Of a stretch of DNA of 64,000 bases, positions 1 through 64,000 are shown piece after piece. How positions within the stretch are numbered: position 1 is the stretch's first letter; every line of letters starts with the position of its first letter. The stretch covers positions 1-64,000 of the forward strand of contig JAJEIP010000068.1 of NCBI GenBank assembly GCA_022827885.1, given 5' to 3'. Under the pieces are notes generated by a model. The model was not told the DNA's origin. It did not search any database and worked only from the letters and a program-made list of their open reading frames with translations. The DNA is from Candidatus Poribacteria bacterium (GTDB lineage Bacteria; Poribacteria; WGA-4E; WGA-3G). A program made the translations under genes and the position numbers.

Positions 1-1
1 T

Positions 2-805
2 GCCGCACCGCATCTGAAGGCTATTATGGAGGTGGGCGGTGCCCATCCCCGAAAAGGACAGATTGATTACCAAACCTGCTTCAGACGGAGTATTCGTGTG
101 CTGAGTTGCGCGCCCGCCTTCGCCAAGATGGTGGCTGAGATGGCGTTGGGACATGCGTTGGCTGCCCTACGGAATATCGTTGATGCGGATCGGCGGATGC
201 GGCGTGGTGAAGAGAACTGGGGATGGCGCGGGCAAGCCGACATCTGCACACTTTACAACGCAACAGTAGGTATCATCGGCTATGGAAACCTCGCGCGGGA
301 ACTGCGACAGTTGTTGGCACCCTTTCATTGTAAACTACACGCTTACGATCCGTGGCTTCCTGATACACATCTACAACAGCAGGGGATACAGCCGATGGGG
401 CTGGAGGAACTCTTGCAAACGTGTGATGTCACCTTCGTCTTAGCGATTCCAACACAGGAAAACAGGGAGTTGCTCACTTACGAGAAACTGGAACAAATTA
501 AGCCGGGGGCAGTCCTCGTTTTAGCAAGCCGCTCACATCTCGTTGATTTCGACGCACTCCTTGCGTTAACAAACGCAGGTAGGTTTCGAGCGACGATTGA
601 TGTCTATCCTGAAGAACCGACTCCACCTGATCATCCAGTCCGAGAGACTGAAAATACAATACTGACGTGTCACATGGCGGGTGCCATTGATCACGCTCTT
701 TTCGATATCGGCAGAATGGTTACGGATGACGTTGAAGCTATCTCAGTAGGGTTACCACCAATCCATATGCAAGTCGCACACCCCGAACTTGTTGCAAGAC
801 GTTGA
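2..805 (+). CDS. D-isomer 2-hydroxyacid dehydrogenase, 5' end outside window
   Basis: NAD(P)-dependent reduction of a 2-keto acid or oxidation of a 2-hydroxy acid in the cytosol; substrate unknown. The reading frame is open from base 2, so the gene begins before the window. Counted from the first in-frame Met (base 26), the nucleotide-binding motif GIIGYGNLA lies at residues 82-90, with the third glycine of GxGxxG replaced by alanine. The family's catalytic Arg (LASRS, R169), Glu (VYPEEP, E196) and His (TCHMAG, H216) are all present. About 265 residues are visible, against 310-340 usual for the family, so only part of the N-terminal substrate domain is missing. It is convergent with the TPR gene, only 23 bases away. 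Confidence 0.85.
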   Translation, partial: AAPHLKAIMEVGGAHPRKGQIDYQTCFRRSIRVLSCAPAFAKMVAEMALGHALAALRNIVDADRRMRRGEENWGWRGQADICTLYNATVGIIGYGNLARELRQLLAPFHCKLHAYDPWLPDTHLQQQGIQPMGLEELLQTCDVTFVLAIPTQENRELLTYEKLEQIKPGAVLVLASRSHLVDFDALLALTNAGRFRATIDVYPEEPTPPDHPVRETENTILTCHMAGAIDHALFDIGRMVTDDVEAISVGLPPIHMQVAHPELVARR

Positions 806-828
806 ACGCAATGTCGCAAATCTCTCAA

Positions 829-1713
829 TTAATACGGCAATTCAATAGATAAGGTCGCCAAAAACTCGTCTGTTACGCGGCGATTGTATACGCGGGCTGC
901 AATGACTGAGCCGTAGATGTTGCCGACATAGAAGATACTGCTGATCGTGCCGAGCGTCCACCCCTTCACCGACGAAAACCCATCTCTCTGGAAACCGTCG
1001 TAAGCCTGCCAACCCGTTAAGCTGACCATGAATAGCGAAGTGAGCGCATCGCCGAGCCTTTCTGTATAGAGCCGTCCAGCCCCAGGAACGATTGTGGAGA
1101 GGATCCCAGCCAAAAGCGGACTCCGAGTCGGCAGCCGAGCGCCCCTCTCTGCATAATCGTGATACACTATCGCTTTTTGGATGACCGAAGTCACTTCCGA
1201 TCCCCGCAACGTCTTGAAAATCTCACCCGCTTCGGACCACTGTTTTTGCATCAGATAAGACAGTCCGATTAACTGCTCGGCTTCGGCGTGTTGCCGTGTA
1301 TCTGTTATATGTGGCAGTGTTTCATGTAGAAACAACGCAGTCTGTTCAAACCGATCTGTCAGAAAATAGGTCGCACCGATCTGATAGTAAACACGGCTCA
1401 TAAACCGCCCTTCAGGGTGCATCTGTAAAAGCATCTGAAAATTCTGGAGAGCCTGTTCGGTTTGACCCGCAAAACGATAACACAGGGCAATTCTATAGCG
1501 AATCTGCTCGCTTTCTTGTGGCTGATAAAAGAGATAACGTTCGTATTCACCGGCTGCACGGAGGTAATCGCCTTGCTCATACAGAAAATCAGCGAATTTA
1601 CGGACGTTTTCGGGGGCATAGTATTCAATAGAGTCTTCGGCGGCTACGACGGATAGGAGCGTAAGCGTAAAGAAAATTACGAACAGGAATTTGGGTAATT
1701 GGGTGATGTTCAT
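829..1713 (-). CDS. Secreted TPR-repeat protein with hydrophobic C-terminal region
   Basis: 294 residues. Residues 1-25 form a signal peptide (hydrophobic run ending VVAA before EDS). Residues 35-190 contain TPR-like helical pairs such as GDYLRAAGEYERYL and GQTEQALQNFQMLL, which usually mediate protein contacts. Residues 200-275 are glycine-rich and hydrophobic (GILSTIVPGAGRLY and later segments), suggesting two or three membrane-associated helices. It is the last gene of a run LolA-like, YidD, TPR, all on the minus strand, so an envelope role is inferred. The 64-base gap upstream contains the palindrome at 1729-1749. The precise function is not recognised. Confidence 0.75.
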   Translation of the reverse strand: MNITQLPKFLFVIFFTLTLLSVVAAEDSIEYYAPENVRKFADFLYEQGDYLRAAGEYERYLFYQPQESEQIRYRIALCYRFAGQTEQALQNFQMLLQMHPEGRFMSRVYYQIGATYFLTDRFEQTALFLHETLPHITDTRQHAEAEQLIGLSYLMQKQWSEAGEIFKTLRGSEVTSVIQKAIVYHDYAERGARLPTRSPLLAGILSTIVPGAGRLYTERLGDALTSLFMVSLTGWQAYDGFQRDGFSSVKGWTLGTISSIFYVGNIYGSVIAARVYNRRVTDEFLATLSIELPY

Positions 1714-1728
1714 ATATTTCTTAGATCC

Positions 1729-1749
1729 GGTGCGGTTAGAAACCGCACC
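1729..1749. repeat. Palindrome GGTGCGGTT-AGA-AACCGCACC
   Basis: Perfect 9-base stem with a 3-base loop, followed directly by TACC. It lies between yidD and the TPR gene. It is one member of a window-wide family of short palindromes whose stems differ. Confidence 0.75.
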
Positions 1750-1777
1750 TACCAGATGCTATAGGGGACAGAATTAT

Positions 1778-2206
1778 TTATTTAAAGGTTGCATAGTTTG
1801 AAACGGGGTCAATGTATTTTCCTGTCGTCTCATCTTTGTGGTAATGCTGCGCCTGAGACCCGTTGCACCGAAGGAGTCTATCCGCTGTCAGCAGTATCCC
1901 TCGTCCGACACCATATTCCTGTATACACGCCATGCCGAAGTGGGAACACGTCGGTTGGAAGTTGCATGATGGACCGTCTTGGCTGGAGACAAACTTCTGA
2001 TAGAGCCTAATCAATCCCATCGCAACGAGTTTTAGTTCGGAAGGTGCCTCTGGGTTAAAACGGACAGTTTCCTGTGCTCTCGGCATTGTAATTGGGTTGA
2101 CTTTACGAATGAATGTTAGGTCCGCGGCTTCACCCGCAAACGCAGGTAAACCGAAAAAAACAACGAACACACAGAACACACTGAAAAGGACGAGACGGTT
2201 TACCAT
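1778..2206 (-). CDS. yidD: YidD-family membrane protein insertion efficiency factor, secreted variant
   Basis: 142 residues. The core matches the YidD (DUF37) pattern: IRLYQKFVS, then SCNFQPTCSHF, then a GxGxG-like turn and LLTADRLLRC, with cysteines placed as in the family. YidD normally sits at the inner membrane near YidC and aids membrane-protein insertion, and is 70-110 residues long. This copy has a clear N-terminal signal peptide (residues 1-24) and a spacer of about 35 residues, so it may act in the periplasm or be membrane-anchored by the signal. It overlaps the LolA-like gene by 7 bases, implying translational coupling. It is not in the classical rpmH-rnpA-yidD-yidC locus. Confidence 0.85.
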   Translation of the reverse strand: MVNRLVLFSVFCVFVVFFGLPAFAGEAADLTFIRKVNPITMPRAQETVRFNPEAPSELKLVAMGLIRLYQKFVSSQDGPSCNFQPTCSHFGMACIQEYGVGRGILLTADRLLRCNGSQAQHYHKDETTGKYIDPVSNYATFK

Positions 2207-2919
2207 TTGATCTCTTTGACCTCCACCGATGCAGGAATTGTGAAATCGAGTATTGAATTGCGTGGCTCTACGTTTACCTGTGGCTTGCTATAGACAACCT
2301 GTTCGCGTTGGAGTACTTCAGATTCCTCACCGTAGGTGCTGGAAGTAACCATCATCGGAACATAGTTGATACCGACTTTGCTGTGGTTCTGATAATGCGA
2401 TCTGGCGATGATATACCCTTTCGGATTCTTGACTTCGGCAGAGATAAGCCTGTCGTCTTGCATGCCGAGGATAACAGTACCGAGCGTGTCTTTCGCTCTC
2501 TTAGGCGGACGCCAGTAACTATAGAGTACCCCTTTTACGATATCGTGCCTTTCCAAAGAATACCCGATCGCTGTCAATCCATGCTCGGCTTGCGTGGACT
2601 GGATAATGGACTCAACAAACGGAAGTGGAATCCGCCCCTCAGAAATAAATCGAAACGCCTGCTTCTCTATGGGATAATAAATTTCAAGGGCATTGTTCTC
2701 TATAATCATTATTTGCCTAAGGGGCTCGACGACCTCAATGACAACTCGCGCCTCTTTTACATTGTAGTGAAGGGTCCCTGCAATGTGTTCGGTTTTGTCG
2801 TTTTCGGTTAATTCGCGCGTAAAGTCCAGGGAGAGGGTCTTTAATGGCGCTGCATGGAGCACACCGACGCACAAGAGTATGAACAAAAATATTATGGAAA
2901 TATGAAGGCTTTTAAGCAT
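2200..2919 (-). CDS. LolA-like outer-membrane lipoprotein carrier / sorting protein
   Basis: 239 residues. Signal peptide at 1-23 (ISIIFLFILLCVGVLHA). The rest has the LolA/LolB pattern: LSLDFTRE at the start of the mature protein, IAGTLHYN, IMIIENNALEIYYP and later paired beta strands. LolA-like proteins bind the acyl chains of lipoproteins in the periplasm. Sequence conservation is low in this superfamily, so a specific LolA role is inferred. The context of YidD and a secreted TPR protein downstream fits envelope biogenesis. Confidence 0.65.
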   Translation of the reverse strand: MLKSLHISIIFLFILLCVGVLHAAPLKTLSLDFTRELTENDKTEHIAGTLHYNVKEARVVIEVVEPLRQIMIIENNALEIYYPIEKQAFRFISEGRIPLPFVESIIQSTQAEHGLTAIGYSLERHDIVKGVLYSYWRPPKRAKDTLGTVILGMQDDRLISAEVKNPKGYIIARSHYQNHSKVGINYVPMMVTSSTYGEESEVLQREQVVYSKPQVNVEPRNSILDFTIPASVEVKEIKW

Positions 2920-2927
2920 TTTACTTT

Positions 2928-3716
2928 TTACAATGCCTCAACCGGATTCTTTGGGAGTTTTAGCCGCGTGCGAACGGCTTGGCGGACCTCATCACAGATA
3001 TGCATAGCGTGCTGGGTATCTTCTGCGGTTCTTGAATCTCCCGGATATCGAGGATCCACTGCATATCCTGCTATTCTCTTAAGGTCAGGCTGCCAATGAG
3101 ACCAATCCGGAAGCGTCTGGACAATCACATCCAGTAATTCGACAAGGTTATGGGTCCTTGGCGCGCGGATGTTCACTTCCTGCAGCCACGCCTTGAGATA
3201 TTTTTCGATACACTGCTGGACATGGAAACAGATAGAATTATGGAGCTGATTTGATGATTGATGTATCAACTGTGCTACACTGTAGTCTTCTTCAGCCTTT
3301 TCTATCCACTCCAACGTCAATGGGTTCATGCCGTTCTTCTCCTTTTCGGCGAGGCTTATTCCGTCATGTGTGAATTGTAGGTTTTTGACGTTGCAGGCTG
3401 CATCGGATCCATGGAGCAACTCCCCTTTTTCGGTGATCTCGCGGAGAAACCAGTCGTTATATGAGACGCGATACGCAATTTCTTCTGGCGAGCGTACCCA
3501 AAGGTCCATATTGAAACGACGCGGAATCTGTTGATGAATTTCAATCGCTTTACGAGTAAACTCTGACTTCGGAATATCCATCACAACAAGCAAATCTACA
3601 TCCGAGTCCTCTGTCGGCGTGCCATAGGCATAGGAGCCAAAAAGGATTACTTGGAGCGGTGCGAATCCCCGAACGATGTCATCACATGTCGCTTGAATAT
3701 CTTCCCGGGTAACCAT
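2928..3716 (-). CDS. Single-chain nucleotidyltransferase-HEPN fusion (MNT-HEPN)
   Basis: 262 residues. The start at 3716 is chosen because AAGGAGG lies six bases upstream; a longer open frame reaching 3851 has no such site and would run into the promoter. The N-terminal half is a minimal nucleotidyltransferase with GSYAYG and DSDVD in the exact GSx10DxD arrangement (about residues 25-40). The C-terminal half starts near MNPLTLEWIEKAEEDY and is a HEPN domain with the RNase-type Rx4H motif in RAPRTHN. In known MNT/HEPN toxin-antitoxin pairs the two parts are separate proteins, where the transferase AMPylates and silences the HEPN RNase. Here they share one chain, joined by about 25 residues. 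A role as a self-controlled stress or defence module is inferred. Confidence 0.85.
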   Translation of the reverse strand: MVTREDIQATCDDIVRGFAPLQVILFGSYAYGTPTEDSDVDLLVVMDIPKSEFTRKAIEIHQQIPRRFNMDLWVRSPEEIAYRVSYNDWFLREITEKGELLHGSDAACNVKNLQFTHDGISLAEKEKNGMNPLTLEWIEKAEEDYSVAQLIHQSSNQLHNSICFHVQQCIEKYLKAWLQEVNIRAPRTHNLVELLDVIVQTLPDWSHWQPDLKRIAGYAVDPRYPGDSRTAEDTQHAMHICDEVRQAVRTRLKLPKNPVEAL

Positions 3717-3737
3717 GTGAAACCTCCTTTTAATCAA

Positions 3738-3767
3738 AGTATAACATACTTGACAAGGGTTTGTCAA
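3738..3767 (-). promoter_or_regulatory. Candidate sigma70-type promoter for the MNT-HEPN gene
   Basis: On the minus strand TTGACA is followed after 18 bases by TATACT, about 20 bases before the start codon. It lies in the 70-base gap after the ECF ATPase gene. Confidence 0.55.
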
Positions 3768-3786
3768 AACTCCCGGTAGAGAGAAA

Positions 3787-5316
3787 TTATGATAGCGATG
3801 CCTGGTGTAGAAGTTCAGGATTTGCAAAAGCAGCATCTGGCGCGCCGTCAAAAATTACTGCCCCCTCGCGCAATAAGAGGACACGATCCGCGTATCTCAA
3901 GGTGAGTTCCGTGTCGTGTGTTGCAAAAATGAGGGTTTTATTTTCGTGGCGGATCTCGTCGCAGAGTTCGTCCATCAACTGGTGGAGATGTTGCGCATCT
4001 TGACCCGTGGTGGGTTCATCAAGGAGGAAAAGGTCAGGGTGTAGCGAAAAGGTTGCTGCGACAGCAACCCGTTGGCGTTGTCCTCGGGAGAGCGAATAGG
4101 GTGCCTCCGAGTCAAGATTCCGTAAGTCAAACCGAGCGAGCGTTCCATCAATCCTATTTTCGAGGATCTGTGCGGGAAATTTGAGATTTTTGGGTCCGAA
4201 GGCAACTTCATCGCGAACCGTCTCCGCTTGTAGCAATAGGTCTGGATCCTGAAAAACGATACCGACTTTACCCGCCAACTGATGAAGTTTCGGACGATTG
4301 GACGCCTTCCCAGCAAGGACAATCTCCCCTGCCGCCGGACGCAACAACCCCGCGATGAGATGGATCAAAGTTGTTTTCCCAGAGCCGTTTGCTCCCATGA
4401 TAGCGAGTACTTCCCCACGCGGCACCGCGCAGGAGATTGAACGCACTGCATCTTCATCGGTGTTCGGATAACTGAATTGGAGTTCTCGGATGCGGAGGAG
4501 AGGATTTTGAGATGTTGCCTCACAAGCACCCTTTCGGGATATAGTTGAGGGGGCCCCGCGCGAGGCTTCCTCGGTTTTCGGAACCTGCACACCCAAACGC
4601 TGATATGGCGTGAGATCTTGAAACGCCTCCGCTTCGGACAGGTCCAGATAGAGTCGTCCTGCGTCCATCAGCCATACACGATCACACAACGGCGCAACTT
4701 CCTGGGTTCGATGGGTTGCCAAAACGACTGTTATGCCTAACTCCTTATTCAACTTTGTGACGATAGTGAGGATATCGCGGGTCCCCTGCGGATCGAGATG
4801 GCTCGTCGGTTCATCTAACAGCAGGACGTGCGGTTGCATAGCACAGACAGCCGCAAGCGCGACGCGCTGTTTTTGACCGCCAGAAAGCGATGCGATCTCC
4901 CGTGAGGCAAAGTCGGGAAGTCCTACCTGTTTCAAGGCAGCAGCAATCCGTTCCTTAATTTTTTCGGGAGGAAAACCGAGATTTTCGAGTCCAAAAGCGA
5001 TTTCGTCCTCGACTCGCGTGCAAAAGAGTTGATCGTTGGGGTTTTGGAAAAGGAGAGCGGCCTGTTGACACGTTGTCGCCAGCGGCTGCGTAGCGAGGTC
5101 TTGACCGTTAAGACGCACCGTTCCGGTAAGTGTTCCTGCTGAAGCATGTGGTATCAAACCGTTCAGTGTCCGCAGCAAAGTAGATTTGCCGCATCCGGTT
5201 GGCCCCGTCAGTAGCACAAACGCTCCCGAAGGAATGCATGTTGTAATACTGTGCAGCGTCGGGGTCTCACGACTCGGATAGGTAAAACCGAGATTTTCTA
5301 TCTCAATGGACGCCAT
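3787..5316 (-). CDS. Duplicated ECF-type ABC transporter ATPase (EcfA-EcfA' fusion)
   Basis: 509 residues holding two complete ABC ATPase domains. Domain 1: Walker A GPTGCGKST (38-46), signature LSGGQKQR, Walker B LLLDEPTSHLD, H-loop LATH. Domain 2 begins near residue 275: GANGSGKTT, LSRGQRQR, LFLLDEPTTGQD, FATHD. The order and the phrases QNPNDQLF and FQDPDLLLQ are typical of energy-coupling-factor ATPases for vitamins or metal ions (YkoD-like). Such transporters also need an EcfT membrane protein and a substrate-binding S component, and neither is encoded in this window. The gene starts 8 bases after the radical SAM stop, so the two are probably co-transcribed. Substrate unknown. Confidence 0.85.
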   Translation of the reverse strand: MASIEIENLGFTYPSRETPTLHSITTCIPSGAFVLLTGPTGCGKSTLLRTLNGLIPHASAGTLTGTVRLNGQDLATQPLATTCQQAALLFQNPNDQLFCTRVEDEIAFGLENLGFPPEKIKERIAAALKQVGLPDFASREIASLSGGQKQRVALAAVCAMQPHVLLLDEPTSHLDPQGTRDILTIVTKLNKELGITVVLATHRTQEVAPLCDRVWLMDAGRLYLDLSEAEAFQDLTPYQRLGVQVPKTEEASRGAPSTISRKGACEATSQNPLLRIRELQFSYPNTDEDAVRSISCAVPRGEVLAIMGANGSGKTTLIHLIAGLLRPAAGEIVLAGKASNRPKLHQLAGKVGIVFQDPDLLLQAETVRDEVAFGPKNLKFPAQILENRIDGTLARFDLRNLDSEAPYSLSRGQRQRVAVAATFSLHPDLFLLDEPTTGQDAQHLHQLMDELCDEIRHENKTLIFATHDTELTLRYADRVLLLREGAVIFDGAPDAAFANPELLHQASLS

Positions 5317-5323
5317 GGTCTAA

Positions 5324-7306
5324 CTAACTCAGTCCTTCAATCTGGACAGGGACAGAACCGAAGAGTTGCTCTAAATGCCGTTGGACAGAGTCTCGGAAAG
5401 CGTCAAAAGATTCTTGGACGTTCTGCTTGAAATCGTCGTGGAGTTGCTCGTGTTGCGCACGAACCCGGGTAAAGAGATTGTGGACATACGTCTGGAGCTC
5501 ACCGAGTCTTTCAGTCTGTGCCTTAGCGAAAGTGCCGACAGCCGCTTTAAAAGCATTGAACTCCGCGTCCAAGTACTCCTTGAACACCGACTTCTGAAAC
5601 CCGGCAAGTGCACTGTGCGCTGCGTATCGGAAATCCTCGTGAATCGAATCGTACTCCTTCTTAACACGATCAAAGAGTTGCCGTGAATAATTCTGAATCT
5701 CACCCATCCGGTTGTCTGGTGCGTGTGAAAACTGTGAGATCTCCTCCTTAAACGTATCCATTTCGTGATCCAAGAACTTTCTGAAATCTTCAACAGCGAT
5801 CGTATGACGCGTTGTTTTCTCCAGGTGGTACCCCATGACTGCCAATCGCACGGCTTCCGGGAACATCTTACGATGGTTTTTGAGTGTCTTGAACAAATAG
5901 CGGGTGTACTCCCATCCTTGTCTGGAGAAAAGTTGTTGCTGGATGGATCTCATAAAGGCACGCAATTCTTCCATCCGAATCGGTCTCACATTGTGTGATG
6001 TACGTGGCATGTGCTCAAGCAGCGTCAAACACCGTGCAAAATAGTTCTTTAGGGTCGGATCATAGAGCGTCGAAACGACCCGTCTATATTCCGCCATAAG
6101 TTCCTCGCGCGGCATTTCCGGCACAAAATTAAGGGTCATGTCGGTCTGATTTCCGCTGGACTCCCCAAGCAACCGATCTTCCTGTTTCAATCGGTGCCAA
6201 AGATCCGTCTCCTTCAAAGCCGTCAGCAGGCCAGCCATCGCCATCGGTATACCGGCTTTCTGAATAAAATCGATGTGAGAATCAAACTCGGTGTCCCCAT
6301 CAAGCCCAATAATAAACCCACCTGTGACCTCCATCCCCTTGCTCTGTATCTTCCTGATTGCCCGCAAGAGGTAACTCCCGGCCTCTTCCTCCTTGCTGGT
6401 GTTCTGTCCTTTGGAGGTACCGAGGAGTGCTTCATCGTTGGGACTTTCAATACCGAGGAATACCATGTTAAAACCTGCCCCGCTCATTGCGTCGAGCATC
6501 TCTGGGATTTCAACGAGGTTTACACTGGCTTCGGTATAGAGCGAAAACGGGAATTGGCGTTCCTCCTGCCATTGTTGCACAGCCGGCAATAAACGCATTG
6601 CATCGCGTTTGTTACCGATAAAATTGTCATCCACAACGAACATCGCACCATCCCACCCAAGTTTATAGAGCATCTCAAACTCAGCGAGCATCTGTTCATT
6701 GCTTTTCGTGCGTGGCACGCGTCCAAACAACTTCGTAATATCGCAAAACTCGCAATTGAAAGGACATCCCCGCGAAAACTGGAGTGCCATGGATCCGTAA
6801 GAATTGATGTTAATAAGGTCATAGCGGGGGGGTGGCGTCTTCGTGATATCCGGTTTCCGCTTCTCGCGATAAATCTCTTGTGCACTACCGCTCTCAAAAT
6901 CGGTTAAGAAGTCTTCAAAGATCTCCTCAACTTCACCAAAGAGAAAATGGTCAATCTCAGCATCGGTTTCCTCTTTGATATTATCATAGTAGGAAGTCGG
7001 GTGTGGTCCTCCAGCGATGATAGGGACTGAGGCGCGATTACAGCGTTCGGCAACTTCATAAAGCGAGTCTTTTTGAACGATCATCGTCGATGTCAATGCG
7101 ACATCCGCCCATTCGAGATGTGCATCCGTCAGCGGTTCGATGTTCATATCGACGACTTTTAAGTTATAATTCTTGGGGAACATTCCGGCGATCGTCAACA
7201 ATCCAAGCGGTGGCATCGATGATTTTTTACCAAGAAATTCTAAGGCGTACTTAAAGCCCCAGTAGGACGGCGGGAATTTTGGATAAACAAATAAGGCATT
7301 TGGCAT
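5324..7306 (-). CDS. B12-binding-type radical SAM protein with DUF4070-like region and duplicated helical tail
   Basis: 660 residues. Residues 1-140 form a cobalamin-binding-like Rossmann domain. The radical SAM cluster motif CPFNCEFC (C181, C185, C188) follows, then a TIM-barrel core with GGFIIGLDGDT. Residues 400-500 resemble DUF4070 as found in HpnP-like methylases and related enzymes. These enzymes generate a 5'-deoxyadenosyl radical for methylation or rearrangement; the substrate is unknown. The last 150 residues are unusual: two adjacent 67-residue units (about 508-574 and 575-641) align closely and look coiled-coil. The enzymes I recall from this class end before such a tail. The gene is followed directly by the ECF ATPase. 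Confidence 0.8.
   Translation of the reverse strand: MPNALFVYPKFPPSYWGFKYALEFLGKKSSMPPLGLLTIAGMFPKNYNLKVVDMNIEPLTDAHLEWADVALTSTMIVQKDSLYEVAERCNRASVPIIAGGPHPTSYYDNIKEETDAEIDHFLFGEVEEIFEDFLTDFESGSAQEIYREKRKPDITKTPPPRYDLININSYGSMALQFSRGCPFNCEFCDITKLFGRVPRTKSNEQMLAEFEMLYKLGWDGAMFVVDDNFIGNKRDAMRLLPAVQQWQEERQFPFSLYTEASVNLVEIPEMLDAMSGAGFNMVFLGIESPNDEALLGTSKGQNTSKEEEAGSYLLRAIRKIQSKGMEVTGGFIIGLDGDTEFDSHIDFIQKAGIPMAMAGLLTALKETDLWHRLKQEDRLLGESSGNQTDMTLNFVPEMPREELMAEYRRVVSTLYDPTLKNYFARCLTLLEHMPRTSHNVRPIRMEELRAFMRSIQQQLFSRQGWEYTRYLFKTLKNHRKMFPEAVRLAVMGYHLEKTTRHTIAVEDFRKFLDHEMDTFKEEISQFSHAPDNRMGEIQNYSRQLFDRVKKEYDSIHEDFRYAAHSALAGFQKSVFKEYLDAEFNAFKAAVGTFAKAQTERLGELQTYVHNLFTRVRAQHEQLHDDFKQNVQESFDAFRDSVQRHLEQLFGSVPVQIEGLS
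5384..5785 (-). repeat. Two 201-base in-frame tandem units in the radical SAM gene
   Basis: The encoded units start FRKFLDHEMDTFKEE and FKEYLDAEFNAFKAA and keep matching positions such as RMGEIQNYSRQLFDRV and RLGELQTYVHNLFTRV. The DNA has diverged, so the duplication is old. Confidence 0.75.
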
Positions 7307-7399
7307 AATATATATCTATCTCCTTGCGGGCGCAACTTCCATGCCCACATTGCCAAAATTTTTTTGAATAATTTATAAATTTAATGACTCATACTAATT

Positions 7400-7428
7400 A
7401 TGATACCACAATTTCAAATTTTTATCAA
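7400..7428 (-). promoter_or_regulatory. Candidate promoter for radical SAM / ECF ATPase operon
   Basis: On the minus strand TTGATA, 17 bases, then TATCAT: five of six matches to each sigma70-type element. About 95 bases upstream of the radical SAM start, in an AT-rich gap. Confidence 0.55.
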
Positions 7429-7517
7429 GTTTTTTTCTTCATCAAGGTCTTGCATTAACTGAGGATTGATTTCTCACAAGGTCGTGATCAGGGAACAGCC
7501 TCTATTGAAGTATTGGT

Positions 7518-7547
7518 TTGCCTGTAGCATCGTGGGTATGTTAAAAT
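7518..7547 (+). promoter_or_regulatory. Candidate promoter for the Omp85 gene
   Basis: TTGCCT, 18 bases, TAAAAT, about 40 bases before the start codon. TAAAAT recurs as -10 in other candidate promoters of this window. Confidence 0.4.
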
Positions 7548-7588
7548 TACTTTCGACGCGTAGGTGCTGATCCAATGGAGAGGAATAG

Positions 7589-9559
7589 ATGTATAGATCC
7601 CAACTTCCACAATTCATACTATTTTTCAGTGGTGTTCTCCTTTGTCTGACAAGTCATCCGCAAGCACTCTTGTATGGCGCAGAGGATCTTGAACAGAACA
7701 TTCTCCCGGAAGAATCAATCCTATCACCAAACGAGGATACAGAAGGAACGACCCAAGCATACTACCGTATTCGTCAACTCCGTTTTCATGGGAATACCCA
7801 TTTAAATGAGAAAAAGCTGATAACACTCTTCGGATGGCAGGAAGAAAAACCCTATTCTCGTGAGGAAATTATAGCGGGGTTTGAACGCATCGTCACAGGG
7901 TATCGGGACGCAGGCTATATATTCGCAGAAACCTCGCCCACCCTCACAATGATTCCTGAAGATGAACACGGCAACGGCGAAACGTCTGTATCTATCAGCG
8001 TAGAAATCGTTGAAGGCAAACCGCTCCGCACAGGGACGCTAACATTTTCGGGAAATCAACGCTTTTCGGAAGCGGAAATTCGAGATCAATTCGGGATAAA
8101 AAAGGGAAGATCCTTTACACAGGTGGCATTGGAACAGGGCATCGAACGCATCCAAGCGTTGTACAGTGAACATGGATACCCGAAAATTGAGATTGCGCCT
8201 AAGAACATCCAACTTTTGCCGGAAACAGGCACCATCAATTTCGAGTTGAATATCCGAGAAGGGGCACAGGTTCGGATCGGTGAAGTCAAGGTCAGCGGAC
8301 TCAAGAAAACCAAAACGAAGGTGGTCCTTCGGGAAATTCACGTGAAACCGAATGACAACTTCAAGCAGCACGACATAGACACAAGTTATCGTCGCTTACG
8401 AAATTTGGGATATTTCTATCAAGTTGATCCGAACGTGTTGGAAGCGGGTGGAACAGAAGATAGCATCAATTTCCATGCGCGAGTCACTGAAGCACGCACA
8501 GGACAATTGAGCGGGGTTGTCGGATATGCGCCACCGGAGTCAGACGTTGACGCTGCACCACAACTCACTGGCGTGCTTGAAGCCCGCGAAACCAACCTCT
8601 TAGGAACGGGCAGACAGGTTAACTTGTACTGGAAATCCGGGCTGCTGAAAGTCTTACGGGTCGGCTACGCAGAACCGTGGATATTTGGCAAACCTCTAAC
8701 CATCGGAATAGAATACGGGCAACTCGAACAACGTAATCCCAACAGCGGGCAGCTCCAAGGTTTTGCTGATAATGCCTCAGAAACCGTTTCCGAAGAACAG
8801 TCGGGGAGTATAAGCGCAACAACGAACTTCGGACGCGTCTTTGAAGGAATTATGACGTTGGGATATAAACGGATTAACGTGCCAAATGTAGGTCCCCCTT
8901 CGGTGATACCCGCCACGCTTGATTTCCAAACGCCGATCCTCCCCGATCCGGGTGCTATTTCGCCCACCGAACCCACGCCCTACATCGGCACGAAATACAG
9001 TGTCACCCTCCGTTTAACACGAGATACCCGTGACTATTTTCTTAACCCGACACGCGGACGGCGCGATAGTATCGCCTTTGAAGTGTCACGGAGCGATTTT
9101 CGTCTCCGAAAAGCGTGGCTTTCTCTACAACAATATTTCCCAACATGGCGGAAACAGACTGTTGCTGTTGAACTCCACGGTGCCGCTGCATGGGGTTTTA
9201 CGGCGCAGCTTGCAAGCCGATCTAACATAGCTATTCCGCCAACCGAACTCTTCTATCTCGGCGGTGCGACCACTTTACGGGGATACGACGAAGACTGGTT
9301 CTCTGGACCGCGCCGTGTATATGCTAACCTCGAATACCGATTCCTTGTCGGACCGGATTCCCAAATTTTTCTGTTCACGGATTTAGGGGCTGTAACCTTG
9401 ATTGAAACTCCCTCTGTCTTCGATACTCTTCGTGTCGGTTATGGATTCGGGGCACGGCTTGAATCAAGAGGTGGTATCTTACGCATCAATTATGGACTCG
9501 CCGCGGGAGACTCCCTCTTGCGAGGAAAAATCCATGTGAATCTCGGCGCGGCGTTTTAG
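7589..9559 (+). CDS. Omp85/BamA-TamA family outer membrane protein
   Basis: 656 residues with a signal peptide (1-30). Residues 50-310 contain three or more POTRA modules (YRIRQLRFHGNTHL, LTFSGNQRFSEAEI, IGEVKVSGLKKTK). The rest is a 16-strand-type barrel. The Omp85 loop-6 signature appears as TTLRGYDEDWF (family (V/I)RG(F/Y)), and the chain ends in an aromatic residue, GAAF, as outer-membrane barrels do. Members insert or export outer-membrane proteins. BamA usually has five POTRA domains and 750-850 residues, so this shorter protein is nearer TamA-like or accessory Omp85 proteins. No skp, lpxD or fabZ gene sits beside it, which argues against the canonical bamA locus. It is a stand-alone transcription unit. 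Confidence 0.88.
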   Translation: MYRSQLPQFILFFSGVLLCLTSHPQALLYGAEDLEQNILPEESILSPNEDTEGTTQAYYRIRQLRFHGNTHLNEKKLITLFGWQEEKPYSREEIIAGFERIVTGYRDAGYIFAETSPTLTMIPEDEHGNGETSVSISVEIVEGKPLRTGTLTFSGNQRFSEAEIRDQFGIKKGRSFTQVALEQGIERIQALYSEHGYPKIEIAPKNIQLLPETGTINFELNIREGAQVRIGEVKVSGLKKTKTKVVLREIHVKPNDNFKQHDIDTSYRRLRNLGYFYQVDPNVLEAGGTEDSINFHARVTEARTGQLSGVVGYAPPESDVDAAPQLTGVLEARETNLLGTGRQVNLYWKSGLLKVLRVGYAEPWIFGKPLTIGIEYGQLEQRNPNSGQLQGFADNASETVSEEQSGSISATTNFGRVFEGIMTLGYKRINVPNVGPPSVIPATLDFQTPILPDPGAISPTEPTPYIGTKYSVTLRLTRDTRDYFLNPTRGRRDSIAFEVSRSDFRLRKAWLSLQQYFPTWRKQTVAVELHGAAAWGFTAQLASRSNIAIPPTELFYLGGATTLRGYDEDWFSGPRRVYANLEYRFLVGPDSQIFLFTDLGAVTLIETPSVFDTLRVGYGFGARLESRGGILRINYGLAAGDSLLRGKIHVNLGAAF

Positions 9560-9574
9560 TGTCTATCTTTTAAT

Positions 9575-9603
9575 TTGCCAAGTGCCGAAATATGTTATAA
9601 AAT
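9575..9603 (+). promoter_or_regulatory. Candidate promoter for pckG
   Basis: TTGCCA, 17 bases, TAAAAT: five of six matches to each consensus element. The start codon lies 46 bases downstream and is preceded by a GGAGG ribosome-binding site. Confidence 0.6.
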
Positions 9604-9649
9604 TATATATGGAAGTAATAACCAGAATATTCAATTACTGGAGGTTTAG

Positions 9650-11443
9650 ATGACCAAAAACAAGAAATTACAGAGTTGGGTCGAGGAAGCCGCCGCGCTT
9701 TGCGAACCCGATTCTATCTATTGGTGTGATGGTTCTCAAGAAGAAAACGATCGACTCTGCGAAGAATTAGTTCAAAAAGGGACCTTTATTCGCTTAGACC
9801 CCGAAAAACGTCCAGGGAGTTACCTGGCGCGTTCTGATCCTGCCGATGTCGCACGTGTTGAAGACCGAACGTTTATCTGCGCGAAAACGCCACTCGAAGC
9901 AGGACCGACAAACAACTGGCACGATCCCGATGAGATGAAAGAAACCCTCAAAGGACTTTTCAAGGGTTGCATGAAAGGCAGGACAATGTATGTTGTGCCG
10001 TTCAGCATGGGACCGCTCGGTTCCCCCATTTCACACATCGGCGTTGAAATTAGCGATTCCCCCTACGTTGTTGTGAACATGCGGATTATGACACGCATGG
10101 GCAGTGCCGTGTTAGATGTCTTAGGCGAAGACGGTGACTTTGTGCCGTGTCTACACTCCGTCGGAATGCCATTGGAATCCGGACAAGCCGATGTCGTTTG
10201 GCCCTGCGATTCGGATAACAAATACATCGTCCATTTTCCCGAGGAACGTTCCATTTGGTCCTACGGTAGCGGCTACGGTGGAAACGCCCTGCTCGGCAAA
10301 AAATGCTATGCCCTCCGTATCGCCTCTATTATGGCGAAAAACGATGGATGGATGGCAGAACACATGCTCATTTTGGGACTCACGAGTCCGGAAGGCGAGA
10401 AGACTTATATCGCTGCAGCGTTCCCAAGTGCCTGTGGTAAGACGAACCTCGCGATGCTGACGCCAACCATCCCCGGTTGGAAAGCAGAGACCATCGGTGA
10501 CGACATTGCATGGATGAAATTCGGTGAAGACGGAAGGCTCTACGCGATTAACCCTGAAGCAGGCTTCTTTGGCGTGGCACCCGGAACATCAATGGACACC
10601 AACCCGAATGCAATGCATACGCTCGCCTCAAACTCAATCTTCACGAATGCCGCCCTCACAGAAGATGGTGATGTCTGGTGGGAAGAGATGAGCGAAGAGC
10701 TCCCCGAATCCCTCACAAGTTGGCTTGGTGAAACGTGGCATCCCGGTGATGACAAAACAGCGGCACACCCAAATTCACGCTATACCACCCCTGCAGCGCA
10801 ATGCCCGATCATCGATCCGAACTGGGAAAACCCGAGCGGTGTTCCAATTTCGGCGATCCTTTTCGGTGGACGCCGTGCCACGACTGTCCCCCTTGTATTT
10901 GAAGCGTTTGATTGGCAGCACGGCACCTTTATCGGATCCATTGCTTCCTCGGAACGCACAGCCGCCGCCGCAGGCACGGTCGGTGAACTCCGACGCGATC
11001 CGATGGCGATGCTCCCCTTCTGCGGCTACAACATGGGCGATTACTTCACACACTGGTTGGCGATGGGGAAAAATACGGATGCCAGCAAACTGCCGAAGAT
11101 TTTCTACGTCAATTGGTTCCGTAAAGACGCTGACGGCGGATGGCTCTGGCCCGGCTTCGGAGAAAACAGTCGTGTGCTGAAATGGATTGTGGAACGTGTC
11201 TCCGGCCAAGGTGAGGCAGTTGAAACACCGATCGGTTACTTACCTGAATCCGGTGCCATTGATATCAGTGGATTGGACGTAACAGACGAGCAAATGGCAG
11301 AACTCCTGGATGTCGATGTCGAAGAATGGCTCAACGAAATTGAATCCATTCGAGAACATTACGCACGCTTCGAGGAAACACTGCCGGAAGCGTTGTCCGA
11401 TGAATTGGCAGCGTTAGAAGCGCGTCTCCGCGAAAAGCAATAG
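9650..11443 (+). CDS. pckG: Phosphoenolpyruvate carboxykinase (GTP)
   Basis: 597 residues, the normal length for the GTP-dependent class (EC 4.1.1.32), which converts oxaloacetate and GTP to PEP, CO2 and GDP for gluconeogenesis. Seen directly: the P-loop [13 protein letters not shown] near residue 262, the second kinase motif GDDIAWM, the early motif SMGPLGSP, and [12 protein letters not shown]. The cysteine in ACGKTN is the reactive P-loop residue of this class. The start is fixed by CTGGAGG just upstream. It has its own promoter and is followed by a hairpin at 11461-11492, so it is probably monocistronic. Presence of this enzyme fits growth on organic acids, amino acids or lipids. Confidence 0.96.
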
Positions 11444-11460
11444 AACCGATCAACTCCGAT

Positions 11461-11492
11461 GATAGGGTGAGGCACCCACGTCTCGCCCTATC
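11461..11492 (+). terminator. Hairpin after pckG
   Basis: GATAGGGTGAG pairs with CTCGCCCTATC across a 10-base loop (11 pairs, one G-T). There is no strong T run after it, so it may be a terminator or only a stabilising 3' hairpin. Confidence 0.5.
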
Positions 11493-11561
11493 GTTAATCT
11501 GAGGGCGATTTATACTTGACTACACAAAATATAACCGCTATGCGTAGCAAGGAGAATTATA

Positions 11562-12746
11562 TTGTCAACCGAACCATGCCCTAAAAGTCCTGCCCATACG
11601 GAGGACCTTATTCATCCCCGAGTTGTGCCCTTCATAATGGTTCACCTTGCCTGTCTGGCAATTTTCTGGGTGGACGTTCAACCTATCGACTGGATTATAT
11701 GTGGTGCATTGTATGTTATCCGTATGTTCGGTATCACGGCTGGATATCATCGTTATTTTTCGCACCGTTCCTACAAAACGAGCCGCGGATTCCAATTTTT
11801 TCTGGCATTTCTCGGTCAGAGTTCAGCGCAACGCGGCGCGCTCTGGTGGGCAGCGAAGCATCGCGAACACCATAAGTACTCCGATACAGAGCAAGATATA
11901 CATTCCCCAGTACAGCACGGGTTCTGGTATTCTCACGTGCTGTGGATTTTCTCTAAACGCGGGGGGACCGCAGATTACAGTATAATTAAGGATTTTCAGA
12001 AATACCCAGAACTCGTTTGGCTCAATAAATGGGACAGACTGCCACCGTTCCTATTAGGTGTTCTCGTTTGGGCGATTGCGGGTTGGTCCGGACTCGTCGT
12101 AGGATTCTTCGTGAGCACGGTGATCCTTTTTCACGGGACATTTACGATTAATTCTCTTGCACACGTGATAGGTAAACAACCGTATGTCACGGGGGACCAT
12201 TCACGCAACAACCTCTTCCTCGCTATCATCACATTGGGGGAAGGCTGGCATAACAATCATCACCACTTTCCGAGTGCTACACCTCAAGGCTTTCATTGGT
12301 GGCAAATTGATATCACGTACTACATTCTGAAAATCTTGTCTTTCTTTAGAATTGTTTGGGACCTACGTCTGCCACCCGCACATGTCATAGAAGGTAAGCG
12401 TAGATTATCTCTAACGACCATCGAAAATGCTGCGCAACAACTCGCTGGAAGTTTTTCGATTGAACACATCGGTAAAACGGTCTTGAAAGCGTGGGCACAT
12501 ACCCCAAAATTGGAAGAACTCCGTAAGCGTGCTCACATCAGCCAATCGGAGGTAGAAGCATTCCTTAAAGAGATGAAAATCCTTGAGTTGCCACCCATGG
12601 CTAACCTGAAACACCGAGCACAAAATATGTTTGCGCATATCCCATCGCTAAATCCGATCGTTGAACGTGCAAACCAGATTCTCGTTCAGGCAGTTTCGGT
12701 ATGGTTAGTCCAGAACCATGCTTACGACGCAGAGGTTGCGGTGTAG
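11562..12746 (+). CDS. Membrane acyl-CoA/lipid fatty acid desaturase
   Basis: 394 residues. A TTG start at 11562 is preceded by AAGGAG, and no ATG fits. All three histidine boxes of the acyl-CoA desaturase (delta-9 type) family are present: HRYFSH, HREHHKYSD and HNNHHHFP. They bind the di-iron centre that introduces a double bond into a membrane acyl chain using O2. Hydrophobic segments flank them (residues 23-55, 85-100, 165-205). After about residue 270 there is an extra C-terminal stretch of 120 residues, largely helical (e.g. KLEELRKRAHISQSEVEAFLKEM), of unknown role. Stand-alone gene between the pckG hairpin and a terminator. Confidence 0.92.
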   Translation: MSTEPCPKSPAHTEDLIHPRVVPFIMVHLACLAIFWVDVQPIDWIICGALYVIRMFGITAGYHRYFSHRSYKTSRGFQFFLAFLGQSSAQRGALWWAAKHREHHKYSDTEQDIHSPVQHGFWYSHVLWIFSKRGGTADYSIIKDFQKYPELVWLNKWDRLPPFLLGVLVWAIAGWSGLVVGFFVSTVILFHGTFTINSLAHVIGKQPYVTGDHSRNNLFLAIITLGEGWHNNHHHFPSATPQGFHWWQIDITYYILKILSFFRIVWDLRLPPAHVIEGKRRLSLTTIENAAQQLAGSFSIEHIGKTVLKAWAHTPKLEELRKRAHISQSEVEAFLKEMKILELPPMANLKHRAQNMFAHIPSLNPIVERANQILVQAVSVWLVQNHAYDAEVAV

Positions 12747-13087
12747 CAAACGTTGATGTAGGTTGGATTGAACGAAAAGCGAATCCACCTCTGCACTCCC
12801 TATTGTCCCAAATCCAAGGGTTCTACTTTGGGTTTGGGGCATTTTGTTATTAGTGTTGACGCTTCTGGTAAAATATGATATTCTTAATTTGGATAGGCAT
12901 TGACCTTAAGCATTCAGATAGCACTCGCGAAGGTTGATCGCATTTGACCCATTCCGTGCTGTCCAAGATAAAATCTGCCCGATTTTGTGCAGTTACTGTT
13001 GCGCATAGCACAAAGAACCTAATCCGTGTGGTATTGCCTGCATTGGCACGGGATTTGCTACAAAATCATAATGAAAGGAGTTGCCGA
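12747..13087. other. Intergenic gap between desaturase and PhyH gene
   Basis: 341 bases. The first part holds the desaturase terminator. Two weak promoter candidates follow: TTGACG-17-TATTCT at 12856-12884 and TTGACC-19-TAAAAT at 12944-12974. The open frame from 12944 joins the PhyH frame but lacks a ribosome-binding site, so I treat it as non-coding. Confidence 0.5.
12807..12846 (+). terminator. Terminator after the desaturase gene
   Basis: CCCAAATCCAA pairs with TTGGGTTTGGG (one G-T pair) around a 10-base loop and is followed by GCATTTTGTTATT, moderately T-rich. Confidence 0.6.
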
Positions 13088-13996
13088 ATGGAAACCAAAG
13101 AAAAATATCGTGTTGCACCCCCTGGATTCACAGCAGAACAGTGGGAAACCTTTAACGAAGACGGTATCATTTTTATTGAGGACGCGATCTCCGATGCGGA
13201 TATCCAAGCCTATATTGACGCGATAGATCGCGTCGCCGCTACCAGCCCAAAATATACGCCAGGTGGTCATCTCCACATAGAGAACATCGTCGAACGCGAC
13301 CCCGTGTTCACAGACCTGATTGATAATGAACGGCATGTCGGTTATGCGTACGACCTGTTTGGGGAACTCCTCAAACTCCATCAGAGCCAATTTTTCTTGC
13401 GTCCCCCCGGCGGTAAACAGTACAACCAGTGGCACCCAGACGGCGCACGTGCGCTCCCCTATGGTGTGTTTTCACCGAAACTGCCGTTGCAAATCAAAAT
13501 AGGGTATTGGTTGACTGACCTACCGAGAGAGAAGATGGGAAACCTCGTCGTGTTACCGGGGAGTCATCGTCAGCAATATATGGACGGCTACGATACCCAC
13601 AAAAGTATACCGGGGGAAAAGATCGTCTGTCCCCGTAAAGGCACAATGACGGTGATGCATTCCAGCATCTGGCATCGGGTTGAACCCAATGAGAGCGAGG
13701 TCGTGCGCTACAATATCTTTGTTGCTTATTGCCCGTCTTGGCTTACGCCAGCGGATCGGTTCCATTCCTCACCCGAATGGTTGGAAACGCTTAACCGTGA
13801 ACAACGCATCATCATGCGAAGTTATAACCATGCGTATCATAACGCTAAACCTCCCGCATCCGAATTCCCGCTTTTCCTTGAACGCGAAACTGGGACCGAG
13901 GCGGATGTCGGTGCGTATCAGGATCACGTCCAATTGCATCGTCGCAAGCGACAAACTATGCCCGAGCGGCTTCCCTTTTTGGCGGAAAGCCCTTAA
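13088..13996 (+). CDS. Phytanoyl-CoA dioxygenase (PhyH) family protein
   Basis: 302 residues from the ATG at 13088, preceded by AAAGGAG; the longer frame from 12944 lacks a site. The Fe(II)/2-oxoglutarate dioxygenase triad is visible: His and Asp in QWHPDG, and the distal His in SIWHRVEP, with the 2-oxoglutarate-binding Arg in VVRYNIF. Other family phrases are NLVVLPGSH and GTMTVMHSS. PhyH enzymes hydroxylate small organic molecules or acyl chains; the substrate cannot be told. The downstream ABC permease begins 30 bases after the stop, so they may be co-transcribed, but no functional link is evident. Confidence 0.9.
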   Translation: METKEKYRVAPPGFTAEQWETFNEDGIIFIEDAISDADIQAYIDAIDRVAATSPKYTPGGHLHIENIVERDPVFTDLIDNERHVGYAYDLFGELLKLHQSQFFLRPPGGKQYNQWHPDGARALPYGVFSPKLPLQIKIGYWLTDLPREKMGNLVVLPGSHRQQYMDGYDTHKSIPGEKIVCPRKGTMTVMHSSIWHRVEPNESEVVRYNIFVAYCPSWLTPADRFHSSPEWLETLNREQRIIMRSYNHAYHNAKPPASEFPLFLERETGTEADVGAYQDHVQLHRRKRQTMPERLPFLAESP

Positions 13997-14026
13997 GAAC
14001 AAACTGTTATTTTCGGAAACTAAAAA

Positions 14027-15157
14027 ATGAAGACATTATTCCTCAAGGACATGCGGTATCGCCAAGCGAGAGTTATCCTCACAACCCTCGGTATCACCGT
14101 CCTCATTTCATTGATACTGCTGTTAGGCGGCATTATGAACGGTATGCGCATTCAAGCGCGACAATACGTCGAATCCACTGGGGCGGATGTCTGGATCTCT
14201 GCTGAGGGTTCCGGCGGCGCATTTATTGGGTTTTCGATGGTCGTTGAGGAATATATGGCATTTCTGAACTCAGGTCCCGGCTTGGTGCCAGACTCTGCAT
14301 CCCCATTGGTTTTCGCGCAAGCGCGTCCGAACGTCCGGGGCAAATCTACCAAGGCAATCGTTGTCGGCTATAAGTTGGGACAACTCGGGGGTCCTAAAAG
14401 TGCTATTGAAGGGAGAATGTTCACTCGGAGTAATTTTGAAGACTATAGACCTGAAGATCCAATCCCCTACGAAGTCGTCGTTGACGAGAAAATGGGACTG
14501 GAAATCGGAGAACAGATTACGCTCAGCAACGAAAAAGTCCGTGTTGTCGGCAAAGCAAAAAGTCTCATGTTTGTTTTAGATACGCCGCTGCTCTTTATGG
14601 ATGTCCGTATTGCCCAGAAACTTCTCCTCGGTAATACACCACATGTCAACATGATGATCGCGAAAACAAACAAGAGTGAACACCCCGCACAGATCGCCGC
14701 CGATTTAGATGCCTTAGAAACCATTGAAGTACGCACCTTAAAACAGACGCTTACGGATATCATCGCCTACTACGTTGATGAACCGATGAAGGCTGTGCAA
14801 TTCCTACGGGTGATGTTATGGTTAGCGGCAGGTATCCTCGTCGGGATGATTACTTACGTAACGATGCTCGAAAAGACCCAGGAAATCGGGGTCCTCAAGG
14901 CTATCGGCGGCTCAAACGGTTATGTGATGGGTCTGCTACTCAAACAGGTTGTCCTCATCTCGATTGTCGGCGTGCTACTTGGACTTAGCCTGTCGTATGT
15001 GTTCGCGGCAGCGGCACCGATTTTCGTCGCGATTCACTTCGTGGAATCGATCATCGTTGCGTGCATCAGTTTCATCGTGTGTTGCGGTAGCGGGTATCTG
15101 GCAGCACGGAAAGCGATTGCAGTCGATCCGATGATTGCATTCCGCGGTGAGATTTAA
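14027..15157 (+). CDS. FtsX-like ABC transporter permease (MacB/LolC/DevC type)
   Basis: 376 residues. One N-terminal transmembrane helix (LTTLGITVLISLILLLGG), a periplasmic domain of about 230 residues (45-270), then three C-terminal helices containing the FtsX-family phrase EKTQEIGVLKAIGGS. These type VII ABC permeases do not move substrate through a pore; they push lipoproteins or other molecules across the periplasm. The ATPase and an outer-membrane-type protein follow, so the set looks like a three-part export or envelope system. There is no periplasmic adaptor gene of the MacA type. Note that the ATPase starts 150 bases later with its own leader. Confidence 0.88.
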   Translation: MKTLFLKDMRYRQARVILTTLGITVLISLILLLGGIMNGMRIQARQYVESTGADVWISAEGSGGAFIGFSMVVEEYMAFLNSGPGLVPDSASPLVFAQARPNVRGKSTKAIVVGYKLGQLGGPKSAIEGRMFTRSNFEDYRPEDPIPYEVVVDEKMGLEIGEQITLSNEKVRVVGKAKSLMFVLDTPLLFMDVRIAQKLLLGNTPHVNMMIAKTNKSEHPAQIAADLDALETIEVRTLKQTLTDIIAYYVDEPMKAVQFLRVMLWLAAGILVGMITYVTMLEKTQEIGVLKAIGGSNGYVMGLLLKQVVLISIVGVLLGLSLSYVFAAAAPIFVAIHFVESIIVACISFIVCCGSGYLAARKAIAVDPMIAFRGEI

Positions 15158-15263
15158 CCCCTTAGCACTCATCAAATCGTCTTATCCAAAAAACAAAGCC
15201 TGGAACAATACGCAGAAATACCCAATCAAAGACACGCAGGCGAATCTACGGGAAGGCATTTGA

Positions 15264-15306
15264 AACTACCAACCTATCTGACCGAACCGCAAGGAAAATT
15301 AGAAAA
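15264..15306 (+). repeat. Repeated leader with GAACCGCAAGGAA, before the ABC ATPase
   Basis: One of at least three close copies placed directly before unrelated start codons (others precede pstA and the Rieske gene). It supplies the ribosome-binding site AAGGAA about ten bases before ATG. Confidence 0.7.
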
Positions 15307-15981
15307 ATGGCAGCAATCATAGAAGGAACGGGCTTAACGAAACGCTTTGGCACAGGCGACGCAACCGTTGTCGCAGTCGACGCGGTCGATATCCGAATTG
15401 AAGCGGGTGAACTGTTGATGCTGATGGGAGATAGCGGTTGCGGCAAGACAACACTCATCAGTCTCCTCGGTTGTATTCTAACGCCAGATGCCGGGGAACT
15501 TCACATCGATGGCGAACCGATTAACGCTGATGTGCAAGACTTAAGCGTCATTCGTCGTGAAAAGATCGGATTCGTCTTTCAACTGTTCCATCTGCTGCCC
15601 TATCTCACCGCACTGGAAAACGTAATGGTCGCGATGGACCTCGCTCGAACAAAGACGGATGACGCAGAAAGCCGCGCAATAGCGTTACTGACACAAGTCG
15701 GATTGAGCGATCGATTTCATCATCGTCCCGCCCAGCTCTCCGGTGGTGAAAAACAACGCGTCTCTTTTGCGCGTGCCCTCGCCAACCGTCCGAAAATTAT
15801 TTTCGCCGATGAACCCACCGCTAACCTCGACAGTCGCCAGAGCGATAATCTGATGAACCTTATTCAAGAACTGCGTCAAGAACACCAAACCACTATCGCC
15901 ATTGTGACGCACCATGAAGGACTCAAAGAGAACGCTGATCGTGTCATCCAGATGAAAGATGGAAGGATTCTCGCCACGTGA
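15307..15981 (+). CDS. LolD/MacB-type ABC transporter ATP-binding protein
   Basis: 224 residues, normal for this family. Walker [11 protein letters not shown]-loop [10 protein letters not shown], signature LSGGEKQR, Walker [13 protein letters not shown] and H-loop IVTHH are all intact. It powers the FtsX-like permease encoded upstream. The stop codon overlaps the GTG start of the next gene (GTGA), so ATPase and outer-membrane protein are translationally coupled. Confidence 0.92.
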
Positions 15982-17387
15982 ACATAAATAATGTTTTTCC
16001 TTCTTCCGGAACAGGCATTATCGCCTGGATACTCGGAATTTTAACTTTCCTGCTCATCCTACCGACTTCTACTCTCGCCGAAGAAGACCAAGCCCTAACC
16101 CAATTGGAGTCCCCCGACTTCCTAACGAGCGGATTATACGGTGGCGGACTCACCTTCATTAACGGCGATGCTTACGTCCGACTCCAACTTCAGCCGGATA
16201 TACCGCTCGGAAAAATTGGCATCGGATTAGACTTAATCCTGCTTTACAACCCGTATGCGGAAGGAGATGATCCCCAAATCCTCGCTGAGGACGGTGAAGC
16301 GTGGGACAGTCCAAGCACGTGGTTAAGACTCGTCCGTTATGTGCGTTACGGTCGACCTTACGATCCTTTCTATGTCCGATTCGGGGAGTTAGATTACCTC
16401 ACCATCGGACACGGTTCCATCATGTCGGGTTATTCTAATTACGATCGGCGCGGGTTGCGTCTAAACCTCAGAAATTCCGAAAACCGTTATGGCATCGAAA
16501 CGATGATGAATGACATCGGGAATCCCACCATTTTCGGAGGACGCGGATTTTACCGTCCGTTTCAACGGGAAGAAAATAACAACTTACTCACCCGGTTTGA
16601 ACTCGGTGCGACCTATCTCACAGACATTAACCCGAATTTACAAGAAGCGGGAGAGGATCCGTTGAGTGCCGTCGGGGTTGATGTCGGATTTCCAATCTTT
16701 GAGACGAGCGCGTTTCGGCTCGATATCTATGACGACCTCGCTTTTCTGAATACATTCTCCGAAGAAAACACACAACCAGAAATCGCGTTTACCGCAGAAA
16801 ATCAAGTAACAACGAATCTCGCTTGGGGAAACGCCGTGGGTGTCGGATTTTCCTTTACCCAAACCCTTTTCAAAATAGAGTATCGCACGTTTGGAGATGG
16901 CTATATCCCTTCTGTGTTTGATTATACATACGAATCCGCGAAATCGTTATCCCCGGAACCCGACATGCCGCAGTTTTTGGGATTAGCGGCGAACACAGAA
17001 CCGCGACGCGGTTTTTTCTCACAACTGATTTGGCATCCGCTGCCACAAATTCATTTCATGGCGACCTTCGAGGATTATACGAACAGCGAACCTAAACTCT
17101 ATATGGCGGTAACAGAGTCAGAATTAGTTCCACGTTTTTCGCTGCGTGCCTTCTACACGAAACGGGATATCGGCGAGGGGGGAGAGACGAACTTCTTCGG
17201 AGATCTGTTCGATTTAGATGAAAAATCGGCGTTCAGTGTGGAGGTCCGCTACGAAGTCTTTCCGCCGGTTGTGACGATCGTCACCCGTGAATACACGTTC
17301 CGGCGCGTTGAAACAGTGGAAGGAGGCTCCCAATTTGAGCCGATTCATAAAACGTCGTTTATGGTAGGGGTCAGTACAGATTTTTAA
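15978..17387 (+). CDS. Putative outer-membrane beta-barrel protein of the ABC export set
   Basis: 469 residues from a GTG start that overlaps the ATPase stop. Residues 15-36 are a signal peptide (ILGILTFLLILPTSTLA before EED). The mature part shows alternating polar and hydrophobic strands with many aromatic residues, and ends SFMVGVSTDF with a terminal Phe, as outer-membrane barrels do. No family signature is recognised, and it is not TolC-like (no long helices). Coupling to the ABC ATPase suggests that the exporter delivers to, or depends on, this barrel. Confidence 0.7.
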   Translation: MNINNVFPSSGTGIIAWILGILTFLLILPTSTLAEEDQALTQLESPDFLTSGLYGGGLTFINGDAYVRLQLQPDIPLGKIGIGLDLILLYNPYAEGDDPQILAEDGEAWDSPSTWLRLVRYVRYGRPYDPFYVRFGELDYLTIGHGSIMSGYSNYDRRGLRLNLRNSENRYGIETMMNDIGNPTIFGGRGFYRPFQREENNNLLTRFELGATYLTDINPNLQEAGEDPLSAVGVDVGFPIFETSAFRLDIYDDLAFLNTFSEENTQPEIAFTAENQVTTNLAWGNAVGVGFSFTQTLFKIEYRTFGDGYIPSVFDYTYESAKSLSPEPDMPQFLGLAANTEPRRGFFSQLIWHPLPQIHFMATFEDYTNSEPKLYMAVTESELVPRFSLRAFYTKRDIGEGGETNFFGDLFDLDEKSAFSVEVRYEVFPPVVTIVTREYTFRRVETVEGGSQFEPIHKTSFMVGVSTDF

Positions 17388-17734
17388 TTTTTTCCTTGCG
17401 GTTCGGTAGAGTGCTATACAGATACAAAGCACGGGCATAACACTATCTCCAGTAAACAACATAAGCACTGCCATCAACGAAAAAAACATGGTTTTTGGAT
17501 GTTTTGTCGTATCTCACGACGCGACGGGTAATTTCGGACGTATCCCCAATTGATAGTTGGAAGGAGGCGGAAGGTAAAGTGGAAGGAGGCGGGGGGTAAA
17601 GGGTTTACCCTGGCAGTCCGCCTCCAACGTCCAATAATATAATTATACCCAATTTGCAAAAGAAAGTCAAGTAAAAATTGTAAAAATTATTATGAGGGGT
17701 TAATTATATCAGTTACCGAAGTCCCATAAAAAAA
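17388..17734. other. Convergent gap with relic leader, 22-base tandem repeat and palindrome
   Basis: 347 bases between two convergent genes. A copy of the GAACCGCAAGGAA leader, minus orientation, lies at about 17382-17410 with no gene behind it. Two 22-base units starting GGAAGGAGGCGG lie at 17559-17602. The palindrome GGGTAAA-GGG-TTTACCC spans 17594-17610. No coding sequence is supported here. Confidence 0.6.
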
Positions 17735-18043
17735 TTAAAAAACCTGGACTTTGATCTCCTCATCTTCGACAATCACTGGATAGGTCCTGATGCGGAGGCG
17801 TGGGTCGGTTTGGCATTCACCCGTCTTTGTATCGTATGCATAACCGTGGACGGGACACACAGCGACACCGTTTCGGATTCTACCTCTACCGAGGGAGCCC
17901 ATGGCATGCGGGCAGGTGTTGTCCACGGCACAGAATTCGCCACCTTCATTGAAGATAGCGACCCGCTTGCCATTGACGGTGAACGCTTTGCCGCGTCCTT
18001 CTCGGATCGCTGACGTTTTTGTAACCGTTATATAATCTGACAT
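17735..18043 (-). CDS. Rieske-type [2Fe-2S] ferredoxin
   Basis: 102 residues, typical of small Rieske ferredoxins. Both cluster motifs are complete: CPHAMG (C44, H46) and CPVHGYAYD (C63, H66). Such proteins carry electrons to Rieske oxygenases, or are NirD-like subunits. No signal peptide or membrane anchor, so cytosolic. No oxygenase or reductase gene lies beside it, and its partner is unknown. The start is preceded by the GAACCGCAAGGAA leader (18044-18085). Confidence 0.92.
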   Translation of the reverse strand: MSDYITVTKTSAIREGRGKAFTVNGKRVAIFNEGGEFCAVDNTCPHAMGSLGRGRIRNGVAVCPVHGYAYDTKTGECQTDPRLRIRTYPVIVEDEEIKVQVF

Positions 18044-18085
18044 TTTTTAATTTTTCCTTGCGGTTCGGTTCGGTAGGTTTGAGAT
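18044..18085 (-). repeat. Repeated leader with GAACCGCAAGGAA, before the Rieske gene
   Basis: Minus-strand copy ending AATTAAAAA-ATG. Same element as before the ABC ATPase and pstA. Confidence 0.7.
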
Positions 18086-18156
18086 TTGAAGTCCCTTTCC
18101 GTATACCCGCTCTCCATTTCATTTCGAGCTACGCGCTGAGTCCTACAGCACTTTCA

Positions 18157-19881
18157 TTATTCCTTAACGCTTCCTAAAGTGATTCCTTGCACGAATTCAC
18201 GTTGCATTGCTAAAAATAGGATAACGATTGGCATGAGAGATAGCAACGTTCCCGCCATCAACATCCCGTAATCTTGACGATAGGTCCCCACGAGATTCGC
18301 TAAACCGATCGGTAGCGTATATTTCACTTCATCCCGTAAAATGATGAGGGGCCAGAGATACCCGTTCCATGAACCCAAAAACGAATAGATCGTCAACGCC
18401 CCAAGCGCCGGCTTGATGATAGGCAGCACAACGCGGTAATAGATACCGAACTCGGAACAGCCATCAATCCGTGCCGCATCCAGCAGTTCAGACGGAATCG
18501 TGACAATGAATTGACGCATCAAGAAAACACCGAACGCGCCGACTGAAAATGGGATGATAATCGCCTTGTAACTATTGAGCCAGCCAATATCATACATCAA
18601 TCCAAACAACGGAACGAGCAATACTTGAAACGGGACCATCATAGAAGCGAGGAGGATACCGAACAGGATCTTTTGACCACGGAACTGATACTTGGCAAAC
18701 GCGTATCCACCGAGTGAACAGAAAAACAGCGTGAGCAACGTTGACGCGGTCGCAATGAAGATGCTATTGACGAAATACCGATTATACGGCACTGTCTTCC
18801 ATAGATTCCGGTAGTTTGACGTGAATTTATCCCATACAATTGAGAGATACGCGGGTTGATGAATCGTTAATTGCAGGAACAATTGGCTCCCATTTCCTGT
18901 GACCACTGTCGCTTCGGGTGCGAGATTCGTTTCTGTCTTCTGCATCGTGATGTGTGACGACTCTAACTCACCCGGAATACCGTTCAGTCGCCAGACCGAA
19001 TCTGTCCACAATGCGCTCCCTAAAACGAAAGAACGCGTCGGTTGATATGTAACGCCATTGTGAGTGCTGCTATCCTCCGTTCCAGAGTTCGGGACAGACA
19101 CGGTTAAAAAGAGACGGTGATACGAGGCATCTCCACGCACAGGCAGCGTGAGACGTCGTATCCGTTCAACGGGAATAGGCGAAGAAATCGTTGCTGTGAT
19201 ACGGGCAGTGTCGCTGTCTTGGAAATTGTAGGATAGACTTGCATCCGTCTGGGCATCGTCTGATGTGCGTATACGCGTGCCTGTCTCTGCTACCCAGTTC
19301 ACAACCTCAATCGGTGTGCGATTGAAGTCAAGGTCCTCTATCTGGAGCGTTCCAACCGCAACTTCGCGATACACCGATCCCCAGATCGTATCAACCGTCT
19401 CCGGAATAATAGCCTCTCGCACCGCTGCAGTCATCGCATCCGTTGTGCCGTTCCAGACCTCATCGGGCAACCCTGCGATCAGTTGCGCCCATAACCCCTC
19501 TATGACTTCGGTTTGCAATTCTTCGGACGGCACATAATTGGCAAGCTTCGCATTTGCTGCGATGTGTGCCTGTGTCTCAGACCAAATTATTTGGATGAGT
19601 TGGGGTTGCAGGGTCCTCCACGATGTTTCATCCACAGCCACAGGTTTTTCAATGTTAGGATAGGCATCTTGGACAATATAAGGGGATGTTGGGACGCGCG
19701 GGGGTAGATGCGGGAACCACTGAATAGGGACAGCGAAAATTTCGTTGGCGGTTTTAAAGGAGGAGGTCAACAACCACAGCATCGGTATCATCGTACAAAA
19801 TGCTGCGGCTACCAAAAGGAGATAACCGACCCCTCTGAAAATTTTTATTTTAACCTGTTGGTTTCTTTTGCTGTGATTCAT
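18157..19881 (-). CDS. MalG-type ABC transporter permease with a large insert
   Basis: 574 residues, about twice the usual 270-300. The first helix and following phrase (TMIPMLWLLTSSFKTANEIF) and the C-terminal half (from about residue 370) match carbohydrate permeases. The cytoplasmic EAA loop is clear in LLDAARIDGCSEFGIYYRVV and the phrase after it. Between helix 1 and helix 2 lies an insert of about 290 residues, predicted periplasmic, with beta-rich and Asp/Thr-rich stretches; I do not recognise it. Sugar importers normally have a second permease, a binding protein and an ATPase nearby; none is here. The insert might replace or dock a binding protein. Upstream are a repeat protein and MoxR on the same strand. 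Confidence 0.82.
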   Translation of the reverse strand: MNHSKRNQQVKIKIFRGVGYLLLVAAAFCTMIPMLWLLTSSFKTANEIFAVPIQWFPHLPPRVPTSPYIVQDAYPNIEKPVAVDETSWRTLQPQLIQIIWSETQAHIAANAKLANYVPSEELQTEVIEGLWAQLIAGLPDEVWNGTTDAMTAAVREAIIPETVDTIWGSVYREVAVGTLQIEDLDFNRTPIEVVNWVAETGTRIRTSDDAQTDASLSYNFQDSDTARITATISSPIPVERIRRLTLPVRGDASYHRLFLTVSVPNSGTEDSSTHNGVTYQPTRSFVLGSALWTDSVWRLNGIPGELESSHITMQKTETNLAPEATVVTGNGSQLFLQLTIHQPAYLSIVWDKFTSNYRNLWKTVPYNRYFVNSIFIATASTLLTLFFCSLGGYAFAKYQFRGQKILFGILLASMMVPFQVLLVPLFGLMYDIGWLNSYKAIIIPFSVGAFGVFLMRQFIVTIPSELLDAARIDGCSEFGIYYRVVLPIIKPALGALTIYSFLGSWNGYLWPLIILRDEVKYTLPIGLANLVGTYRQDYGMLMAGTLLSLMPIVILFLAMQREFVQGITLGSVKE

Positions 19882-20278
19882 AAGTTTTTTCTAAAAATCT
19901 GCCTAAAATTTCGTTGCCAACAGCCGGTCCGGTATCCCATTCATCAGACTCGTCGGATCCGTTATTTCCGGGTGCGTCAACAAGCAGCTCCTTTAGTTTC
20001 GGACGTGGATGTGTCGTAGAGCGCCCAACCTTCTCAACCCGATGCGGTTTGAATTTTCCCGATTTAACCGCTTCATACTGCTCAGCACAACCCGATTCCT
20101 GAGTCAGCAGCTCCTTTAGTTTCGGACGTGGATGTGTCGTAGAGCGTCCGACCTTCTCAACTCGATGCGGTTTGAGTCGGGCATCTGTCTTAGCAGGGAT
20201 CCGATTTTTGTATTCAGTTTTGGGCGCGATAAGAACATTAAGATACGCAATCAGTACTAAACATTCTTGGGATGACAT
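19850..20278 (-). CDS. Unknown small protein with two identical 23-residue repeats
   Basis: 142 residues; the second of two adjacent ATGs is chosen because AAGGAGG is only two bases from the first. No known domain. The phrase KPHRVEKVGRSTTHPRPK plus KELL occurs twice, about residues 36-58 and 77-99, identical in protein but with three base differences, all synonymous. The repeats are basic, the tail acidic (GNNGSDESDEWD). It starts 10 bases after the MoxR stop and its end overlaps the start of the permease gene by 32 bases, so the three are probably one operon. Confidence 0.6.
   Translation of the reverse strand: MSSQECLVLIAYLNVLIAPKTEYKNRIPAKTDARLKPHRVEKVGRSTTHPRPKLKELLTQESGCAEQYEAVKSGKFKPHRVEKVGRSTTHPRPKLKELLVDAPGNNGSDESDEWDTGPAVGNEILGRFLEKTYESQQKKPTG
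19982..20173 (-). repeat. Two 69-base direct repeats inside the small repeat protein gene
   Basis: Copies at 19982-20050 and 20105-20173, offset 123 bases. Only three differences, all silent. Confidence 0.85.
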
Positions 20279-20288
20279 CATTTCCTCC

Positions 20289-21164
20289 TTAATTATACCC
20301 CAATTCGGATAATTCTACCGAGCGTGCGCGCTGGATATCGTCCTGGTACTTGAAGACACAGCCCAGCGTCTCAGCGACGACATCCGCATCCAGTTGTGCT
20401 TTACCCAATGCCACGAGTGCCAACGCCCAATCCAAGGTCTCCGCAACACCCGGTTTCTTATAGTAATCCCCTTGCCGCCAGAGTTGCATCATCCCACACA
20501 ACTGCTGTGCAAGGTGTTCATCAATCTGTGGAAGCTTCGTCTGCACGATCGCTAACTCCTTCTCAACAGTGGGATAATCGATCCACTGGTAGAGACACCG
20601 GCGTTTGAGTGCTTCATGGACCTCTCGCGTCCGGTTCGAAGTCAATACTACATACGGAATATGTTTCGCTTGAATCGTTCCGATTTCGGGGATAGTAATC
20701 TGGAAGTCGGACAAGATTTCCAGTAGAAACGCCTCAAATTCACTGTCGCTCCGGTCTACCTCGTCGATGAGTAAGACGGGTGGGACATCACCATCGCTCT
20801 GAATAGCCTCCAACAACGGACGTTTCAATAAAAACGCTTCGCTGAATAGGTCGGTGCCGATGTTTTCTTTTTCCCGTCCGCGTGCTTCATCAATGCGAAG
20901 TTGCAAAATCTGGCGCGTGTAGTTCCATTCATACAACGCACTGTTTGCATCCAGACCTTCATAACATTGCAATCGGATGAGTTTCGCGCCTGTTGAATCC
21001 GCAAGGACCTTCGCGACTTCAGTCTTGCCGACACCGGGTTCGCCTTCGAGAAAGATGGGTTTTTTGAGATGATGCGCGAGATAGAGCGTTGTCGCTAAAC
21101 CTCTATCTGCGATATACGCATATTTTTCACAGGCAACTTGAACGTTTTCAATAGACGTGAACAT
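20289..21164 (-). CDS. MoxR-family AAA+ ATPase
   Basis: 291 residues. Walker A GEPGVGKTE (residues 41-49), Walker B VLLIDEVDRSD followed by the MoxR-typical EFEAFLLEILSDF, and sensor 1 VLTSNRTREVHEALKRRCLY. MoxR ATPases act as chaperones that insert cofactors or mature partner enzymes, usually with a VWA-domain protein encoded next to them. No VWA gene is visible; the downstream neighbour is the unknown repeat protein. The start follows a leader ending TAAGGAATAATTAAAAAT, a possible divergent relative of the repeated leader. Confidence 0.9.
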   Translation of the reverse strand: MFTSIENVQVACEKYAYIADRGLATTLYLAHHLKKPIFLEGEPGVGKTEVAKVLADSTGAKLIRLQCYEGLDANSALYEWNYTRQILQLRIDEARGREKENIGTDLFSEAFLLKRPLLEAIQSDGDVPPVLLIDEVDRSDSEFEAFLLEILSDFQITIPEIGTIQAKHIPYVVLTSNRTREVHEALKRRCLYQWIDYPTVEKELAIVQTKLPQIDEHLAQQLCGMMQLWRQGDYYKKPGVAETLDWALALVALGKAQLDADVVAETLGCVFKYQDDIQRARSVELSELGYN

Positions 21165-21241
21165 ATTTTTAATTATTCCTTACGAGCTGCGCACTGGATT
21201 CTATGGGCTTTTCATTATGATTTGTATCAATGGCACTCGGG

Positions 21242-21913
21242 TTATTCAAAGAGGTTTTCCACGGGACAGGTAAATCCCGGCACGACATCCTCACCTGTTA
21301 ACGTGGCTTCGTGCGTCAGTAGCTCAATGTCGCTTTTAGAACGATACACCGTCACCGTTTTGGCAACAGGATCAAGTACCCAGACGAGGCGGGTCCCTGC
21401 CTCCAGATAGTCCAACGCCTTACGGACGATCCGGTAGTGAACATCCGTCGGAGAGACGACTTCAATCGCCAAGTCAGGCGGTATCGGAAATTTTTCGTCT
21501 TCGTCGACATCCAGATGGGCGGTTGAAACAAACGCAACATCCGGCTTCATCACACGTTCTCCGACCTGGAATGCCGTTTCCGCTGTGTACAATTCTCCGA
21601 GTCCATTTTCGTAGACATACCGATCCAAATATCGAATGATGCTGATACTAATCTTACCGTGTCTTCTCGTCGCTGGAGGCATCGGTATTAATTCTCCTTT
21701 GGCGTATTCGTATCCTGGGACATCGTTTTCAAGAAACTCCTCCAATGTCATCGTGGTAGGGATGGACTTTGGAATTTCTGGCGGTGACTTCAGGACTAAT
21801 TTGCCGTCAATGTATTCATATCCCGGGACATCGTTCTCGAGAAAATCCTCTAATGTCATCGTAGTAGGGATGGATTCAGGAATTTCTGGTGTGTCTTTGT
21901 AAGTTTCTTTCAT
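21242..21913 (-). CDS. Uma2-family (DUF820) putative endonuclease with duplicated N-terminus
   Basis: 223 residues. From about residue 80 it follows the Uma2/DUF820 pattern, a PD-(D/E)XK-like fold: GERVMKPDVAFVS, then PDLAIEVVSPTD and a valine-rich strand VWVLDPVAKTVTVYR. Biological role of the family is unknown, though it is abundant in some bacteria. The first 80 residues hold a tandem duplication of 36 residues; each unit starts PEIP and contains TMTLE(D/E)FLENDVPGYEY. Normally there is one such segment. Stand-alone or loosely linked to neighbours. Confidence 0.85.
   Translation of the reverse strand: MKETYKDTPEIPESIPTTMTLEDFLENDVPGYEYIDGKLVLKSPPEIPKSIPTTMTLEEFLENDVPGYEYAKGELIPMPPATRRHGKISISIIRYLDRYVYENGLGELYTAETAFQVGERVMKPDVAFVSTAHLDVDEDEKFPIPPDLAIEVVSPTDVHYRIVRKALDYLEAGTRLVWVLDPVAKTVTVYRSKSDIELLTHEATLTGEDVVPGFTCPVENLFE
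21677..21892 (-). repeat. Two 108-base in-frame tandem units in the Uma2 gene
   Basis: Units at 21785-21892 and 21677-21784, offset exactly 108 bases, with high identity. The encoded units differ at a few positions only. Confidence 0.85.
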
Positions 21914-21949
21914 TTTTTGCCTCCCGTGATGTGTTTATACGGCACAGTT

Positions 21950-22555
21950 TCAATCCTCTTTTAGGGCGCGTTCATAATCTTCGCGATAATCTATATCGCG
22001 GAGCACCCGATCGGTATCGACTGTAACGTAATGAATATCGTCGCCATACCTTTTGAAGAGCGTCCGCACACCGCCGCTCTCTGCTTCTAAGGCAAGAATA
22101 TCGTCGCCATACCGCTTGTGAAAGATCACTGGATGCCCGCGTTTGTAATTATAACTCGGTAAGGCAATTCCCTGGTGCGTTTGGACGTAGGCATCAATAA
22201 CTCCATCGATTAACGCAGAAGTGATAAACGGTTGGTCGACCAGCATGAACGCAAACGCATCACTTCCTTGTAGTGCCCGAATGCCTGCCTGCGCGGAGGT
22301 CAACATACCCTCGTGATAGTCACGGTTGAAAACGATCTTGACGGGACGTTCCCCCAATTGTTCTTGAATCTGTGCTGCACAATGTCCGATAACAACGATA
22401 ACCTCATCAAATTTGGCACCAAGCATACTGTCCACCACGGTCTCAACAATAGTGCTCTCCCCAAAAGGGAGTAGCTGCTTCGGTTCCCCCATCCGAGTGG
22501 AGAGCCCTGCTGCGAGGAGAATTCCCGATATGGAAAGAGATGTCGTATGCACCAT
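21950..22555 (-). CDS. MobA/MocA-like nucleotidyltransferase
   Basis: 201 residues. The start ILLAAGLSTRMGEPKQLLPFG is the NTP-transferase signature of the MobA/MocA family (LAAGxSxRMGxxKxLL), with VDQPF as the metal-binding aspartate region and GHPVIF later. Relatives are molybdenum cofactor cytidylyltransferase (MocA), which adds CMP to molybdopterin for xanthine-dehydrogenase-type enzymes. No molybdoenzyme lies nearby, so the substrate is open. Begins 3 bases after the acylphosphatase fusion stop and is probably coupled to it. Confidence 0.85.
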   Translation of the reverse strand: MVHTTSLSISGILLAAGLSTRMGEPKQLLPFGESTIVETVVDSMLGAKFDEVIVVIGHCAAQIQEQLGERPVKIVFNRDYHEGMLTSAQAGIRALQGSDAFAFMLVDQPFITSALIDGVIDAYVQTHQGIALPSYNYKRGHPVIFHKRYGDDILALEAESGGVRTLFKRYGDDIHYVTVDTDRVLRDIDYREDYERALKED

Positions 22556-22558
22556 GAT

Positions 22559-23527
22559 TCAATACCGAACGCCGAAAGTTTTATATTCCCCTGTGAAGGG
22601 ACGTTCATCAATCTCAAGCGAATCAACCCTGGCGTAGCGCGGTCCCTTCTTTAGCAAAGCGATTAACGCATCCAGCTGCGACTTATCCCCCTCGGCAACG
22701 ACTTCAACAGTGCCGTTGGGTAGATTCTTGGCATAGCCGTTGATACCGAGCTGCTTGGCGTTAAGCTGTGTAAAATTCCGGAACCCGACACCTTGGACCC
22801 GTCCCGTAATTATCACAAACAGTTGCATTTTCCGATTCACCTCAATCGTGAGTGTGACAGGTGTCCCGAGTTTTGGCAGTACCGCATCGTTCTTTTTATA
22901 GATATTCTCCTCCGCGGATTCAGGGAGTGGATTCTGAAAGAGGGCACTCGCATCAAAGAGCCGCAAGGCAACAAGGTCGTTGCTCATAAACGCCTGCGGG
23001 ATCATCGCATCCTCATCATCGCTATCCAAATCTGGCACGATCCGTGATCCTGAATAGACCCAAGCGACATGTTGCATCGGCTTTTGCGTCTTCACGTTGA
23101 AAATGAGTTCTTCGGCACGCACCTTTTTCTCCGTATCGCCATCCTGCCATTCGACAAAGATAACGACCGCTGTGCCTGTCGGGGGTGTCGGTTCATCCTT
23201 CTCTTCGTCATAGCCGGGTGGCGCCCCGACTGGCACCTCAAGTTTACTGAGTGCGTCATGAACTTCCTTTGCCGTTGCCTCCACGACAACGATGCTCTCA
23301 TATTCCTTGCCGTTGTGACCACAAACGAGGTATTCAACGGCTCCCTTTAAATGTGAATCGTATTCACCAAGTGCCTCAGAAATTTTACCCTTTAAGACGA
23401 GTTTCTTCTCCGTTTCCATGATCTGGAGATGTCCGTCTGCCCAGCCGATATTCCCAAAACTGATAAGACATACACCGATACAGACTTTTATTATCGCCTG
23501 CCACATACAGGTTTCCACCTTCTTCAT
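22559..23527 (-). CDS. Secreted YdjY-like domain fused to acylphosphatase
   Basis: 322 residues. A signal peptide at about 10-31 (IIKVCIGVCLISFGNIGWA). Residues 35-215 look like a YdjY-type domain (LVLKGKISEALG, EYLVCGHNGKEYESIVVV, AWVYSGSRIV). Residues 233-322 are an acylphosphatase domain with the catalytic Arg in GRVQGVGFR and the Asn in GYAKNLPNG. Acylphosphatases hydrolyse acyl phosphates and are normally free cytosolic proteins of 90-100 residues. A secreted fusion is unusual. The frame is continuous across the junction, so it is a real fusion unless the sequence has a compensating error. Followed within 3 bases by the MobA-like gene. Confidence 0.78.
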   Translation of the reverse strand: MKKVETCMWQAIIKVCIGVCLISFGNIGWADGHLQIMETEKKLVLKGKISEALGEYDSHLKGAVEYLVCGHNGKEYESIVVVEATAKEVHDALSKLEVPVGAPPGYDEEKDEPTPPTGTAVVIFVEWQDGDTEKKVRAEELIFNVKTQKPMQHVAWVYSGSRIVPDLDSDDEDAMIPQAFMSNDLVALRLFDASALFQNPLPESAEENIYKKNDAVLPKLGTPVTLTIEVNRKMQLFVIITGRVQGVGFRNFTQLNAKQLGINGYAKNLPNGTVEVVAEGDKSQLDALIALLKKGPRYARVDSLEIDERPFTGEYKTFGVRY

Positions 23528-23548
23528 AGGATCCCTCCTTTCGTCTTT

Positions 23549-24364
23549 CTAAAAAGTATACCGCAATCCGTTAAATATTTCCACATCATGTTTTCGGATA
23601 CCGGTAGGGGGTTCGCTATCGTATCGGAAATTCACTCGCAGCGGAAAGGACAATTTTGTTGTGAGTTGGAATGTCAGACTGCCTTCAAAAAGGATGCGAT
23701 AATCTTGGAAGCGGCGGACATAGACTTGATAATACCCCGTCGCACTCGTCGTGACGCGTTCATCTAATTGCCCCGTCCAGTTGATATAATTTGTCGACCG
23801 AACGACACGGGTCGTGATTGTGCCGCTCGCTTTATCGTTAATGCGCTCGTGTTCCCACATGGCACCGATGCCGAGATAGAGATTAAATCTGGAATCACGC
23901 GGGTGCGCGGCGAACCGAACGCCACCGCCTACCAAATTCCGATCGCTGAGCAGAATAGATTCGTTGAATTGCTTCTGAACAAAGGATTCAAAAAGGAGGT
24001 GTTGCGTCAAATTTCGGATAATTCGAGCGTGTGCCATCCCCTTATTGATAAAAAACACAGCATCCTTTCTGCCCTGCTGGAGACTCCCGAAAATAAAAGC
24101 GTGATACGCCGCTGTAAGATAATCTGAGCGAAATCGCGTCCGAGTTGTCAGGAGATCCGTATTGCCAGAACGATAGGTTAAATCGAGTGCGATACTGTTA
24201 TACACACCGGATTCCAACCGCATCTGCTTCAGGGTTTCACCCGTAAAGATATTCACCTGTGCTACGAGTGGCGGACACCAAAAAAGAAGTAAGAGAAAAG
24301 AGATACCGATACCTTGTTTGTAGGGGTTGTCAAGTTTCGGATTCTGCGTGTGGGTGTTAGACAT
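23549..24364 (-). CDS. DUF481 outer-membrane protein
   Basis: 271 residues. After a signal-like segment (residues 18-36, GIGISFLLLLFWCPPLVAQ) the chain follows the DUF481 pattern: IALDLTYRSGNTDLLTTRTRF, many alternating strands, and LGIGAMWEHERIND. It ends NGLRYTF with terminal Phe. DUF481 proteins are small salt- or stress-related outer-membrane barrels. Its start overlaps the end of the upstream unknown gene by 8 bases. Confidence 0.8.
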   Translation of the reverse strand: MSNTHTQNPKLDNPYKQGIGISFLLLLFWCPPLVAQVNIFTGETLKQMRLESGVYNSIALDLTYRSGNTDLLTTRTRFRSDYLTAAYHAFIFGSLQQGRKDAVFFINKGMAHARIIRNLTQHLLFESFVQKQFNESILLSDRNLVGGGVRFAAHPRDSRFNLYLGIGAMWEHERINDKASGTITTRVVRSTNYINWTGQLDERVTTSATGYYQVYVRRFQDYRILFEGSLTFQLTTKLSFPLRVNFRYDSEPPTGIRKHDVEIFNGLRYTF

Positions 24365-25100
24365 CTGTGTTCTCTGTGTGTTTTCGCAATTGGCGGGTTT
24401 CCTTTCTGAGTTGGTCGGTCAAGGTTTTCTGGGTCTCTTGCAGCGCGTTGATCTCTTGCGGTGTGATATCGACGGGTTGCCCTTGTTGGTTGACGGCGTT
24501 GCATGCGGCAATGGTTTTGAGGATCTGGGCGGCTTGGGTGATGTATTTGAGGTCGCGGTTTTCGATGACGAGTTCCTTTGTGACCCCGTATAGAAATTCC
24601 AATTCAAGGATGAGGTTTCCGGGGAGGCTGAGCTTGGCGGTGCGGTAGCTGGCGAGGTATTGCTCGCGGGCTTCGTTGAAGAGAGTTCGATATTTCCCTG
24701 GGAATTGCGGGTGTGTGATGTTGAGTCTGCGGAAGTTGTTTGCGCACTTTCCTCTGAACATCTTATTGTAGCGATTGATCTGTGCGATGATCATTTCCCA
24801 GTTTACAAAGACCTGCCTTCTTTGTTGGACCCCTTTCTTTGTCGTTATGGTTTTATACAAATCCCGTTGATAGACGTTAGGGTCGTAGTTTTTTATGTAA
24901 TGCTCTTCCGTAAAGTGTTCCTTTTCCCGTAAGATTTCCTCTGCAGCTTCTTTTTCGAGTTGATCTGCGTGAGCTTCGAGGAACGCTTCGGCGATATGGG
25001 GTGCGAAAACAATCATGAAGTTTTCGAGGATCGCACCGGGTTTCATAAAACAGGCGTATCCCTTAACGACAAATTCTTTGTGTTCTTCTTGGAGTTTCAT
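24357..25100 (-). CDS. Unknown 247-residue helical protein
   Basis: Good ribosome-binding site (AAGGAG, then GAATTGCC-ATG-like spacing). The protein is mainly helical and charged; residues 1-60 could hold a helix-turn-helix (EFVVKGYACFMKPGAILENF). The phrase YIKNYDPNVYQRDLYK and the following region faintly recall small phage proteins of DUF2280 or terminase-small-subunit type, but I cannot support this. The C-terminus is a probable coiled coil (INALQETQKTLTDQLRKE). A perfect 9-base inverted repeat lies just before the gene and the DNA upstream is very AT-rich, which hints at transfer. Confidence 0.6.
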   Translation of the reverse strand: MKLQEEHKEFVVKGYACFMKPGAILENFMIVFAPHIAEAFLEAHADQLEKEAAEEILREKEHFTEEHYIKNYDPNVYQRDLYKTITTKKGVQQRRQVFVNWEMIIAQINRYNKMFRGKCANNFRRLNITHPQFPGKYRTLFNEAREQYLASYRTAKLSLPGNLILELEFLYGVTKELVIENRDLKYITQAAQILKTIAACNAVNQQGQPVDITPQEINALQETQKTLTDQLRKETRQLRKHTENTDV

Positions 25101-25515
25101 GGCAATTCTCCTTAAAATGTTACGTTTTTATAACATTTTTAAATTGGCATTTCTGTGCGGGTTTCCGGTTGAAAACCCAGTGGGGACGTGGGGTTCTTGC
25201 GTTTTTCTCGGTTGCGATTCTGTGTTGGAAAAAAAAATAATTTAGTGAAAAGTGTAACTTTTTTGTATCCGAACATGAATCGTTTGAACATGCGTTTTAT
25301 GCTACAAAAGATGACTTCGCATAAGTTATACTTATTTATTTTTACATTATTTATAATTTCCACATTATTTATAATAACATACTTGATTTAAAAATGCAAA
25401 TTTATTTTTTCTTTAGGGGTGCTCACATATTTCAGGGGTAGGTTGTCAGAATCGCGGATTCTCACGGATTAGACGGATGACACGGATTAGAAGTGTTTTT
25501 TATTTCTGGTTTATC
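25101..25515. other. AT-rich gap upstream of the unknown gene
   Basis: 415 bases. Very AT-rich between about 25235 and 25420, unlike the surroundings. Bases 25445-25495 contain degenerate copies of ACGGATTAGA. Short open frames here have no ribosome-binding sites or recognisable content, and I call no gene. Confidence 0.5.
25114..25139 (-). promoter_or_regulatory. Inverted repeat, candidate operator or hairpin
   Basis: AAAATGTTA-8 bases-TAACATTTT, perfect 9-base arms, ending 14 bases before the start codon of the unknown gene. It could be a repressor site or a hairpin in the leader. Confidence 0.5.
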
Positions 25516-25905
25516 TTAGCCCCAGGGGGCCGACAAGTGTATAGAACGCCGGTTCAATGCTGCCAGACATGCTCCCAGCATATTTTCAACTTCTTGCCGC
25601 GTATCCTCACGCAACGGGCCTGAAAGTGCTGCACGATACAGGTTCACGGCTCGACTCAGATCCCCCGCCTTCTCATAACACGATGCCGCGCTAATGCGAT
25701 GCAGTGCCCCTTCTAACTCTCGTCCCAAAGCATCAAGCATTGGTGCAATATGCTCTTCGTATGTAGCAGCGGACAACCAAAGCAGTTGTGCCGTTTCCGT
25801 CATACCGATTTCCCAAAATGCCTGCGCTTTCGAGAGGATTTCTGACTTTCGGCGCATTATCTCTTTAAGGGTCTTTGTGTAAGGCTGAGTTTTCGGGTTA
25901 TGCAT
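25516..25905 (-). CDS. Unknown small TPR-like protein
   Basis: 129 residues from the ATG at 25905, preceded by GGAAGGAGG; upstream residues of the longer frame have no site. The sequence is helical with repeat-like pairs (ILSKAQAFWEIGMTETAQLLW and AASCYEKAGDLSRAVNLYRAAL), like one or two TPR units. The latter phrase (ASCYEKAGDLSRA) is typical of TPR consensus. No partner can be named; it sits downstream of a gene remnant. Confidence 0.6.
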   Translation of the reverse strand: MHNPKTQPYTKTLKEIMRRKSEILSKAQAFWEIGMTETAQLLWLSAATYEEHIAPMLDALGRELEGALHRISAASCYEKAGDLSRAVNLYRAALSGPLREDTRQEVENMLGACLAALNRRSIHLSAPWG

Positions 25906-25936
25906 CTGCTTCCTCCTTCCAGCGATGATAAGAGAA

Positions 25937-26357
25937 TCAGATATGATGTCCACTTGAGGAAAAAGCGCAGACGACAACATAGGCATCCAATCCAAATGGG
26001 TTTTCCAACGCTTGCGCGACCTTCTCTCGATGTCGTCGTGCAAGTTCAGATGCTGTTTCTGTACCGCTAATTTCAAGAACACTTGGCAAATCTAATGAGC
26101 GATAGTCGGCTCGGTCCCCATAAGTGTAACCGATAGGCAGCGAGCTGTCCATCGCGATGAAGTCGGGTCTACCGATCTGATCCAATCGTCTCGGTTCCTG
26201 TGTGAAACGGACGGTGTCTCTATTGAAATGCGCAACGGCACTATCTTCAAGAAACGCTTGGAGATGTGGGTATAGAGAGTTCTGGGGTCGCTGCTGAAGT
26301 GCTTTGTGTCTGTTGGATATTCTGTAGATAACGGTTGCAACGTGTTTGGAAAGTCAT
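25937..26357 (-). pseudogene. Remnant of the N-terminus of a restriction-methyltransferase-like gene
   Basis: A start MTFQTRCNRYLQNIQ (from 26357) runs into a different frame at an AGAGAG tract (26274-26279 on plus), then reads SLYPHLQAFLEDSAV, TQEPRRLDQIGRPDFIAMD and on to a stop at 25937. The second part resembles the N-terminal region of type ISP/IIG restriction-modification enzymes. The tail after LPIGY looks unrelated and may be a deletion junction. A second remnant at 45931-46168 has the same start and the same frame break. Not expected to be functional. Confidence 0.6.
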
Positions 26358-26386
26358 GTTTTATTTCACAGTTAACTTTATTAGAC

Positions 26387-26508
26387 AGGACTTACGCAAT
26401 TTTGACTGTGGTTTCCCGTTCTGTGAGATGAGATTTTTCGGAAAACACAGCGTTCTGGTGGCACAAACTAACAGTTTATGCTACAAAAGAGCAGTATGCG
26501 TAAGTCCT
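26387..26508. mobile_element. 122-bp MITE-like element with 12-base terminal inverted repeats
   Basis: Ends are AGGACTTACGCA and TGCGTAAGTCCT, a perfect inverted pair. ATTAGA flanks both sides (26380-26385 and 26509-26514), a likely 6-base target duplication with one odd base on the left. No coding capacity. The right half shares 25 identical bases (26460-26484) with 61656-61680. Confidence 0.7.
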
Positions 26509-26607
26509 ATTAGATTGATGATGTTGGTGTAGAAAACCCATCTTGTTATTATATGCCTTCAGCGTCTCAAGTGCAAGACTTTTATGAGGATGTTTGGGGA
26601 TCTCTAA

Positions 26608-26637
26608 TTGGACAAAATCGTTGGGTAATGGTAAAAT
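26608..26637 (+). promoter_or_regulatory. Candidate promoter for the nucleoside hydrolase
   Basis: TTGGAC, 18 bases, TAAAAT, ending 28 bases before the start codon. Confidence 0.45.
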
Positions 26638-26665
26638 CAATGAAAAACGATATAGGAAGACGAAT

Positions 26666-27628
26666 ATGCAACGCATCCTTATAGACACGGATCCGGGGGT
26701 AGACGATGCCCTTGCGATTCTTCTCGCACTGCTTTCGCCTGAACTACAGATAGAGGCACTCACGACCGTCTGTGGAAATGTTCCTGTTACACAGGGGACA
26801 GAGAACCTGTTAAGAATTCTTGAGGTGCTGGATTTGGCGGAATTTCCACTGATCGCTCAAGGCGAAGCACAACCGCTGGTCAAGCCTCTTGTGACAGCGG
26901 CGCACGTCCATGGTGATGACGGTTTAGGAAATATCAGTCAACTCCGAAATGCCGATGGACGTCCGGTGTATCCGCCTGCTGACACACATATCTCACCCAC
27001 TTCAGGGGTCGATCTCATCCTTGAGATGGTAACACGCTATCCAGATGAACTTACGCTCGTCGCCCTGGGTCCACTGACAAACGTCGCTAAGGCAATTCGC
27101 AAAGATCCCGTGAAGATGCAACGCCTGCAGAAAATTGTTGTGATGGGGGGTGTCTTTGAGGACTATGGCAATGTTACGACGACTGCTGAATTTAATATCT
27201 TTGTCGATCCGCATGCGGCTCAGGAAGTTTTCCAGTCCAATGTTCCTATTGATATTGCCCCGCTCGACGCGACGCATCAAGTCGTTTTAACGGGTGAACG
27301 CTTGCATGCTGAACTCGATGGACGATCTGACAGCATTTCCCGATTTCTTAAGGATGCGACACACGCCTGTATGGAATTTTACCGTCAACACGTTGGGTTC
27401 TGGGGGTTTCATATCCACGATGCACTCCCGATCGGTATGCTGACGCATCCAGAATATTTTGAAAGTGTTGCGGCGGATGTGCAAGTGGAGACCGAGGGTG
27501 TTTTAACAAACGGCGTGACAGTGTCTGATTTGCGCCCTGAACGTCGATCTCCGCATCCAAATGCACAAGTATGCATTAAGGTGGCGGCGGATGCGTTTCT
27601 GGATCATTTCTTTCAGCGTCTCCAATGA
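26666..27628 (+). CDS. Inosine/uridine-preferring nucleoside hydrolase
   Basis: 320 residues from the ATG at 26666 (MQRILIDTDPG), which begins the family domain exactly; the longer frame from 26594 crosses the promoter. The calcium-binding motif DTDPGVDDA lies at residues 6-14, with VVMGGVF and the conserved His in FHIHDALP near residue 250. The enzyme cleaves the N-glycosidic bond of nucleosides to give base and ribose, a salvage or catabolic role in the cytosol. Single gene; its 3' side carries a palindrome and it converges with the beta-helix gene. Confidence 0.92.
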   Translation: MQRILIDTDPGVDDALAILLALLSPELQIEALTTVCGNVPVTQGTENLLRILEVLDLAEFPLIAQGEAQPLVKPLVTAAHVHGDDGLGNISQLRNADGRPVYPPADTHISPTSGVDLILEMVTRYPDELTLVALGPLTNVAKAIRKDPVKMQRLQKIVVMGGVFEDYGNVTTTAEFNIFVDPHAAQEVFQSNVPIDIAPLDATHQVVLTGERLHAELDGRSDSISRFLKDATHACMEFYRQHVGFWGFHIHDALPIGMLTHPEYFESVAADVQVETEGVLTNGVTVSDLRPERRSPHPNAQVCIKVAADAFLDHFFQRLQ

Positions 27629-27682
27629 ATGAAAATTCAGAAATTCATTCGGTCACTGTTTGTGTTCATCTCCGATGGGATC

Positions 27683-27697
27683 GCGAGCGCAGCTCGC
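27683..27697. repeat. Palindrome GCGAGC-GCA-GCTCGC followed by TCCTACAG
   Basis: Lies between convergent genes. Member of the variable-stem palindrome family; may also act as a bidirectional 3' hairpin. Confidence 0.65.
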
Positions 27698-27719
27698 TCC
27701 TACAGTAAGAGGCTTTTGG

Positions 27720-28982
27720 TTATAGAAAAGTGTTGTCCGCAAAGAGAACATTTGGATTGGTTTTGCCACGGACGAACACCGCTTTCCCATCGGTTTGAAA
27801 GCGGTTGTTATAAAACCGGATGTTGCGAATCCCTTCGCTCACACAATCAACCGCGGCAGGGTTTCCATCGGTGGATTGGGTTGTGAAGATTGTGTTGGCG
27901 TAAAAAGTTGTGTCGGTCAGACCGCCGCTGGCACCCGTAGACCAGAGGTGGATGCTTCCGTAACGATTCCTCCTACCATCGTTTACACTCACGTTGTGGC
28001 GAAGGACGTTCCCATGAAATGCACGGGCACCGCTGAATTGCGCCAACAGATACCCGGGTCCATCGTTATCGTGGGAGTAGTTGTGCTGGACAGTCGAATT
28101 CCGCACGCCACCATCCAAATCGAACCCACCCCCATCTTTACTACTGCCAGTTCGGTTGTGATGCGATTCATTGAACTGAATGACAATACGGTTCGCGTCC
28201 CATACCCAGATTCCAACGGGACCCCCGCCTTCGTAATCGTTTAAGCCGCCATTTTCGTAAGCACGGCACCGCTCAATCACCGCCCTATCCACCTGCGCGA
28301 GGACGATACCGTTCCCTGAGTGACTCTCCTTGCCAGGGACGCCTGCGTTTCTGTAAACGCTGCAGTTACCGAGATAAAAGTTCGCATGTGCATATCCGTC
28401 TCGCTCCGGATTCCAAGCACCGATACAACTGATACCTGCGTCCCCGTTGTCATGGCTGGTGGTGTATGTAATGCTGACATCACGGAAACCGCTCCAACTC
28501 CGATCTGGGGGTTCTGCCACGAAGTGGATTCCAGAATGCTTGAAACCGCTGACATCGACACGATGAATCCGAATATCTCCTAACTTAATGCCACCGGGTC
28601 GCGTATTCAGGAACAGGATACCGGAATGGACATTTTCAGACGCGCCAACCCCGATAAAGTTGAGTTCGCTTAGGTGAACGTCTCCCATATTCTTGGCTAC
28701 AAAACCGGCACCCTCTCCTGCGGCGATGGTGGCTCTACCGGATCCGTAGGAGCTTAGTGTTACGGCACACGGCGTGTTGCTACTGCTTTCTGTTACGGCA
28801 CACGGCGTGTGCCTACTACTTTGCAGACAGAGATTTCCGGGGAAGGTTTGGTTGGCATGAAACAGAACAGTATCGCCGGGCAACAACTGGGCAGTATTTA
28901 CCCGTTCAATACTTTGCCACGGACATGTTTCGGACGTGCCGAGGTTTGAATCGTCACCGAGCAAGCTTACGTAGTAATCCAT
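27720..28982 (-). CDS. Right-handed parallel beta-helix protein with an in-frame palindrome insertion
   Basis: 420 residues. It follows the pectate-lyase-like beta-helix pattern: DYYVSLLGDDSNLGTSETCPWQSI at the start is typical of proteins that act on or bind polysaccharides, followed by regular 20-25-residue coils rich in Asn, His and Gly (VQHNYSHDNDGPGYLL, FHGNVLRHNVSVND). No signal peptide is visible, and no sure catalytic residues. Residues 55-76 are an insertion of two 11-residue units, SSRHTPCAVTE and SSSNTPCAVTL, encoded by a repeat palindrome (28755-28820). Without it the chain reads LCLQ directly into SSYGSGRATI, as in relatives. Substrate unknown. Confidence 0.8.
   Translation of the reverse strand: MDYYVSLLGDDSNLGTSETCPWQSIERVNTAQLLPGDTVLFHANQTFPGNLCLQSSRHTPCAVTESSSNTPCAVTLSSYGSGRATIAAGEGAGFVAKNMGDVHLSELNFIGVGASENVHSGILFLNTRPGGIKLGDIRIHRVDVSGFKHSGIHFVAEPPDRSWSGFRDVSITYTTSHDNGDAGISCIGAWNPERDGYAHANFYLGNCSVYRNAGVPGKESHSGNGIVLAQVDRAVIERCRAYENGGLNDYEGGGPVGIWVWDANRIVIQFNESHHNRTGSSKDGGGFDLDGGVRNSTVQHNYSHDNDGPGYLLAQFSGARAFHGNVLRHNVSVNDGRRNRYGSIHLWSTGASGGLTDTTFYANTIFTTQSTDGNPAAVDCVSEGIRNIRFYNNRFQTDGKAVFVRGKTNPNVLFADNTFL
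28755..28820 (-). repeat. Two tandem 33-base palindrome units inside a coding sequence
   Basis: Cores at 28764-28780 (GGCACACGGCGTGTTGC) and 28797-28813 (GGCACACGGCGTGTGCC), spacing exactly 33 bases. The second core and the seven or so bases after it recur at 62055 in non-coding DNA. Confidence 0.85.
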
Positions 28983-28992
28983 CGCAAACCGC

Positions 28993-29643
28993 TTAAAATA
29001 TGTTCACACCGCCAAGCGGATGGCTCGGAATATAGCGGAGGTCGTTATATGCGTCGCGCTGGAGCATCGTTGGGACCTCCAACTTCGGAAGTTTCAGTTC
29101 AACGAATTTCAGACGTTGATCGGGGGTCAATTCTGCGGCGATTTCCTCGACAAGGTCTTTAATCTCGTCGAGATAAATCTCACGCTGCTTCAGGAACTTC
29201 CGTGCCTCGTCTCTGAATGCGTTTAACTCGCGCCGAGAACGCGCATTCATGAACCCGCTTTCGTAACGATCGTAGTATCGTTGCGTCATACCCGCCCGAA
29301 ATATCTGATAATCCACCTCTAACTGTTTCTTCTCAAAATCGTAATCGTCAACGATATCACGGATAAGTTTCAGTTTCGGGTGAATTGTCTGCTGCTGTGA
29401 CGTTGTGAGTTGCAATGCGGCTGAGCTCTTGGGAACATCAATCAGTTTGAGTCCGCCGCACGCTTGTAAAAAGCAACAGAGGCATAAAATGAAGAAGGGG
29501 ATGGAAGACTGGAAGACCGGAAGACTGGAAGACTGGGAGGTTCCCCCCTCTTCCAACTTTCCGACCTTCCAGTAAATGCCTTCCAATCTCAGGGGCAAAC
29601 GAAGAAATCCCGTGTCAGTCCTACAAGTCATACAAGTCACCAT
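28993..29643 (-). CDS. Lipoprotein of unknown function, start uncertain
   Basis: Up to 216 residues. A lipobox follows a hydrophobic run: FFILCLCCFLQAC, Cys at about residue 62. This is far too deep for a normal lipoprotein signal, so the true start is probably a non-ATG codon nearer the hydrophobic run, or the 5' end was rebuilt by repeat DNA. Four 8-base units (GGAAGACT type, plus strand 29503-29534) lie in that region. The mature part is helical and charged (KKQLEVDYQIFRAGMTQRYYDR, KFLKQREIYLDEIKDLVEE), possibly coiled coil. The nominal start overlaps the M32 gene end by 23 bases. Confidence 0.5.
   Translation of the reverse strand: MVTCMTCRTDTGFLRLPLRLEGIYWKVGKLEEGGTSQSSSLPVFQSSIPFFILCLCCFLQACGGLKLIDVPKSSAALQLTTSQQQTIHPKLKLIRDIVDDYDFEKKQLEVDYQIFRAGMTQRYYDRYESGFMNARSRRELNAFRDEARKFLKQREIYLDEIKDLVEEIAAELTPDQRLKFVELKLPKLEVPTMLQRDAYNDLRYIPSHPLGGVNIF
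29503..29534. repeat. Four tandem 8-base repeats (GGAAGACY)
   Basis: Units GGAAGACT, GGAAGACC, GGAAGACT, GGAAGACT. Unit length is not a multiple of three, and the tract lies in the 5' part of the lipoprotein frame. Confidence 0.8.
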
Positions 29644-31126
29644 ATTTCGTCCGGAGGTAGGCTATATAAGGTTTAATGGAGAGGGGACCGCCGGTTGCGC
29701 GTTGGATAATTTCGGGTGCCGTATATTTCGAACCGTGCTGGTAAAGATTCTCCTTCAACCAATCGTGGAGTGTCGTGAACTCCCCCTTCTCGATTTCGTC
29801 AGGAATATCAGCGTGTGCCTGGCGTGCCGCCGAGAAGAATTGCGCTCCCAAAATATTGCCCAACGTATAGCCTTGAAATGAACCTCCAATCAACCCATAA
29901 TACCAATGGACATCTTGCAAAACCCCGTCTTTATCATCAGGCGGGACGATACCGAAATCGGCTTCAAACCGTTCACGCCATGCGTCCGGCAAATCTCGAA
30001 TCTCCAAATTGCCTTCCAAGAGTGCCAACTCGAAATCGAAACGCAACATGACGTGTAGATTGTAGGTAACCTCGTCTGCATTCGTGCGAATGAGGGAACG
30101 CTCCACCTTATTAATCGCACGGTGAAACGTATCTAAGGAGACGGAACCGAGTTGCTCAGGAAAAACGCTTTGCAGTTGGGGATAGAAGTGTTGCCAAAAC
30201 CCGCGACTCCGTCCTACAATATTTTCCCAGAGCCGCGACTGACTCTCATGTACGCCCGATGAAGTGCCACCCGCGAGCGGTGTGCCTTCCAAATCCATGC
30301 GAATCCCCTGTTCATAGAGGGCATGCCCGGTTTCGTGTAGCGTGCTGAAGAGGGCATCGCCAAGGAAATTCTCTTTTGAACGGGTCGTGATCCGCACATC
30401 ACCGAGTGAGAACTTCGTCATAAATGGGTGGTGCGTCTTATCTTGTCTACCACGATTTAAATCGTAACCGAACTTCTGGGAGACCTCTAAGCCAAACGCA
30501 AGTTGTTTCTCCTCGGGAAAATGTTGGTGCAAACAGGAATCGTCGGCGAGTGCTTGCGATGTAATCGCAGCAGCAATCGGCACGAGTTCTTGACGTAACT
30601 CCGCAAAGACGCGACTGACATCGGTTGCCTTCATCCCATAATCGCTGGATTCAATAGATGGATCCGCGATGTGTTCATACCCCGGAAAAAAGTCAGCCGC
30701 CTGTCGGCTATAGTCGAGTGTTTTTTCGAGATAGGGGCGGACGCGTTCAAAGTCATTCGCGGGACGTGCTTCCGTCCAGACCTGATAAGATTCGGATGTA
30801 TGGTTGGTCACCTCCGCCATGAATTTAGCGGGTATTTTCGTCGCGCGTTCGTAGTCTCTCCGCGTAACACGGAGCAGACTGGCTTCATCGGAATCGTAAG
30901 CGAGACTTTTTTCAAACGGTTCGAGGGTGTCAAGTAACCTTCCTATTTCGGGATCGGTAAACTTTTCGTGTGCCAATCGGCGAAGTGTTGCACTTTGACG
31001 CCCCCGAGCTGGGGCACCCCCAGGTGGCATATACGTAGTTTGATCCCAGTAGAGGAGTCCAGCGGCGGACGCTATATCATTTGCCTCAAGTAGACGGGTT
31101 TTGAGTTGTTGGAATTTGGACTGCAT
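29621..31126 (-). CDS. Carboxypeptidase Taq (M32) family metallopeptidase
   Basis: 501 residues, the usual length. The zinc motif HEXXH appears as LHETGHALYEQG near residue 265, with the downstream glutamate in HESQSRLWEN, both diagnostic of M32. Other family phrases: YWDQTTYMPPGG, ARGRQSATL and ADEVTYNLHVMLRF. The enzyme removes C-terminal residues from peptides in the cytosol. Own promoter at 31156-31184; the following lipoprotein frame overlaps its end. Confidence 0.95.
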   Translation of the reverse strand: MQSKFQQLKTRLLEANDIASAAGLLYWDQTTYMPPGGAPARGRQSATLRRLAHEKFTDPEIGRLLDTLEPFEKSLAYDSDEASLLRVTRRDYERATKIPAKFMAEVTNHTSESYQVWTEARPANDFERVRPYLEKTLDYSRQAADFFPGYEHIADPSIESSDYGMKATDVSRVFAELRQELVPIAAAITSQALADDSCLHQHFPEEKQLAFGLEVSQKFGYDLNRGRQDKTHHPFMTKFSLGDVRITTRSKENFLGDALFSTLHETGHALYEQGIRMDLEGTPLAGGTSSGVHESQSRLWENIVGRSRGFWQHFYPQLQSVFPEQLGSVSLDTFHRAINKVERSLIRTNADEVTYNLHVMLRFDFELALLEGNLEIRDLPDAWRERFEADFGIVPPDDKDGVLQDVHWYYGLIGGSFQGYTLGNILGAQFFSAARQAHADIPDEIEKGEFTTLHDWLKENLYQHGSKYTAPEIIQRATGGPLSIKPYIAYLRTKYGDLYDL

Positions 31127-31474
31127 TATATTTCTCCCAGCAAATTTATTATCTTATTTTATCACAGGTGGGTTCTAAAATCAATTCATTTTCAATAATA
31201 AAAGGCGTATCCACTTAAACAAAAAAGTGATACTCCATTATATTAATAACAATTCCGAATTTTGTCTTATTTTCGTAACAATTGGGTGTTATAATTTAAG
31301 CGAAGGCGTTTCATAAATCATTTTTACTGAAAAACAGTCTTGATGTGAGTCACATTTTGTGTGGAGTTTCCAGGTGTTTCGTTTTAGCAAACTCATCGAA
31401 AAAATAAAAATATGATGTGCTCTCTCACGTCAGGATAATAGATCACGTTGGAATTTCGTGAAGGAGGTAGATTG
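31127..31474. other. Divergent gap between M32 and pst operon
   Basis: 348 bases, AT-rich. Holds the M32 promoter (minus) and a TATAAT (31290-31295, plus) for pstS. That -10 has no good -35; the half-similar words TTGTCTT and TCGTAAC, 11 bases apart, lie where an activator such as PhoB would bind. This is only a weak hint of a Pho box. Confidence 0.4.
31156..31184 (-). promoter_or_regulatory. Candidate promoter for the M32 peptidase
   Basis: On the minus strand TTGATT, 17 bases, TAAAAT, about 30 bases before the start codon. Confidence 0.5.
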
Positions 31475-32440
31475 ATGCGAATGACCAGTCAGATCAGTTA
31501 CACGACGATATGCTTTCTTGTCGTTTTAGCATGCGGTTTCGTCATGAGCGGTTGTTCACCGAAAGACGATGCAGATGCTGCAAAAACGACGGAAACACAA
31601 CTCATCACCCAAAATACCAAAAACCCCCAAAATAAGGGAACACAATTCGTCATCAAAAATAAAGGGTCAGACACGATGGTGAATTTAGCACAAGCATGGG
31701 CTGAAAAGTATATGGATGTCAGCGCCACGACATCGGTGGAGGTGTCAGGTGGCGGCTCTGGGACCGGCGTCGCGGCAATCATCAACGGCACCGTAGACAT
31801 TGCGAACTGCAGTCGCCAGATTAAACCGAAAGAACTGGAACTTGCGATGCAAAATACGGGTAAAACCCCTCAGGAATTTATTGTCGGTTACGATGCCCTC
31901 GCGGTCTATGTCCATCAAGACACCCCACTCGATAAAATTACGATCCCTCAACTTGCAGAAATTTATGGTGAGAGCGGCACAATAGCCAAATGGAGCGATC
32001 TTGGTATCTCACATAGCGACTGTCCGAGCGACAAGATTATCCGTATCAGTCGCCAATCTAACTCTGGGACCTATTTCTATTTTCGCGAGGCACTTCTCGG
32101 CAAAAGCCGTGATTTCCGCATCGGTTCGCTGGATCTCCACGGTTCCAAAGATGTCGTAGAAGTTGTCGGAAGGACCCCGTGTGCTATCGGTTACAGCGGC
32201 ATGGGATATGCCACCTCACACGTAAAAATGTTAGAGATTGCCGCCGACGCGGATTCGCCTTACTATCCTCCGAATCTTGAAAATGTGCTTGCCAAAACCT
32301 ACCCTATCGCGCGTCCTTTATACATGTATTCCTTGGGTGAACCCACAGGAGCAGTGAAACAGTACCTCGATTGGATATTGTCAGCAGCCGGGCAAGAGAT
32401 CGTTGAGAAACTCGGGTTTGTGCCCTTAGAAAATAATTAA
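31475..32440 (+). CDS. pstS: Phosphate ABC transporter substrate-binding lipoprotein
   Basis: 321 residues from ATG 31475, preceded by GAAGGAGG. A lipobox SGC sets the lipidated Cys at residue 27. The mature part has the PstS/SphX pattern: NKGSDTMVNLAQAWAEKY, VSGGGSGTGVAAIINGTVDIANCSR, RQSNSGTYFYFRE. The Ser, Thr, Asp and Arg residues of these phrases bind phosphate in known PstS proteins. The protein would sit on the periplasmic face of a membrane and pass phosphate to PstC/PstA. It is the first gene of the pst operon (31.5-39.0 kb); pstC starts 2 bases after its stop. Confidence 0.92.
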   Translation: MRMTSQISYTTICFLVVLACGFVMSGCSPKDDADAAKTTETQLITQNTKNPQNKGTQFVIKNKGSDTMVNLAQAWAEKYMDVSATTSVEVSGGGSGTGVAAIINGTVDIANCSRQIKPKELELAMQNTGKTPQEFIVGYDALAVYVHQDTPLDKITIPQLAEIYGESGTIAKWSDLGISHSDCPSDKIIRISRQSNSGTYFYFREALLGKSRDFRIGSLDLHGSKDVVEVVGRTPCAIGYSGMGYATSHVKMLEIAADADSPYYPPNLENVLAKTYPIARPLYMYSLGEPTGAVKQYLDWILSAAGQEIVEKLGFVPLENN

Positions 32441-32442
32441 CA

Positions 32443-33351
32443 ATGAATATCCTACGAAAAAAAAGCACGGCACATCTGCCATTTTCCGAAACAGTGATTG
32501 AACTGTTCATCCGTCTGTGTGGTATCAGTTCCATTCTCTTTGTATTCGGTATCTTCTTTTTTGTATTTCGGGAGGGCGCCGGTTTCCTTTTCGGAGGTTT
32601 AGATGTAGGGCAATTTCTGACGAATGTCGAGTGGCAACCGACCTCATTGAACAATAAAAGATATGGTGCCCTTGCGCTGATCGTTGGCACTTTCAGCGTC
32701 ACCCTCTTAGCGATGTGTATCGCGGTTCCGTTTGGGCTTGGGGCGGCAATTTTTGTATCGGAGTTCTGTAGTCCAAAACTGAGAGAAACATTTAAGATCA
32801 TCATCGAACTGCTCGCGGCTATCCCGTCCGTTGTGTGGGGGTTCATCGGATTGACCGTGATGAATCAATTGATTATCACAGTGTTCAACGCCCCCATTGG
32901 GTTAACAATGCTCAACGGTAGCATCCTGCTGGCACTGATGAGTGTGCCGATTATCGTTTCCATCGCGGAAGACGCCCTCAAAGCCGTCCCGGATTCCTAT
33001 CGTGAAGCGGCGGAGGCGCTCGGTGCGACGCGCTGGCAAGTGGTCTATCGTGTGCTTTTACCCGCCGCCAAAAACGGGCTCCTCGCAGCCGTGCTCCTCG
33101 GTGCGGCACGCTCTATCGGTGAAACGATGGCTGTGCTTATGGCGACCGGACACTCCGTTAACATGCCATCAAGTCCTCTCTCTTGGATTCGCACGCTCAC
33201 GGCAACAATCGCCGCTGAGTTGGGTGAAGTCGCAAGAGGCGGTGAACACTATCAAGTCCTCTTTATCATCGGTATCCTGCTGTTCACCATTACCTTTGTG
33301 GTGAACCTCATCGCCGATTTAGCGATTAAAGGGATTCGTCAGGAGTCATAA
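32443..33351 (+). CDS. pstC: Phosphate ABC transporter permease PstC
   Basis: 302 residues with six hydrophobic segments. PstC phrases include AIPSVVWGFIGL, the cytoplasmic EAA loop SYREAAEALGATRWQVVYRV and ARSIGETMAVLMATGHS. With PstA it forms the phosphate channel. Nothing looks degenerate here. Confidence 0.93.
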   Translation: MNILRKKSTAHLPFSETVIELFIRLCGISSILFVFGIFFFVFREGAGFLFGGLDVGQFLTNVEWQPTSLNNKRYGALALIVGTFSVTLLAMCIAVPFGLGAAIFVSEFCSPKLRETFKIIIELLAAIPSVVWGFIGLTVMNQLIITVFNAPIGLTMLNGSILLALMSVPIIVSIAEDALKAVPDSYREAAEALGATRWQVVYRVLLPAAKNGLLAAVLLGAARSIGETMAVLMATGHSVNMPSSPLSWIRTLTATIAAELGEVARGGEHYQVLFIIGILLFTITFVVNLIADLAIKGIRQES

Positions 33352-33369
33352 CGGAACGGAACGTGAAGC

Positions 33370-33409
33370 CACCAACACACCTGAACGAACCGCAAGGAAT
33401 AATTAAGAG
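33370..33409 (+). repeat. Repeated leader with GAACCGCAAGGAA, before pstA
   Basis: Copy of the leader also found before the ABC ATPase (15.3 kb) and Rieske (18.0 kb) genes; here inside an operon, in the 58-base pstC-pstA gap. Confidence 0.7.
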
Positions 33410-34294
33410 ATGTTTACGGAAACAGAAATCAGCAAACACAAACGGTGGACAGAGAATGTGATGCGAATCTTCTTTCTTGTAATGACAAGTTTGATGATTC
33501 TTCCATTACTCCTCATCATCGGTTATCTTATTTACAAAGCGTTACCGGTCCTCTCACTGGAGTTCCTATTCACGAATCCGAAGGACAACATGCGTGCCGG
33601 GGGACTCTGGGCTCCCTTCTTAGGTACAATCTATTTGGTGGTCGTCTCCTTATTAGTATCGGCACCGATTGGCGTATTCGCTGCAGTATACCTCAACGAG
33701 TATGCCCGTGAGAGTTGGTTCACGCGTATCACGAATTTAGCGGTTGTGAATCTTGCGGGTGTACCGAGCATTGTCCACGCGTTGTTCGGGGTTGGGGCAT
33801 TTGTACTTTTCGCGGGTTTAGGAGAATCCATCTTAGCGGCATCCCTCACGTTAGCCATCATGACGCTCCCAGTGATCATCGCCAGCACGACGGAAGCCCT
33901 CAAAGCCGTCCCGATGTCGTTTCGAGAGGCGTGCTGGAACCTTGGGGCGACGCGCTGGCAAACGATTCGCCGTATCGTTATCCCTAACTCCATCAGCGGC
34001 ATTTTGACGGGTGTTATCCTACAGGTATCGCGAGCGGCAGGTGAAACGGCACCCATTATGTTCACGGGTGCGGTTTTTTATAAAGCTATTGCGGAAGGAG
34101 ATCTTCTCGCCTATAATATAACAGAACAGTGTATGGCACTCTCGCTGCACCTTTTTACGATTTCAACACAGGTTCCGGACGTTACGGAGGGCATTCCCTA
34201 CGGGACCGCGGTTGTCCTTGTCGGCAGTGTCTTACTCGTCAATGCGACATCAATTGTGCTAAGGGTGTATCTCCGAACTCGGAAAAAGTGGTAA
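33410..34294 (+). CDS. pstA: Phosphate ABC transporter permease PstA
   Basis: 294 residues, six helices. PstA phrases: LNEYARESW, AGVPSIVHALFGVGAF, the EAA loop SFREACWNLGATRWQTIRRI and SRAAGETAPIMFTGAVF. It should pair with PstC. The end is followed 29 bases later by a K+ channel gene instead of pstB. Confidence 0.93.
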   Translation: MFTETEISKHKRWTENVMRIFFLVMTSLMILPLLLIIGYLIYKALPVLSLEFLFTNPKDNMRAGGLWAPFLGTIYLVVVSLLVSAPIGVFAAVYLNEYARESWFTRITNLAVVNLAGVPSIVHALFGVGAFVLFAGLGESILAASLTLAIMTLPVIIASTTEALKAVPMSFREACWNLGATRWQTIRRIVIPNSISGILTGVILQVSRAAGETAPIMFTGAVFYKAIAEGDLLAYNITEQCMALSLHLFTISTQVPDVTEGIPYGTAVVLVGSVLLVNATSIVLRVYLRTRKKW

Positions 34295-34323
34295 GTCAGA
34301 CAGGCTCGTAAGGAAGAACGTTC

Positions 34324-35070
34324 ATGGGAAATAAAGACAGATTACGAGCGATCATTGAAGGAAGCCTCGTCAGCGGAATCATCCAGTTTCTGATCCTTGC
34401 GTCCGCTGTGGTCTTTGTGCTTGAATCTGATAGTGAGGACCCACAGGCGCCTCACTTCATTTTGCTGGACTCGGTATTTTTTGGTCTATTTTCGATCGAA
34501 TATATCTTACGTGTTTATATTGAACCGAGAAAACGGGATTTCATTTTCAGTTTCTACGGCATCATAGACCTCCTCGCGATTCTACCGTCTCTGTTTCTGG
34601 TCCCAGGGTTCCGCGTTCTTCGGATCCTGCGGTTTCTGCGAATTTTCAGAATTTTCAAAGCGACCCGCTTCATTTTAGCGGTAGATCGGCTCACCGAGGC
34701 ATTGAATGAAATCCGACGGGAACTCTTGGCACTGGTTATCCTGTCATTAATGTTAGTCTATCTCGCAGCGTGTGGCATCCATTATTTTGAAAGAGAAGTG
34801 CAACCCGAAGAATTCGGGACCATTCTTGATTCCATGTGGTGGGCTATCGTGACACTCACCACAGTCGGTTACGGAGATGTCTACCCCGAAACACCAGGTG
34901 GAAAATTTTTCACCGCGCTCGTCACGCTTATTGGCGTCGGTCTGGTTGCGATTCCATCCGGACTCTTAGCTTCAGTTTTAACGGAAGCACGGGTAGAACG
35001 CAAAGTAGAAGAAGAACGTGAAGAAAACGTGGACCCTGAATCCACGGAAGGCATCGACAAAGAGACATGA
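34324..35070 (+). CDS. Voltage-gated-type potassium channel
   Basis: 248 residues with six transmembrane segments. The pore filter TVGYGD lies near residue 180. The S4-like helix has Arg at nearly every third position (RVLRILRFLRIFRIFK), as in voltage sensors. S1-S3 include acidic partners (FSIEYILR, FYGIIDLLAILPS). It resembles bacterial Kv-type channels of the ion_trans family (KvAP-like, though shorter). A charged C-terminal tail of 30 residues has no TrkA-type domain. Ribosome-binding site AAGGAAG. Its stop overlaps the ATG of the next pstB gene by 4 bases, so it is truly part of the pst operon. A link between phosphate uptake and K+ or membrane potential is inferred. Confidence 0.92.
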   Translation: MGNKDRLRAIIEGSLVSGIIQFLILASAVVFVLESDSEDPQAPHFILLDSVFFGLFSIEYILRVYIEPRKRDFIFSFYGIIDLLAILPSLFLVPGFRVLRILRFLRIFRIFKATRFILAVDRLTEALNEIRRELLALVILSLMLVYLAACGIHYFEREVQPEEFGTILDSMWWAIVTLTTVGYGDVYPETPGGKFFTALVTLIGVGLVAIPSGLLASVLTEARVERKVEEEREENVDPESTEGIDKET

Positions 35071-35852
35071 ACTCAAACAACCAGAATGGATCGCAAAACA
35101 GCGCTGTAATTGAGGTTACCGATCTGAAGGTACGCTATGGAGACAAATCCGCCCTGAACGGCGTTTCATTCGATGTATACCAGAACGAGATCCTCGGTAT
35201 CATCGGTCCTGTGCAATCCGGTAAAACAACGCTCTTGAAAGTTATCAACAGAACACTGGAATTTACACCGAACACAACCGTAGAAGGATCCGTGAAACTC
35301 AATGGCGAAGATATTAGCACAATTAGCGACGTATACGGTTTACGCAGACGGATCGGTATGGTGCAGCCTTTACCGGTGGGTCTGCCGCTTTCCATCTATG
35401 ATAACGTTGCTTTTGCACCACGCACAGCCGGTATCCGCTCAAAATCGGAATTAGACGAAATCGTTGAACGGTGTCTACAACAAGCAGCACTCTGGGAAGA
35501 GGTAAAGGACCGGTTGAAGGCACTCGGCACTAAATTATCAGGTGGACAACAACAACGCCTGACGATTGCGCGTGCCCTTTCACATCAACCAGATATCCTC
35601 TGTCTCGACGAATTCTCAATCGCTGTTGATCCTGTTACAACGATGCGTATTGAAGAAGTGCTCAAAACTTTACGAACAAAAATGACGATTCTGCTCGTCA
35701 CGAATTTGGTGCAACAGGCAAAACGGTTAGCGAACCGCACCGCCTTTTTTCTCAACGGGGACCTCATTGAAATCGATACAACAGATGTAATTTTCTCTGA
35801 AAATCCATCAGAGCAAGCGACGTACGACTACGTGAATGGAGCTTTTGGCTAA
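35067..35852 (+). CDS. pstB: PstB-like ATPase 1: intact signature, H-loop and Q-loop changed
   Basis: 261 residues, PstB-like throughout. Walker A GPVQSGKTT (47-55), signature LSGGQQQR (157-164) and Walker B ILCLDE (177-182) are present. The switch histidine of the H-loop, in the family phrase VTHN, is replaced: ILLVTNLVQQ, Asn213. The Q-loop, normally MVFQ, reads MVQPLP, with Pro at the usual Gln place. The residue after Walker B DE is Phe instead of Pro. Such changes in ABC proteins usually mark a site that binds but poorly hydrolyses ATP. It could supply its good signature to a partner's site. Translationally coupled to the K+ channel. Confidence 0.88.
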   Translation: MNSNNQNGSQNSAVIEVTDLKVRYGDKSALNGVSFDVYQNEILGIIGPVQSGKTTLLKVINRTLEFTPNTTVEGSVKLNGEDISTISDVYGLRRRIGMVQPLPVGLPLSIYDNVAFAPRTAGIRSKSELDEIVERCLQQAALWEEVKDRLKALGTKLSGGQQQRLTIARALSHQPDILCLDEFSIAVDPVTTMRIEEVLKTLRTKMTILLVTNLVQQAKRLANRTAFFLNGDLIEIDTTDVIFSENPSEQATYDYVNGAFG

Positions 35853-35879
35853 ACCTACCGCGGGAGAATAGACGGAATC

Positions 35880-36644
35880 ATGAATTACAGCATTGAAACT
35901 GAAAACCTCAGCCTCTGGTATGGCGATTTCCAAGCTCTTATTGATGTGAGCGTCAAGATACGAGACGGCCAAATAACTTCGCTTATCGGTCCTTCTGGAT
36001 GCGGGAAATCAACACTATTACGCTGCTTCAACCGCGTCAATGAACGCTACGGCAACGTTACAACAGAAGGAAAAATCGAGGTTCTGGGGAAAAACATCTA
36101 CGATGCGGATGTCTCTTTGCCGGAACTCCGAAAATCCGTGGGTATGGTGTTCCAAAGACCGAATCCATTGCCGATTTCAGTCTACGAAAATATACTGTTC
36201 GGTTTGCGTACCCACTCTCCAATACGGAGTATGACCCGAACGGAATCAGACCAGATTGTTGAAGAGGCACTGACATCTGTCTTCCTTTGGGAGGATCTGA
36301 AAGACAAATTGAAGGTCCGCGCAACATCACTCCAACTCGAACAGCAGCAAAAACTCTGTATCGCGCGTTTGCTGCCGCTGAAACCCAAAATCATTCTGAT
36401 GGATGAACCGTGCTCTGCGTTAGACGCGAAAGGCACGCTCGCTGTTGAAGAACTCATGGCAGTCCTTGCCGGAACATATACATTCCTTATTGTAACGCAC
36501 AACATGGCACAGGCACGGCGCGTCAGTAAGGAGTGTATCTATATGTTCCTCGGCGAACTTATTGAACACAGAGAAACACAAGCCCTCTTTGAAACACCAC
36601 AACACCCGAAAACCGCGGATTACGTGCAAATGCGGTACGGATAA
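35880..36644 (+). CDS. pstB: PstB-like ATPase 2: intact nucleotide site, degenerate signature
   Basis: 254 residues. Walker A GPSGCGKST (37-45), Q-loop MVFQRPNP, Walker B IILMDEP (171-177) and the H-loop IVTHN (His207) are all canonical PstB. The ABC signature LSGGQ is replaced by LQLEQ (151-155) in a context that is otherwise PstB-like (QQQKLCIAR). The defect is thus the mirror image of ATPase 1. Paired with 1 or 3 it would make one complete and one dead ATP site, as in asymmetric exporters. Starts 27 bases after ATPase 1. Confidence 0.9.
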   Translation: MNYSIETENLSLWYGDFQALIDVSVKIRDGQITSLIGPSGCGKSTLLRCFNRVNERYGNVTTEGKIEVLGKNIYDADVSLPELRKSVGMVFQRPNPLPISVYENILFGLRTHSPIRSMTRTESDQIVEEALTSVFLWEDLKDKLKVRATSLQLEQQQKLCIARLLPLKPKIILMDEPCSALDAKGTLAVEELMAVLAGTYTFLIVTHNMAQARRVSKECIYMFLGELIEHRETQALFETPQHPKTADYVQMRYG

Positions 36645-36695
36645 AAATAACTGTCAGCCATCAGCAATCGGTTTCCGTCAGTAGGATATCCACTC

Positions 36696-37523
36696 ATGAA
36701 TTCCTCAATGATCCCTTCAGAACTCAGAAAAAAAATCGCTTTGCAGGGGGGTGCCGTCATTATAGGGGGCACCGTGTTTGTTTTTTTCTGGAATGACCTT
36801 CGAAAAACAGCAGCGGCTCACATTCAAACGTCATCAACATCTCGTATCTCCGGTATATTGCCCAGTCTCATCAGCGATCTCAATCTGATTCTACCCATCA
36901 GCCTTTTAGCGGTTTTATTCGGGATAGCCTGTGCTTTTTACTTAGAAGAATGGTGTCCAGCAACAAGTTGGATTCGAGGTTTTATCGGAAGCCAGGTCAA
37001 CTTTTTGACTGAAATTCCTTCACTCTTGTACGGACTTTTAGCAATCATGGTTCTTTTCAGCGACCCCGGGGTTTTCAAAGAGATTGGAGCGTTTCCGCTT
37101 GCCCAGAACGCGAATGGATCCGGTTTAGAAGTCGCTCTCTTTCAGCGTAACACACTGGTGTTTTACGCAGAGACTTTAATCTTCATTTTGATGGCAATGC
37201 CAATAGCAATCAAAACAACCCAAGAGGCACTTCGATCTGTTGCGACCCCCATCCGTGAATCTGCCTACGTCTTAGGTGCCACTCAATGGCAAGTCTTAAC
37301 AAAACAGGTCGTGCCGCTTGCCTTTCCCAAAATGCTTGCAGGTGGATGTCGATCGATGTCTCGGGTACTCGCGGCAGCTGCCTTACTTATCGGTATTCAT
37401 ATACCGAACCATGCAACAGGTCCCAGAGGCATACCCGACAGATTCGTGTTATTCTTAGGCGGGGCACTGCTATTGAGCACTGTCTCGAGCTTTTTAACGA
37501 TTGAATCCGGAACCCAAAAGTAA
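36696..37523 (+). CDS. Third Pst-type permease (PstA/PstC-like)
   Basis: 275 residues. It has an N-terminal helix, then the permease core with an EAA loop PIRESAYVLGATQWQVLTKQ and the phrase EIPSLLYGLLAIMV, clearly of the PstA/PstC family. It is less like either than the first two permeases; the region AQNANGSGLEVALFQRNT between helices is unusual. A Pst channel needs two permeases, so a third may form an alternative channel or a homodimer. Downstream ATPase 3 starts next to or overlapping its end. Confidence 0.85.
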   Translation: MNSSMIPSELRKKIALQGGAVIIGGTVFVFFWNDLRKTAAAHIQTSSTSRISGILPSLISDLNLILPISLLAVLFGIACAFYLEEWCPATSWIRGFIGSQVNFLTEIPSLLYGLLAIMVLFSDPGVFKEIGAFPLAQNANGSGLEVALFQRNTLVFYAETLIFILMAMPIAIKTTQEALRSVATPIRESAYVLGATQWQVLTKQVVPLAFPKMLAGGCRSMSRVLAAAALLIGIHIPNHATGPRGIPDRFVLFLGGALLLSTVSSFLTIESGTQK

Positions 37524-37530
37524 AAAAACG

Positions 37531-38301
37531 ATGCAGACGGACAAAGAAAAACCCATTCTGAGCACGCATAATTTAAATGTATGGTATGGCGATCATCAGA
37601 TTCTGAACTCGCTCTCGTTTGAGGTCCAACCGAGACAGGTAACAGCACTCATGGGTCCTGCCAATTGTGGTAAAAGCACACTTGTCCGGTGCTTCAATCG
37701 TTTAAATGACTTTACGTCGAATTTCAGGTTCAGCGGTAAAATACTTTTTAAGGGCAGTAACATGTACGCGGAAACGACAGATGTCACCGCCATTCGGAAA
37801 AAGATTGGGATGGTGTTCCGAAAACCTGAATTATTTCGTTGCTCTATCTACGAAAATGTGGCATACGGGGCTCGGATAGCAGGCATAAATCAATCTTCAC
37901 ACCTTGATAGCATCGTTCAGAAAAGCCTGCAAAGATCCGGCCTTTGGAATGAAGTGGAATCCATTTTGGACGAAGATCCGAAACAACTCTCCATCGGACA
38001 GCAACAACTTCTCTGTACCGCGCGGGCTTTAGCGGTTGACCCCGAAATCCTGATATTTGATGAGCCGTGCGGGGAACTGGACCCGATCGCAACCGTTAAA
38101 ATCGAGAACCTCATACGGGATCTCGCAAACGATTGCGCCCTTATCTTCGTCACGAACAAAAGAAGGCAAGCGGCGCGTGTTTCCAATGTCGCGGGATTCC
38201 TCTACTACGGAGAATTGATCGAATTCGGAACAACCGAAAAGATTTTCACAAATCCACAAGATACAAGGACAGAGCAATATGTGACAGGTTCTTTAAGTTA
38301 G
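37531..38301 (+). CDS. pstB: PstB-like ATPase 3: H-loop and Q-loop lost, signature LSIGQ
   Basis: 256 residues from ATG 37531; a TTG at 37501 in frame would overlap the permease gene and neither has a strong ribosome-binding site. Walker A GPANCGKST (42-50) and Walker B ILIFDEPC are present. The Q-loop is MVFRKPE with Arg for Gln (R97). The H-loop is IFVTNKRR with Asn209 for His. The signature is LSIGQQQ (153-159), with the first Gly of GG replaced but Ser and Gln kept. The pattern parallels ATPase 1, which makes it a second possible partner for ATPase 2. It is followed by phoU. Confidence 0.88.
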   Translation: MQTDKEKPILSTHNLNVWYGDHQILNSLSFEVQPRQVTALMGPANCGKSTLVRCFNRLNDFTSNFRFSGKILFKGSNMYAETTDVTAIRKKIGMVFRKPELFRCSIYENVAYGARIAGINQSSHLDSIVQKSLQRSGLWNEVESILDEDPKQLSIGQQQLLCTARALAVDPEILIFDEPCGELDPIATVKIENLIRDLANDCALIFVTNKRRQAARVSNVAGFLYYGELIEFGTTEKIFTNPQDTRTEQYVTGSLS

Positions 38302-38320
38302 TCAGGGGAGTGCTAAAAAT

Positions 38321-38962
38321 ATGTTAGAACACGAGATCAAGGGACTTCAGCACAAAATCTTGGAAATGGCGGGGCTTGCGGAACAGATGCTGCGGCACTC
38401 TATTGAATCTATCTTAACGCGAGATAGCGCGTTAGCGGTGCTTGTCATTGCTACAGACGATAAGATTGACCTGCTTGAGAACGAGATCGAGTCATCGTGT
38501 ATCCAACTCATCGCACTCCATCAACCCGTAGCCATAGAACTCCGGTTTCTAACAACAGCGATGAAGGTTAACTATAACATCGAAAGGATAGCGGATAAAA
38601 GCGTCTCCATCGCCAAACGGAGCATTGAGTTGTCGGAGCATCCACCGGTCAAACCCTTCGTAGACCTTCCATACATCGCGCAAGTGATCCAAGCCATGGT
38701 TAAGGACGCAATAGATGCTTTCGCCAATCGGAACGCCGAACATGCCTTGGAAATTCGAGCGCGTGACACTGAAGTTGACGAAATTTATGAAAAGATGCTC
38801 CACGAACTTCTCACGATTTTGAGCGAACATCCGAGACTTATCGAACCGGGTATCAGCCTGCTACTCCTTTTTCGGCATTTGGAACGGATAGGTGACCTGG
38901 CGGCAAATATCAGTGAAGAGGTCTATTACCTCGTCAGGGGCGATGTTATTCGCCATTCCTAA
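38321..38962 (+). CDS. phoU: PhoU-family phosphate transport regulator
   Basis: 213 residues, the normal size, with the two three-helix PhoU repeats. The metal-binding motifs are seen in NYNIERIADKSVSIAKR and FRHLERIGDLAANISEEV. PhoU curbs Pst uptake and, in many bacteria, signals to PhoR. No phoB/phoR genes lie in the window. Ribosome-binding site AGGGGAG. Its end overlaps the 3' end of the convergent mscS-type gene by 17 bases. Confidence 0.93.
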   Translation: MLEHEIKGLQHKILEMAGLAEQMLRHSIESILTRDSALAVLVIATDDKIDLLENEIESSCIQLIALHQPVAIELRFLTTAMKVNYNIERIADKSVSIAKRSIELSEHPPVKPFVDLPYIAQVIQAMVKDAIDAFANRNAEHALEIRARDTEVDEIYEKMLHELLTILSEHPRLIEPGISLLLLFRHLERIGDLAANISEEVYYLVRGDVIRHS

Positions 38963-40148
38963 GTGGCTCGGTTTCCTTCGGATACAAATGGACATCCCGT
39001 TGCGGGAAGGGGATCCTAACGCCATGCTCCTTAAATTTTTCCCAAATCATGAAATGCAGATCGCTCGCGATATCAAAACGTTGAAAACAATCGGAAACCC
39101 ACGCCAACAATTCAAAATTCAAGGACGATTCCCCGAAGTTAGTGAAGCGGACAAACGGGGCGGAGACGTTTTCCATATCAGGACTGGGTTCTTTAATTAT
39201 CTCCGGATGGGCGTGAGCGACTTCAAGCAGGAGCTTTTTGACAAGCGTCACATCTGAACTATACGATACACCCACCGGAATCTGAAGTCGATAGCGGTTA
39301 TTATAGTGCGTGAGGTTATGAACGGATTCTGTAATCAGCTGAGAATTCGGGACGATAACTTCCTTTTCGTCAAGGGCGACGATGATCGTTGACCGAAGAT
39401 TGATGCTACCGACCCTCCCGAATATGTTAACGTCCATAATCTCCACGAGATCCCCAATTTTGATAGGGCGTTCAAAAATCAGAATAAATCCCGATATTAG
39501 GTTTGAGGCGATATTCTGTAAACCAAAACCGATCCCGATACTCAGCCCACCGAAAATTAAGGCTACACTTGTGAAACTCACACCGATCGTGCTGAGACTG
39601 ATAATGATCCCGATAATGATAAGGCTGAAGTGAAGGAAGCGGAGTAAAATAAACTGGGTATGATCCGCAATTTGAAAAGCCTGTAATACCTGTCGCCGTA
39701 GCACCCATTGGACATATTTTGAAAGAATAAACATCCCGAAGACAATTACAAACCCATAAAAAAGCCGCGCCAACGTTAATTTCGCGACCTCTGCAGTCGC
39801 ATCGGTCTCTCCGGGTTTCGGGGAAGGTTGAAAAAGGTCGCTAAGCGGATAATCAAAAAGTTTACCAAAGAATCCAGTGCTAATCCCCGCGAGCCGGAAT
39901 GCCAAACCGATCCCAAAAATCAGGACGACCAGGAATAGGAGTGCCAGCAATCGATTTATGAGGGTTTGTGGGATCCCGAGCCTATTGAAAAGCCGCCGGA
40001 ACCATCGGCGCAAAAAACCTGCGATTGTCAGAGTGGCTGCCAAAGTGGCAATTAACCCAACAATTTGGATGACTCTTACAGGTTCCTCGCCTAAAGTGAT
40101 TACCGGTGTTTGAAGTAAATCAAGCGCTTGTGGGATCAACTCATTCAT
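38946..40148 (-). CDS. MscS-family mechanosensitive ion channel
   Basis: 400 residues. Residues 20-190 contain four or so helices, then the pore helix and the MscS core: FGGLSIGIGFGLQNIASNLISGFILIFERPIKIGDLVEI, quoted here as its parts FGLQNIASNL and ERPIKIGDLVEI. The cytoplasmic vestibule follows (IVPNSQLITESV). Such channels open under hypo-osmotic tension and release small solutes. It starts 15 bases after the stop of the cotransporter-like gene, and the two make an operon that would manage turgor. Convergent with phoU. Confidence 0.92.
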   Translation of the reverse strand: MNELIPQALDLLQTPVITLGEEPVRVIQIVGLIATLAATLTIAGFLRRWFRRLFNRLGIPQTLINRLLALLFLVVLIFGIGLAFRLAGISTGFFGKLFDYPLSDLFQPSPKPGETDATAEVAKLTLARLFYGFVIVFGMFILSKYVQWVLRRQVLQAFQIADHTQFILLRFLHFSLIIIGIIISLSTIGVSFTSVALIFGGLSIGIGFGLQNIASNLISGFILIFERPIKIGDLVEIMDVNIFGRVGSINLRSTIIVALDEKEVIVPNSQLITESVHNLTHYNNRYRLQIPVGVSYSSDVTLVKKLLLEVAHAHPEIIKEPSPDMENVSAPFVRFTNFGESSLNFELLAWVSDCFQRFDIASDLHFMIWEKFKEHGVRIPFPQRDVHLYPKETEPLRNGE

Positions 40149-40163
40149 CCAACCCTGCCTCTA

Positions 40164-42443
40164 TTAATCGATTGAAATTTGTTCAATCGCATGAACGAAC
40201 AACACATCATTGGCTGCCTCATATGACTGTAGTGTTTGCGCCAATTTTTCAGAGTAGATGTCTTCGCCTGTTAAGCCTGCGATTACCAAATCGGTCTGCG
40301 AGGATCGATGCTCTATCTCTTGCTCTAAAGCCTTCTGACTGCTGTAAGACACGGACGTCACGTTATGCATTGAAATCGGAAGTCGTCCTTCCTTCATGAG
40401 CGTCGAAAGTCTGTTCGCTTCCCGCTTAGCATCCGTGGCTTCAGAACAAGCGAAGAGCCGTATTTCGGCACGTCTCCAATCTGGATGCCCTACAATGATA
40501 AACGCAAGTAAGAGCATCATTGGTGCGTTTTTCAAGTTGTCCTCCGTCACCCAAACATCGATCGAGGAACGATACCCAAAGCGGTATCCCGTGGATCGAA
40601 GGACCAGGACATTGAACAACGAATTCGCAACAAGGGGTATTCCTTCTTCAACTTCTTCAACCTCGTCAGGCCTATCCCGATCGAACTCAAGGAGCACACA
40701 ATTATTTGGCAACCCCGAAATCCCGGGCATCTGCAATATTTGTGTCAGTGCGAGTTGAAACGTCGGGCAGATTATGGAATCCACGAAGATACCGGCTCCA
40801 CTGACTTCCGTCTTTTTAATCAAATCATCCACATGGATACGTGCTTGGAGTTCAGTGGAAAACGAGTAGTCCCCCGGGAATAGACGGATGAAGTGCCCGA
40901 ATCCGTGCCTGTGGCAAATCCAGCGTAGCAGATCGAAATGTCCGAGCCGTCCTTCTCCGAATCGGGTCATTGCGACAATCGAGGGCCGCCATCCACCTTC
41001 AGACGAATTGACCCGACTTTTTTGTAAAGTAATCTGAAGCCACCGGGTTAACTGAAACATGGTACCTTGAAAGATTGCCGTCAAGTCGCGTTGTCCCTTA
41101 TGACTTCTGCGAAGTCCGAGGTAGGTCACCGCCATGAGTCCTATGGAAATGAAAGCATAGAGTGCGCTGATTTGGAACATCATCAAACCGCACATGACGG
41201 TTCCTAACAGAGATAAGTACCAGCGAGAATGGAAGGTAGGCCGATACGAGGGATTACTCGCGAAATGCTCCAGGAAGGATACTGCACAGAGCGCACCATA
41301 AGTTACCATGAAGAACATGGTCAAGATCTGTGCGATGAAGTCCAATTCGCCGATCGCCACGAAAACAATCGCGATTATGCCCGACACAGAGGTCGCATAT
41401 ACAGGTTCCTGCGACTCACCTACGCCTTTTTCCATGAGACGGTTTAACCTCGGAATAGGTAGCACACTGTCTCGGGCAAGCATTTGCAATGTTCTCGGAG
41501 CCACCATAATCGATCCGAGTGCAGAGGAAAGCGCAGCTGCTCCCAATCCGACATAGATAGCGGGTCCCCACAGCGAAACCTTTGCCATGATAAACTCATC
41601 GGCATTGAGTGCTTCAGGCGTGGCGCTCTGTCCCAGCTTAATCGCGACCAGTACGTATATGACCATGCCTGCGAATGTCGCTCCGATCGTCCCGACCGGT
41701 ATACTTCTTTGCGGGTTTTTCAGATCACCAGATAACCCCAAACCTGCAATCATACCCGTAAATGCGGGGAAGCATGTGGCAAAAACGATGCCAAAACTGT
41801 CGGGATTCTCAATACGTGCCGTAAGATTCAATCCCTCGGGCCGAATTGATTCAGGTCCTTGTCCCAAAAGGAATGAAATGATGGATACTGCCAAGATGGC
41901 ACACACGCCCCAGAGCACTCGAACCCCGCTCCCTGCGCCCTTCGTCAGCATCAGCACAAGAAGAAAGACGGTGAAGGGCAGACTTACCCACCGTGGGTCG
42001 GGAATCAATCCATACGTCGTCGCGACCCAGTCATAAATAGGTTGAAAAGCTTGGGCAAATGCCACGATATAGAAGGAAACAGAGATGGCTTGGGAGATAT
42101 ACAGCGCAATTCCGATAGAGCCGCCGATACTCTCTCCGAACGAGCGACTGACAATATAGTAGGCGCCGCCACCTGCTACGCGACGGTTCGTCGCAATCTC
42201 AGACACCGCCAGAACCGTCGGAACCGTCACAAGATGCCCGAGTGCGATAACCATGAGGCTACCCCAGAGCCCGGCGTGTGCAACGGCGTAACCGAACCGT
42301 AAGAAGAGAATAGCACCGAGAATCGTACTCACTGAAGCAAGGAACACGGGCGCGGTACCGAAACCGTGTCCCTGTTGGGAGCCCGGAGCATTACCGCCGA
42401 GTTGAGATTCAGATTGTTGTCCTGGATTTGAAAACATCGTCAA
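40164..42443 (-). CDS. Cation-chloride cotransporter-like APC-superfamily permease
   Basis: 759 residues. Residues 30-470 form a 12-helix APC/SLC12-like transporter (STILGAILFLRFGYAVAHAG, SEIATNRRVAGGGAYYIVSRSFG). The glycine-rich and GGGAYY parts match the cation-chloride cotransporter family (NKCC/KCC), which moves Na+, K+ and Cl- together. Residues 480-759 form a large cytosolic domain, typical of that family and of a bacterial branch; it ends with a USP-like fold (DLVIAGLTGEDIYSEKLAQ). Ions carried are not certain. Own promoter at 42556-42584; operon with mscS-type gene. Confidence 0.85.
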   Translation of the reverse strand: MTMFSNPGQQSESQLGGNAPGSQQGHGFGTAPVFLASVSTILGAILFLRFGYAVAHAGLWGSLMVIALGHLVTVPTVLAVSEIATNRRVAGGGAYYIVSRSFGESIGGSIGIALYISQAISVSFYIVAFAQAFQPIYDWVATTYGLIPDPRWVSLPFTVFLLVLMLTKGAGSGVRVLWGVCAILAVSIISFLLGQGPESIRPEGLNLTARIENPDSFGIVFATCFPAFTGMIAGLGLSGDLKNPQRSIPVGTIGATFAGMVIYVLVAIKLGQSATPEALNADEFIMAKVSLWGPAIYVGLGAAALSSALGSIMVAPRTLQMLARDSVLPIPRLNRLMEKGVGESQEPVYATSVSGIIAIVFVAIGELDFIAQILTMFFMVTYGALCAVSFLEHFASNPSYRPTFHSRWYLSLLGTVMCGLMMFQISALYAFISIGLMAVTYLGLRRSHKGQRDLTAIFQGTMFQLTRWLQITLQKSRVNSSEGGWRPSIVAMTRFGEGRLGHFDLLRWICHRHGFGHFIRLFPGDYSFSTELQARIHVDDLIKKTEVSGAGIFVDSIICPTFQLALTQILQMPGISGLPNNCVLLEFDRDRPDEVEEVEEGIPLVANSLFNVLVLRSTGYRFGYRSSIDVWVTEDNLKNAPMMLLLAFIIVGHPDWRRAEIRLFACSEATDAKREANRLSTLMKEGRLPISMHNVTSVSYSSQKALEQEIEHRSSQTDLVIAGLTGEDIYSEKLAQTLQSYEAANDVLFVHAIEQISID

Positions 42444-42743
42444 TTTTCCTTTCGTTCAGGGCACTGCACGCCTACAGCGTAACGCGTAACACTCATAAAT
42501 ATGTGTAGTGCCATATCTCTATTAGCGGTTCACCCTTAAATTAAGTCGTGCATTAATCATACCTATTAAGAGCGTATTTGTCAAACGAAACTGAGAAGTA
42601 TTCAGCGTCCTTTTCTACACATTACAAAAAAATAGGGATGTAAAGGCCATCTCTACCAAGAAATGAGGGTTTTCAATTTGCCACAAAAACGTATCCGTGA
42701 TACGATAACGCATCAGACATTTTTGGAAAAAAAGGGGAAAACC
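42444..42743. other. Divergent gap upstream of cotransporter and oxidoreductase genes
   Basis: 300 bases. Minus-strand promoter at 42556-42584. The plus side shows no clear promoter. The frame upstream of 42744 is open but lacks a ribosome-binding site. Confidence 0.5.
42556..42584 (-). promoter_or_regulatory. Candidate promoter for the cotransporter-mscS operon
   Basis: On the minus strand TTGACA, 17 bases, TATGAT: 6/6 and 5/6 matches. About 110 bases before the start codon. Confidence 0.6.
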
Positions 42744-43931
42744 ATGGCGGTCCAAATTGCAATTATCGGATGCGGTGGGATGGCAACCGGTCATCTCAAC
42801 GCTTACCTCACAATACATCAAACGGAACCGGGTAAAGTAGAACTCGTCGCGATGTGCGATGAAGTCAAAGAACGCGCAGACGACTTCGCCGATCGAGTCA
42901 AAGCGGTGACGGGTAAAAAGCCTGCCGTGTTCGATGACACCGACACCATGCTCGCAACGGCGGATTTAGACGGTGCAGATATTTGCACGTCGCATGCCCA
43001 TCACCATATCAACGCCATAAAGTGCCTCAATAGTGGGGTCAACGTCATGGTAGAAAAACCGATGGGTATAACGGTCAAAGCGAGTCATGCAATTATTGCG
43101 GCAGCGAAAGCGAACAATAAAATCGCGGCAACCGCTGAGAACATCCGTCGCATGCCGAGCCGACGCACTGCGGAATGGTTAATGAACGAAAAACAGATGC
43201 TCGGCGATCTGCGGATGTTTTCCGCACAACACGCCTCTTATCGGGAACCGGATCCGCAAAGTGATTGGCACTGGCGACTCGACCTAACGCTTGGCGGCGG
43301 TGGCATGGTGATGGATTCCGGTGCCCACTATTGTGATACCATACGCTATCTCTTCGGGGACTTAGACACCGTGTACGGCCGCGTTTGTCAATTTGAGGAT
43401 TTGCGAGTTACCAAAGCCGGGCAACTCGTCAAGAACGAACAGGAGGACACCTGGGTTGCCACCCTTAACTTCAAAAATGGCGTCATCGGACTCTGGACGT
43501 GCACATGGGCAGCAGTCGGACACGACTTCCATCATGTCGTCTACTACGGTAGCGAAGGGTGTCTCCTCGATGATGGCGACATCTTCCACGGACCCTTCGA
43601 TGGTGCGGAAGTGATTCTTAAAGACGGTACTCGTCATAGCATGGAAAGCCTTATCGCTGAATATCGGTCAAGCCTTTCGGATGAAGAGGAAGCGCGACTC
43701 TTTCCACACAACTTCACCGATGGTGTCGTCCTTGAATGCTACGACTTCGCGGATGCAATAGCAAACAACCGTCCCCCGGAACTGGATGCAGAGGTAGGAC
43801 TACGGGCTAAATCTATTTGTGAAGCGATTTACGAGTCTAATGCCTGTGGACAGGCAGTTGACTATGAAGCGGTAGTCGCGGGCAATATTGAAGTCTACCA
43901 GAAACCGATTAACGAACGGTGGAATCTCTAA
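42744..43931 (+). CDS. Gfo/Idh/MocA-family oxidoreductase
   Basis: 395 residues from ATG 42744 (MAVQIAIIGCGGMATGH), where the Rossmann fold begins; GGGG lies upstream. NAD(P)-binding IIGCGGMA, the catalytic-lysine motif VEKPMGI, and the later DSGAHYCDTIRYL with His/Asp typical of the C-terminal domain. These enzymes oxidise or reduce sugars, inositols and related compounds. The next gene, an MFS transporter, starts at the base after the stop codon, so the two are one unit. Confidence 0.93.
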   Translation: MAVQIAIIGCGGMATGHLNAYLTIHQTEPGKVELVAMCDEVKERADDFADRVKAVTGKKPAVFDDTDTMLATADLDGADICTSHAHHHINAIKCLNSGVNVMVEKPMGITVKASHAIIAAAKANNKIAATAENIRRMPSRRTAEWLMNEKQMLGDLRMFSAQHASYREPDPQSDWHWRLDLTLGGGGMVMDSGAHYCDTIRYLFGDLDTVYGRVCQFEDLRVTKAGQLVKNEQEDTWVATLNFKNGVIGLWTCTWAAVGHDFHHVVYYGSEGCLLDDGDIFHGPFDGAEVILKDGTRHSMESLIAEYRSSLSDEEEARLFPHNFTDGVVLECYDFADAIANNRPPELDAEVGLRAKSICEAIYESNACGQAVDYEAVVAGNIEVYQKPINERWNL

Positions 43932-45227
43932 TTGTCTAAACAAGAACGTTCTGCAACACAGCCCACGGACACACAACGGGACACCGGAAAACCGGTCGGC
44001 TATTTTGAACTGATTCTACAGAATGCGAACTTCCGCTGGCTCTGGGGCGGGCAGGTCGTCAGTCTGCTCGGAGATTGGTTTAACCTCATCGCCTCTGCAA
44101 TCCTAATTGCTGAGTTAACCGATTCGGGTCTCGCGTTAGGCGTTCTGTTTACAATCCGAATGCTGGCACCCTTCGCGGTTGCTCCGATTGCGGGGATATT
44201 CGCGGATAGATATAACCGGAAGCATCTGTTAATCCTCACAGATCTCGTGCGTGCTGTTGTTGTTCTCGGATTTCTTTTTGTCCGAGATGCAGACGATATT
44301 TGGTTGCTTTACGCCCTCACGACCCTTCTGTTCGGGGTCAGCGGTTTCTTCAGTCCTGCACGGAGTGCTATCCTACCAGACGTTACCTCTCCACAAGAAC
44401 TGGGGACTGCTAATACGCTGGGAGCAGCCACCTGGTCGGTAATGCTTGCTGTCGGTGCTGCCATCGGGGGTTTAACAACAGGACTCTTTGGGAGCCAGAC
44501 GGCTTTCATTATTGACGGATGCACCTTTGCAGTCTCAGCAGGCCTCTTGCTGAAGATTAGGCTCCCCGGGACGTCATCCACTGCCGGAGAAACGCCAGGA
44601 CGTGCAAAGTTAACGGCACTCCGCTACATGTTTCAGCGTCCCGACATCCTCATCATCGCAACCCATAAGGCAGCGATATCCCTTTTAATGTCTACGGGTG
44701 TTCAGGTGGTGTTAGTGGAAATCTCCAATAGTTATTTCGTTATTGGGGTCGGTGGGGCATTGAGTTTAGGGATGATATACTGCGTCAACGGGATCGGGAG
44801 TGGTATCGGACCGATTCTGGCGCGGCGATGGACCGGCGACCGAGACAAACCGCTCCGAAGCAGCATCACCCTCGGTTACTTAATCGCAGTGATCGGAATA
44901 GCCATCATGGCACCTTTATCTAATTTTGAGACCGTGCTTCTCGGTGGGCTTGTGAGGAGCATCGGGGGCGGAATCGTATGGGTATTTTCGACACAATTGC
45001 TGCTGCAGCGCGCCCCGAACCAAATTCGAGGACGTATCTTCGGTACTGAGTTCGCTCTTTTCACACTCATGGGCGGTGCCAGTTCAATGATCATTGGTAT
45101 GCTGTTAGATCGGTTTCAGATACAGATGCTCTTGTGGGGGATCGCGGCTCTCAACCTGATTCCAGCACTCCTATGGGGATTATGGTGTAGACATCACAAT
45201 CGGGCGGGACAGAAAAGGGAAAATTAA
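43932..45227 (+). CDS. MFS transporter (MFS_3/EntS-like)
   Basis: 431 residues from a TTG immediately after the preceding stop. About 12 helices. MFS motif A is present as GIFADRYNRKHLL. The phrases FRWLWGGQVVSLLGDW and FSPARSAILPDV are typical of the MFS_3/enterobactin-exporter-like group, often drug or metabolite efflux. Coupled with the oxidoreductase, it may export or import that enzyme's substrate. Tail-to-tail 4-base overlap with the UbiX gene. Confidence 0.9.
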   Translation: MSKQERSATQPTDTQRDTGKPVGYFELILQNANFRWLWGGQVVSLLGDWFNLIASAILIAELTDSGLALGVLFTIRMLAPFAVAPIAGIFADRYNRKHLLILTDLVRAVVVLGFLFVRDADDIWLLYALTTLLFGVSGFFSPARSAILPDVTSPQELGTANTLGAATWSVMLAVGAAIGGLTTGLFGSQTAFIIDGCTFAVSAGLLLKIRLPGTSSTAGETPGRAKLTALRYMFQRPDILIIATHKAAISLLMSTGVQVVLVEISNSYFVIGVGGALSLGMIYCVNGIGSGIGPILARRWTGDRDKPLRSSITLGYLIAVIGIAIMAPLSNFETVLLGGLVRSIGGGIVWVFSTQLLLQRAPNQIRGRIFGTEFALFTLMGGASSMIIGMLLDRFQIQMLLWGIAALNLIPALLWGLWCRHHNRAGQKREN

Positions 45228-45817
45228 AATTCTTTCCAGCGTTGGATGAGTTTCGCATCTATTCCAAACTGATCCAAGATTTTCGTAACAACGAAGTTGA
45301 GCAGATCGTCCACATCTTTTGGGTAGTGATAGAACCCTGGCATCGCGGGTAACACGCAAACCCCAAGGCGCGACAATTTCAGCATATTTTCCAAATGGAT
45401 CGGACTTAAGGGTGTCTCACGCGGGACAATCACAAGCTTGCGATTCTCCTTGATGCATACATCGGCTGCCCGTTGGATGAGGTTGCGTGACATCCCTCCT
45501 GCGATAGACGCAACGCTCCCCATACTACACGGCACAACGACCATCCCCTCCGTCCGGAAGGAGCCGCTGGCGATCGGTGCCGCGATGTCCGATTCATGAT
45601 GGTAAATAACCCGTGGCGAAGACACACCGATGAGGGACTCCAATTTGAAATTGTTGAGGTCGACTTCAAGTTGAAGTTCTTCTGACAAGGCGCGCGCCCC
45701 AGATGAAGAAATCGTTAGATGGATCTCTATATCCTGCTGCTCTGTGAGCACTTGCAGCAGACGGACGCCATAGACCCCTGCGCTCGCGCCGGTAATTCCT
45801 ACAATTAATCGTCTCAA
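45224..45817 (-). CDS. ubiX: UbiX-type flavin prenyltransferase
   Basis: 197 residues from a TTG at 45817, chosen because AGGGGAG precedes it and the family starts LRRLIVGITGASA there; an ATG at 45877 would add 20 atypical residues. UbiX attaches a prenyl group to FMN to make the cofactor of UbiD decarboxylases. Seen: GITGASAGVYGVRLL, the Ser/Thr phrase CSMGSVASIAGGMSRNLIQRAADV, and the PRETPLSPIHLENM region. No ubiD gene is in the window, so the partner lies elsewhere. Confidence 0.88.
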   Translation of the reverse strand: MRRLIVGITGASAGVYGVRLLQVLTEQQDIEIHLTISSSGARALSEELQLEVDLNNFKLESLIGVSSPRVIYHHESDIAAPIASGSFRTEGMVVVPCSMGSVASIAGGMSRNLIQRAADVCIKENRKLVIVPRETPLSPIHLENMLKLSRLGVCVLPAMPGFYHYPKDVDDLLNFVVTKILDQFGIDAKLIQRWKEF

Positions 45818-45930
45818 TGTATTAAAATCTCCCCTGAGAAAATCATGCGCAAACTTCAAACGGTGCGTGCCTGCCAACCGAAGAAAGTGCTATGTGCTGC
45901 CCTAAAACCGCACCCGTCACGCGTGTTGTG

Positions 45931-46168
45931 TCAAGGGGTGTTTGAAGGGATTTTTTGTATGACCGGAATGAAATCAGCGGTTTCTTTCGGGCGTGTGACA
46001 ATGTAGTTATCGTGAGGGTTGACAGGTCCCTGAGTTCCGAAGGTTCTCACGATTTCTTCCTCCTCGCGAAGCGTTGGGGGATAAAGAGAGTTCTGGCGTT
46101 GCCTCTGAAGTCGATTGCGCTTGGTGTATATTTTGCAAATAACGGTCGCAACGCGTTTGAAAGTTCAT
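45931..46168 (-). pseudogene. Chimeric gene remnant: restriction-enzyme-like start joined to AAA-ATPase-like start
   Basis: From 46168 it reads MNFQTRCDRYLQNIHQ, the same start as the remnant at 26357. It breaks frame at the same AGAGAG tract (46085-46090) 78 bases after the ATG. The next frame gives SLYPPTLREEEE, and then, after a GAGGAGG-type ribosome-binding site and GTG, VRTFGTQGPVNPHDNYIV. The latter is like the N-terminus of AAA-like ATPases whose P-loop normally follows; here a stop comes first, at 45931. It begins 5 bases after the Rpn gene's stop. Non-functional, probably a recombination scar. Confidence 0.55.
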
Positions 46169-46172
46169 ATTT

Positions 46173-47222
46173 TTAGATCTGAATGTCGTCAAGGCTCTGA
46201 GCTCTCATCGCCTGCTCGAAGAGGGTATCCAGGTCCGAGAGGCTTTCAATGGAGGCGATCCGCTCGGTGAGCATCTCAGGGATGTCCTGAAATCGGAACT
46301 GTAGAAACCGGAGGACGGCTTCCCGCTTGCCTTCCACGATGCCTTCAGCTTTGCCTTCCATGATGCCTTCAGCTTTGCCTTGTTCTACGAGTAGTTCAGC
46401 TGCTGTCTGTGCCATGATTCCTACCTCACTTTCATCTCGACTATGCTGTTTCACCAATTCTATTAACTCTTCGCGCTCCGCATCAGAACGCCGATGCAGG
46501 ATCAATAGGATAAAATAGAGGAGCACCTCCTGAACCTGCGAAACTTGCGATGCATCTAACCGACTGAGCTCGGAGACAGCGGTGGCTAAAACTTCACGGA
46601 GTTGGGATGTCCCTGCGTTCTCTTCTTGAAGCACTCGCAGCAACCAACCGAAAGGATGCCTCGGCTTCGTTAGGATGTCGCCATCCGTCGTCTTTACATC
46701 TAAAAATAGTGTATCAAATCTCGGAACGAACCGCTCCAATACTTCTGGAATATCCATGACTGCCGTCAAAGACACCGGGGATGCCCACCGCTGTTCCCCC
46801 GTGTAAAACACTACCGGTAAGATCGGAGACAACCGCCGACTTCCCCCAGGACCCGAAGGCCACTCCCGACATTGATCCTCCCAAATCTTCACCATATAAG
46901 ACAACATCCGATACCCCATCGCAGGATCCGTACTCGATTGATGCTCAATCAGAATATAGATGAGTACCTCTTCGCTTTCGGAAGTCTCCCGAAACGGAAC
47001 ACGCAGCAATACATCTGACTCCCGCTCCCGCAACGCATTGGAGATAAAACTTCGGTTCTGCTGCGACCCTCTACTGAAATCAAGATGCCCCACAAGATCG
47101 GGTTCAATGATTTCCACTAAACACCTAACATAGTCTGGATCCTGTAGCAAACGCCGCATACTTCGATCCGGAAAGTGGTGAATTACAATCTCTGAGGGAT
47201 CAAAAGGATTATCCTTTGACAT
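46173..47222 (-). CDS. Rpn-family recombination-promoting nuclease/transposase-like protein
   Basis: 349 residues. It matches the Rpn/YhgA-like PD-(D/E)XK family: DRSMRRLLQDPDYVRCLVEI, then ESDVLLRVPF and ILIEHQSSTDPAMGYRMLSYM, which carries the catalytic acidic and Gln residues. Rpn proteins cut DNA and promote recombination; some act in phage defence. Residues 280-310 hold short repeats (QGKAEGIMEGKAEGIVEGK), common in this group, whose copy number varies between relatives. Own promoter. It is bordered by a gene remnant on its 3' side. Confidence 0.88.
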   Translation of the reverse strand: MSKDNPFDPSEIVIHHFPDRSMRRLLQDPDYVRCLVEIIEPDLVGHLDFSRGSQQNRSFISNALRERESDVLLRVPFRETSESEEVLIYILIEHQSSTDPAMGYRMLSYMVKIWEDQCREWPSGPGGSRRLSPILPVVFYTGEQRWASPVSLTAVMDIPEVLERFVPRFDTLFLDVKTTDGDILTKPRHPFGWLLRVLQEENAGTSQLREVLATAVSELSRLDASQVSQVQEVLLYFILLILHRRSDAEREELIELVKQHSRDESEVGIMAQTAAELLVEQGKAEGIMEGKAEGIVEGKREAVLRFLQFRFQDIPEMLTERIASIESLSDLDTLFEQAMRAQSLDDIQI

Positions 47223-47270
47223 ACACTCCTACGGTTTGAGACCAGACTATCAAGAGGAAACTTTAAGAAC

Positions 47271-47299
47271 AGTATAGCACCCATCTGACAAAAAATCAA
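47271..47299 (-). promoter_or_regulatory. Candidate promoter for the Rpn gene
   Basis: On the minus strand TTGATT, 17 bases, TATACT. Divergent from the promoter at 47330. Confidence 0.5.
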
Positions 47300-47329
47300 G
47301 AGGCTTTTCACGCATCATAGCCCAATCGC

Positions 47330-47358
47330 TTGACAGAAAAATGCACAAGCGGTAAATT
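47330..47358 (+). promoter_or_regulatory. Candidate promoter for the D-amino-acid PLP enzyme
   Basis: TTGACA, 17 bases, TAAATT. A perfect -35; transcription would start about 30 bases before the ATG at 47396. Confidence 0.6.
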
Positions 47359-47395
47359 AAGCGTAGAAATCCATAGTCTACATAGTGAGGAAACT

Positions 47396-48439
47396 ATGAA
47401 CATCGACGCTTTAGATACACCCGCACTTGTTGCAGATCTGGATGTGCTTGAACGGAATATCGAGGATATGGCAACGCACTGTGATCAACTCGGTATTCCG
47501 CTGCGCGTGCATACCAAAACGCATAAGGTGCCAGAGATCGCTAAATTGCAGATTGCCGCGGGTTCCCGAGGCATCACCTGCCAGAAATTAGGCGAAGCAG
47601 AGGTGATGGTGGATGCTGGCATCGATAACATCCTTATTCCGTATAATATCGTCGGCACACCGAAATTGAAACGGTTGACAGCACTCGTCCAACGTGCCCA
47701 GGTTATCGTCGCACTCGATTCAAAAGAAACAGCAACCGGTATCTCTGAACAAGCAAGTGCTGACGGTTGTGTCGTGCCTGTTATCGTGGAGCTCGATACT
47801 GGAAGTGGACGCTGCGGTGTGCAGTCCCCCCAAGACGCACAACGTCTCGCACAACAGATTATGAAAATGCAAGGCATCGACTTCCAAGGTATGATGACGT
47901 ATCCGAGCAACGTCCGAGCAAAACCGTTTATCGAAGAAACGCTTGACTTGCTCTCAAGCGACGGAATTCCTGTGAACATCATCAGCGGCGGCGGGACAGG
48001 TTCGGAGGCGGCATCGAAAGAACTCGGCTGCACGGAAACCCGAAGCGGTTCTTACGTCTATGAAGGGATAACTCGAATCGGAAATTCAGAGATGCTCGCG
48101 CCTGACAGGTGTGTGTTGCGTGTCATCACAACCGTTGTCAGTACGCCGACACCTGATCGGATTATCATCGATGGCGGGATGAAAACTTTTGCCAGTTATC
48201 CGCCAACGCCATACGGACACATCATTGAATACCCAGATGCAAAGATTTACGGTATGTCGGTCGAGCATGGACACGTCGATGTCAGCGAATGTTCCCACCG
48301 ATTTAAGGTCGGTGAACACCTCTCCGTTATCCCACTGCATCAAGGGATGACGAGCAACCTCCATGACGAATTGGTAGGTATCCGAGGCGATACGATTGAA
48401 ACAACCTGGCACATCGCAGGCAGAGGCCGCGTTTCTTAA
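47396..48439 (+). CDS. D-threonine aldolase / D-serine dehydratase-like PLP enzyme
   Basis: 347 residues from ATG 47396 (preceded by GTGAGG). Fold-type III PLP enzyme: DTPALVADLDVLERNI at the start, PLP lysine in VHTKTHK (about residue 44), and VELDTGSGRCG. The C-terminal metal site region reads VEHGHVDVS and PLHQGMTSNLHDE. D-threonine aldolases split D-3-hydroxy amino acids to glycine and an aldehyde; DSD1-like dehydratases act on D-serine. The usual second metal ligand after PxH cannot be confirmed here, so I leave the exact reaction open. Followed by PhyH and amidohydrolase genes on the same strand. Confidence 0.82.
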   Translation: MNIDALDTPALVADLDVLERNIEDMATHCDQLGIPLRVHTKTHKVPEIAKLQIAAGSRGITCQKLGEAEVMVDAGIDNILIPYNIVGTPKLKRLTALVQRAQVIVALDSKETATGISEQASADGCVVPVIVELDTGSGRCGVQSPQDAQRLAQQIMKMQGIDFQGMMTYPSNVRAKPFIEETLDLLSSDGIPVNIISGGGTGSEAASKELGCTETRSGSYVYEGITRIGNSEMLAPDRCVLRVITTVVSTPTPDRIIIDGGMKTFASYPPTPYGHIIEYPDAKIYGMSVEHGHVDVSECSHRFKVGEHLSVIPLHQGMTSNLHDELVGIRGDTIETTWHIAGRGRVS

Positions 48440-48553
48440 TTTGGCGCGAGCGTACAAAGACAGTTTTTTGGCTAATAACGTCTTTCTCTCAAGAACCGCA
48501 GGCTACCGTTGTCGCCTGCTTATATCACTTTAACACATCAAGAGAGGGAAATC

Positions 48554-49270
48554 ATGATTCTACCGACACCCGAAGAAAAAAAGCAGTGGGAAGAAGAAGG
48601 GTATCTCGTCTTTGAAAACGCGATTCAAGGGGAAGATCTCAAGCGACTCCAAACCGCTTTCGACTATTGGGCAGAGGCGTGCAAAGAAGAATGGCTGGAT
48701 AGAGTTGAAGCGGGGGAATCCGTCGCGACCTTCTATGACATCCCAAATCCGCTTGAAAAGGACCCGATTTTCATCGATATTATCGACTATCCAAGCTACT
48801 ACGGTGCCTTGATGGACTTCACCGATCACGACCTGATCCTCTTGGGACCTCAGGTTCGGACGGTGGCACCGTGGCCCGTAAGCTACACCGGATGGCATCC
48901 CGATGTGGGACATGACAACCCACTCCACATCAAGGTCCAAATTTACGTCAACGATGTCCAACCCGGATCTGGGGAATTCGGCTTTGTACCGGGCAGTCAC
49001 AAACGGGATGCGGGTCCCTACACGCGCCCGATGCGGCAAGAGAGTATGCCGGGACACAAAACTTTCCCCGGTAAAGCAGGCACAGCGATCATGTTCAATT
49101 CGTGTGGATGGCACGTTTCCATGGACAATCATTCCGACGGACCGCGTAAATCCATTATCCTGATCTACGAAAAACGAACACAAGGACGTGTCGGACCGGA
49201 ACAGTATGCCGCTATCTCGGAGCATTGCCAGACCCCGGAACGTCGTAAATTGTTCAGTTTGGACGGATAA
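48554..49270 (+). CDS. Phytanoyl-CoA dioxygenase (PhyH) family protein
   Basis: 238 residues from ATG 48554, preceded by GAGAGGG. Iron ligands: His and Asp in GWHPDVGHD and the distal His in GWHVSMDN, with Arg in GPRKSIIL for 2-oxoglutarate. Also GSGEFGFVPGSHK. It is shorter than the copy at 13.1 kb and only distantly similar, so it is an independent family member. The amidohydrolase starts 16 bases later, with a good site, indicating an operon. Substrate unknown. Confidence 0.9.
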   Translation: MILPTPEEKKQWEEEGYLVFENAIQGEDLKRLQTAFDYWAEACKEEWLDRVEAGESVATFYDIPNPLEKDPIFIDIIDYPSYYGALMDFTDHDLILLGPQVRTVAPWPVSYTGWHPDVGHDNPLHIKVQIYVNDVQPGSGEFGFVPGSHKRDAGPYTRPMRQESMPGHKTFPGKAGTAIMFNSCGWHVSMDNHSDGPRKSIILIYEKRTQGRVGPEQYAAISEHCQTPERRKLFSLDG

Positions 49271-49286
49271 TCAAAGGAGGATCCCT

Positions 49287-50180
49287 ATGCCACGCATTGA
49301 CGCGCATCTGCACGTATTCACAAAAGCCTCCGCTGAGTTTCCGCGGGAGATATCAGACGTTTGGCCCGCAGAACGGGAAGAGCCTGTCGAAAAACTGTTA
49401 GATGAAATGGAGAAACACCGGATCGATCAGGCAGTGCTTGTCCAGATGGCAGGCGCGAGCATAGCGAACCATCGTTATTTACTGCGCTGTCTCAAAGCGT
49501 ATCCGAACCGATTTTTAGGGATTGGATTGGTTCCAGAAGGACATCCGAATCCTGCTGACCACATGGCGGAACTCACAGATAATACTGGGATTATCGGATT
49601 CCGATTTTCTACGTTCGGGGGACCGCGCGATATTTTCGCGAAGATGGATGTCCGCGAGTTTGAGGCGTATCCGATCTGGAAATGCGCTGCCGAACGGGAT
49701 TATGTCTTGTGGCTCTATCCGAACGCGATTAATGCACACCTGCTGCCATATCTGATACAAGAATTTCCACAGGTCCGGGTTGTGCTCAATCATCTCGCCG
49801 TGTGTCCAGGAAAAGGCAAATTCAGTTGGGACGCATTCGGGAGACCTCAGATACAGGTGACGGGTTACAATCTTACGATGCACACCACCTATCGACTCGC
49901 ACGCTATGAAAATGTGAATGTGCATCTCTCGGGTCAATATGCCTTTAGCACGGAAGAATTCCCTTATAAAGATTTGGCGGGATGGCACCGCGGGCTTTTG
50001 ACTGGTTTTGGGGCAAAACGATTGATGTGGGCAACCGATTTTCCGTGGATATTGGAAGAACCGGGGTATGGGAAACTTACCACAGTGATAGAAGAATTAC
50101 TACCGGATCTATCTGAAGCGGAATTGGCGGACATTATGGGTGGGAACGCGAAACGGATTTTAAGGTTTCCTGATCTGTAG
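49287..50180 (+). CDS. Amidohydrolase-family (amidohydro_2) metal-dependent hydrolase
   Basis: 297 residues from ATG 49287 (MPRIDAHLHVF), preceded by AAAGGAGG; a longer open frame overlaps the PhyH gene without a site. The N-terminal HxH motif in DAHLHVF and the late Asp in WATDFPWILEEPGY fit the TIM-barrel amidohydrolase-2 family (dicarboxylate decarboxylases, lactonases). With PhyH upstream it likely acts in breakdown of one organic compound. Converges with yraN. Confidence 0.9.
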   Translation: MPRIDAHLHVFTKASAEFPREISDVWPAEREEPVEKLLDEMEKHRIDQAVLVQMAGASIANHRYLLRCLKAYPNRFLGIGLVPEGHPNPADHMAELTDNTGIIGFRFSTFGGPRDIFAKMDVREFEAYPIWKCAAERDYVLWLYPNAINAHLLPYLIQEFPQVRVVLNHLAVCPGKGKFSWDAFGRPQIQVTGYNLTMHTTYRLARYENVNVHLSGQYAFSTEEFPYKDLAGWHRGLLTGFGAKRLMWATDFPWILEEPGYGKLTTVIEELLPDLSEAELADIMGGNAKRILRFPDL

Positions 50181-50217
50181 GCATTGCGTTTCATAAGACA
50201 TCGTTGAGAGTTCGGTT

Positions 50218-50592
50218 TCAGGCTTGAAATTCGAACGCACTCTCAATTTGCTCGAGGGTTAACACTTCAAGCTGCGGGGATAGGTGGATTGCGATAACAT
50301 CGAAACGGCAGGGTGCGTCCAAGCGGTTTTGAGATTGTAGGTATGCCAAAGCGACCTTGGAGATTTGTCGCTGTTTCTGCCAAGTTACAGCCGCTTGGGG
50401 CACGCCAAATCTGAGGCTCCGCCGTGTTTTCACTTCCACGAAAACAGTGAATACGCCATCTTGCACGATGATATCTATTTCACCGCGGCGTGCGCGATAA
50501 TTCTGTGCCAGGATTTCACACCCACGCGCTTTGAGATGCTTCACTGCCAACGCCTCACCCGTTTTTGCGATGTTCAAACGTGAATGATCCAT
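50218..50592 (-). CDS. yraN: YraN/UPF0102-family predicted endonuclease
   Basis: 124 residues, normal length. Conserved PD-(D/E)XK-like core: GEALAVKHLKARGCEILAQNYRARRGEIDII and FVEVKTRRSLRFG, given here as its key parts RRGEIDII and VEVKTR. It lies at the end of the ffh operon behind rnhB, the usual place. Function in the cell is uncertain. Confidence 0.93.
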   Translation of the reverse strand: MDHSRLNIAKTGEALAVKHLKARGCEILAQNYRARRGEIDIIVQDGVFTVFVEVKTRRSLRFGVPQAAVTWQKQRQISKVALAYLQSQNRLDAPCRFDVIAIHLSPQLEVLTLEQIESAFEFQA

Positions 50593-50685
50593 TTTTTAAT
50601 TTTACCTTATTTATAAAGGACTTAACCCCCGAAGCCCCTTATCAGCGGGAATTAGAGGGGTCTCTCTTGGGGTTCGGTAAACGGT

Positions 50686-51285
50686 TCAAGCGTCTGGAAG
50701 GAGTTTAAAGGTTTGTCGATGAATTTCGGATGTGCCAAACTGGGCAATCGCTTGTCGATGTTGGGAGGTAGGATACCCTTTATGCTGTGAGAATCCGTAG
50801 TTGGGGTAGATCGGATCTAATTCGACCATGAGGCGGTCTCGAGTGACTTTGGCGATAATAGAGGCTGCCGCAATAGAATAGCTTTTGCTATCGCCCTTTG
50901 GAATGGCTTCACCGACAATTCCTGGTTCAGGTAAATTCAAACCGTCAACGAGCACGTAATCCGGAGAAGGTGTCAGTTTTTCAATCGCTTCCCGCATCGC
51001 TAACAGCGTCGCCTGAAGAACATTCAAACGATCAATAACCCGATGATCGGCGGCACCGATACCTACGGATACAGCAACGTCGTGGATTTCGTCAAATAGG
51101 TAGTCACGTTGCTTCGGAGACAACAGCTTTGAATCTTGCAAACCTTTAATGCCGCAATTGATCGGTAAAATGACTGCAGCGGCAATGACGGGACCTGCCA
51201 AAGCACCTCGACCCGCCTCGTCAATGCCAGCAATCTGTTTGTAGCCGTTTTGTTGGCATGCGAGCTCAAAAACGTTCATCTCCAT
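50686..51285 (-). CDS. rnhB: Ribonuclease HII
   Basis: 199 residues from ATG 51285 (another ATG at 51279); a longer frame would overlap rplS. IAGIDEAGRGALAGPV carries the first catalytic Asp and Glu, followed by DSKLLSPKQRD, the Asp in YVLVDGLNLP and AAASIIAKVTRDR. It removes RNA from RNA-DNA hybrids, including single ribonucleotides in DNA. Start 4 bases after the rplS stop. Confidence 0.95.
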   Translation of the reverse strand: MEMNVFELACQQNGYKQIAGIDEAGRGALAGPVIAAAVILPINCGIKGLQDSKLLSPKQRDYLFDEIHDVAVSVGIGAADHRVIDRLNVLQATLLAMREAIEKLTPSPDYVLVDGLNLPEPGIVGEAIPKGDSKSYSIAAASIIAKVTRDRLMVELDPIYPNYGFSQHKGYPTSQHRQAIAQFGTSEIHRQTFKLLPDA

Positions 51286-51289
51286 CAGG

Positions 51290-51634
51290 TCATCTTCTAC
51301 GTTCTTTAACACGTGCGGCTCTTCCGGTCCGATCGCGTAAGTAATACAACTTCGCGCGGCGAACAGCACCGTATCGAACGACCTGAATGCTTTCAATATT
51401 AGGAGAATGGAGGGGAAAGGTTCTTTCACTTCCGGCACCAAATGCGACGCGCCGAACCGTAAACGTCTCCTTCAATCCGCCATGGCTGCGACGGATGACA
51501 GTGCCTTCGTATGCTTGAATGCGTTCCTTCTGTCCTTCACGGATACGTGTATTCACCTTGACAACATCCCCAGGACCAAAATCAGGGATATCGCTCTTCA
51601 TATATTGATTTTCAACAGATTCAATTAAATTCAT
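51290..51634 (-). CDS. rplS: Ribosomal protein L19
   Basis: 114 residues. Typical sequence: [26 protein letters not shown] and [22 protein letters not shown]; given as its key parts [12 protein letters not shown] and FTVRR. Located at the 30S-50S interface. In its usual position after trmD. Confidence 0.97.
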
Positions 51635-51727
51635 CTCTTATGCCTCCCTACGTAATAGATATAAATGCTGATATATATTTATGCAGATATACAGGGTACT
51701 GAAAGACCCAATACGCAATTCTTCGGT

Positions 51728-52474
51728 TTATTCCATCAATCCTGCTGCTCTGAGAATCTTGATATCCTCTTCGCTCAGTTCCAACCGCTGCAGTAGGTCG
51801 GGCCGGCACGCTGCGGTCCGTTTGAGTGCCTCCACATACCGCCATTTCTCAATATTCTCATGATGTCCACTCAAAAGCACGTCAGGCACAGTCAGATCCG
51901 CGAATGTAGCGGGACGCGTATAGTGCGGATGATCGAGTAACTCCTGGCTGAAGGAATCGACATGTGCGGATTCATAATCACCCAGGGCTCCTGGAAGGAC
52001 CCGCCCGATCGCATCAATCAAAACGAGCGCAGCAATTTCTCCACCGCTCAACACATAGTCGCCAATAGAAATCTCAGTCGTTACCAATCGGTGTCGCACG
52101 CGTTCATCAACGCCCTTGTAACGCCCACACAAAAGAATGAGATGCTTTTCCAAGGAAAGCGATTCCACAACGGCTTGGGTCAACGGTGTCCCTTGCGGTG
52201 TCAAATAGACAACATTCGCATTCGTTTCCGGGTTCAACGTCTCGAGCGCTGCGAAAATAGGTTCCGGTTTAAGAATCATTCCCGCGCCACCGCCATACGG
52301 ATAATCGTCAACCGACTTATGTTTATCGGTCGCCCACTCCCGTAGGTTATGGAGCTTGACAGCGAGTTTATCGGCGTCCTGAACACGCTTAAGGATACCC
52401 GTATTCAAGGCTGGCGCGAGTATCTCTGGAAACAGGGCAAGAACATCAATTCGCATTTCTATTGGCAGCGCCAT
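51728..52474 (-). CDS. trmD: tRNA (guanine-N1-)-methyltransferase TrmD
   Basis: 248 residues. SPOUT-fold enzyme that methylates G37 of tRNAs with SAM and prevents frameshifting. Seen: RIDVLALFPEILAPALNTGIL, LCGRYKGVDERV, the knotted site DYVLSGGEIAALVLIDAIGRVLPG (part YVLSGGE), and DHPHYTRP. All key parts intact. Upstream, in place of the usual rimM, is a 144-base gap with a palindrome. Confidence 0.97.
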   Translation of the reverse strand: MALPIEMRIDVLALFPEILAPALNTGILKRVQDADKLAVKLHNLREWATDKHKSVDDYPYGGGAGMILKPEPIFAALETLNPETNANVVYLTPQGTPLTQAVVESLSLEKHLILLCGRYKGVDERVRHRLVTTEISIGDYVLSGGEIAALVLIDAIGRVLPGALGDYESAHVDSFSQELLDHPHYTRPATFADLTVPDVLLSGHHENIEKWRYVEALKRTAACRPDLLQRLELSEEDIKILRAAGLME

Positions 52475-52528
52475 TCAATTTTCTGAGCGCATTATCAGGA
52501 ATAAAGACGCGCTCCTATTCACAGCATC

Positions 52529-52543
52529 GGGGTTACAAACCCC
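52529..52543. repeat. Palindrome GGGGTT-ACA-AACCCC followed by TCCCAC
   Basis: In the khpA-trmD gap, exactly where rimM normally lies. Variable-stem palindrome family. Confidence 0.6.
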
Positions 52544-52618
52544 TCCCACACGCGTGATTTGTGAGAACTGAATGCCTCTGTTTTTAAAGGTTTTCTGTCT
52601 TGACTGCTATTCTTCAAT

Positions 52619-52870
52619 CTACTCATCTGATTTCGGATATTCAATCAGTTCAAGAATAACCTTTTTGTTGGCTTGCAACCCCGCGGTATAGAGCACACTT
52701 CTGATGGCTTTAAGCGTTCGCCCATATCTACCGATGATCTTCCCCAGATCTTCCTCTGTGACAGTCAACTCAACGATAACGACCGTTTCGCCAGTTACTT
52801 CACGAACCACCACCTGGTCGGGATAATCGACGAGAGATTTTACGATGTATTCAATCAAATCTTTGAACAT
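52619..52870 (-). CDS. khpA: KH-domain RNA-binding protein KhpA
   Basis: 83 residues. Typical KhpA/YlqC: LIEYIVKSLVDYPDQVVV and LTVTEEDLGKIIGRYGRTLKAIRSVLY, with the KH GxxG loop GRYG. Binds RNA; in some bacteria affects cell size with KhpB. Standard place between rpsP and rimM/trmD. Confidence 0.93.
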   Translation of the reverse strand: MFKDLIEYIVKSLVDYPDQVVVREVTGETVVIVELTVTEEDLGKIIGRYGRTLKAIRSVLYTAGLQANKKVILELIEYPKSDE

Positions 52871-52920
52871 AGTTGACTTTCGGATTTCAGAGGAGTTTTC
52901 AGTTATCAGTTAACTGACAA

Positions 52921-53337
52921 CTATTCTTCTTGGGATGCCGGTGTTTCTGAGTCGGGTGTTGCTTCCTCGGACGAGGTATCCGTTTCAGACGTTGCGTCCT
53001 GTATCTCGGTAGGTTCGACTTCCGCTGTTTCTGTGCCTTCTTCGACGACTTCACTCCCTGGCATCGGTTTTCCCAGTTTCTCGTACTCGAATTTCATCAA
53101 AATCCCGTTTTGGGTGAGGAGTCGTTTTGCGGTATCAGAGGGTTGTGCGCCCCGTCGTAACCACTTTAAGGCTTTCTCTTCATCAATGAAAACATCCGCG
53201 GGTTCCGTCATCGGATTGTAATGACCGAGGCGTTCCAAAAACACGCCATCCCTTTGGGCGCGTGCGTCCGCCGCCACCAGCCGATAAAAAGGACGTTTCT
53301 TTCTACCGTGTCGTTGTAATCTAATTCTAACTGCCAA
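52921..53337 (-). CDS. rpsP: Ribosomal protein S16 with acidic C-terminal extension
   Basis: 138 residues. Residues 1-85 are a normal S16 ([28 protein letters not shown]). S16 is usually 75-100 residues. Here about 45 more follow, almost all Glu, Thr, Ser and Asp ([16 protein letters not shown]), likely disordered. Acidic extensions are seen on S16 of some phyla. Part of the ffh operon. Confidence 0.95.
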
Positions 53338-53374
53338 AAAATACCTCCTTGGTATTTATGCTGCTTACATAGCA

Positions 53375-53395
53375 GGCACTCCTTCTGGAGTCGCC
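53375..53395. repeat. Imperfect palindrome GGCACTCC-TTCT-GGAGTCGCC
   Basis: In the short ffh-rpsP gap, followed by CTATC. Related to the GCACTCC-type palindromes at 61.8-62.0 kb. Confidence 0.5.
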
Positions 53396-54793
53396 CTATC
53401 GTGATTTGCGGCGTTTCCGTCTTCGAGGTTTCCTGGATGCCTTCCGTTTCAACCCGGGTAGCGATCCCACCTTCCGTCCCATCTGTGGCATCGCCATCGC
53501 CGCCTGCTGGTTCAGCATACGATTCATCATCTGCAACTGCGAAACCAGCATGTTTATTTGATTTACTGTTGTTCCACTGCCTTTGGAAATGCGAAGTTTC
53601 CGACTTCTATCCAAGAGTCGAGGATTCTTGCGCTCCTCAAGCGTCATTGAATGGATGATCGCTTTCGCCGTTCGCAAATGGCTTTCGTCGGGTGTAAGGT
53701 TTTGAACAGGCAACTGATTCTTAAAAGGCATCAGATCCATCAATTGATCCAAGGGTCCCATATTTTTAAGTTGCTCGAGTTGCGTGAGAAAATCGTCAAA
53801 ATCTAAACCTTTGTTCTCTGTAAGTTTACGTTCAAGTTCCTTTGCCTGGTCTTCGCTGAAAACATCTTCTGCTTTCTCAAGCAAAGTTTGGAAATCGCCT
53901 TCTCCAAGGATACGCGAAGACATCCGTTCGGGATGAAATTCCTCTAACGCTGCGGCTTCAATTTTTTCACCGACACTGATGAACTTAATCGGTTTCTGTG
54001 TGACATGCCGAATCGAGAGTGCAGCCCCGCCGCGCGCATCGCCATCCATTTTCGTGAGGATAACGCCATCAATCTCCAAATCCGTGTTGAAATTCTCGGC
54101 GACATTCACGGCATCCTGACCCGTCATCGCATCAACGATCAGCAGGATCTCTGTCGGTTCAACGCGTTCTTTGATCTGCCGAAGTTCATCCATTAACGTC
54201 TCATCAACATGCAGCCGTCCAGCAGTATCAATAATGACGCAGTTATGCCCGTGTGCTAAGGCTTCCTTGACAGATGCCGCAGCGATGTCAACAGGAGAGA
54301 CCTCTGTCCCCATTGAGAACACGGGTGTCTCTGTCTGTTCACCGAGGATTTGCAACTGCTTAATAGCAGCCGGTCGATACACATCCGCGGCAACCAGTAA
54401 GGGTTTACGTCCCTCTTTGCGAAACCTGAGTGCCAACTTCGCAGCGACAGTCGTTTTACCGGCACCTTGTAATCCGGCAAGCATCACGACGGTTGGACCG
54501 CTCGGTGCGATGCGAATTTTCTCCGCCTTTTCACCCATCAATTGGGTGAGTTCTTCGCCAATAATTCGAGCGATTTGCAGTTCTGGTGTCAGACTCCCGA
54601 GGACTTCTTGACCGAGGGCGCGCACCTTAATCCGCTCTATAAACTCACGTGTGACTTTATAGTTAACATCGGCTTCAAGAAACGCCCGACGCACCTCCCG
54701 CAGCGTGTCAGAGATATTGTTCTCTGTTAACTTCCCCTGTCCCTTGAGTCTTTTGAAAGTGCTTTGTAACCTATCACTCAAACTTTCAAACAT
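53396..54793 (-). CDS. ffh: Signal recognition particle protein Ffh
   Basis: 465 residues. N-domain helices, then the SRP GTPase: GLQGAGKTT (about 105-113), DTAGRLHVDE, TKMDGDARGG, and the Met-rich M domain (MNRMLNQQAAMAMPQMG) that binds signal sequences and SRP RNA. The end is a highly basic tail (RKPRRRKRRKSR). It delivers nascent membrane and secreted proteins to FtsY. First gene of the operon ffh-rpsP-khpA-trmD-rplS-rnhB-yraN. Confidence 0.97.
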   Translation of the reverse strand: MFESLSDRLQSTFKRLKGQGKLTENNISDTLREVRRAFLEADVNYKVTREFIERIKVRALGQEVLGSLTPELQIARIIGEELTQLMGEKAEKIRIAPSGPTVVMLAGLQGAGKTTVAAKLALRFRKEGRKPLLVAADVYRPAAIKQLQILGEQTETPVFSMGTEVSPVDIAAASVKEALAHGHNCVIIDTAGRLHVDETLMDELRQIKERVEPTEILLIVDAMTGQDAVNVAENFNTDLEIDGVILTKMDGDARGGAALSIRHVTQKPIKFISVGEKIEAAALEEFHPERMSSRILGEGDFQTLLEKAEDVFSEDQAKELERKLTENKGLDFDDFLTQLEQLKNMGPLDQLMDLMPFKNQLPVQNLTPDESHLRTAKAIIHSMTLEERKNPRLLDRSRKLRISKGSGTTVNQINMLVSQLQMMNRMLNQQAAMAMPQMGRKVGSLPGLKRKASRKPRRRKRRKSR

Positions 54794-54964
54794 TGTCCAT
54801 GCGTCCTTTTTTGTAGGCGTGAGATGTGCTTTTAGGCTCCGTGCTCGGTACTAAAATGCGTAATTATGGATGCTATTCTCTAAAACGACCCAAATGTGCT
54901 ATCACATCCATATAAGTCCTGATGTCTGAATCCGTGTAACGACAAGACAACATCTAACTATACA

Positions 54965-54993
54965 ATTATAGCAAATTTTACGCCTGATGTCAA
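54965..54993 (-). promoter_or_regulatory. Perfect sigma70-type promoter for the ffh operon
   Basis: On the minus strand TTGACA, 17 bases, TATAAT: identical to the consensus in both boxes and spacing. Confidence 0.8.
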
Positions 54994-55061
54994 ACTTTTT
55001 TTCCAAAACCATTCAATTCTCTTATAGGAAGGACCTCCGATTTCCGATACTTTTTTCACAC

Positions 55062-55090
55062 TTGATCTAAACCGATGTCTATGCTAAAAT
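55062..55090 (+). promoter_or_regulatory. Promoter of the beta-helix lipoprotein, probably leaderless
   Basis: TTGATC, 17 bases, TAAAAT. The -10 box ends only 6 bases before the ATG at 55097, so transcription would start at or beside the start codon. No ribosome-binding site is present. Confidence 0.55.
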
Positions 55091-55096
55091 TATAGT

Positions 55097-56188
55097 ATGA
55101 AAATAGCAACCCTCACACAGCAACATCAGAAATTCTCGTGCTGCACCCTCCTCATCCCGCTTATCTGTGCTTTAACTGTGCTCTATTGCGGATGCCAAAG
55201 CGAAACCTTCAATCTCGATGTAGGTGGCACTTCAGAGATCATAGAGAAATCCGGTGAACTGACAGAAAATGAGGTTTGGGACGGACGCATCTATATCACC
55301 GACACCCTCGTTGTCCCCGAAGGCATCACGTTGACGATCCGATCAGGCACCATTGTCGGCTTTGAACCGATAGATACGCCAAGCCACATCATCGTGCACG
55401 GTGAACTCTATGCCGAAGGATCCCCAGAACGGATGATTGTCTTCGGTTCCTTGGGAAGAATGCGCGAGGATCAGCAACAAGCCCCTGAAATAGAGGCAGA
55501 CTTGACCCCAATGACATCAGACTTCGGGGCAATGGGTATGGCAGAAAACACCAGCACTGACACCCAGGTAACTTTAACCGCCGATCCGCCAAAGGCAGGG
55601 GATTGGGGTGGCATTCAGATCGAAGCCGAAAGCCCGAATAGCCGACTCACGTATTGTCGTATCCAACATGCCACCGCTGGCATCACAGCACGGACGGATG
55701 CCGTTCAAATCGAGAGATGCTTGTTCAGTGAAAACAAAACAGGGGTCCTCTCCGAAAATACCAGCCCGACTATTACCAGCAACGAATTTAATAGGAACGG
55801 CACAGGCACCCAATTCCGAGGCGGCGCGTCCCCGGATGTAGAATACAACGAGTTCACGGCTAACAATTACGGAATTATATGCGAAGATGACGCTCGACCG
55901 CGTATCCAGTATAACATTCTCCGTGCGAATTACGAGAACGCCATCGTTTGCTATTCCACTGCCTCCCCAGAGATCGTCTCCAATAACATCACGTTGAATG
56001 TCGGTTGGGCAGTCTACGACGGGGGTCGACTCCGAGATAACTTCATCCAAGGCAATAAACAGATTGGACCGAATATCACCGAGCTCGGCACGGGCACACA
56101 AAGCGATCAGTTTTACGGTGTAGACGAAGCCTACGAACCCAGAAATTCCCCGGTAGCAGAAGCAGGCGTGCCACGCGAAAATTTCTAA
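55097..56188 (+). CDS. Secreted right-handed beta-helix lipoprotein
   Basis: 363 residues. N-terminal hydrophobic run LLIPLICALTVLYCGC with a lipobox-like end at Cys34 or Cys36. Residues 60-170 are a leading beta region (ITDTLVVPEGITLTIRSGTIVGF). Residues 180-330 have PbH1-type coils: TYCRIQHATAGI, IERCLFSENKTGVLSENT, IQYNILRANYENAIVCYSTASPEIVSNNIT (parts given). Related NosD-like proteins bind or cut polysaccharides; no catalytic set is evident. UbiA follows 14 bases after the stop. Confidence 0.82.
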   Translation: MKIATLTQQHQKFSCCTLLIPLICALTVLYCGCQSETFNLDVGGTSEIIEKSGELTENEVWDGRIYITDTLVVPEGITLTIRSGTIVGFEPIDTPSHIIVHGELYAEGSPERMIVFGSLGRMREDQQQAPEIEADLTPMTSDFGAMGMAENTSTDTQVTLTADPPKAGDWGGIQIEAESPNSRLTYCRIQHATAGITARTDAVQIERCLFSENKTGVLSENTSPTITSNEFNRNGTGTQFRGGASPDVEYNEFTANNYGIICEDDARPRIQYNILRANYENAIVCYSTASPEIVSNNITLNVGWAVYDGGRLRDNFIQGNKQIGPNITELGTGTQSDQFYGVDEAYEPRNSPVAEAGVPRENF

Positions 56189-56202
56189 GGGGAAGTCGAT
56201 AG

Positions 56203-57126
56203 ATGAACCGTTTCAAAGCCTATCTCGACCTCATCCGCTATCCGCTTTTCGCGATTCCGATTGTCGCAACACTGCCCGGTGCCCTCATCGCCAGTGAGGG
56301 GCATTTCACACGACGCGTCGCGGCAGCACTCTTGGTTGCACTCTGCGGCTACTTCGCTGGCATGATAAAAAACGACTACTTCCACCATGAAACAGATAAA
56401 CACACGAACCCAGAACGTCCACTTCCATCACAACGGCTGACCCCGCGTCAGGCGATCGTTCCCGCGAGTATCATCTACGGGTTATGTGTGATTGGCGGTT
56501 TCTGGCTCAATATCAAAGCCGGTCTGTTGGTGATGGGTTTGGTCGCAATCTCGCATCTCTACAACGCCATTTTCAAAGCGAAAGGTATCTTAGGAAGTCT
56601 CACACTACCTCTCGGCATTGGACTCCTGAGTGTCTTCGGCGCGTTAGCAGTGAACGGCACTGTGCCCCGATTGGTATGGTATGCCTTCGCTGCAACAGCG
56701 CTTTACGATTTAGGCACACATATTACGACCACCTTCAAAGACATCTCGCGCGATAAAGAACTCGGCATCGTAACGACTCCGCTCCAGATTGGCACCCGTC
56801 CAGCACTCCTGCTCTCGGCGGTTGCCACGGTTCTCGCTTTTGCCATCGCTTTTTTGCCGTATTGGTTGGAACCAGATATCCACAAATCCTATATTGTTTG
56901 GGTAACCTTAGGTATGATCGCTACGGTTGGCACGCGTATTTCACTCTATCTCCAGCCGAACGAGAAAAATGGCTATCTCGCGTTGAAAGGTTCGATGATC
57001 GGCTCAATTCTCTTTTTTCCGTGTCTCATTGGTGCGTTAGTCCCGATCACTGTTTCTGCGGCAGTTATCGTGCCGTTGCTGTTCGTGACACTGTTTCTGT
57101 TAAGAACAACGCGCCAAGAGGTTTAA
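56203..57126 (+). CDS. UbiA-family prenyltransferase
   Basis: 307 residues, eight or nine helices. Both Asp-rich motifs are present: NDYFHHETDK (first, N-D-x-x-x-D-like) and DISRDKE near residue 190 (second). They bind the Mg-prenyl diphosphate. UbiA members prenylate quinone precursors, hemes, chlorophyll or other aromatic acceptors; substrate unknown. No quinone biosynthesis genes flank it. The ubiX-type gene at 45 kb is not linked. Confidence 0.88.
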   Translation: MNRFKAYLDLIRYPLFAIPIVATLPGALIASEGHFTRRVAAALLVALCGYFAGMIKNDYFHHETDKHTNPERPLPSQRLTPRQAIVPASIIYGLCVIGGFWLNIKAGLLVMGLVAISHLYNAIFKAKGILGSLTLPLGIGLLSVFGALAVNGTVPRLVWYAFAATALYDLGTHITTTFKDISRDKELGIVTTPLQIGTRPALLLSAVATVLAFAIAFLPYWLEPDIHKSYIVWVTLGMIATVGTRISLYLQPNEKNGYLALKGSMIGSILFFPCLIGALVPITVSAAVIVPLLFVTLFLLRTTRQEV

Positions 57127-57163
57127 ATCATAGATTATATCTGTAAAGTTCACTTTGATAACG

Positions 57164-57180
57164 GGCGAGGAGACCTCGCC
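57164..57180. repeat. Palindrome GGCGAGG-AGA-CCTCGCC followed by GCTACGA
   Basis: In the UbiA-sulfatase gap. Perfect 7-base stem with a 3-base loop; variable-stem family. Confidence 0.7.
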
Positions 57181-57343
57181 GCTACGATACGTCCTATTGA
57201 AATTATGAGATGGCTTGTGAATAATATGCGTTATGCGGATTATTCAAATAGAAATGGTACAACTTTATTACCAAAAGGTTAGACCAAATCACAAACCGAT
57301 GATTGCGTAATGGGCAATCATAGCGAGGTGAATAGTTAAAAAC

Positions 57344-58792
57344 ATGAAAAATATTGTTTTACTGATTACCGATACTTTCCGGTATGACAATCTCGGTGAA
57401 CGGGCGCGTCGTCCGATTCGGACGCCAATGCTCGATAAATTTGAGGCGGAGCGTGCAACCGCTATCGACAAATTCTATATGAGCAGTTTCCCGACAGTGC
57501 CACACCGCACAGATATTCTGACGGCAACAGTCGGGTGGCCCCACTACCCGTGGCAACCCATCGATCTGAGCGGACGGAGCGTTATCTCGCAACTCCTGAG
57601 CGAGCAGGGATACGCAACGCAGCTTATCTGTGACACGCCACACCTGTTTAACGTCCGGTTCCAGCACTGTTTCGATGCGGCTTTCCAGCATCGTGGACAG
57701 GAAGGGGACAAACCGCTTCTCCATCACAACGATGAGATAAAAATCGTTATGCCGAATGAGAAGACGCGACCGCATCCGTCATTCAGAGGACACACGCTCC
57801 CGAACACCCACCGCTGGACGAATCGCTATTACCAATACGAATCGGAGACGTTCTCCGGGAGGACCTCTGAAACCACGATCCGATGGTTGGAAGAGAACCA
57901 CCGTTCAGGTCCCTTCTTCCTCTGGGTCGACTTCTTTGATCCGCACGAACCGTGGGATCCACCTGAATACCTCGTCAAACGCTACGACCCGGATTACACG
58001 GGACCGCCGATGCTACACCCGAACTACGGTCTGTCATCGCTGTTTACGGATGCCGAACTGCACAATCTCTGGGCACACTACGCCGGTGAGGCAGAACTCA
58101 TTGATCGACACATCGGACGGGTGCTACAGAAAGTGGAAGACTTGGAGTTATGGGACGATACGCTCGTGGTTGTGCTGTCAGACCACGGCATGTCGATCGG
58201 GGAACACAGTAGAACGGGTAAATCCAATATTGATCCAGAGGACGAACGCTATTGGCCCACGTACCCGGAAATCAATCATGAGATGTTCCTGATTGCCGGT
58301 GGCGATGTCCCGAGCGGACAACGCCTCGATCTCATCGCACAACCGATGGATATTATGCCGACACTCTGTGAATTGGCAGGTGTTAACTTGGATCCACCGA
58401 CACCGTTTGAGGGACGCTCTTTTGCACAGGCGCTCCGTAACGGCGATGCCCAGCACAGGGAATACGCCGTAACGGGATGTCACATCGCGGCACGTGACGA
58501 AACTGTTCCCCGTCGAGCCACAGTGCCGTTCCTCGTGACTGATCGCTGGGGATATGCTCCCGTCGGTGAATACGGTAGACCGGAACTGTTCGACCTCCCG
58601 GCGGACCCGATAGCGGAGACCAATATCGCTGCGGATAATATGGAAGTCGTTCAGGCGTTGCACGAAATGTTTATGGCGCATCTCACGGAGCATAACGCTC
58701 CTGAGAAGTTCCTTGATCTCTGGAAGGAGGAACCTTCTGGAGATGGACGCGGCAAATGGTCGATCGACTATCCTGACGATTCAGATGAATAG
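57344..58792 (+). CDS. Sulfatase-superfamily hydrolase with Thr at the nucleophile position
   Basis: 482 residues. Metal-site phrases: LLITDTFRYDNLG at the start (Asp10, Asp15) and VVLSDHGMSIGEH near residue 281. In sulfatases the nucleophile is Cys or Ser in C/SxPxR, turned into formylglycine. Here the matching site is TVPHR (Thr51, Pro53, Arg55). This excludes standard formylglycine formation. Thr is the nucleophile in the related nucleotide pyrophosphatases, so a phosphodiester or phosphonate substrate is possible. No signal peptide, so it would be cytosolic. A strong terminator follows at 58924. Confidence 0.85.
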   Translation: MKNIVLLITDTFRYDNLGERARRPIRTPMLDKFEAERATAIDKFYMSSFPTVPHRTDILTATVGWPHYPWQPIDLSGRSVISQLLSEQGYATQLICDTPHLFNVRFQHCFDAAFQHRGQEGDKPLLHHNDEIKIVMPNEKTRPHPSFRGHTLPNTHRWTNRYYQYESETFSGRTSETTIRWLEENHRSGPFFLWVDFFDPHEPWDPPEYLVKRYDPDYTGPPMLHPNYGLSSLFTDAELHNLWAHYAGEAELIDRHIGRVLQKVEDLELWDDTLVVVLSDHGMSIGEHSRTGKSNIDPEDERYWPTYPEINHEMFLIAGGDVPSGQRLDLIAQPMDIMPTLCELAGVNLDPPTPFEGRSFAQALRNGDAQHREYAVTGCHIAARDETVPRRATVPFLVTDRWGYAPVGEYGRPELFDLPADPIAETNIAADNMEVVQALHEMFMAHLTEHNAPEKFLDLWKEEPSGDGRGKWSIDYPDDSDE

Positions 58793-58923
58793 GAATTCCA
58801 CAGCCAGAAGGTAAGTTGCCGACGAAATGGGGTGCGCTCAAAGGCGAGTATCTGAGAGGACCGAAATCGTTTACCCCGCGCGAGCGCGTTGGTAGCCGGT
58901 ACCGTTTCACAACCAAAAGAACG

Positions 58924-58959
58924 AAAATGGGCATCGCGAATGTGATGTCCATTTTTTTT
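58924..58959 (+). terminator. Rho-independent terminator after the sulfatase-like gene
   Basis: AAAATGGGCATC pairs with GATGTCCATTTT (12 pairs, one G-T) across an 8-base loop, followed by a run of T. Confidence 0.75.
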
Positions 58960-59025
58960 CGATGTTTTAAGGGTGCGTTCTTGGTATTCTTTGAGGGGTA
59001 GGTGCATCTTCTCTACTTTCCAATG

Positions 59026-60033
59026 TTATAAGTCTGCGTCTGGTAACTCGCGACATTCTCTCAAGTGAGCACTTGCCGGCATATTTAGAGTAAAGAAGTT
59101 TCGCTTGAATTTACCGTTCGGTTCAAAGAGGTCAAAGCCTGAATCGATTTGAATAATAGCGTGTTGTGTTTCCAAAAACCTTGCATGAAAGATACGATTC
59201 GGATCGTCCTTTACAAACAACTTTACCGGCCAAGAAAACTGATTATCTAACGGCTCTATAATATCTCGGACGACCTTTCGGTGATTCTCTTGATTCCGCG
59301 CCAATTTGCTCTGTTTAGCATGATCTGTTTCACCCTCTTGTATACGCTCAGCACTACAAGTAAACATCTTCACATCACCAATGCCTTGCTGAGATGCGAA
59401 AAAACCGTGTTTTTTCCAAAGACATAGAATATACTTAATACCATCTCTAAAACGGCTTGTATTGTTCCCTGTCCCAATGTATGCATCATAAAACCGTAGC
59501 CACTTCGTGAATCGGATTGAACGGATGATGAGTTCTTCCACTTCTGACTCGGAGAGCATATCTATCGGTCCCACTTGACTCTCATATCGTTGGCGTTTAG
59601 TCTCAAAATCACTATCCCGGTATTCTGATAATGGAACGATGCCCTCACTAAATCTTCCACCAGATTTTAGTGTTTCTAAGCTTTTCTCTCCAATAATTAA
59701 AGCATCGGTTTCGGTATCTGTTTTCAGATGATATGCTAAATCCAAAAGACTTGCCGACGATATATCATTTGGGGAGACAACACACGCAATAACTCGTTTT
59801 GATTTCTTTTTCAGGAGGAGTTCTTGAATCAAAAATCTCAATCGCTGCTGCGGCTTGATTGGAAGAGATTTAACTTGTTCAACCAGAGCGTCTCGCAGTC
59901 TATTTTCCGCATCAACAATAAGTAATCCATTTCTTTGGATACCCTTTAAGAAATCTACTGTCTGAATCGTATAAAGTGCATCAAAATACACCGCATCAAA
60001 CGCAGAAGGATCAAGCACAGCACTCACTAGCAT
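59026..60033 (-). CDS. Partner protein of the DUF3696 ATPase, function unknown
   Basis: 335 residues from ATG 60033, preceded by AGAAGGAG; the longer frame would overlap the ATPase gene. Residues 1-160 are an alpha/beta region with DAVYFDALYTIQTVDF, LLIVDAENRLRDAL and VIACVVSPNDISSA, possibly a nuclease or PIN-like fold, which I cannot confirm. The C-terminal phrase RIFHARFLETQHAIIQIDSGFDLFE faintly recalls the MIT_C/phospholipase-D-like ending (HxR and GxDxF/Y), quoted in parts as FHARFLE and DSGFDLF. It starts 17 bases after the ATPase stop, so they act as a pair. Confidence 0.65.
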   Translation of the reverse strand: MLVSAVLDPSAFDAVYFDALYTIQTVDFLKGIQRNGLLIVDAENRLRDALVEQVKSLPIKPQQRLRFLIQELLLKKKSKRVIACVVSPNDISSASLLDLAYHLKTDTETDALIIGEKSLETLKSGGRFSEGIVPLSEYRDSDFETKRQRYESQVGPIDMLSESEVEELIIRSIRFTKWLRFYDAYIGTGNNTSRFRDGIKYILCLWKKHGFFASQQGIGDVKMFTCSAERIQEGETDHAKQSKLARNQENHRKVVRDIIEPLDNQFSWPVKLFVKDDPNRIFHARFLETQHAIIQIDSGFDLFEPNGKFKRNFFTLNMPASAHLRECRELPDADL

Positions 60034-60050
60034 TAACTTAACTCCTTCTG

Positions 60051-61607
60051 CTACCTCAATTCCCGAAGACGTTCCAAGAAAAATCCGTTGGGCCATTCAT
60101 CAATAAAATCGCCCTCCTCATCAAGACGTAGACGTTCTGCTTTTGCTCCCTCAGGACCACGACTGACATAGATAACTGAGACATCTTCTGGCTTGATCTC
60201 TCCTTTATAGACTAAACGTTGCAGGCGTAAAATCAGATGTTCACTGTGGGTCTCAACAATGAATTGGTTTGGGCGGTCTTTTTTAATCGCTGCAGCTAAG
60301 AGATCCCCCAGATCTGCTTGCAACTTCGGATGCACGTGAATTTCAGGCTGTTCTATAGCAATAATTTGTTCTTCTGCCACCAAACTCTGAACAATGAACG
60401 GGAGAAGTTGACTGATACCGAAACCGACATCTGGCAGTGCGACACTTACGGGTTCTTTTCGACGCGTATCTATGAGCCTCACCTGAAAAAAATCGTCTGA
60501 ATGAGCACCAATCGATTTCACCTCTAACTCATAATCAATCCCAAGTCGTTTTAGCCATTTATTTGTCTCTTCTACCAATTCAGGGTTACGGAAGAGGATA
60601 TCCGGAAGCGAGTCTCCACGGTATCCTACATTATCAGGGTCAGTACCACTAAAGATATATGATCTCTCCGGAGGTTTCCGAAAAGGTCTTATTGGAAAAA
60701 GCGCTTCCAAAGTTTGTTCCAAAGTAGCACCCGTTGCCGTAGTGAGATCAGCAATATGAAATGTTGATAGTGGTTCGTAGTGGATCCGCTCACGAAGTGT
60801 GGGCACATATGAGGTTCCAACTGCGATGAACCCCTGAACGCCTAGAACTGTGTTCGTCTCTTCCTTGTGCCTCTTGGAAATGTAAGTTTTCAAATCAAAA
60901 TCTGATGAAAGAAACACAATCTCATCATTTAAATCCTTGAGTAGAAATTCCCAATACTTCTTATTATTTTTTTGAAGTTCCTGGTTAGGGTGTTGAAAAT
61001 TCTTTAATTTTTCCTTCAGTTCCTCAAGTATTTGCTCCTTATACTCTTTACACGCCTCAAATTCAGGTTTCCAATACTTTATGTTTTTCGTTAACCATGT
61101 ACACTCCGCTGCAGCTAATTTTAAAGAAGAAACACCATGAGAATAAAACATTCCGCTCCTATCTAAAGTTTTACCCGATAGCCGAAATTTAGCAATACAC
61201 TCAGAGGATTTCCCTTCATAAACCCCAATTTGATCCAAAATGACTTCTTCCTTAAGGGAAGGTCTCTTGAAATTAAATTCAATAGCTATCTTGTTTTCTT
61301 TGTACGGTAATTGAGGCATATCACTATCTCTTATAGTTTCAACACGAATTGAGAGCGTCCGCTTCAGGTCATGGTCAAAAAGCATTTCCTGAAAACTGCC
61401 GAGATCAACAATCCCATTTTCGGCACGAGGGAGCAGCAAGGCTCCAGTCTCTCGGTTCTCCCGCGTCTGCTTGAGGAGATAGAGTGCTTGCAGGGTTGTG
61501 CTCTTTCCCGCGCTGTTTTCACCGAAAATGAGTGTTATCGGTGCAAATGGGATACGGGCACGTTTTCCAAACGCTTTGAAATTCTCTAACTCCAGTGCAT
61601 GAAGCAT
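60051..61607 (-). CDS. AAA ATPase with DUF3696 C-terminus (OLD/SMC-like)
   Basis: 518 residues. Walker A GENSAGKSTTL (about 29-39) inside ALELENFKAFG, a long insert (90-300), then the signature-like DVGFGISQLLPF, Walker B IIAIEQPEIHVHP and the D/H loop FIVETHSEHLILRL. The end EEGDFIDEWPNGFFLERL is the DUF3696 motif (part DEWPNGFF). These ABC-like ATPases occur in PARIS, Gabija-like and other phage-defence pairs, and in toxin systems. There is no TOPRIM domain. Own promoter at 61723-61751 and AGGAG before the ATG. Together with the downstream protein it is a plausible defence module; that is inference. Confidence 0.85.
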   Translation of the reverse strand: MLHALELENFKAFGKRARIPFAPITLIFGENSAGKSTTLQALYLLKQTRENRETGALLLPRAENGIVDLGSFQEMLFDHDLKRTLSIRVETIRDSDMPQLPYKENKIAIEFNFKRPSLKEEVILDQIGVYEGKSSECIAKFRLSGKTLDRSGMFYSHGVSSLKLAAAECTWLTKNIKYWKPEFEACKEYKEQILEELKEKLKNFQHPNQELQKNNKKYWEFLLKDLNDEIVFLSSDFDLKTYISKRHKEETNTVLGVQGFIAVGTSYVPTLRERIHYEPLSTFHIADLTTATGATLEQTLEALFPIRPFRKPPERSYIFSGTDPDNVGYRGDSLPDILFRNPELVEETNKWLKRLGIDYELEVKSIGAHSDDFFQVRLIDTRRKEPVSVALPDVGFGISQLLPFIVQSLVAEEQIIAIEQPEIHVHPKLQADLGDLLAAAIKKDRPNQFIVETHSEHLILRLQRLVYKGEIKPEDVSVIYVSRGPEGAKAERLRLDEEGDFIDEWPNGFFLERLRELR

Positions 61608-61655
61608 CGGACTTCTCCTAATTGGAAACCTTTATTTTTTAATGTTTTTTGTGTA

Positions 61656-61680
61656 GGCACAAACTAACAGTTTATGCTAC
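61656..61680. repeat. 25-base copy of MITE right part
   Basis: Identical to 26460-26484 inside the MITE. Following bases end GTCCTAAT, near the MITE end GTCCTATT, so this may be a decayed MITE half. Confidence 0.65.
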
Positions 61681-61722
61681 GAAGGCACTCCTGTCCTAAT
61701 CAGAGGAAACAGATTATAGGAT

Positions 61723-61751
61723 AGTATATGATATCTAAACGAATTTGTCAA
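61723..61751 (-). promoter_or_regulatory. Candidate promoter for the DUF3696 module
   Basis: On the minus strand TTGACA, 17 bases, TATACT: 6/6 and 5/6. About 115 bases before the ATG. Confidence 0.65.
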
Positions 61752-61815
61752 AAGGAATCATCGTAGCAAGACGTGTAAATATTTTGTCATAACAACCGGG
61801 AACCTTAAACACATA

Positions 61816-61976
61816 GCACTCCGCTGGAGTGCAAGAGAAGGGCACCTCTTTTCTATAGACATATTGCTCCGCTGGAGCAAGAGACAGACACTTGAGAAGT
61901 CAGGGCATCCTCACGCCAGAGGCGTGATATATCTATAGAAATATCGCTGGTACCTTTCCGCACTCCAGCGGAGTGC
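61816..61976. repeat. Cluster of four 17-base palindromes
   Basis: GCACTCCGCTGGAGTGC at 61816-61832, TTGCTCCGCTGGAGCAA at 61864-61880, TCACGCCAGAGGCGTGA at 61911-61927 and GCACTCCAGCGGAGTGC at 61960-61976. Spacing 47-49 bases. CTATAGA words lie between them. Confidence 0.85.
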
Positions 61977-62054
61977 CATATAAATAAACTGCTCCTCTTT
62001 GAAAAAATTAATACGCCTCCAAAAGCTTTACACACCCATCGTGGCATACCTGGC

Positions 62055-62071
62055 GGCACACGGCGTGTGCC
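62055..62071. repeat. Palindrome GGCACACGGCGTGTGCC
   Basis: Followed by TACTACT. Core and tail identical to the second unit inside the beta-helix gene (28797-28813). Confidence 0.85.
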
Positions 62072-62176
62072 TACTACTGTAAGTCCCTACACGAGATTGT
62101 AGGGCATTTGACGGAAGGTAGTGTCTCTGTGTATCTTATTCGTCTGCACAGGTAGGATTCTTACGGGTATTCATAC

Positions 62177-62578
62177 TTAAGAGTTTCCAAGAGACTCGTT
62201 GAAACATTTGAAGAGTTTGTCTTCCGTTTCAGGAGAGATATCCGGGAGAGACTCGTCTTTTGAAAAAACGGACCCAAACGCTTCTTCTGCTAATAAACTG
62301 TCGACCGTTTCACAGATAGTCTTTTCAGTAAGTTTTTCAACGATCATCATGTCAGAGGTCCAAAAGTACATCCCGGCAGCACATTCTCCAGTCTTTTTGT
62401 ACCGCTGCATCAAAGTTTCAATGTTCCGAAGCGTAAAAAAGACTGCGGAGAAATTCTCTCCATTCGGAAAGGTAACTTGAACATCAACATTATCATTGTC
62501 CGGATTCAGGGGACCGATTCCACCATAAATCGTCAATTTGTAGTCTTTACATTGAACAACTGTGTAAGGCTTGTCCAT
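62177..62578 (-). CDS. Unknown small acidic protein
   Basis: 133 residues from ATG 62578, preceded by GGAGG. No known domain seen. N-terminal half is beta-rich (YTVVQCKDYKLTIYGGIGP, VDVQVTFPNGENFSAVFF), C-terminal half helical and acidic (VEKLTEKTICETVDSLLAEE). The phrase RNIETLMQRYKKTGECAAGMYFW suggests a conserved compact domain, and small proteins of this make-up are often immunity or accessory proteins; this is a guess. Lies between the palindrome cluster and the aminotransferase gene on the same strand. Confidence 0.6.
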   Translation of the reverse strand: MDKPYTVVQCKDYKLTIYGGIGPLNPDNDNVDVQVTFPNGENFSAVFFTLRNIETLMQRYKKTGECAAGMYFWTSDMMIVEKLTEKTICETVDSLLAEEAFGSVFSKDESLPDISPETEDKLFKCFNESLGNS

Positions 62579-62642
62579 CTTTATTGACCTCCAAAACACT
62601 GCAAAATTTCAATAATTCAGTTAATGTAGGTCATCGACGACT

Positions 62643-63932
62643 TTAGGCGGTCTCTGGTGCGTCAAGCACGGCATCCAGCTGATCCATTACCTTGTGGAAC
62701 GCTTCGACGTAACAGGACATCAACTCGATATCGTTGGGGGGGTTGACATCAAAGATATAACAGTGCGAATCTATGAATTCAACGGCGCGCGGATAGTCCT
62801 CCGTCTTATATTCAACCGTCGAATTGTTACATCGCCACGGACACCCTGTCCCGTAACCGATCCGGTTCTGGAAAATCTCTTGAGACGGCACTGGTAGCCG
62901 TTGCCACTGCCCGGTTGGCACGCCTTCAGCACGGAGTGCCGCCTGCACCTTCTCACGTAGGGTTTTTGCGGGAATATCTAATCCCAACGCCTTCGGATCG
63001 AAACCGATGACATAGTTGTAATATACGGGTTCACAGGCTTCTGGTGTCACTGGGGTTTCAATACCGTCAATTGCATCGAGACACTCTGTAAGATAGTGAC
63101 AATTTCGGATGCGCATCGTGTTGTTCAGGTCAAGCCGTTTGAGCTGGCTACGGATGAACGCCTGACTGAACATATCCCCGCGATACATCCATCCAAGCCC
63201 GTAGGCATTGTATTCCTGTTCCTCGCGTTCCTGACCCGGCACGACGATCTCCCCGAAATACTGCAACAACGCTGCACGTTCGTAGATCTGCGGATCATTG
63301 GTTGTGAACAAACCGCCTTGACACCCGCTACTCAAAGTCTTTGAGGCTTGCGTGCTGTAACCCGCGGCGTCGCCAAAGGCGCCACACAATTTGCCATTGT
63401 AATACGCGCCGTGCGCCTGCGCGACGTCCTCAATGACTTTCAGGTTATGCTGCTTCGCAATCGTTAAAATCGGATCCATATCGGCAGGCATGCCGTGGAT
63501 ATGCACCGGCAGAATCGCACGCGTTCGCTCGGTGATTTTCGCTTCGATTGCGTTGGGATCAATACAGTAAGTGACAGGATCAATATCAACAAAGACGGGA
63601 ATAGCGTTGTGATGGAGCACAGCGGCTGCCGTTGCCCAGAAAGTGAAGGCGGGAACAATGACCTCGTCGCCCGGTTCGATGCCGACCCCTGCGACACAGA
63701 GATGGAGCGCAGCCGTCCCACTGTTGACAGGGATGCAATACTCGATCCCCATGTATTCCGCCCATTCGTTTGCGAGACCTTCGGATTGGATCCGCTGCTG
63801 TTCCGTGATTTTCTCGGAGGCGATAACCTCGGCAATTGCGTCTCTGTCGGATTGGGTAACTTCTGGCCACGGTTGAATCAATCCATCAGGGACAGTTCCT
63901 TTACCACCATATATAGCGAGTTTTGCTGCCAT
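62643..63932 (-). CDS. DegT/DnrJ/EryC1/StrS-family aminotransferase
   Basis: 429 residues from ATG 63932, preceded by AAGGAGG. PLP fold-type I enzyme: NSGTAALHLCVAG, VPAFTFWATAAAVLHHNAIPVFVDID (parts VPAFTFWATA and VFVDID), PVHIHGMPADMD, the aspartate in VIEDVAQAHGA and PLP lysine in STQASKTLSSGCQGG. Such enzymes transaminate nucleotide sugars or cyclitols. The length and the start (KLAIYGGKGTVP) fit a group often found with oxidoreductase and sulfatase genes. Neighbours do not identify the substrate. Confidence 0.93.
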   Translation of the reverse strand: MAAKLAIYGGKGTVPDGLIQPWPEVTQSDRDAIAEVIASEKITEQQRIQSEGLANEWAEYMGIEYCIPVNSGTAALHLCVAGVGIEPGDEVIVPAFTFWATAAAVLHHNAIPVFVDIDPVTYCIDPNAIEAKITERTRAILPVHIHGMPADMDPILTIAKQHNLKVIEDVAQAHGAYYNGKLCGAFGDAAGYSTQASKTLSSGCQGGLFTTNDPQIYERAALLQYFGEIVVPGQEREEQEYNAYGLGWMYRGDMFSQAFIRSQLKRLDLNNTMRIRNCHYLTECLDAIDGIETPVTPEACEPVYYNYVIGFDPKALGLDIPAKTLREKVQAALRAEGVPTGQWQRLPVPSQEIFQNRIGYGTGCPWRCNNSTVEYKTEDYPRAVEFIDSHCYIFDVNPPNDIELMSCYVEAFHKVMDQLDAVLDAPETA

Positions 63933-64000
63933 GAGCGACCTCCTTCTCAGGTTCACGTCGCCGCAGCGCAGTAACTCAGAGATGCGCGATCGCCTTTGGG

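Follow-up and report, generated by a model that had tools for sequence, protein, structure and literature searches.

Poribacteria are a sponge-associated bacterial phylum. In ABC importers of the CUT1 class, substrate choice is ascribed to the binding protein. The MalF subunit of the E. coli maltose transporter carries a folded domain, P2, in a large periplasmic loop. P2 is reported to contact MalE (PMC8134467; work cited in PMC3328499), and MsmK/MalK-like ATPases of type I importers are described as multitask ATPases (PMC7658222). The present analysis concerned a permease of 574 aa in the window, i.e. the whole stretch of 64,000 nucleotides that was analysed, from a Candidatus Poribacteria bacterium (contig JAJEIP010000068.1 of assembly GCA_022827885.1). 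The permease was of the MalG type and carried a large insert in a loop at which the related MalGs used for alignment have none. Among the titles and abstract openings listed for open-licence papers, none reported a MalG insert of such kind.

At a threshold of at least 150 aa, a single ORF was found at the permease locus, and its position and those of the other features were listed in Table 1. The sole Pfam match of the protein was BPD_transp_1 (PF00528) at residues 392-564 (E 1.6e-21), and the EAA-like loop was retained in the alignment with E. coli MalG, which bore out the original prediction of an intact MalG-like core. The top NCBIfam models were UgpE, GlcU and MalG, every one below cut-off. 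Structural matches of the core to MalG/UgpE/SugB-type permeases reached Z of about 11-12, and the seven solved relatives listed, including AlgM2, SugB and MalG, all aligned from residue 346 or later. Six hydrophobic segments were read from hydropathy, one N-terminal and five C-terminal of the insert, and the insert was assigned to the periplasm because the positively charged flank preceded TM1. The ORF was not a product of chance, as homologues that were full length or lacked only the first residue were present in 34 of 35 same-genus genomes with 78-96% identity, and a chance fusion or frameshift as its source was ruled out by the conserved frame together with purifying selection. The homologue of genome G030 was matched as two pieces. 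Separately, a 143-aa ORF (19850-20281, minus strand) shared 32 bases with the 5' end of the permease gene and contained the motif KPHRVEKVGRSTTHPRPKLKELL twice; stretches resembling it occurred at 8 of the 45 loci compared below, and it had no Pfam family.

Table 1. Positions of the permease gene, its parts and its conserved neighbours in the window
Feature	Position	Strand	Basis
MalG-type (CUT1-like) permease with insert, 574 aa	18157..19881	-	ORF call, Pfam, homologue and MalG alignment
TM1, residues 21-39	19765..19821	-	Hydropathy and AlphaFold model
Insert in TM1-TM2 loop, about residues 57-349	18835..19713	-	Alignment with insert-less MalGs; models
Helical half of insert (predicted), residues 85-170	19372..19629	-	AlphaFold, 10-residue blocks about 73-96 pLDDT
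Beta-sandwich half of insert (predicted), residues 174-341, possibly CBM-like jelly roll	18859..19362	-	AlphaFold and structure comparison
Conserved permease core, residues 350-574	18160..18834	-	Pfam, solved relatives, alignment
EAA-like coupling loop, about residues 464-487, intact	18421..18492	-	E. coli MalG alignment; invariant columns
Rieske [2Fe-2S] protein, conserved downstream neighbour, 44/45 loci	17735..18043	-	Pfam and locus comparison
MadB/MoxR-like AAA ATPase, conserved upstream neighbour, 41/45 loci	20289..21164	-	Pfam, locus comparison; NCBIfam below cut-off

Compared with E. coli MalG and an insert-less poribacterial MalG, the permease contained about 290 extra residues between helix 1 and helix 2, in agreement with the size and place first proposed. 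The insert was also rightly called an unknown domain, being separately predicted and having no Pfam or PDB sequence match: with 34 insert members, 11 Pfam families were listed at E<=1, none of them a CBM and none convincing, and one match in a PDB sequence search, to an excisionase (E 0.018, 47 positions), was not convincing. Structure prediction, which had been suggested as a check, was run with AlphaFold and split the insert into two halves, one helical and the other a beta sandwich. The model of the insert alone (34 sequences) had a mean pLDDT of 83 and a pTM of 0.75, with low-confidence loops at residues 267-273 and 321-330 of the beta half; in the full-length model the core was poor (10-residue blocks of 35-77) and the mean over all residues was 71.9.

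The model of the insert alone was compared with known structures by VIA-align. For its beta half, GH50 agarase N-terminal domains scored Z 8.7 (rmsd 3.1, 131 residues) and Z 8.6 and CBM22 of Xyn10B Z 8.5 (rmsd 2.9, 119 residues), followed by CBM11 (Z 7.6), CBM35 (Z 6.4) and CBM61 (Z 6.2), and the agarase score rose to Z 9.3 with the full-length model. Non-CBM folds scored near these values (FlaA1 7.2, a viral turret 6.9, a complex I assembly factor 6.8, Eph receptor domains about 6 and Cry11 6.0), and a Z near 8 can reflect a common arrangement. Foldseek searches of the PDB with the insert gave no match at E<=0.001, the best rows being other folds, among them SPOP MATH domains and a phage tail protein. 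Because of this null result and the close non-CBM scores, the jelly-roll class is likely rather than proven for the modelled beta half. The predicted fold fits the built-in binding or docking domain that had been envisaged.

The insert diverged far faster than the core. Mean Kimura distances among 38 genomes of family f1 were 0.608 for the insert and 0.052 for the core, a difference of about 12-fold, and 0.114, 0.144, 0.138, 0.109 and 0.180 for the AAA ATPase, the Rieske protein, the binding protein, MalF and hisA, respectively. For 16 pairs, several of which had dS above 1, the insert halves gave dN/dS values of 0.08-0.34 and the core values of 0.00-0.02. The insert is constrained, under purifying selection, yet fast-changing. 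Within its fold, W88, W100, W131, W196, R242, D251, Y254, H255 and G301 were invariant in 38 aligned sequences of the two insert-bearing lineages, W143, Y171 and R172 were also counted as conserved, and conservation was confined to scattered positions, e.g. tryptophans and an RGDxSYH-like motif. A variable loop was observed at about residues 320-331 of the window protein, and it was expanded by a tandem GLVPAQSA repeat in G030 (L062:7950-9749).

To describe the neighbourhood, 45 loci of the window MalG type (L104-L148; 5.6-17 kb of DNA each) were compared. The Rieske gene was absent only from L147, which stops at a contig end, and the AAA ATPase gene was cut by a contig end in L143 and was not found in L146, L147 and L148. 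Further upstream, a molybdenum-cofactor-type nucleotidyltransferase gene (model below cut-off) and a YdjY/acylphosphatase gene were usually present. Queries with the binding protein, MalF and the fusion protein described below had no match at the 45 loci, and the MalK query gave only 28-31% matches, to other ABC ATPases. The original prediction that the permease has no partners therefore held for the local cluster, where none of the MalF, binding-protein or MalK type was present, but not for the genome, in which co-occurring candidates were found on contigs C117 and C141. Likewise, an ATPase had been said to be lacking nearby, but a 224-aa ABC ATPase (15307-15981, plus strand) was located about 2.2 kb from the permease; it matched generic ATPase models only, had no MalK OB or TOBE domains in Pfam and adjoined a MacB/FtsX-type gene (14027-15157). 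A separate ABC set was also observed in the window (31448-38301, plus strand), with a PBP_like_2 binding protein, permeases at 32443, 33410 and 36696, an ATPase at 37501 and an ion-channel-like gene at 34324.

The genome of the window (G000; 5.13 Mb, 148 contigs) contained candidate genes for the other subunits. On C117, a binding protein of 452 aa with one N-terminal hydrophobic segment and an ordinary MalF of 299 aa were followed by hisA, and no MalG was present beside the binding protein and MalF; this gene order was repeated in seven other same-genus genomes (L086-L090, L094, L095). A cation-efflux-like protein was recognised by eye in L086 (5551-6705, minus strand), and its frame started with VCLLFWFRHNG-like repeats, probably a translated DNA repeat. 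The NCBIfam match of the C117 binding protein was a carbohydrate binding protein and the best model of its MalF was UgpA, both below cut-off. Close relatives were found in a single contiguous operon of genomes G057 (L054) and G058 (L055), with identities of 60% and 59% for the binding protein, 67% and 68% for MalF, and 72% in both for the window MalG core against the operon MalG. The operon MalGs, with ORFs of 277 aa and 304 aa, were without the insert, and the L054 binding protein matched SBP_bac_1 and SBP_bac_8 in Pfam. The best MalK-type gene of the genome was a lone gene on C141, encoding 371 aa with ABC_tran, OB_MalK and TOBE_2 domains. In each of the three f3 genomes, its homologue was part of an operon that also encoded the binding protein, MalF and MalG; OB_MalK and TOBE_2 were present in the operon ATPase of L059, the only f3 ATPase scanned, and genes of the DUF4432, aldo/keto reductase and xylose-isomerase-like types were located near that operon. 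Judged by co-occurrence, the C141 ATPase is likely the partner of the window MalG. A MalF-like protein with a matching insert had been suggested as something to look for elsewhere in the genome, and this was not supported, as the C117 MalF was of ordinary length and the insert profile matched only the window gene of the genome at E<=10.

Co-occurrence was then counted in 84 poribacterial genomes, with cut-offs of E<=1e-40 for MalG, E<=1e-60 for the binding protein and MalF, and E<=1e-120 for the ATPase. Matches were obtained in 68 genomes for MalG, 64 for the binding protein, 64 for MalF and 67 for the ATPase. MalG with or without the insert and the ATPase were both present in 65 genomes, MalG only in three (G015, G059, G060), the ATPase only in two (G065, G071) and neither in 14, these being counts from related and thus non-independent genomes. 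The 68 MalG genomes included the three f3 genomes and G060, whose MalGs were without the insert; for insert-bearing MalG the corresponding numbers were 62 with both, two with MalG only (G015, G059), five with the ATPase only (G065, G071 and the three f3 genomes) and 15 with neither. In family f1 (58 genomes), MalG was found in 56 (absent from G065 and G071, 90 and 93% complete), and each of the other three genes, for the binding protein, MalF and the ATPase, in 57 (absent from G015, 78% complete); these counts included partial or broken MalG genes in G066, G082 (one stop flagged) and G030 (two pieces), a binding-protein fragment with two stops in G011 and a MalF spread over two contigs in G027. 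G065 and G071 (L180, L181, L187, L188) had the binding protein, MalF and ATPase and no matching MalG; they kept the AAA-nucleotidyltransferase-acylphosphatase stretch, and no MalG was present in the 3.9 kb read. The three loci were far apart in all five single-contig f1 genomes (G005, G010, G022, G028, G081), by which an assembly artefact as the cause of the scattering was rejected, and in G063 MalG and MalF were on one contig about 52 kb apart.

In one scan of 84,980 species genomes with two peptide patterns, which distant inserts without those patterns would escape, the insert was found in Poribacteria only: 52 of 66 loci matched the insert, all 52 poribacterial, and the other 14 matched the TM1 region only. 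A second insert-bearing MalG was present in six f5 genomes, G052 (f7) and G049 (f4); its core was 38-41% identical to that of the window MalG and it carried a homologous insert (23-29%) at the same place. It lay directly downstream of a binding-protein-MalF fusion in all six f5 genomes, so that the possibility of a common domain in MalG relatives, considered with the original prediction, was realised to the extent of this recurrence but not as a widespread occurrence. The fusion consisted of a signal peptide, the binding protein, a TM segment and MalF, as checked in two fusions by Pfam and TM reading; the fusion of G059 was cut by a contig end, and in G049 and G052 the fusion and MalG were on separate contigs, each adjoined by other genes. 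Such a fusion of SBP and MalF via one TM segment in a CUT1-type importer was observed at L048:5695-8148 (+), L052:6141-8606 (+; signal peptide, SBP, TM at 486-504, MalF) and in homologues.

A tree was built from 42 selected cores, of which 22 had the insert and 20 did not, and two insert-bearing clades were separated by insert-less ones. Well-supported branches forced two changes, and 0% of 200 bootstrap trees permitted one, so the core tree did not support an insert that arose once. The insert either moved between MalGs or was lost several times, and we favour transfer. The insert tree had long branches and gave no direction of transfer. The genome of the window encoded a second MalG-type permease of up to 439 aa (C64:155447-156073; L057:7442-8761, minus strand), and homologous open frames of about 380-440 aa occurred in many genomes. 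By eye, its TM1-TM2 stretch contained extra hydrophobic segments, unlike the insert, and on this visual comparison homology between the two was set aside.

The explanation that we prefer starts from the observed domain, its position, its conservation and constraint, the candidate partner genes and their co-occurrence, and we give it a probability of about 45% as a whole: a split four-part sugar importer in which the insert serves as a capture module. The window MalG would be one of four parts of a CUT1-type importer whose genes are scattered over three loci: besides the MalG locus, C117 would supply a membrane-anchored binding protein and MalF, and C141 the MalK-type ATPase. The pore would consist of MalG and MalF, two MalK would be the power source, and the substrate, judged from the NCBIfam models, all below cut-off, and from the genes near the f3 operon of L059, would probably be a sugar. 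This assignment of the four parts is very probably correct, and they would assemble as MalF-MalG-MalK2 with the tethered binding protein. G065 and G071, which have the other three components and no matching MalG, count against the explanation. The insert, projecting from the TM1-TM2 loop, would sit in the periplasm beside the mouth of the pore. As a capture module built into MalG, it would hold a glycan or envelope polymer there and raise the local concentration from which the tethered binding protein and the pore could load. The glycan-capture role is put forward tentatively, at somewhat less than even odds. Transport as such seems not to depend on the insert, because close relatives of the binding protein and MalF are encoded in the sister operon, whose MalG lacks it. 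We would go further only with reservation: it is conceivable, if on balance improbable, that a mobile poribacterial periplasmic module, consisting of the helical half and a CBM-like jelly roll, entered the TM1-TM2 loop of two MalG lineages and became a second, pore-attached glycan receptor on a binding-protein-dependent sugar importer.

A docking platform for the substrate-binding protein, doing in MalG what P2 does in MalF of the maltose transporter of E. coli, would account for the periplasmic position of the insert and has P2 as its precedent. For a mirror-tree comparison, 44 of the 58 f1 genomes were collected and the 38 with all six genes were used (6 dropped). With the AAA ATPase, hisA and Rieske distances partialled out, insert and binding-protein distances correlated at r 0.51, a value reached by 0 of 2000 permutations, and with the core and MalF partialled out as well the correlation was r 0.27 (11 of 2000); however, the control pair of AAA ATPase and binding protein gave r 0.62 with hisA and Rieske partialled out, as high as the insert pair. 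No profile similarity of the insert to E. coli MalF was detected by hhalign (probability 0.2%), a weak test with a single E. coli sequence, and MalF was absent among the 50 best PDB rows for the insert model, to which the comparison was limited. The insert diverged far more than the binding protein, one insert family occurred with two binding proteins that share only 20-22% identity, and the binding protein of the insert-less sister was 59-60% identical to that of C117. In our reading, the fast divergence against a conserved binding protein and the occurrence with two such different binding proteins favour a ligand role over close docking, and for these reasons docking is ranked second and considered doubtful.

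The fast divergence of the insert, its variable and in one genome repeat-expanded loop and its scattered conserved positions would also suit a structural or regulatory decoration, acting in stability or in contact with peptidoglycan or envelope proteins and having no direct substrate role. This is unlikely in view of the purifying selection on the insert, its presence in 56 of the 58 f1 genomes and its occurrence in a second MalG lineage. A true orphan permease, working without MalF or a binding protein and with the insert as replacement, would explain the lack of partner genes around the 45 loci, but partner genes of matching ancestry co-occur in nearly all genomes of the family; a true orphan or a homodimer was disfavoured on this ground and is scarcely credible.

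If the capture-module explanation were true, the pore would be fed or tuned in a new way, by a second folded and fast-changing receptor that the pore subunit carries in two importers of one phylum. The ‘orphan permease’ may be an orphan only when read from its neighbours, the importer being likely split over three loci, and the insert-less sister operon offers a natural control for the contribution of the module.

With CUT1 importers of the MalFGK2 type the system has in common the PF00528 core and EAA loop, a likely partner MalF of common ancestry, a binding protein of the SBP_bac_1/8 type and, assigned by co-occurrence, a MalK-type ATPase with OB/TOBE domains. The permease resembles E. coli MalG, mycobacterial SugB and the alginate permease AlgM2 in its core, EAA-like loop and six hydrophobic segments, and differs from MalG/UgpE/SugB-type permeases in the extra TM1-TM2 residues and in lying apart from the likely MalF, binding-protein and ATPase genes. 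Like P2 of MalF, the insert is a large folded periplasmic loop, as predicted, in a permease subunit of the same class, but it is located in the other subunit and in another loop, and the weak test made detected no sequence similarity. The modelled beta sandwich is comparable to jelly-roll CBMs (CBM22, CBM11, CBM35 and the GH50 agarase N-terminal domain) over about 105-131 residues with Z up to 8.7, and is distinguished from them by the absence of a sequence match, the non-significant Foldseek result, the added helical half and its housing within a permease. The poribacterial fusion importer (L048-L053) shares the homologous insert at the same place in MalG, whereas its core is more distant and its binding protein is fused to MalF via a TM segment. 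Finally, the C141 ATPase gene resembles those of the multitask MsmK/MalK-like ATPases in being of the MalK type, with OB and TOBE domains, and in standing alone, away from its likely permeases; it differs in that its distribution closely tracks the transporter group of the window.

What the first reader, a model, noticed from the sequence alone, without database searches (positions are those of the whole stretch)
28755..28820. Repeat palindrome inserted twice in frame in a protein-coding gene
Two tandem 33-base units add 22 residues (SSRHTPCAVTE, SSSNTPCAVTL) to a beta-helix protein between LCLQ and SSYGSG. The second unit's core and tail match a non-coding palindrome at 62055. Known parallel: Rickettsia palindromic elements that insert into genes and are translated. 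The frame is kept because the unit is 33 bases.
Basis: partly seen in the sequence, partly recalled or inferred. Interest (0 to 1): 0.78.

Follow-up and report, generated by a model that had tools for sequence, protein, structure and literature searches.

The report
Mobile DNA hairpin translated inside protein
A tiny mobile DNA hairpin that normally sits between genes in sponge-associated Poribacteria has got into a protein-coding gene without breaking it, and relatives show the same loop empty, freshly filled and worn down, so one can watch 'junk' DNA become protein.

Summary
Window 28755-28820, inside a 420-aa right-handed beta-helix gene (27720-28982, minus strand), holds two tandem 33-base units. 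The unit at 28788-28820 is an exact copy of an interspersed palindrome, AGTA-GTAG-GCACACGCCGTGTGC-CGTAACA.

The palindrome has the features of a GTAG-tagged REP (repetitive extragenic palindrome). It has 22 copies in this Poribacteria genome, occurs in all 38 genomes of the genus, and covaries in its stem. In nine relatives a related repeat lies next to the gene of a REP-associated tyrosine transposase (RAYT). Of the 22 copies here, 20 lie between genes; the other two are this insert.

The frame is intact and the gene is under purifying selection (dN/dS about 0.13). AlphaFold places the insert in a low-confidence loop. Orthologs in other genera and distant phyla lack it. Compared with empty sites it replaces a 14-residue loop by 23 residues (net +9, not +22).

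Several relatives carry one unit, and two genus clades carry loops that look like decayed units. A second gene also carries in-frame 33-base REP-like units.

Translated intragenic REPs are known elsewhere, so this is a new member of a known kind with an unusually good ortholog series. The Rickettsia comparison holds as analogy, not membership.

The parts
27720..28982 (-). Host gene: 420-aa right-handed beta-helix protein (Pfam PF13229); nearest solved folds GH136 lacto-N-biosidases
   Evidence: PF13229 E=1.2e-9; AF2 pLDDT 91.6; Foldseek best 7v6i/6kqs/5gqc. dN/dS about 0.13 against orthologs.
28788..28820 (-). REP unit 1: AGTAGTAGGCACACGCCGTGTGCCGTAACAGAA, encodes SSRHTPCAVTE; exact family consensus, intact hairpin
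   Evidence: 0 mismatches; ssDNA hairpin -7.4 kcal/mol, z -3.15; 33/33 identical to G036 although the rest of the gene is 84% identical.
28755..28787 (-). REP unit 2: AGCAGTAGCAACACGCCGTGTGCCGTAACACTA, encodes SSSNTPCAVTL; decayed left arm
   Evidence: 2 mismatches; hairpin no better than shuffles.
62048..62080 (-). Extragenic copy of the same REP, between an ATPase-like ORF (60051-61607, -) and a 140-aa ORF (62177-62599, -)
   Evidence: 2 mismatches to the 25-base consensus.

Best explanation
The insert is a tandem pair of GTAG-tagged REP elements of a Poribacteria REP family whose cognate mobiliser is most likely a RAYT (HUH/Y1 tyrosine transposase). As single-stranded DNA the element folds into a hairpin next to a GTAG head, the kind of substrate RAYTs cleave. 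Copies normally settle between genes. One copy landed in a variable loop of a beta-helix protein, replacing the native 14-residue loop, and a second unit was added with a 33-base period. This phase is stop-free and the length is a multiple of three, so the loop is simply translated as SSRHTPCAVTE SSSNTPCAVTL and tolerated. Afterwards copies drift as ordinary coding sequence. Shown: family identity, genomic distribution, transposase linkage in relatives, empty and occupied orthologs, intact frame, purifying selection, predicted loop position. Inferred: mobilisation by the RAYT, order of events, neutrality of the peptide, actual translation.
For: Copies: 22 in this genome with 0 in the reversed control; all 38 genus genomes; 63 of 85 phylum genomes, only within the order. 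Structure: stem pairs change together, C-G to T-A in 11 copies against 1 single change, A-T to G-C in 12; ssDNA hairpin. Transposase: a 213-aa RAYT (NCBIfam NF047646 E=5.8e-16, below its cut-off; PF01797 over its cut-off). All nine orthologs have this repeat type upstream and eight of nine on both sides; other RAYTs of the phylum are flanked by other GTAG palindromes. Genus genomes with the RAYT have more copies (median 25 against 10, p=0.01). Gene: orthologs with two, one, decayed and no units; no insert in other genera or distant homologs; dN/dS 0.12-0.16; insert residues 60-70 have pLDDT below 50 between strands 51-54 and 74-79. Of the 22 copies only these two are inside a convincing gene, though about 90% of the window is ORF-covered. 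A second gene has in-frame 33-base REP-like units in an interdomain linker.
Against: The cognate RAYT was not found in this genome (best match 32% identity), although the assembly is 96.7% complete in 148 contigs. REP-rich genomes outside the genus lack a detected cognate RAYT. The REPs flanking this RAYT lie in the same orientation as the gene, not inverted as first described for RAYTs. Insertion came with loss of the native loop, so it is not a clean transposition footprint. No expression data exist.
Confidence: 0.86

Rival explanations
1. An original part of the protein: an ordinary coding tandem repeat whose palindromic DNA is accidental.
For: The frame is open and the repeat is tandem and a multiple of three. 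Two genus clades have loops of similar character at this place.
Against: The same 25 bases occur at 20 places outside genes here and next to RAYT genes. Orthologs of other genera and phyla lack it.
Confidence: 0.03
2. One ancient insertion in the ancestor of the genus that decayed in most lineages; the perfect unit in this genome and G036 was refreshed later by gene conversion or recombination, not by a new insertion. (A version of the best explanation that differs in timing, so the two confidences overlap.)
For: Loops of two genus clades keep 13-28 of 30 bases of the REP in register (codon-shuffle p from below 0.0005 to 0.045), against 6-11 in outgroups and empty-site species. Unit 1 is 33/33 identical between G000 and G036, within the longest identical run of that gene pair.
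Against: Seven genus species have a loop like the outgroup's (G003, G015, G021, G028, G030, G032, G034), some nested next to occupied ones. This needs several reversions, allele exchange, or independent insertions. The in-register test ignores shared ancestry.
Confidence: 0.4
3. An RNA or DNA regulatory hairpin kept for its own function (for example binding a nucleoid protein or shaping mRNA), with the peptide incidental.
For: Covarying stem; unit 1 hairpin z -3.15; unit 1 identical at synonymous sites in G036.
Against: Unit 2 and most relatives' units have lost the stem while the frame is kept. No Rfam match.
Confidence: 0.07
4. Assembly or binning artefact.
For: The genome is a fragmented assembly in 148 contigs.
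Against: The same two-unit state stands at the orthologous site in G036, a single-contig chromosome (OX639992), and in G014.
Confidence: 0.01

Closest known systems
Intragenic GTAG REPs (Di Nocera et al. 2013, PMC3733652; O. terrae, Thauera, Thioalkalivibrio and others)
   Same: GTAG-tagged short palindrome, mostly extragenic, a few copies inside ORFs as single units or dimers encoding 20-30 residues; association of GTAG repeats with tyrosine transposase genes; loops and linkers proposed as neutral sites.
   Different: Poribacteria is not named in that paper. Here units are head-to-tail with a 33-base period, the hosts are a beta-helix protein and a cytochrome/TPR protein rather than DNA-repair genes, and orthologs show empty, filled and decayed states.
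REPtrons / RAYT (TnpA-REP) (PMC2817692, PMC8266576)
   Same: GTAG head plus hairpin, Y1/HUH transposase of the IS200/IS605 kind, cognate REP next to the gene.
   Different: All flanking REPs found are in the same orientation as the gene, where the original description says inverted; the cognate gene was not found in the host genome of this insert.
Rickettsia palindromic elements (RPE)
   Same: Palindromic repeat kept in frame and translated inside unrelated genes.
   Different: RPEs are about 150 bases in the review read here (PMC10969869), and RPE-4/6 are assigned to the CGTC type (PMC3733652); this is a 30-33-base GTAG type in another phylum.
REPINs
   Same: REP-based, non-autonomous, RAYT-dependent short repeats.
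   Different: REPINs are paired inverted REPs (own knowledge); here units are in direct tandem.

Membership tests
GTAG-tagged REP | GTAG tetranucleotide directly 5' of the palindrome | tested here: met
   AGTA-GTAG-GCACACGCCGTGTGC in the consensus and in unit 1; the last G can also pair.
GTAG-tagged REP | Self-complementary stem of 5-13 bp kept by compensatory changes | tested here: met
   6-8 bp stem; two stem pairs covary. Copies may be related, so counts are not independent events.
GTAG-tagged REP | Interspersed in many copies, mainly between genes | tested here: met
   22 copies, 20 extragenic in G000; 42 of 50 sampled copies clearly intergenic, most of the other 8 in doubtful ORFs.
GTAG-tagged REP | Cognate RAYT gene with the REP next to it, in the family's host lineage | tested here: met
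   Nine genus genomes, REP upstream in 9 of 9 and on both sides in 8 of 9.
GTAG-tagged REP | Cognate RAYT in the same genome (not obligatory: lost in some species, PMC3733652) | tested here: not met
   Best match in G000 is 32% identical and flanked by another REP family; assembly incomplete.
REPtron as first described (PMC2817692) | The two REPs flanking the RAYT are inverted | tested here: not met
   All detected flanking REPs are in the gene's orientation, none opposite. A weak inverted palindrome without GTAG lies downstream in L154.
GTAG-tagged REP | Cleavage and mobilisation by the RAYT | not testable with these tools
   Needs biochemistry.
Rickettsia palindromic element | About 150-base element, or CGTC-tagged short type (RPE-4/6) | tested here: not met
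   30-33 bases, GTAG-tagged, in Poribacteria.
REPIN | Two REPs in inverted orientation as the mobile unit | tested here: not met
   The two units here are in direct tandem.

The most novel reading that the evidence does not exclude
In Poribacteria a REP/RAYT system repeatedly seeds the same protein loops and linkers with a ready-made 33-base, stop-free coding module, and these modules then evolve into ordinary protein sequence, making REPs a continuing source of new loops across a genus.
Probability: 0.3. Interest if true: 0.65.

Novelty: new member of a known kind. Interest (0 to 1): 0.46.

Why it matters
REPs are by name extragenic, and translated copies are usually seen as isolated oddities. 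Here some 30 same-genus orthologs show one loop empty, with one intact unit, with two units, and apparently decayed, next to an identified candidate mobiliser in relatives. That makes the fate of mobile DNA inside a functional protein traceable step by step, and suggests how new protein loops can arise from selfish DNA.

Tried and rejected
A regulatory RNA was considered: no Rfam match. A cognate RAYT in the window's own genome was sought by Pfam profile and by protein: of the four PF01797 genes found, two had no nearby GTAG palindrome (C59, C68) and two lay beside the GGTGCGGTTT palindrome (C137, C144); a fifth RAYT (C115) carries the GTAGCACAAACT family. Twenty weaker RAYT-like loci of genomes outside the genus showed no such REP. 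Several apparently intragenic copies in the 50-copy sample were rejected as antisense, short or N-terminal ORFs. Tandem spacings from loci L235-L245 were left out of the statistics because those loci had been picked by a peptide match to the 33-base tandem. A solved-structure match for the RAYT was sought and not found. A query for the E. coli K-12 record gave nothing used here.

Full report
WHAT IS THERE. The window lies in a Candidatus Poribacteria genome: the close relatives of the gene with named records are Poribacteria assemblies, and the window is contig C9 of a 5.1-Mb assembly. The host gene, 27720-28982 on the minus strand, encodes a 420-aa right-handed beta-helix protein (PF13229); an AlphaFold model has mean pLDDT 91.6, and the nearest solved folds are GH136 lacto-N-biosidases at 16-20% identity. 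Between LCLQ and SSYGSG it carries two 33-base units, read as SSRHTPCAVTE and SSSNTPCAVTL. In gene order the first unit is 28788-28820 and the second 28755-28787.

A REPEAT FAMILY, NOT CHANCE. The 17-base palindrome gives 7 window matches within 3 mismatches against 0.13 in shuffles. The consensus AGTAGTAGGCACACGCCGTGTGCCGTAACA becomes plain when genome copies are lined up. Its 25-base core has 22 places in the genome and none for the reversed control. It occurs in all 38 genomes of the genus, 1 to 110 copies, and in 63 of 85 genomes of the phylum, all of the same order.

A GTAG REP. The element has GTAG immediately 5' of a GC-rich palindrome. Variants keep the stem: among 104 copies C-G becomes T-A in 11 with only 1 one-sided change, and A-T becomes G-C in 12, with 13 one-sided changes at that pair. 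Unit 1 folds as ssDNA to -7.4 kcal/mol (z -3.15), while unit 2 has lost its stem. GTAG-tagged palindromes are REPs associated with RAYTs (PMC3733652, PMC2817692), whose cleavage in vitro depends on GTAG and hairpin (PMC8266576).

THE LIKELY MOBILISER. In nine genomes of the genus a 213-aa Y1 transposase (HVH motif; PF01797 over its cut-off; NCBIfam REP-associated tyrosine transposase E=5.8e-16 but under its cut-off) sits with AGTAGGCA[CT][AG]C palindromes of this family upstream in 9 of 9 and on both sides in 8 of 9, often beginning a few bases after the stop codon. Other RAYTs of the phylum sit among other GTAG palindromes. Genomes with this RAYT hold more copies (median 25 against 10, one-sided p=0.01; relatedness not corrected). 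The window's own genome lacks it (best 32%), though its close relatives G036, G007 and G014 have it. The flanking REPs all point the same way as the gene, unlike the inverted pairs first described for RAYTs.

WHY IT IS UNUSUAL WHERE IT IS. ORFs of at least 100 aa cover about 90% of the window, yet 20 of 22 copies in this genome lie between genes and the other two are this insert. In a sample of 50 copies, one per genome, 42 were clearly intergenic; apart from the window itself only one of the other eight (L059) was a convincing in-gene copy.

ORTHOLOG SERIES. Orthologs from 30 genus genomes and 15 outside it were aligned. Two units: G000, G036, G014. One unit: G007 and G025. Recognisably decayed: G029, G001. 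Empty, with an outgroup-like loop: G003, G015, G030, G021, G028, G032, G034 and all other genera. Distant homologs (Conexibacter, Pedobacter, Paenibacillus, Lactobacillus, an Alteromonadaceae) have a short loop without the residues. The empty loop has 14 residues where G000 has 23: net +9, so native loop sequence was replaced. On a tree without the loop, G000, G036, G014 and G007 share a 100/99-supported clade of seven with three empty species, while G025, G029 and G001 lie in another clade. In both remaining genus clades, loops that no longer look like REP still match it in register at 13-22 of 30 bases (p 0.045 or less by codon shuffling), against 6-11 in empty and outgroup loops. Either one old insertion spread and decayed with allele exchange, or the site was hit repeatedly; the data do not decide.

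THE PROTEIN TOLERATES IT. Outside the loop dN/dS is 0.12-0.16. The only stretch of the model with pLDDT below 50 is residues 60-70, inside the insert, between strands 51-54 and 74-79. Unit 1 is 33/33 identical between G000 and G036, inside a 50-base run that is the longest identical stretch of a gene 84% identical elsewhere. This suggests recent conversion, exchange, or constraint on the DNA.

A SECOND CASE. A protein with cytochrome c554-like and TPR domains (open frames around 900 aa), present in most or all genus genomes at about 90% identity, has a REP-like element in frame in the linker before the TPR domain. G022 has a single GTAGTAGGCACACGCCGTGTGCCGTCA read as VVGTRRVPST. G037 has four direct 33-base units of a variant (GGCACAGTCCCTGTGCC), and G036 has two. 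G006 and G020 carry another palindrome in the same linker; G007, G014 and G031 carry further GGTAGGAGGG-type insert sequence there. The tail reads GTCA instead of GTAA, which removes the stop in that frame. All seven intragenic tandem pairs in these two genes are spaced 33 bases; none of 16 pairs in loci not picked by peptide match is.

MECHANISM AND VERDICT. Best reading: a RAYT-mobilised GTAG REP pair that landed in a permissive loop in the one stop-free forward frame, is translated and tolerated, and drifts into ordinary protein sequence. Family identity, empty sites, selection and loop position are shown; mobilisation, order of events and translation are inferred. The kind is known: intragenic GTAG and CGTC REPs were catalogued in 2013, with loops and linkers proposed as neutral sites (PMC3733652), and RPEs in Rickettsia are the functional parallel (PMC10969869). 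What is new is the phylum, the direct 33-base tandem, the second gene and the ortholog series.

Noticed in passing
26461-26484 and 61657-61680 (-): Two copies of a second GTAG REP family (GTAGCATAAACTGTTAGTTTGTGC), with 62 copies in this genome; its copies flank a RAYT at G000:C115:5533-5931. A palindrome of this type (AAACTCACAGTTTACGCTAC) also lies just beside the first REP in L014.
   Followed up: partly
61811-61990: Several copies of another short palindrome-like repeat, CACTCCGCTGGAGTGC, between genes next to the extragenic REP.
   Followed up: no
L278-L313 (cytochrome/TPR gene; G022:C23:14768-16951): The linker of a conserved cytochrome c554-TPR protein is a hotspot: at least three different short palindromic elements occupy it in frame in different species.
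   Followed up: partly
L168-L176: REPs flanking this RAYT clade lie in the gene's own orientation on both sides, unlike the inverted arrangement first described for RAYTs; the G011 copy of the RAYT gene is split between frames.
   Followed up: partly
G066, G071, G037, G025: Genomes with about 50-110 copies; for G066 and G071 no cognate RAYT was detected, so another mobiliser or a lost one is likely.
   Followed up: partly
29499-29545: Short tandem repeat of GGAAGACTGGAAGACC type on the plus strand, near the 5' end of the neighbouring minus-strand ORF 28993-29643.
   Followed up: no
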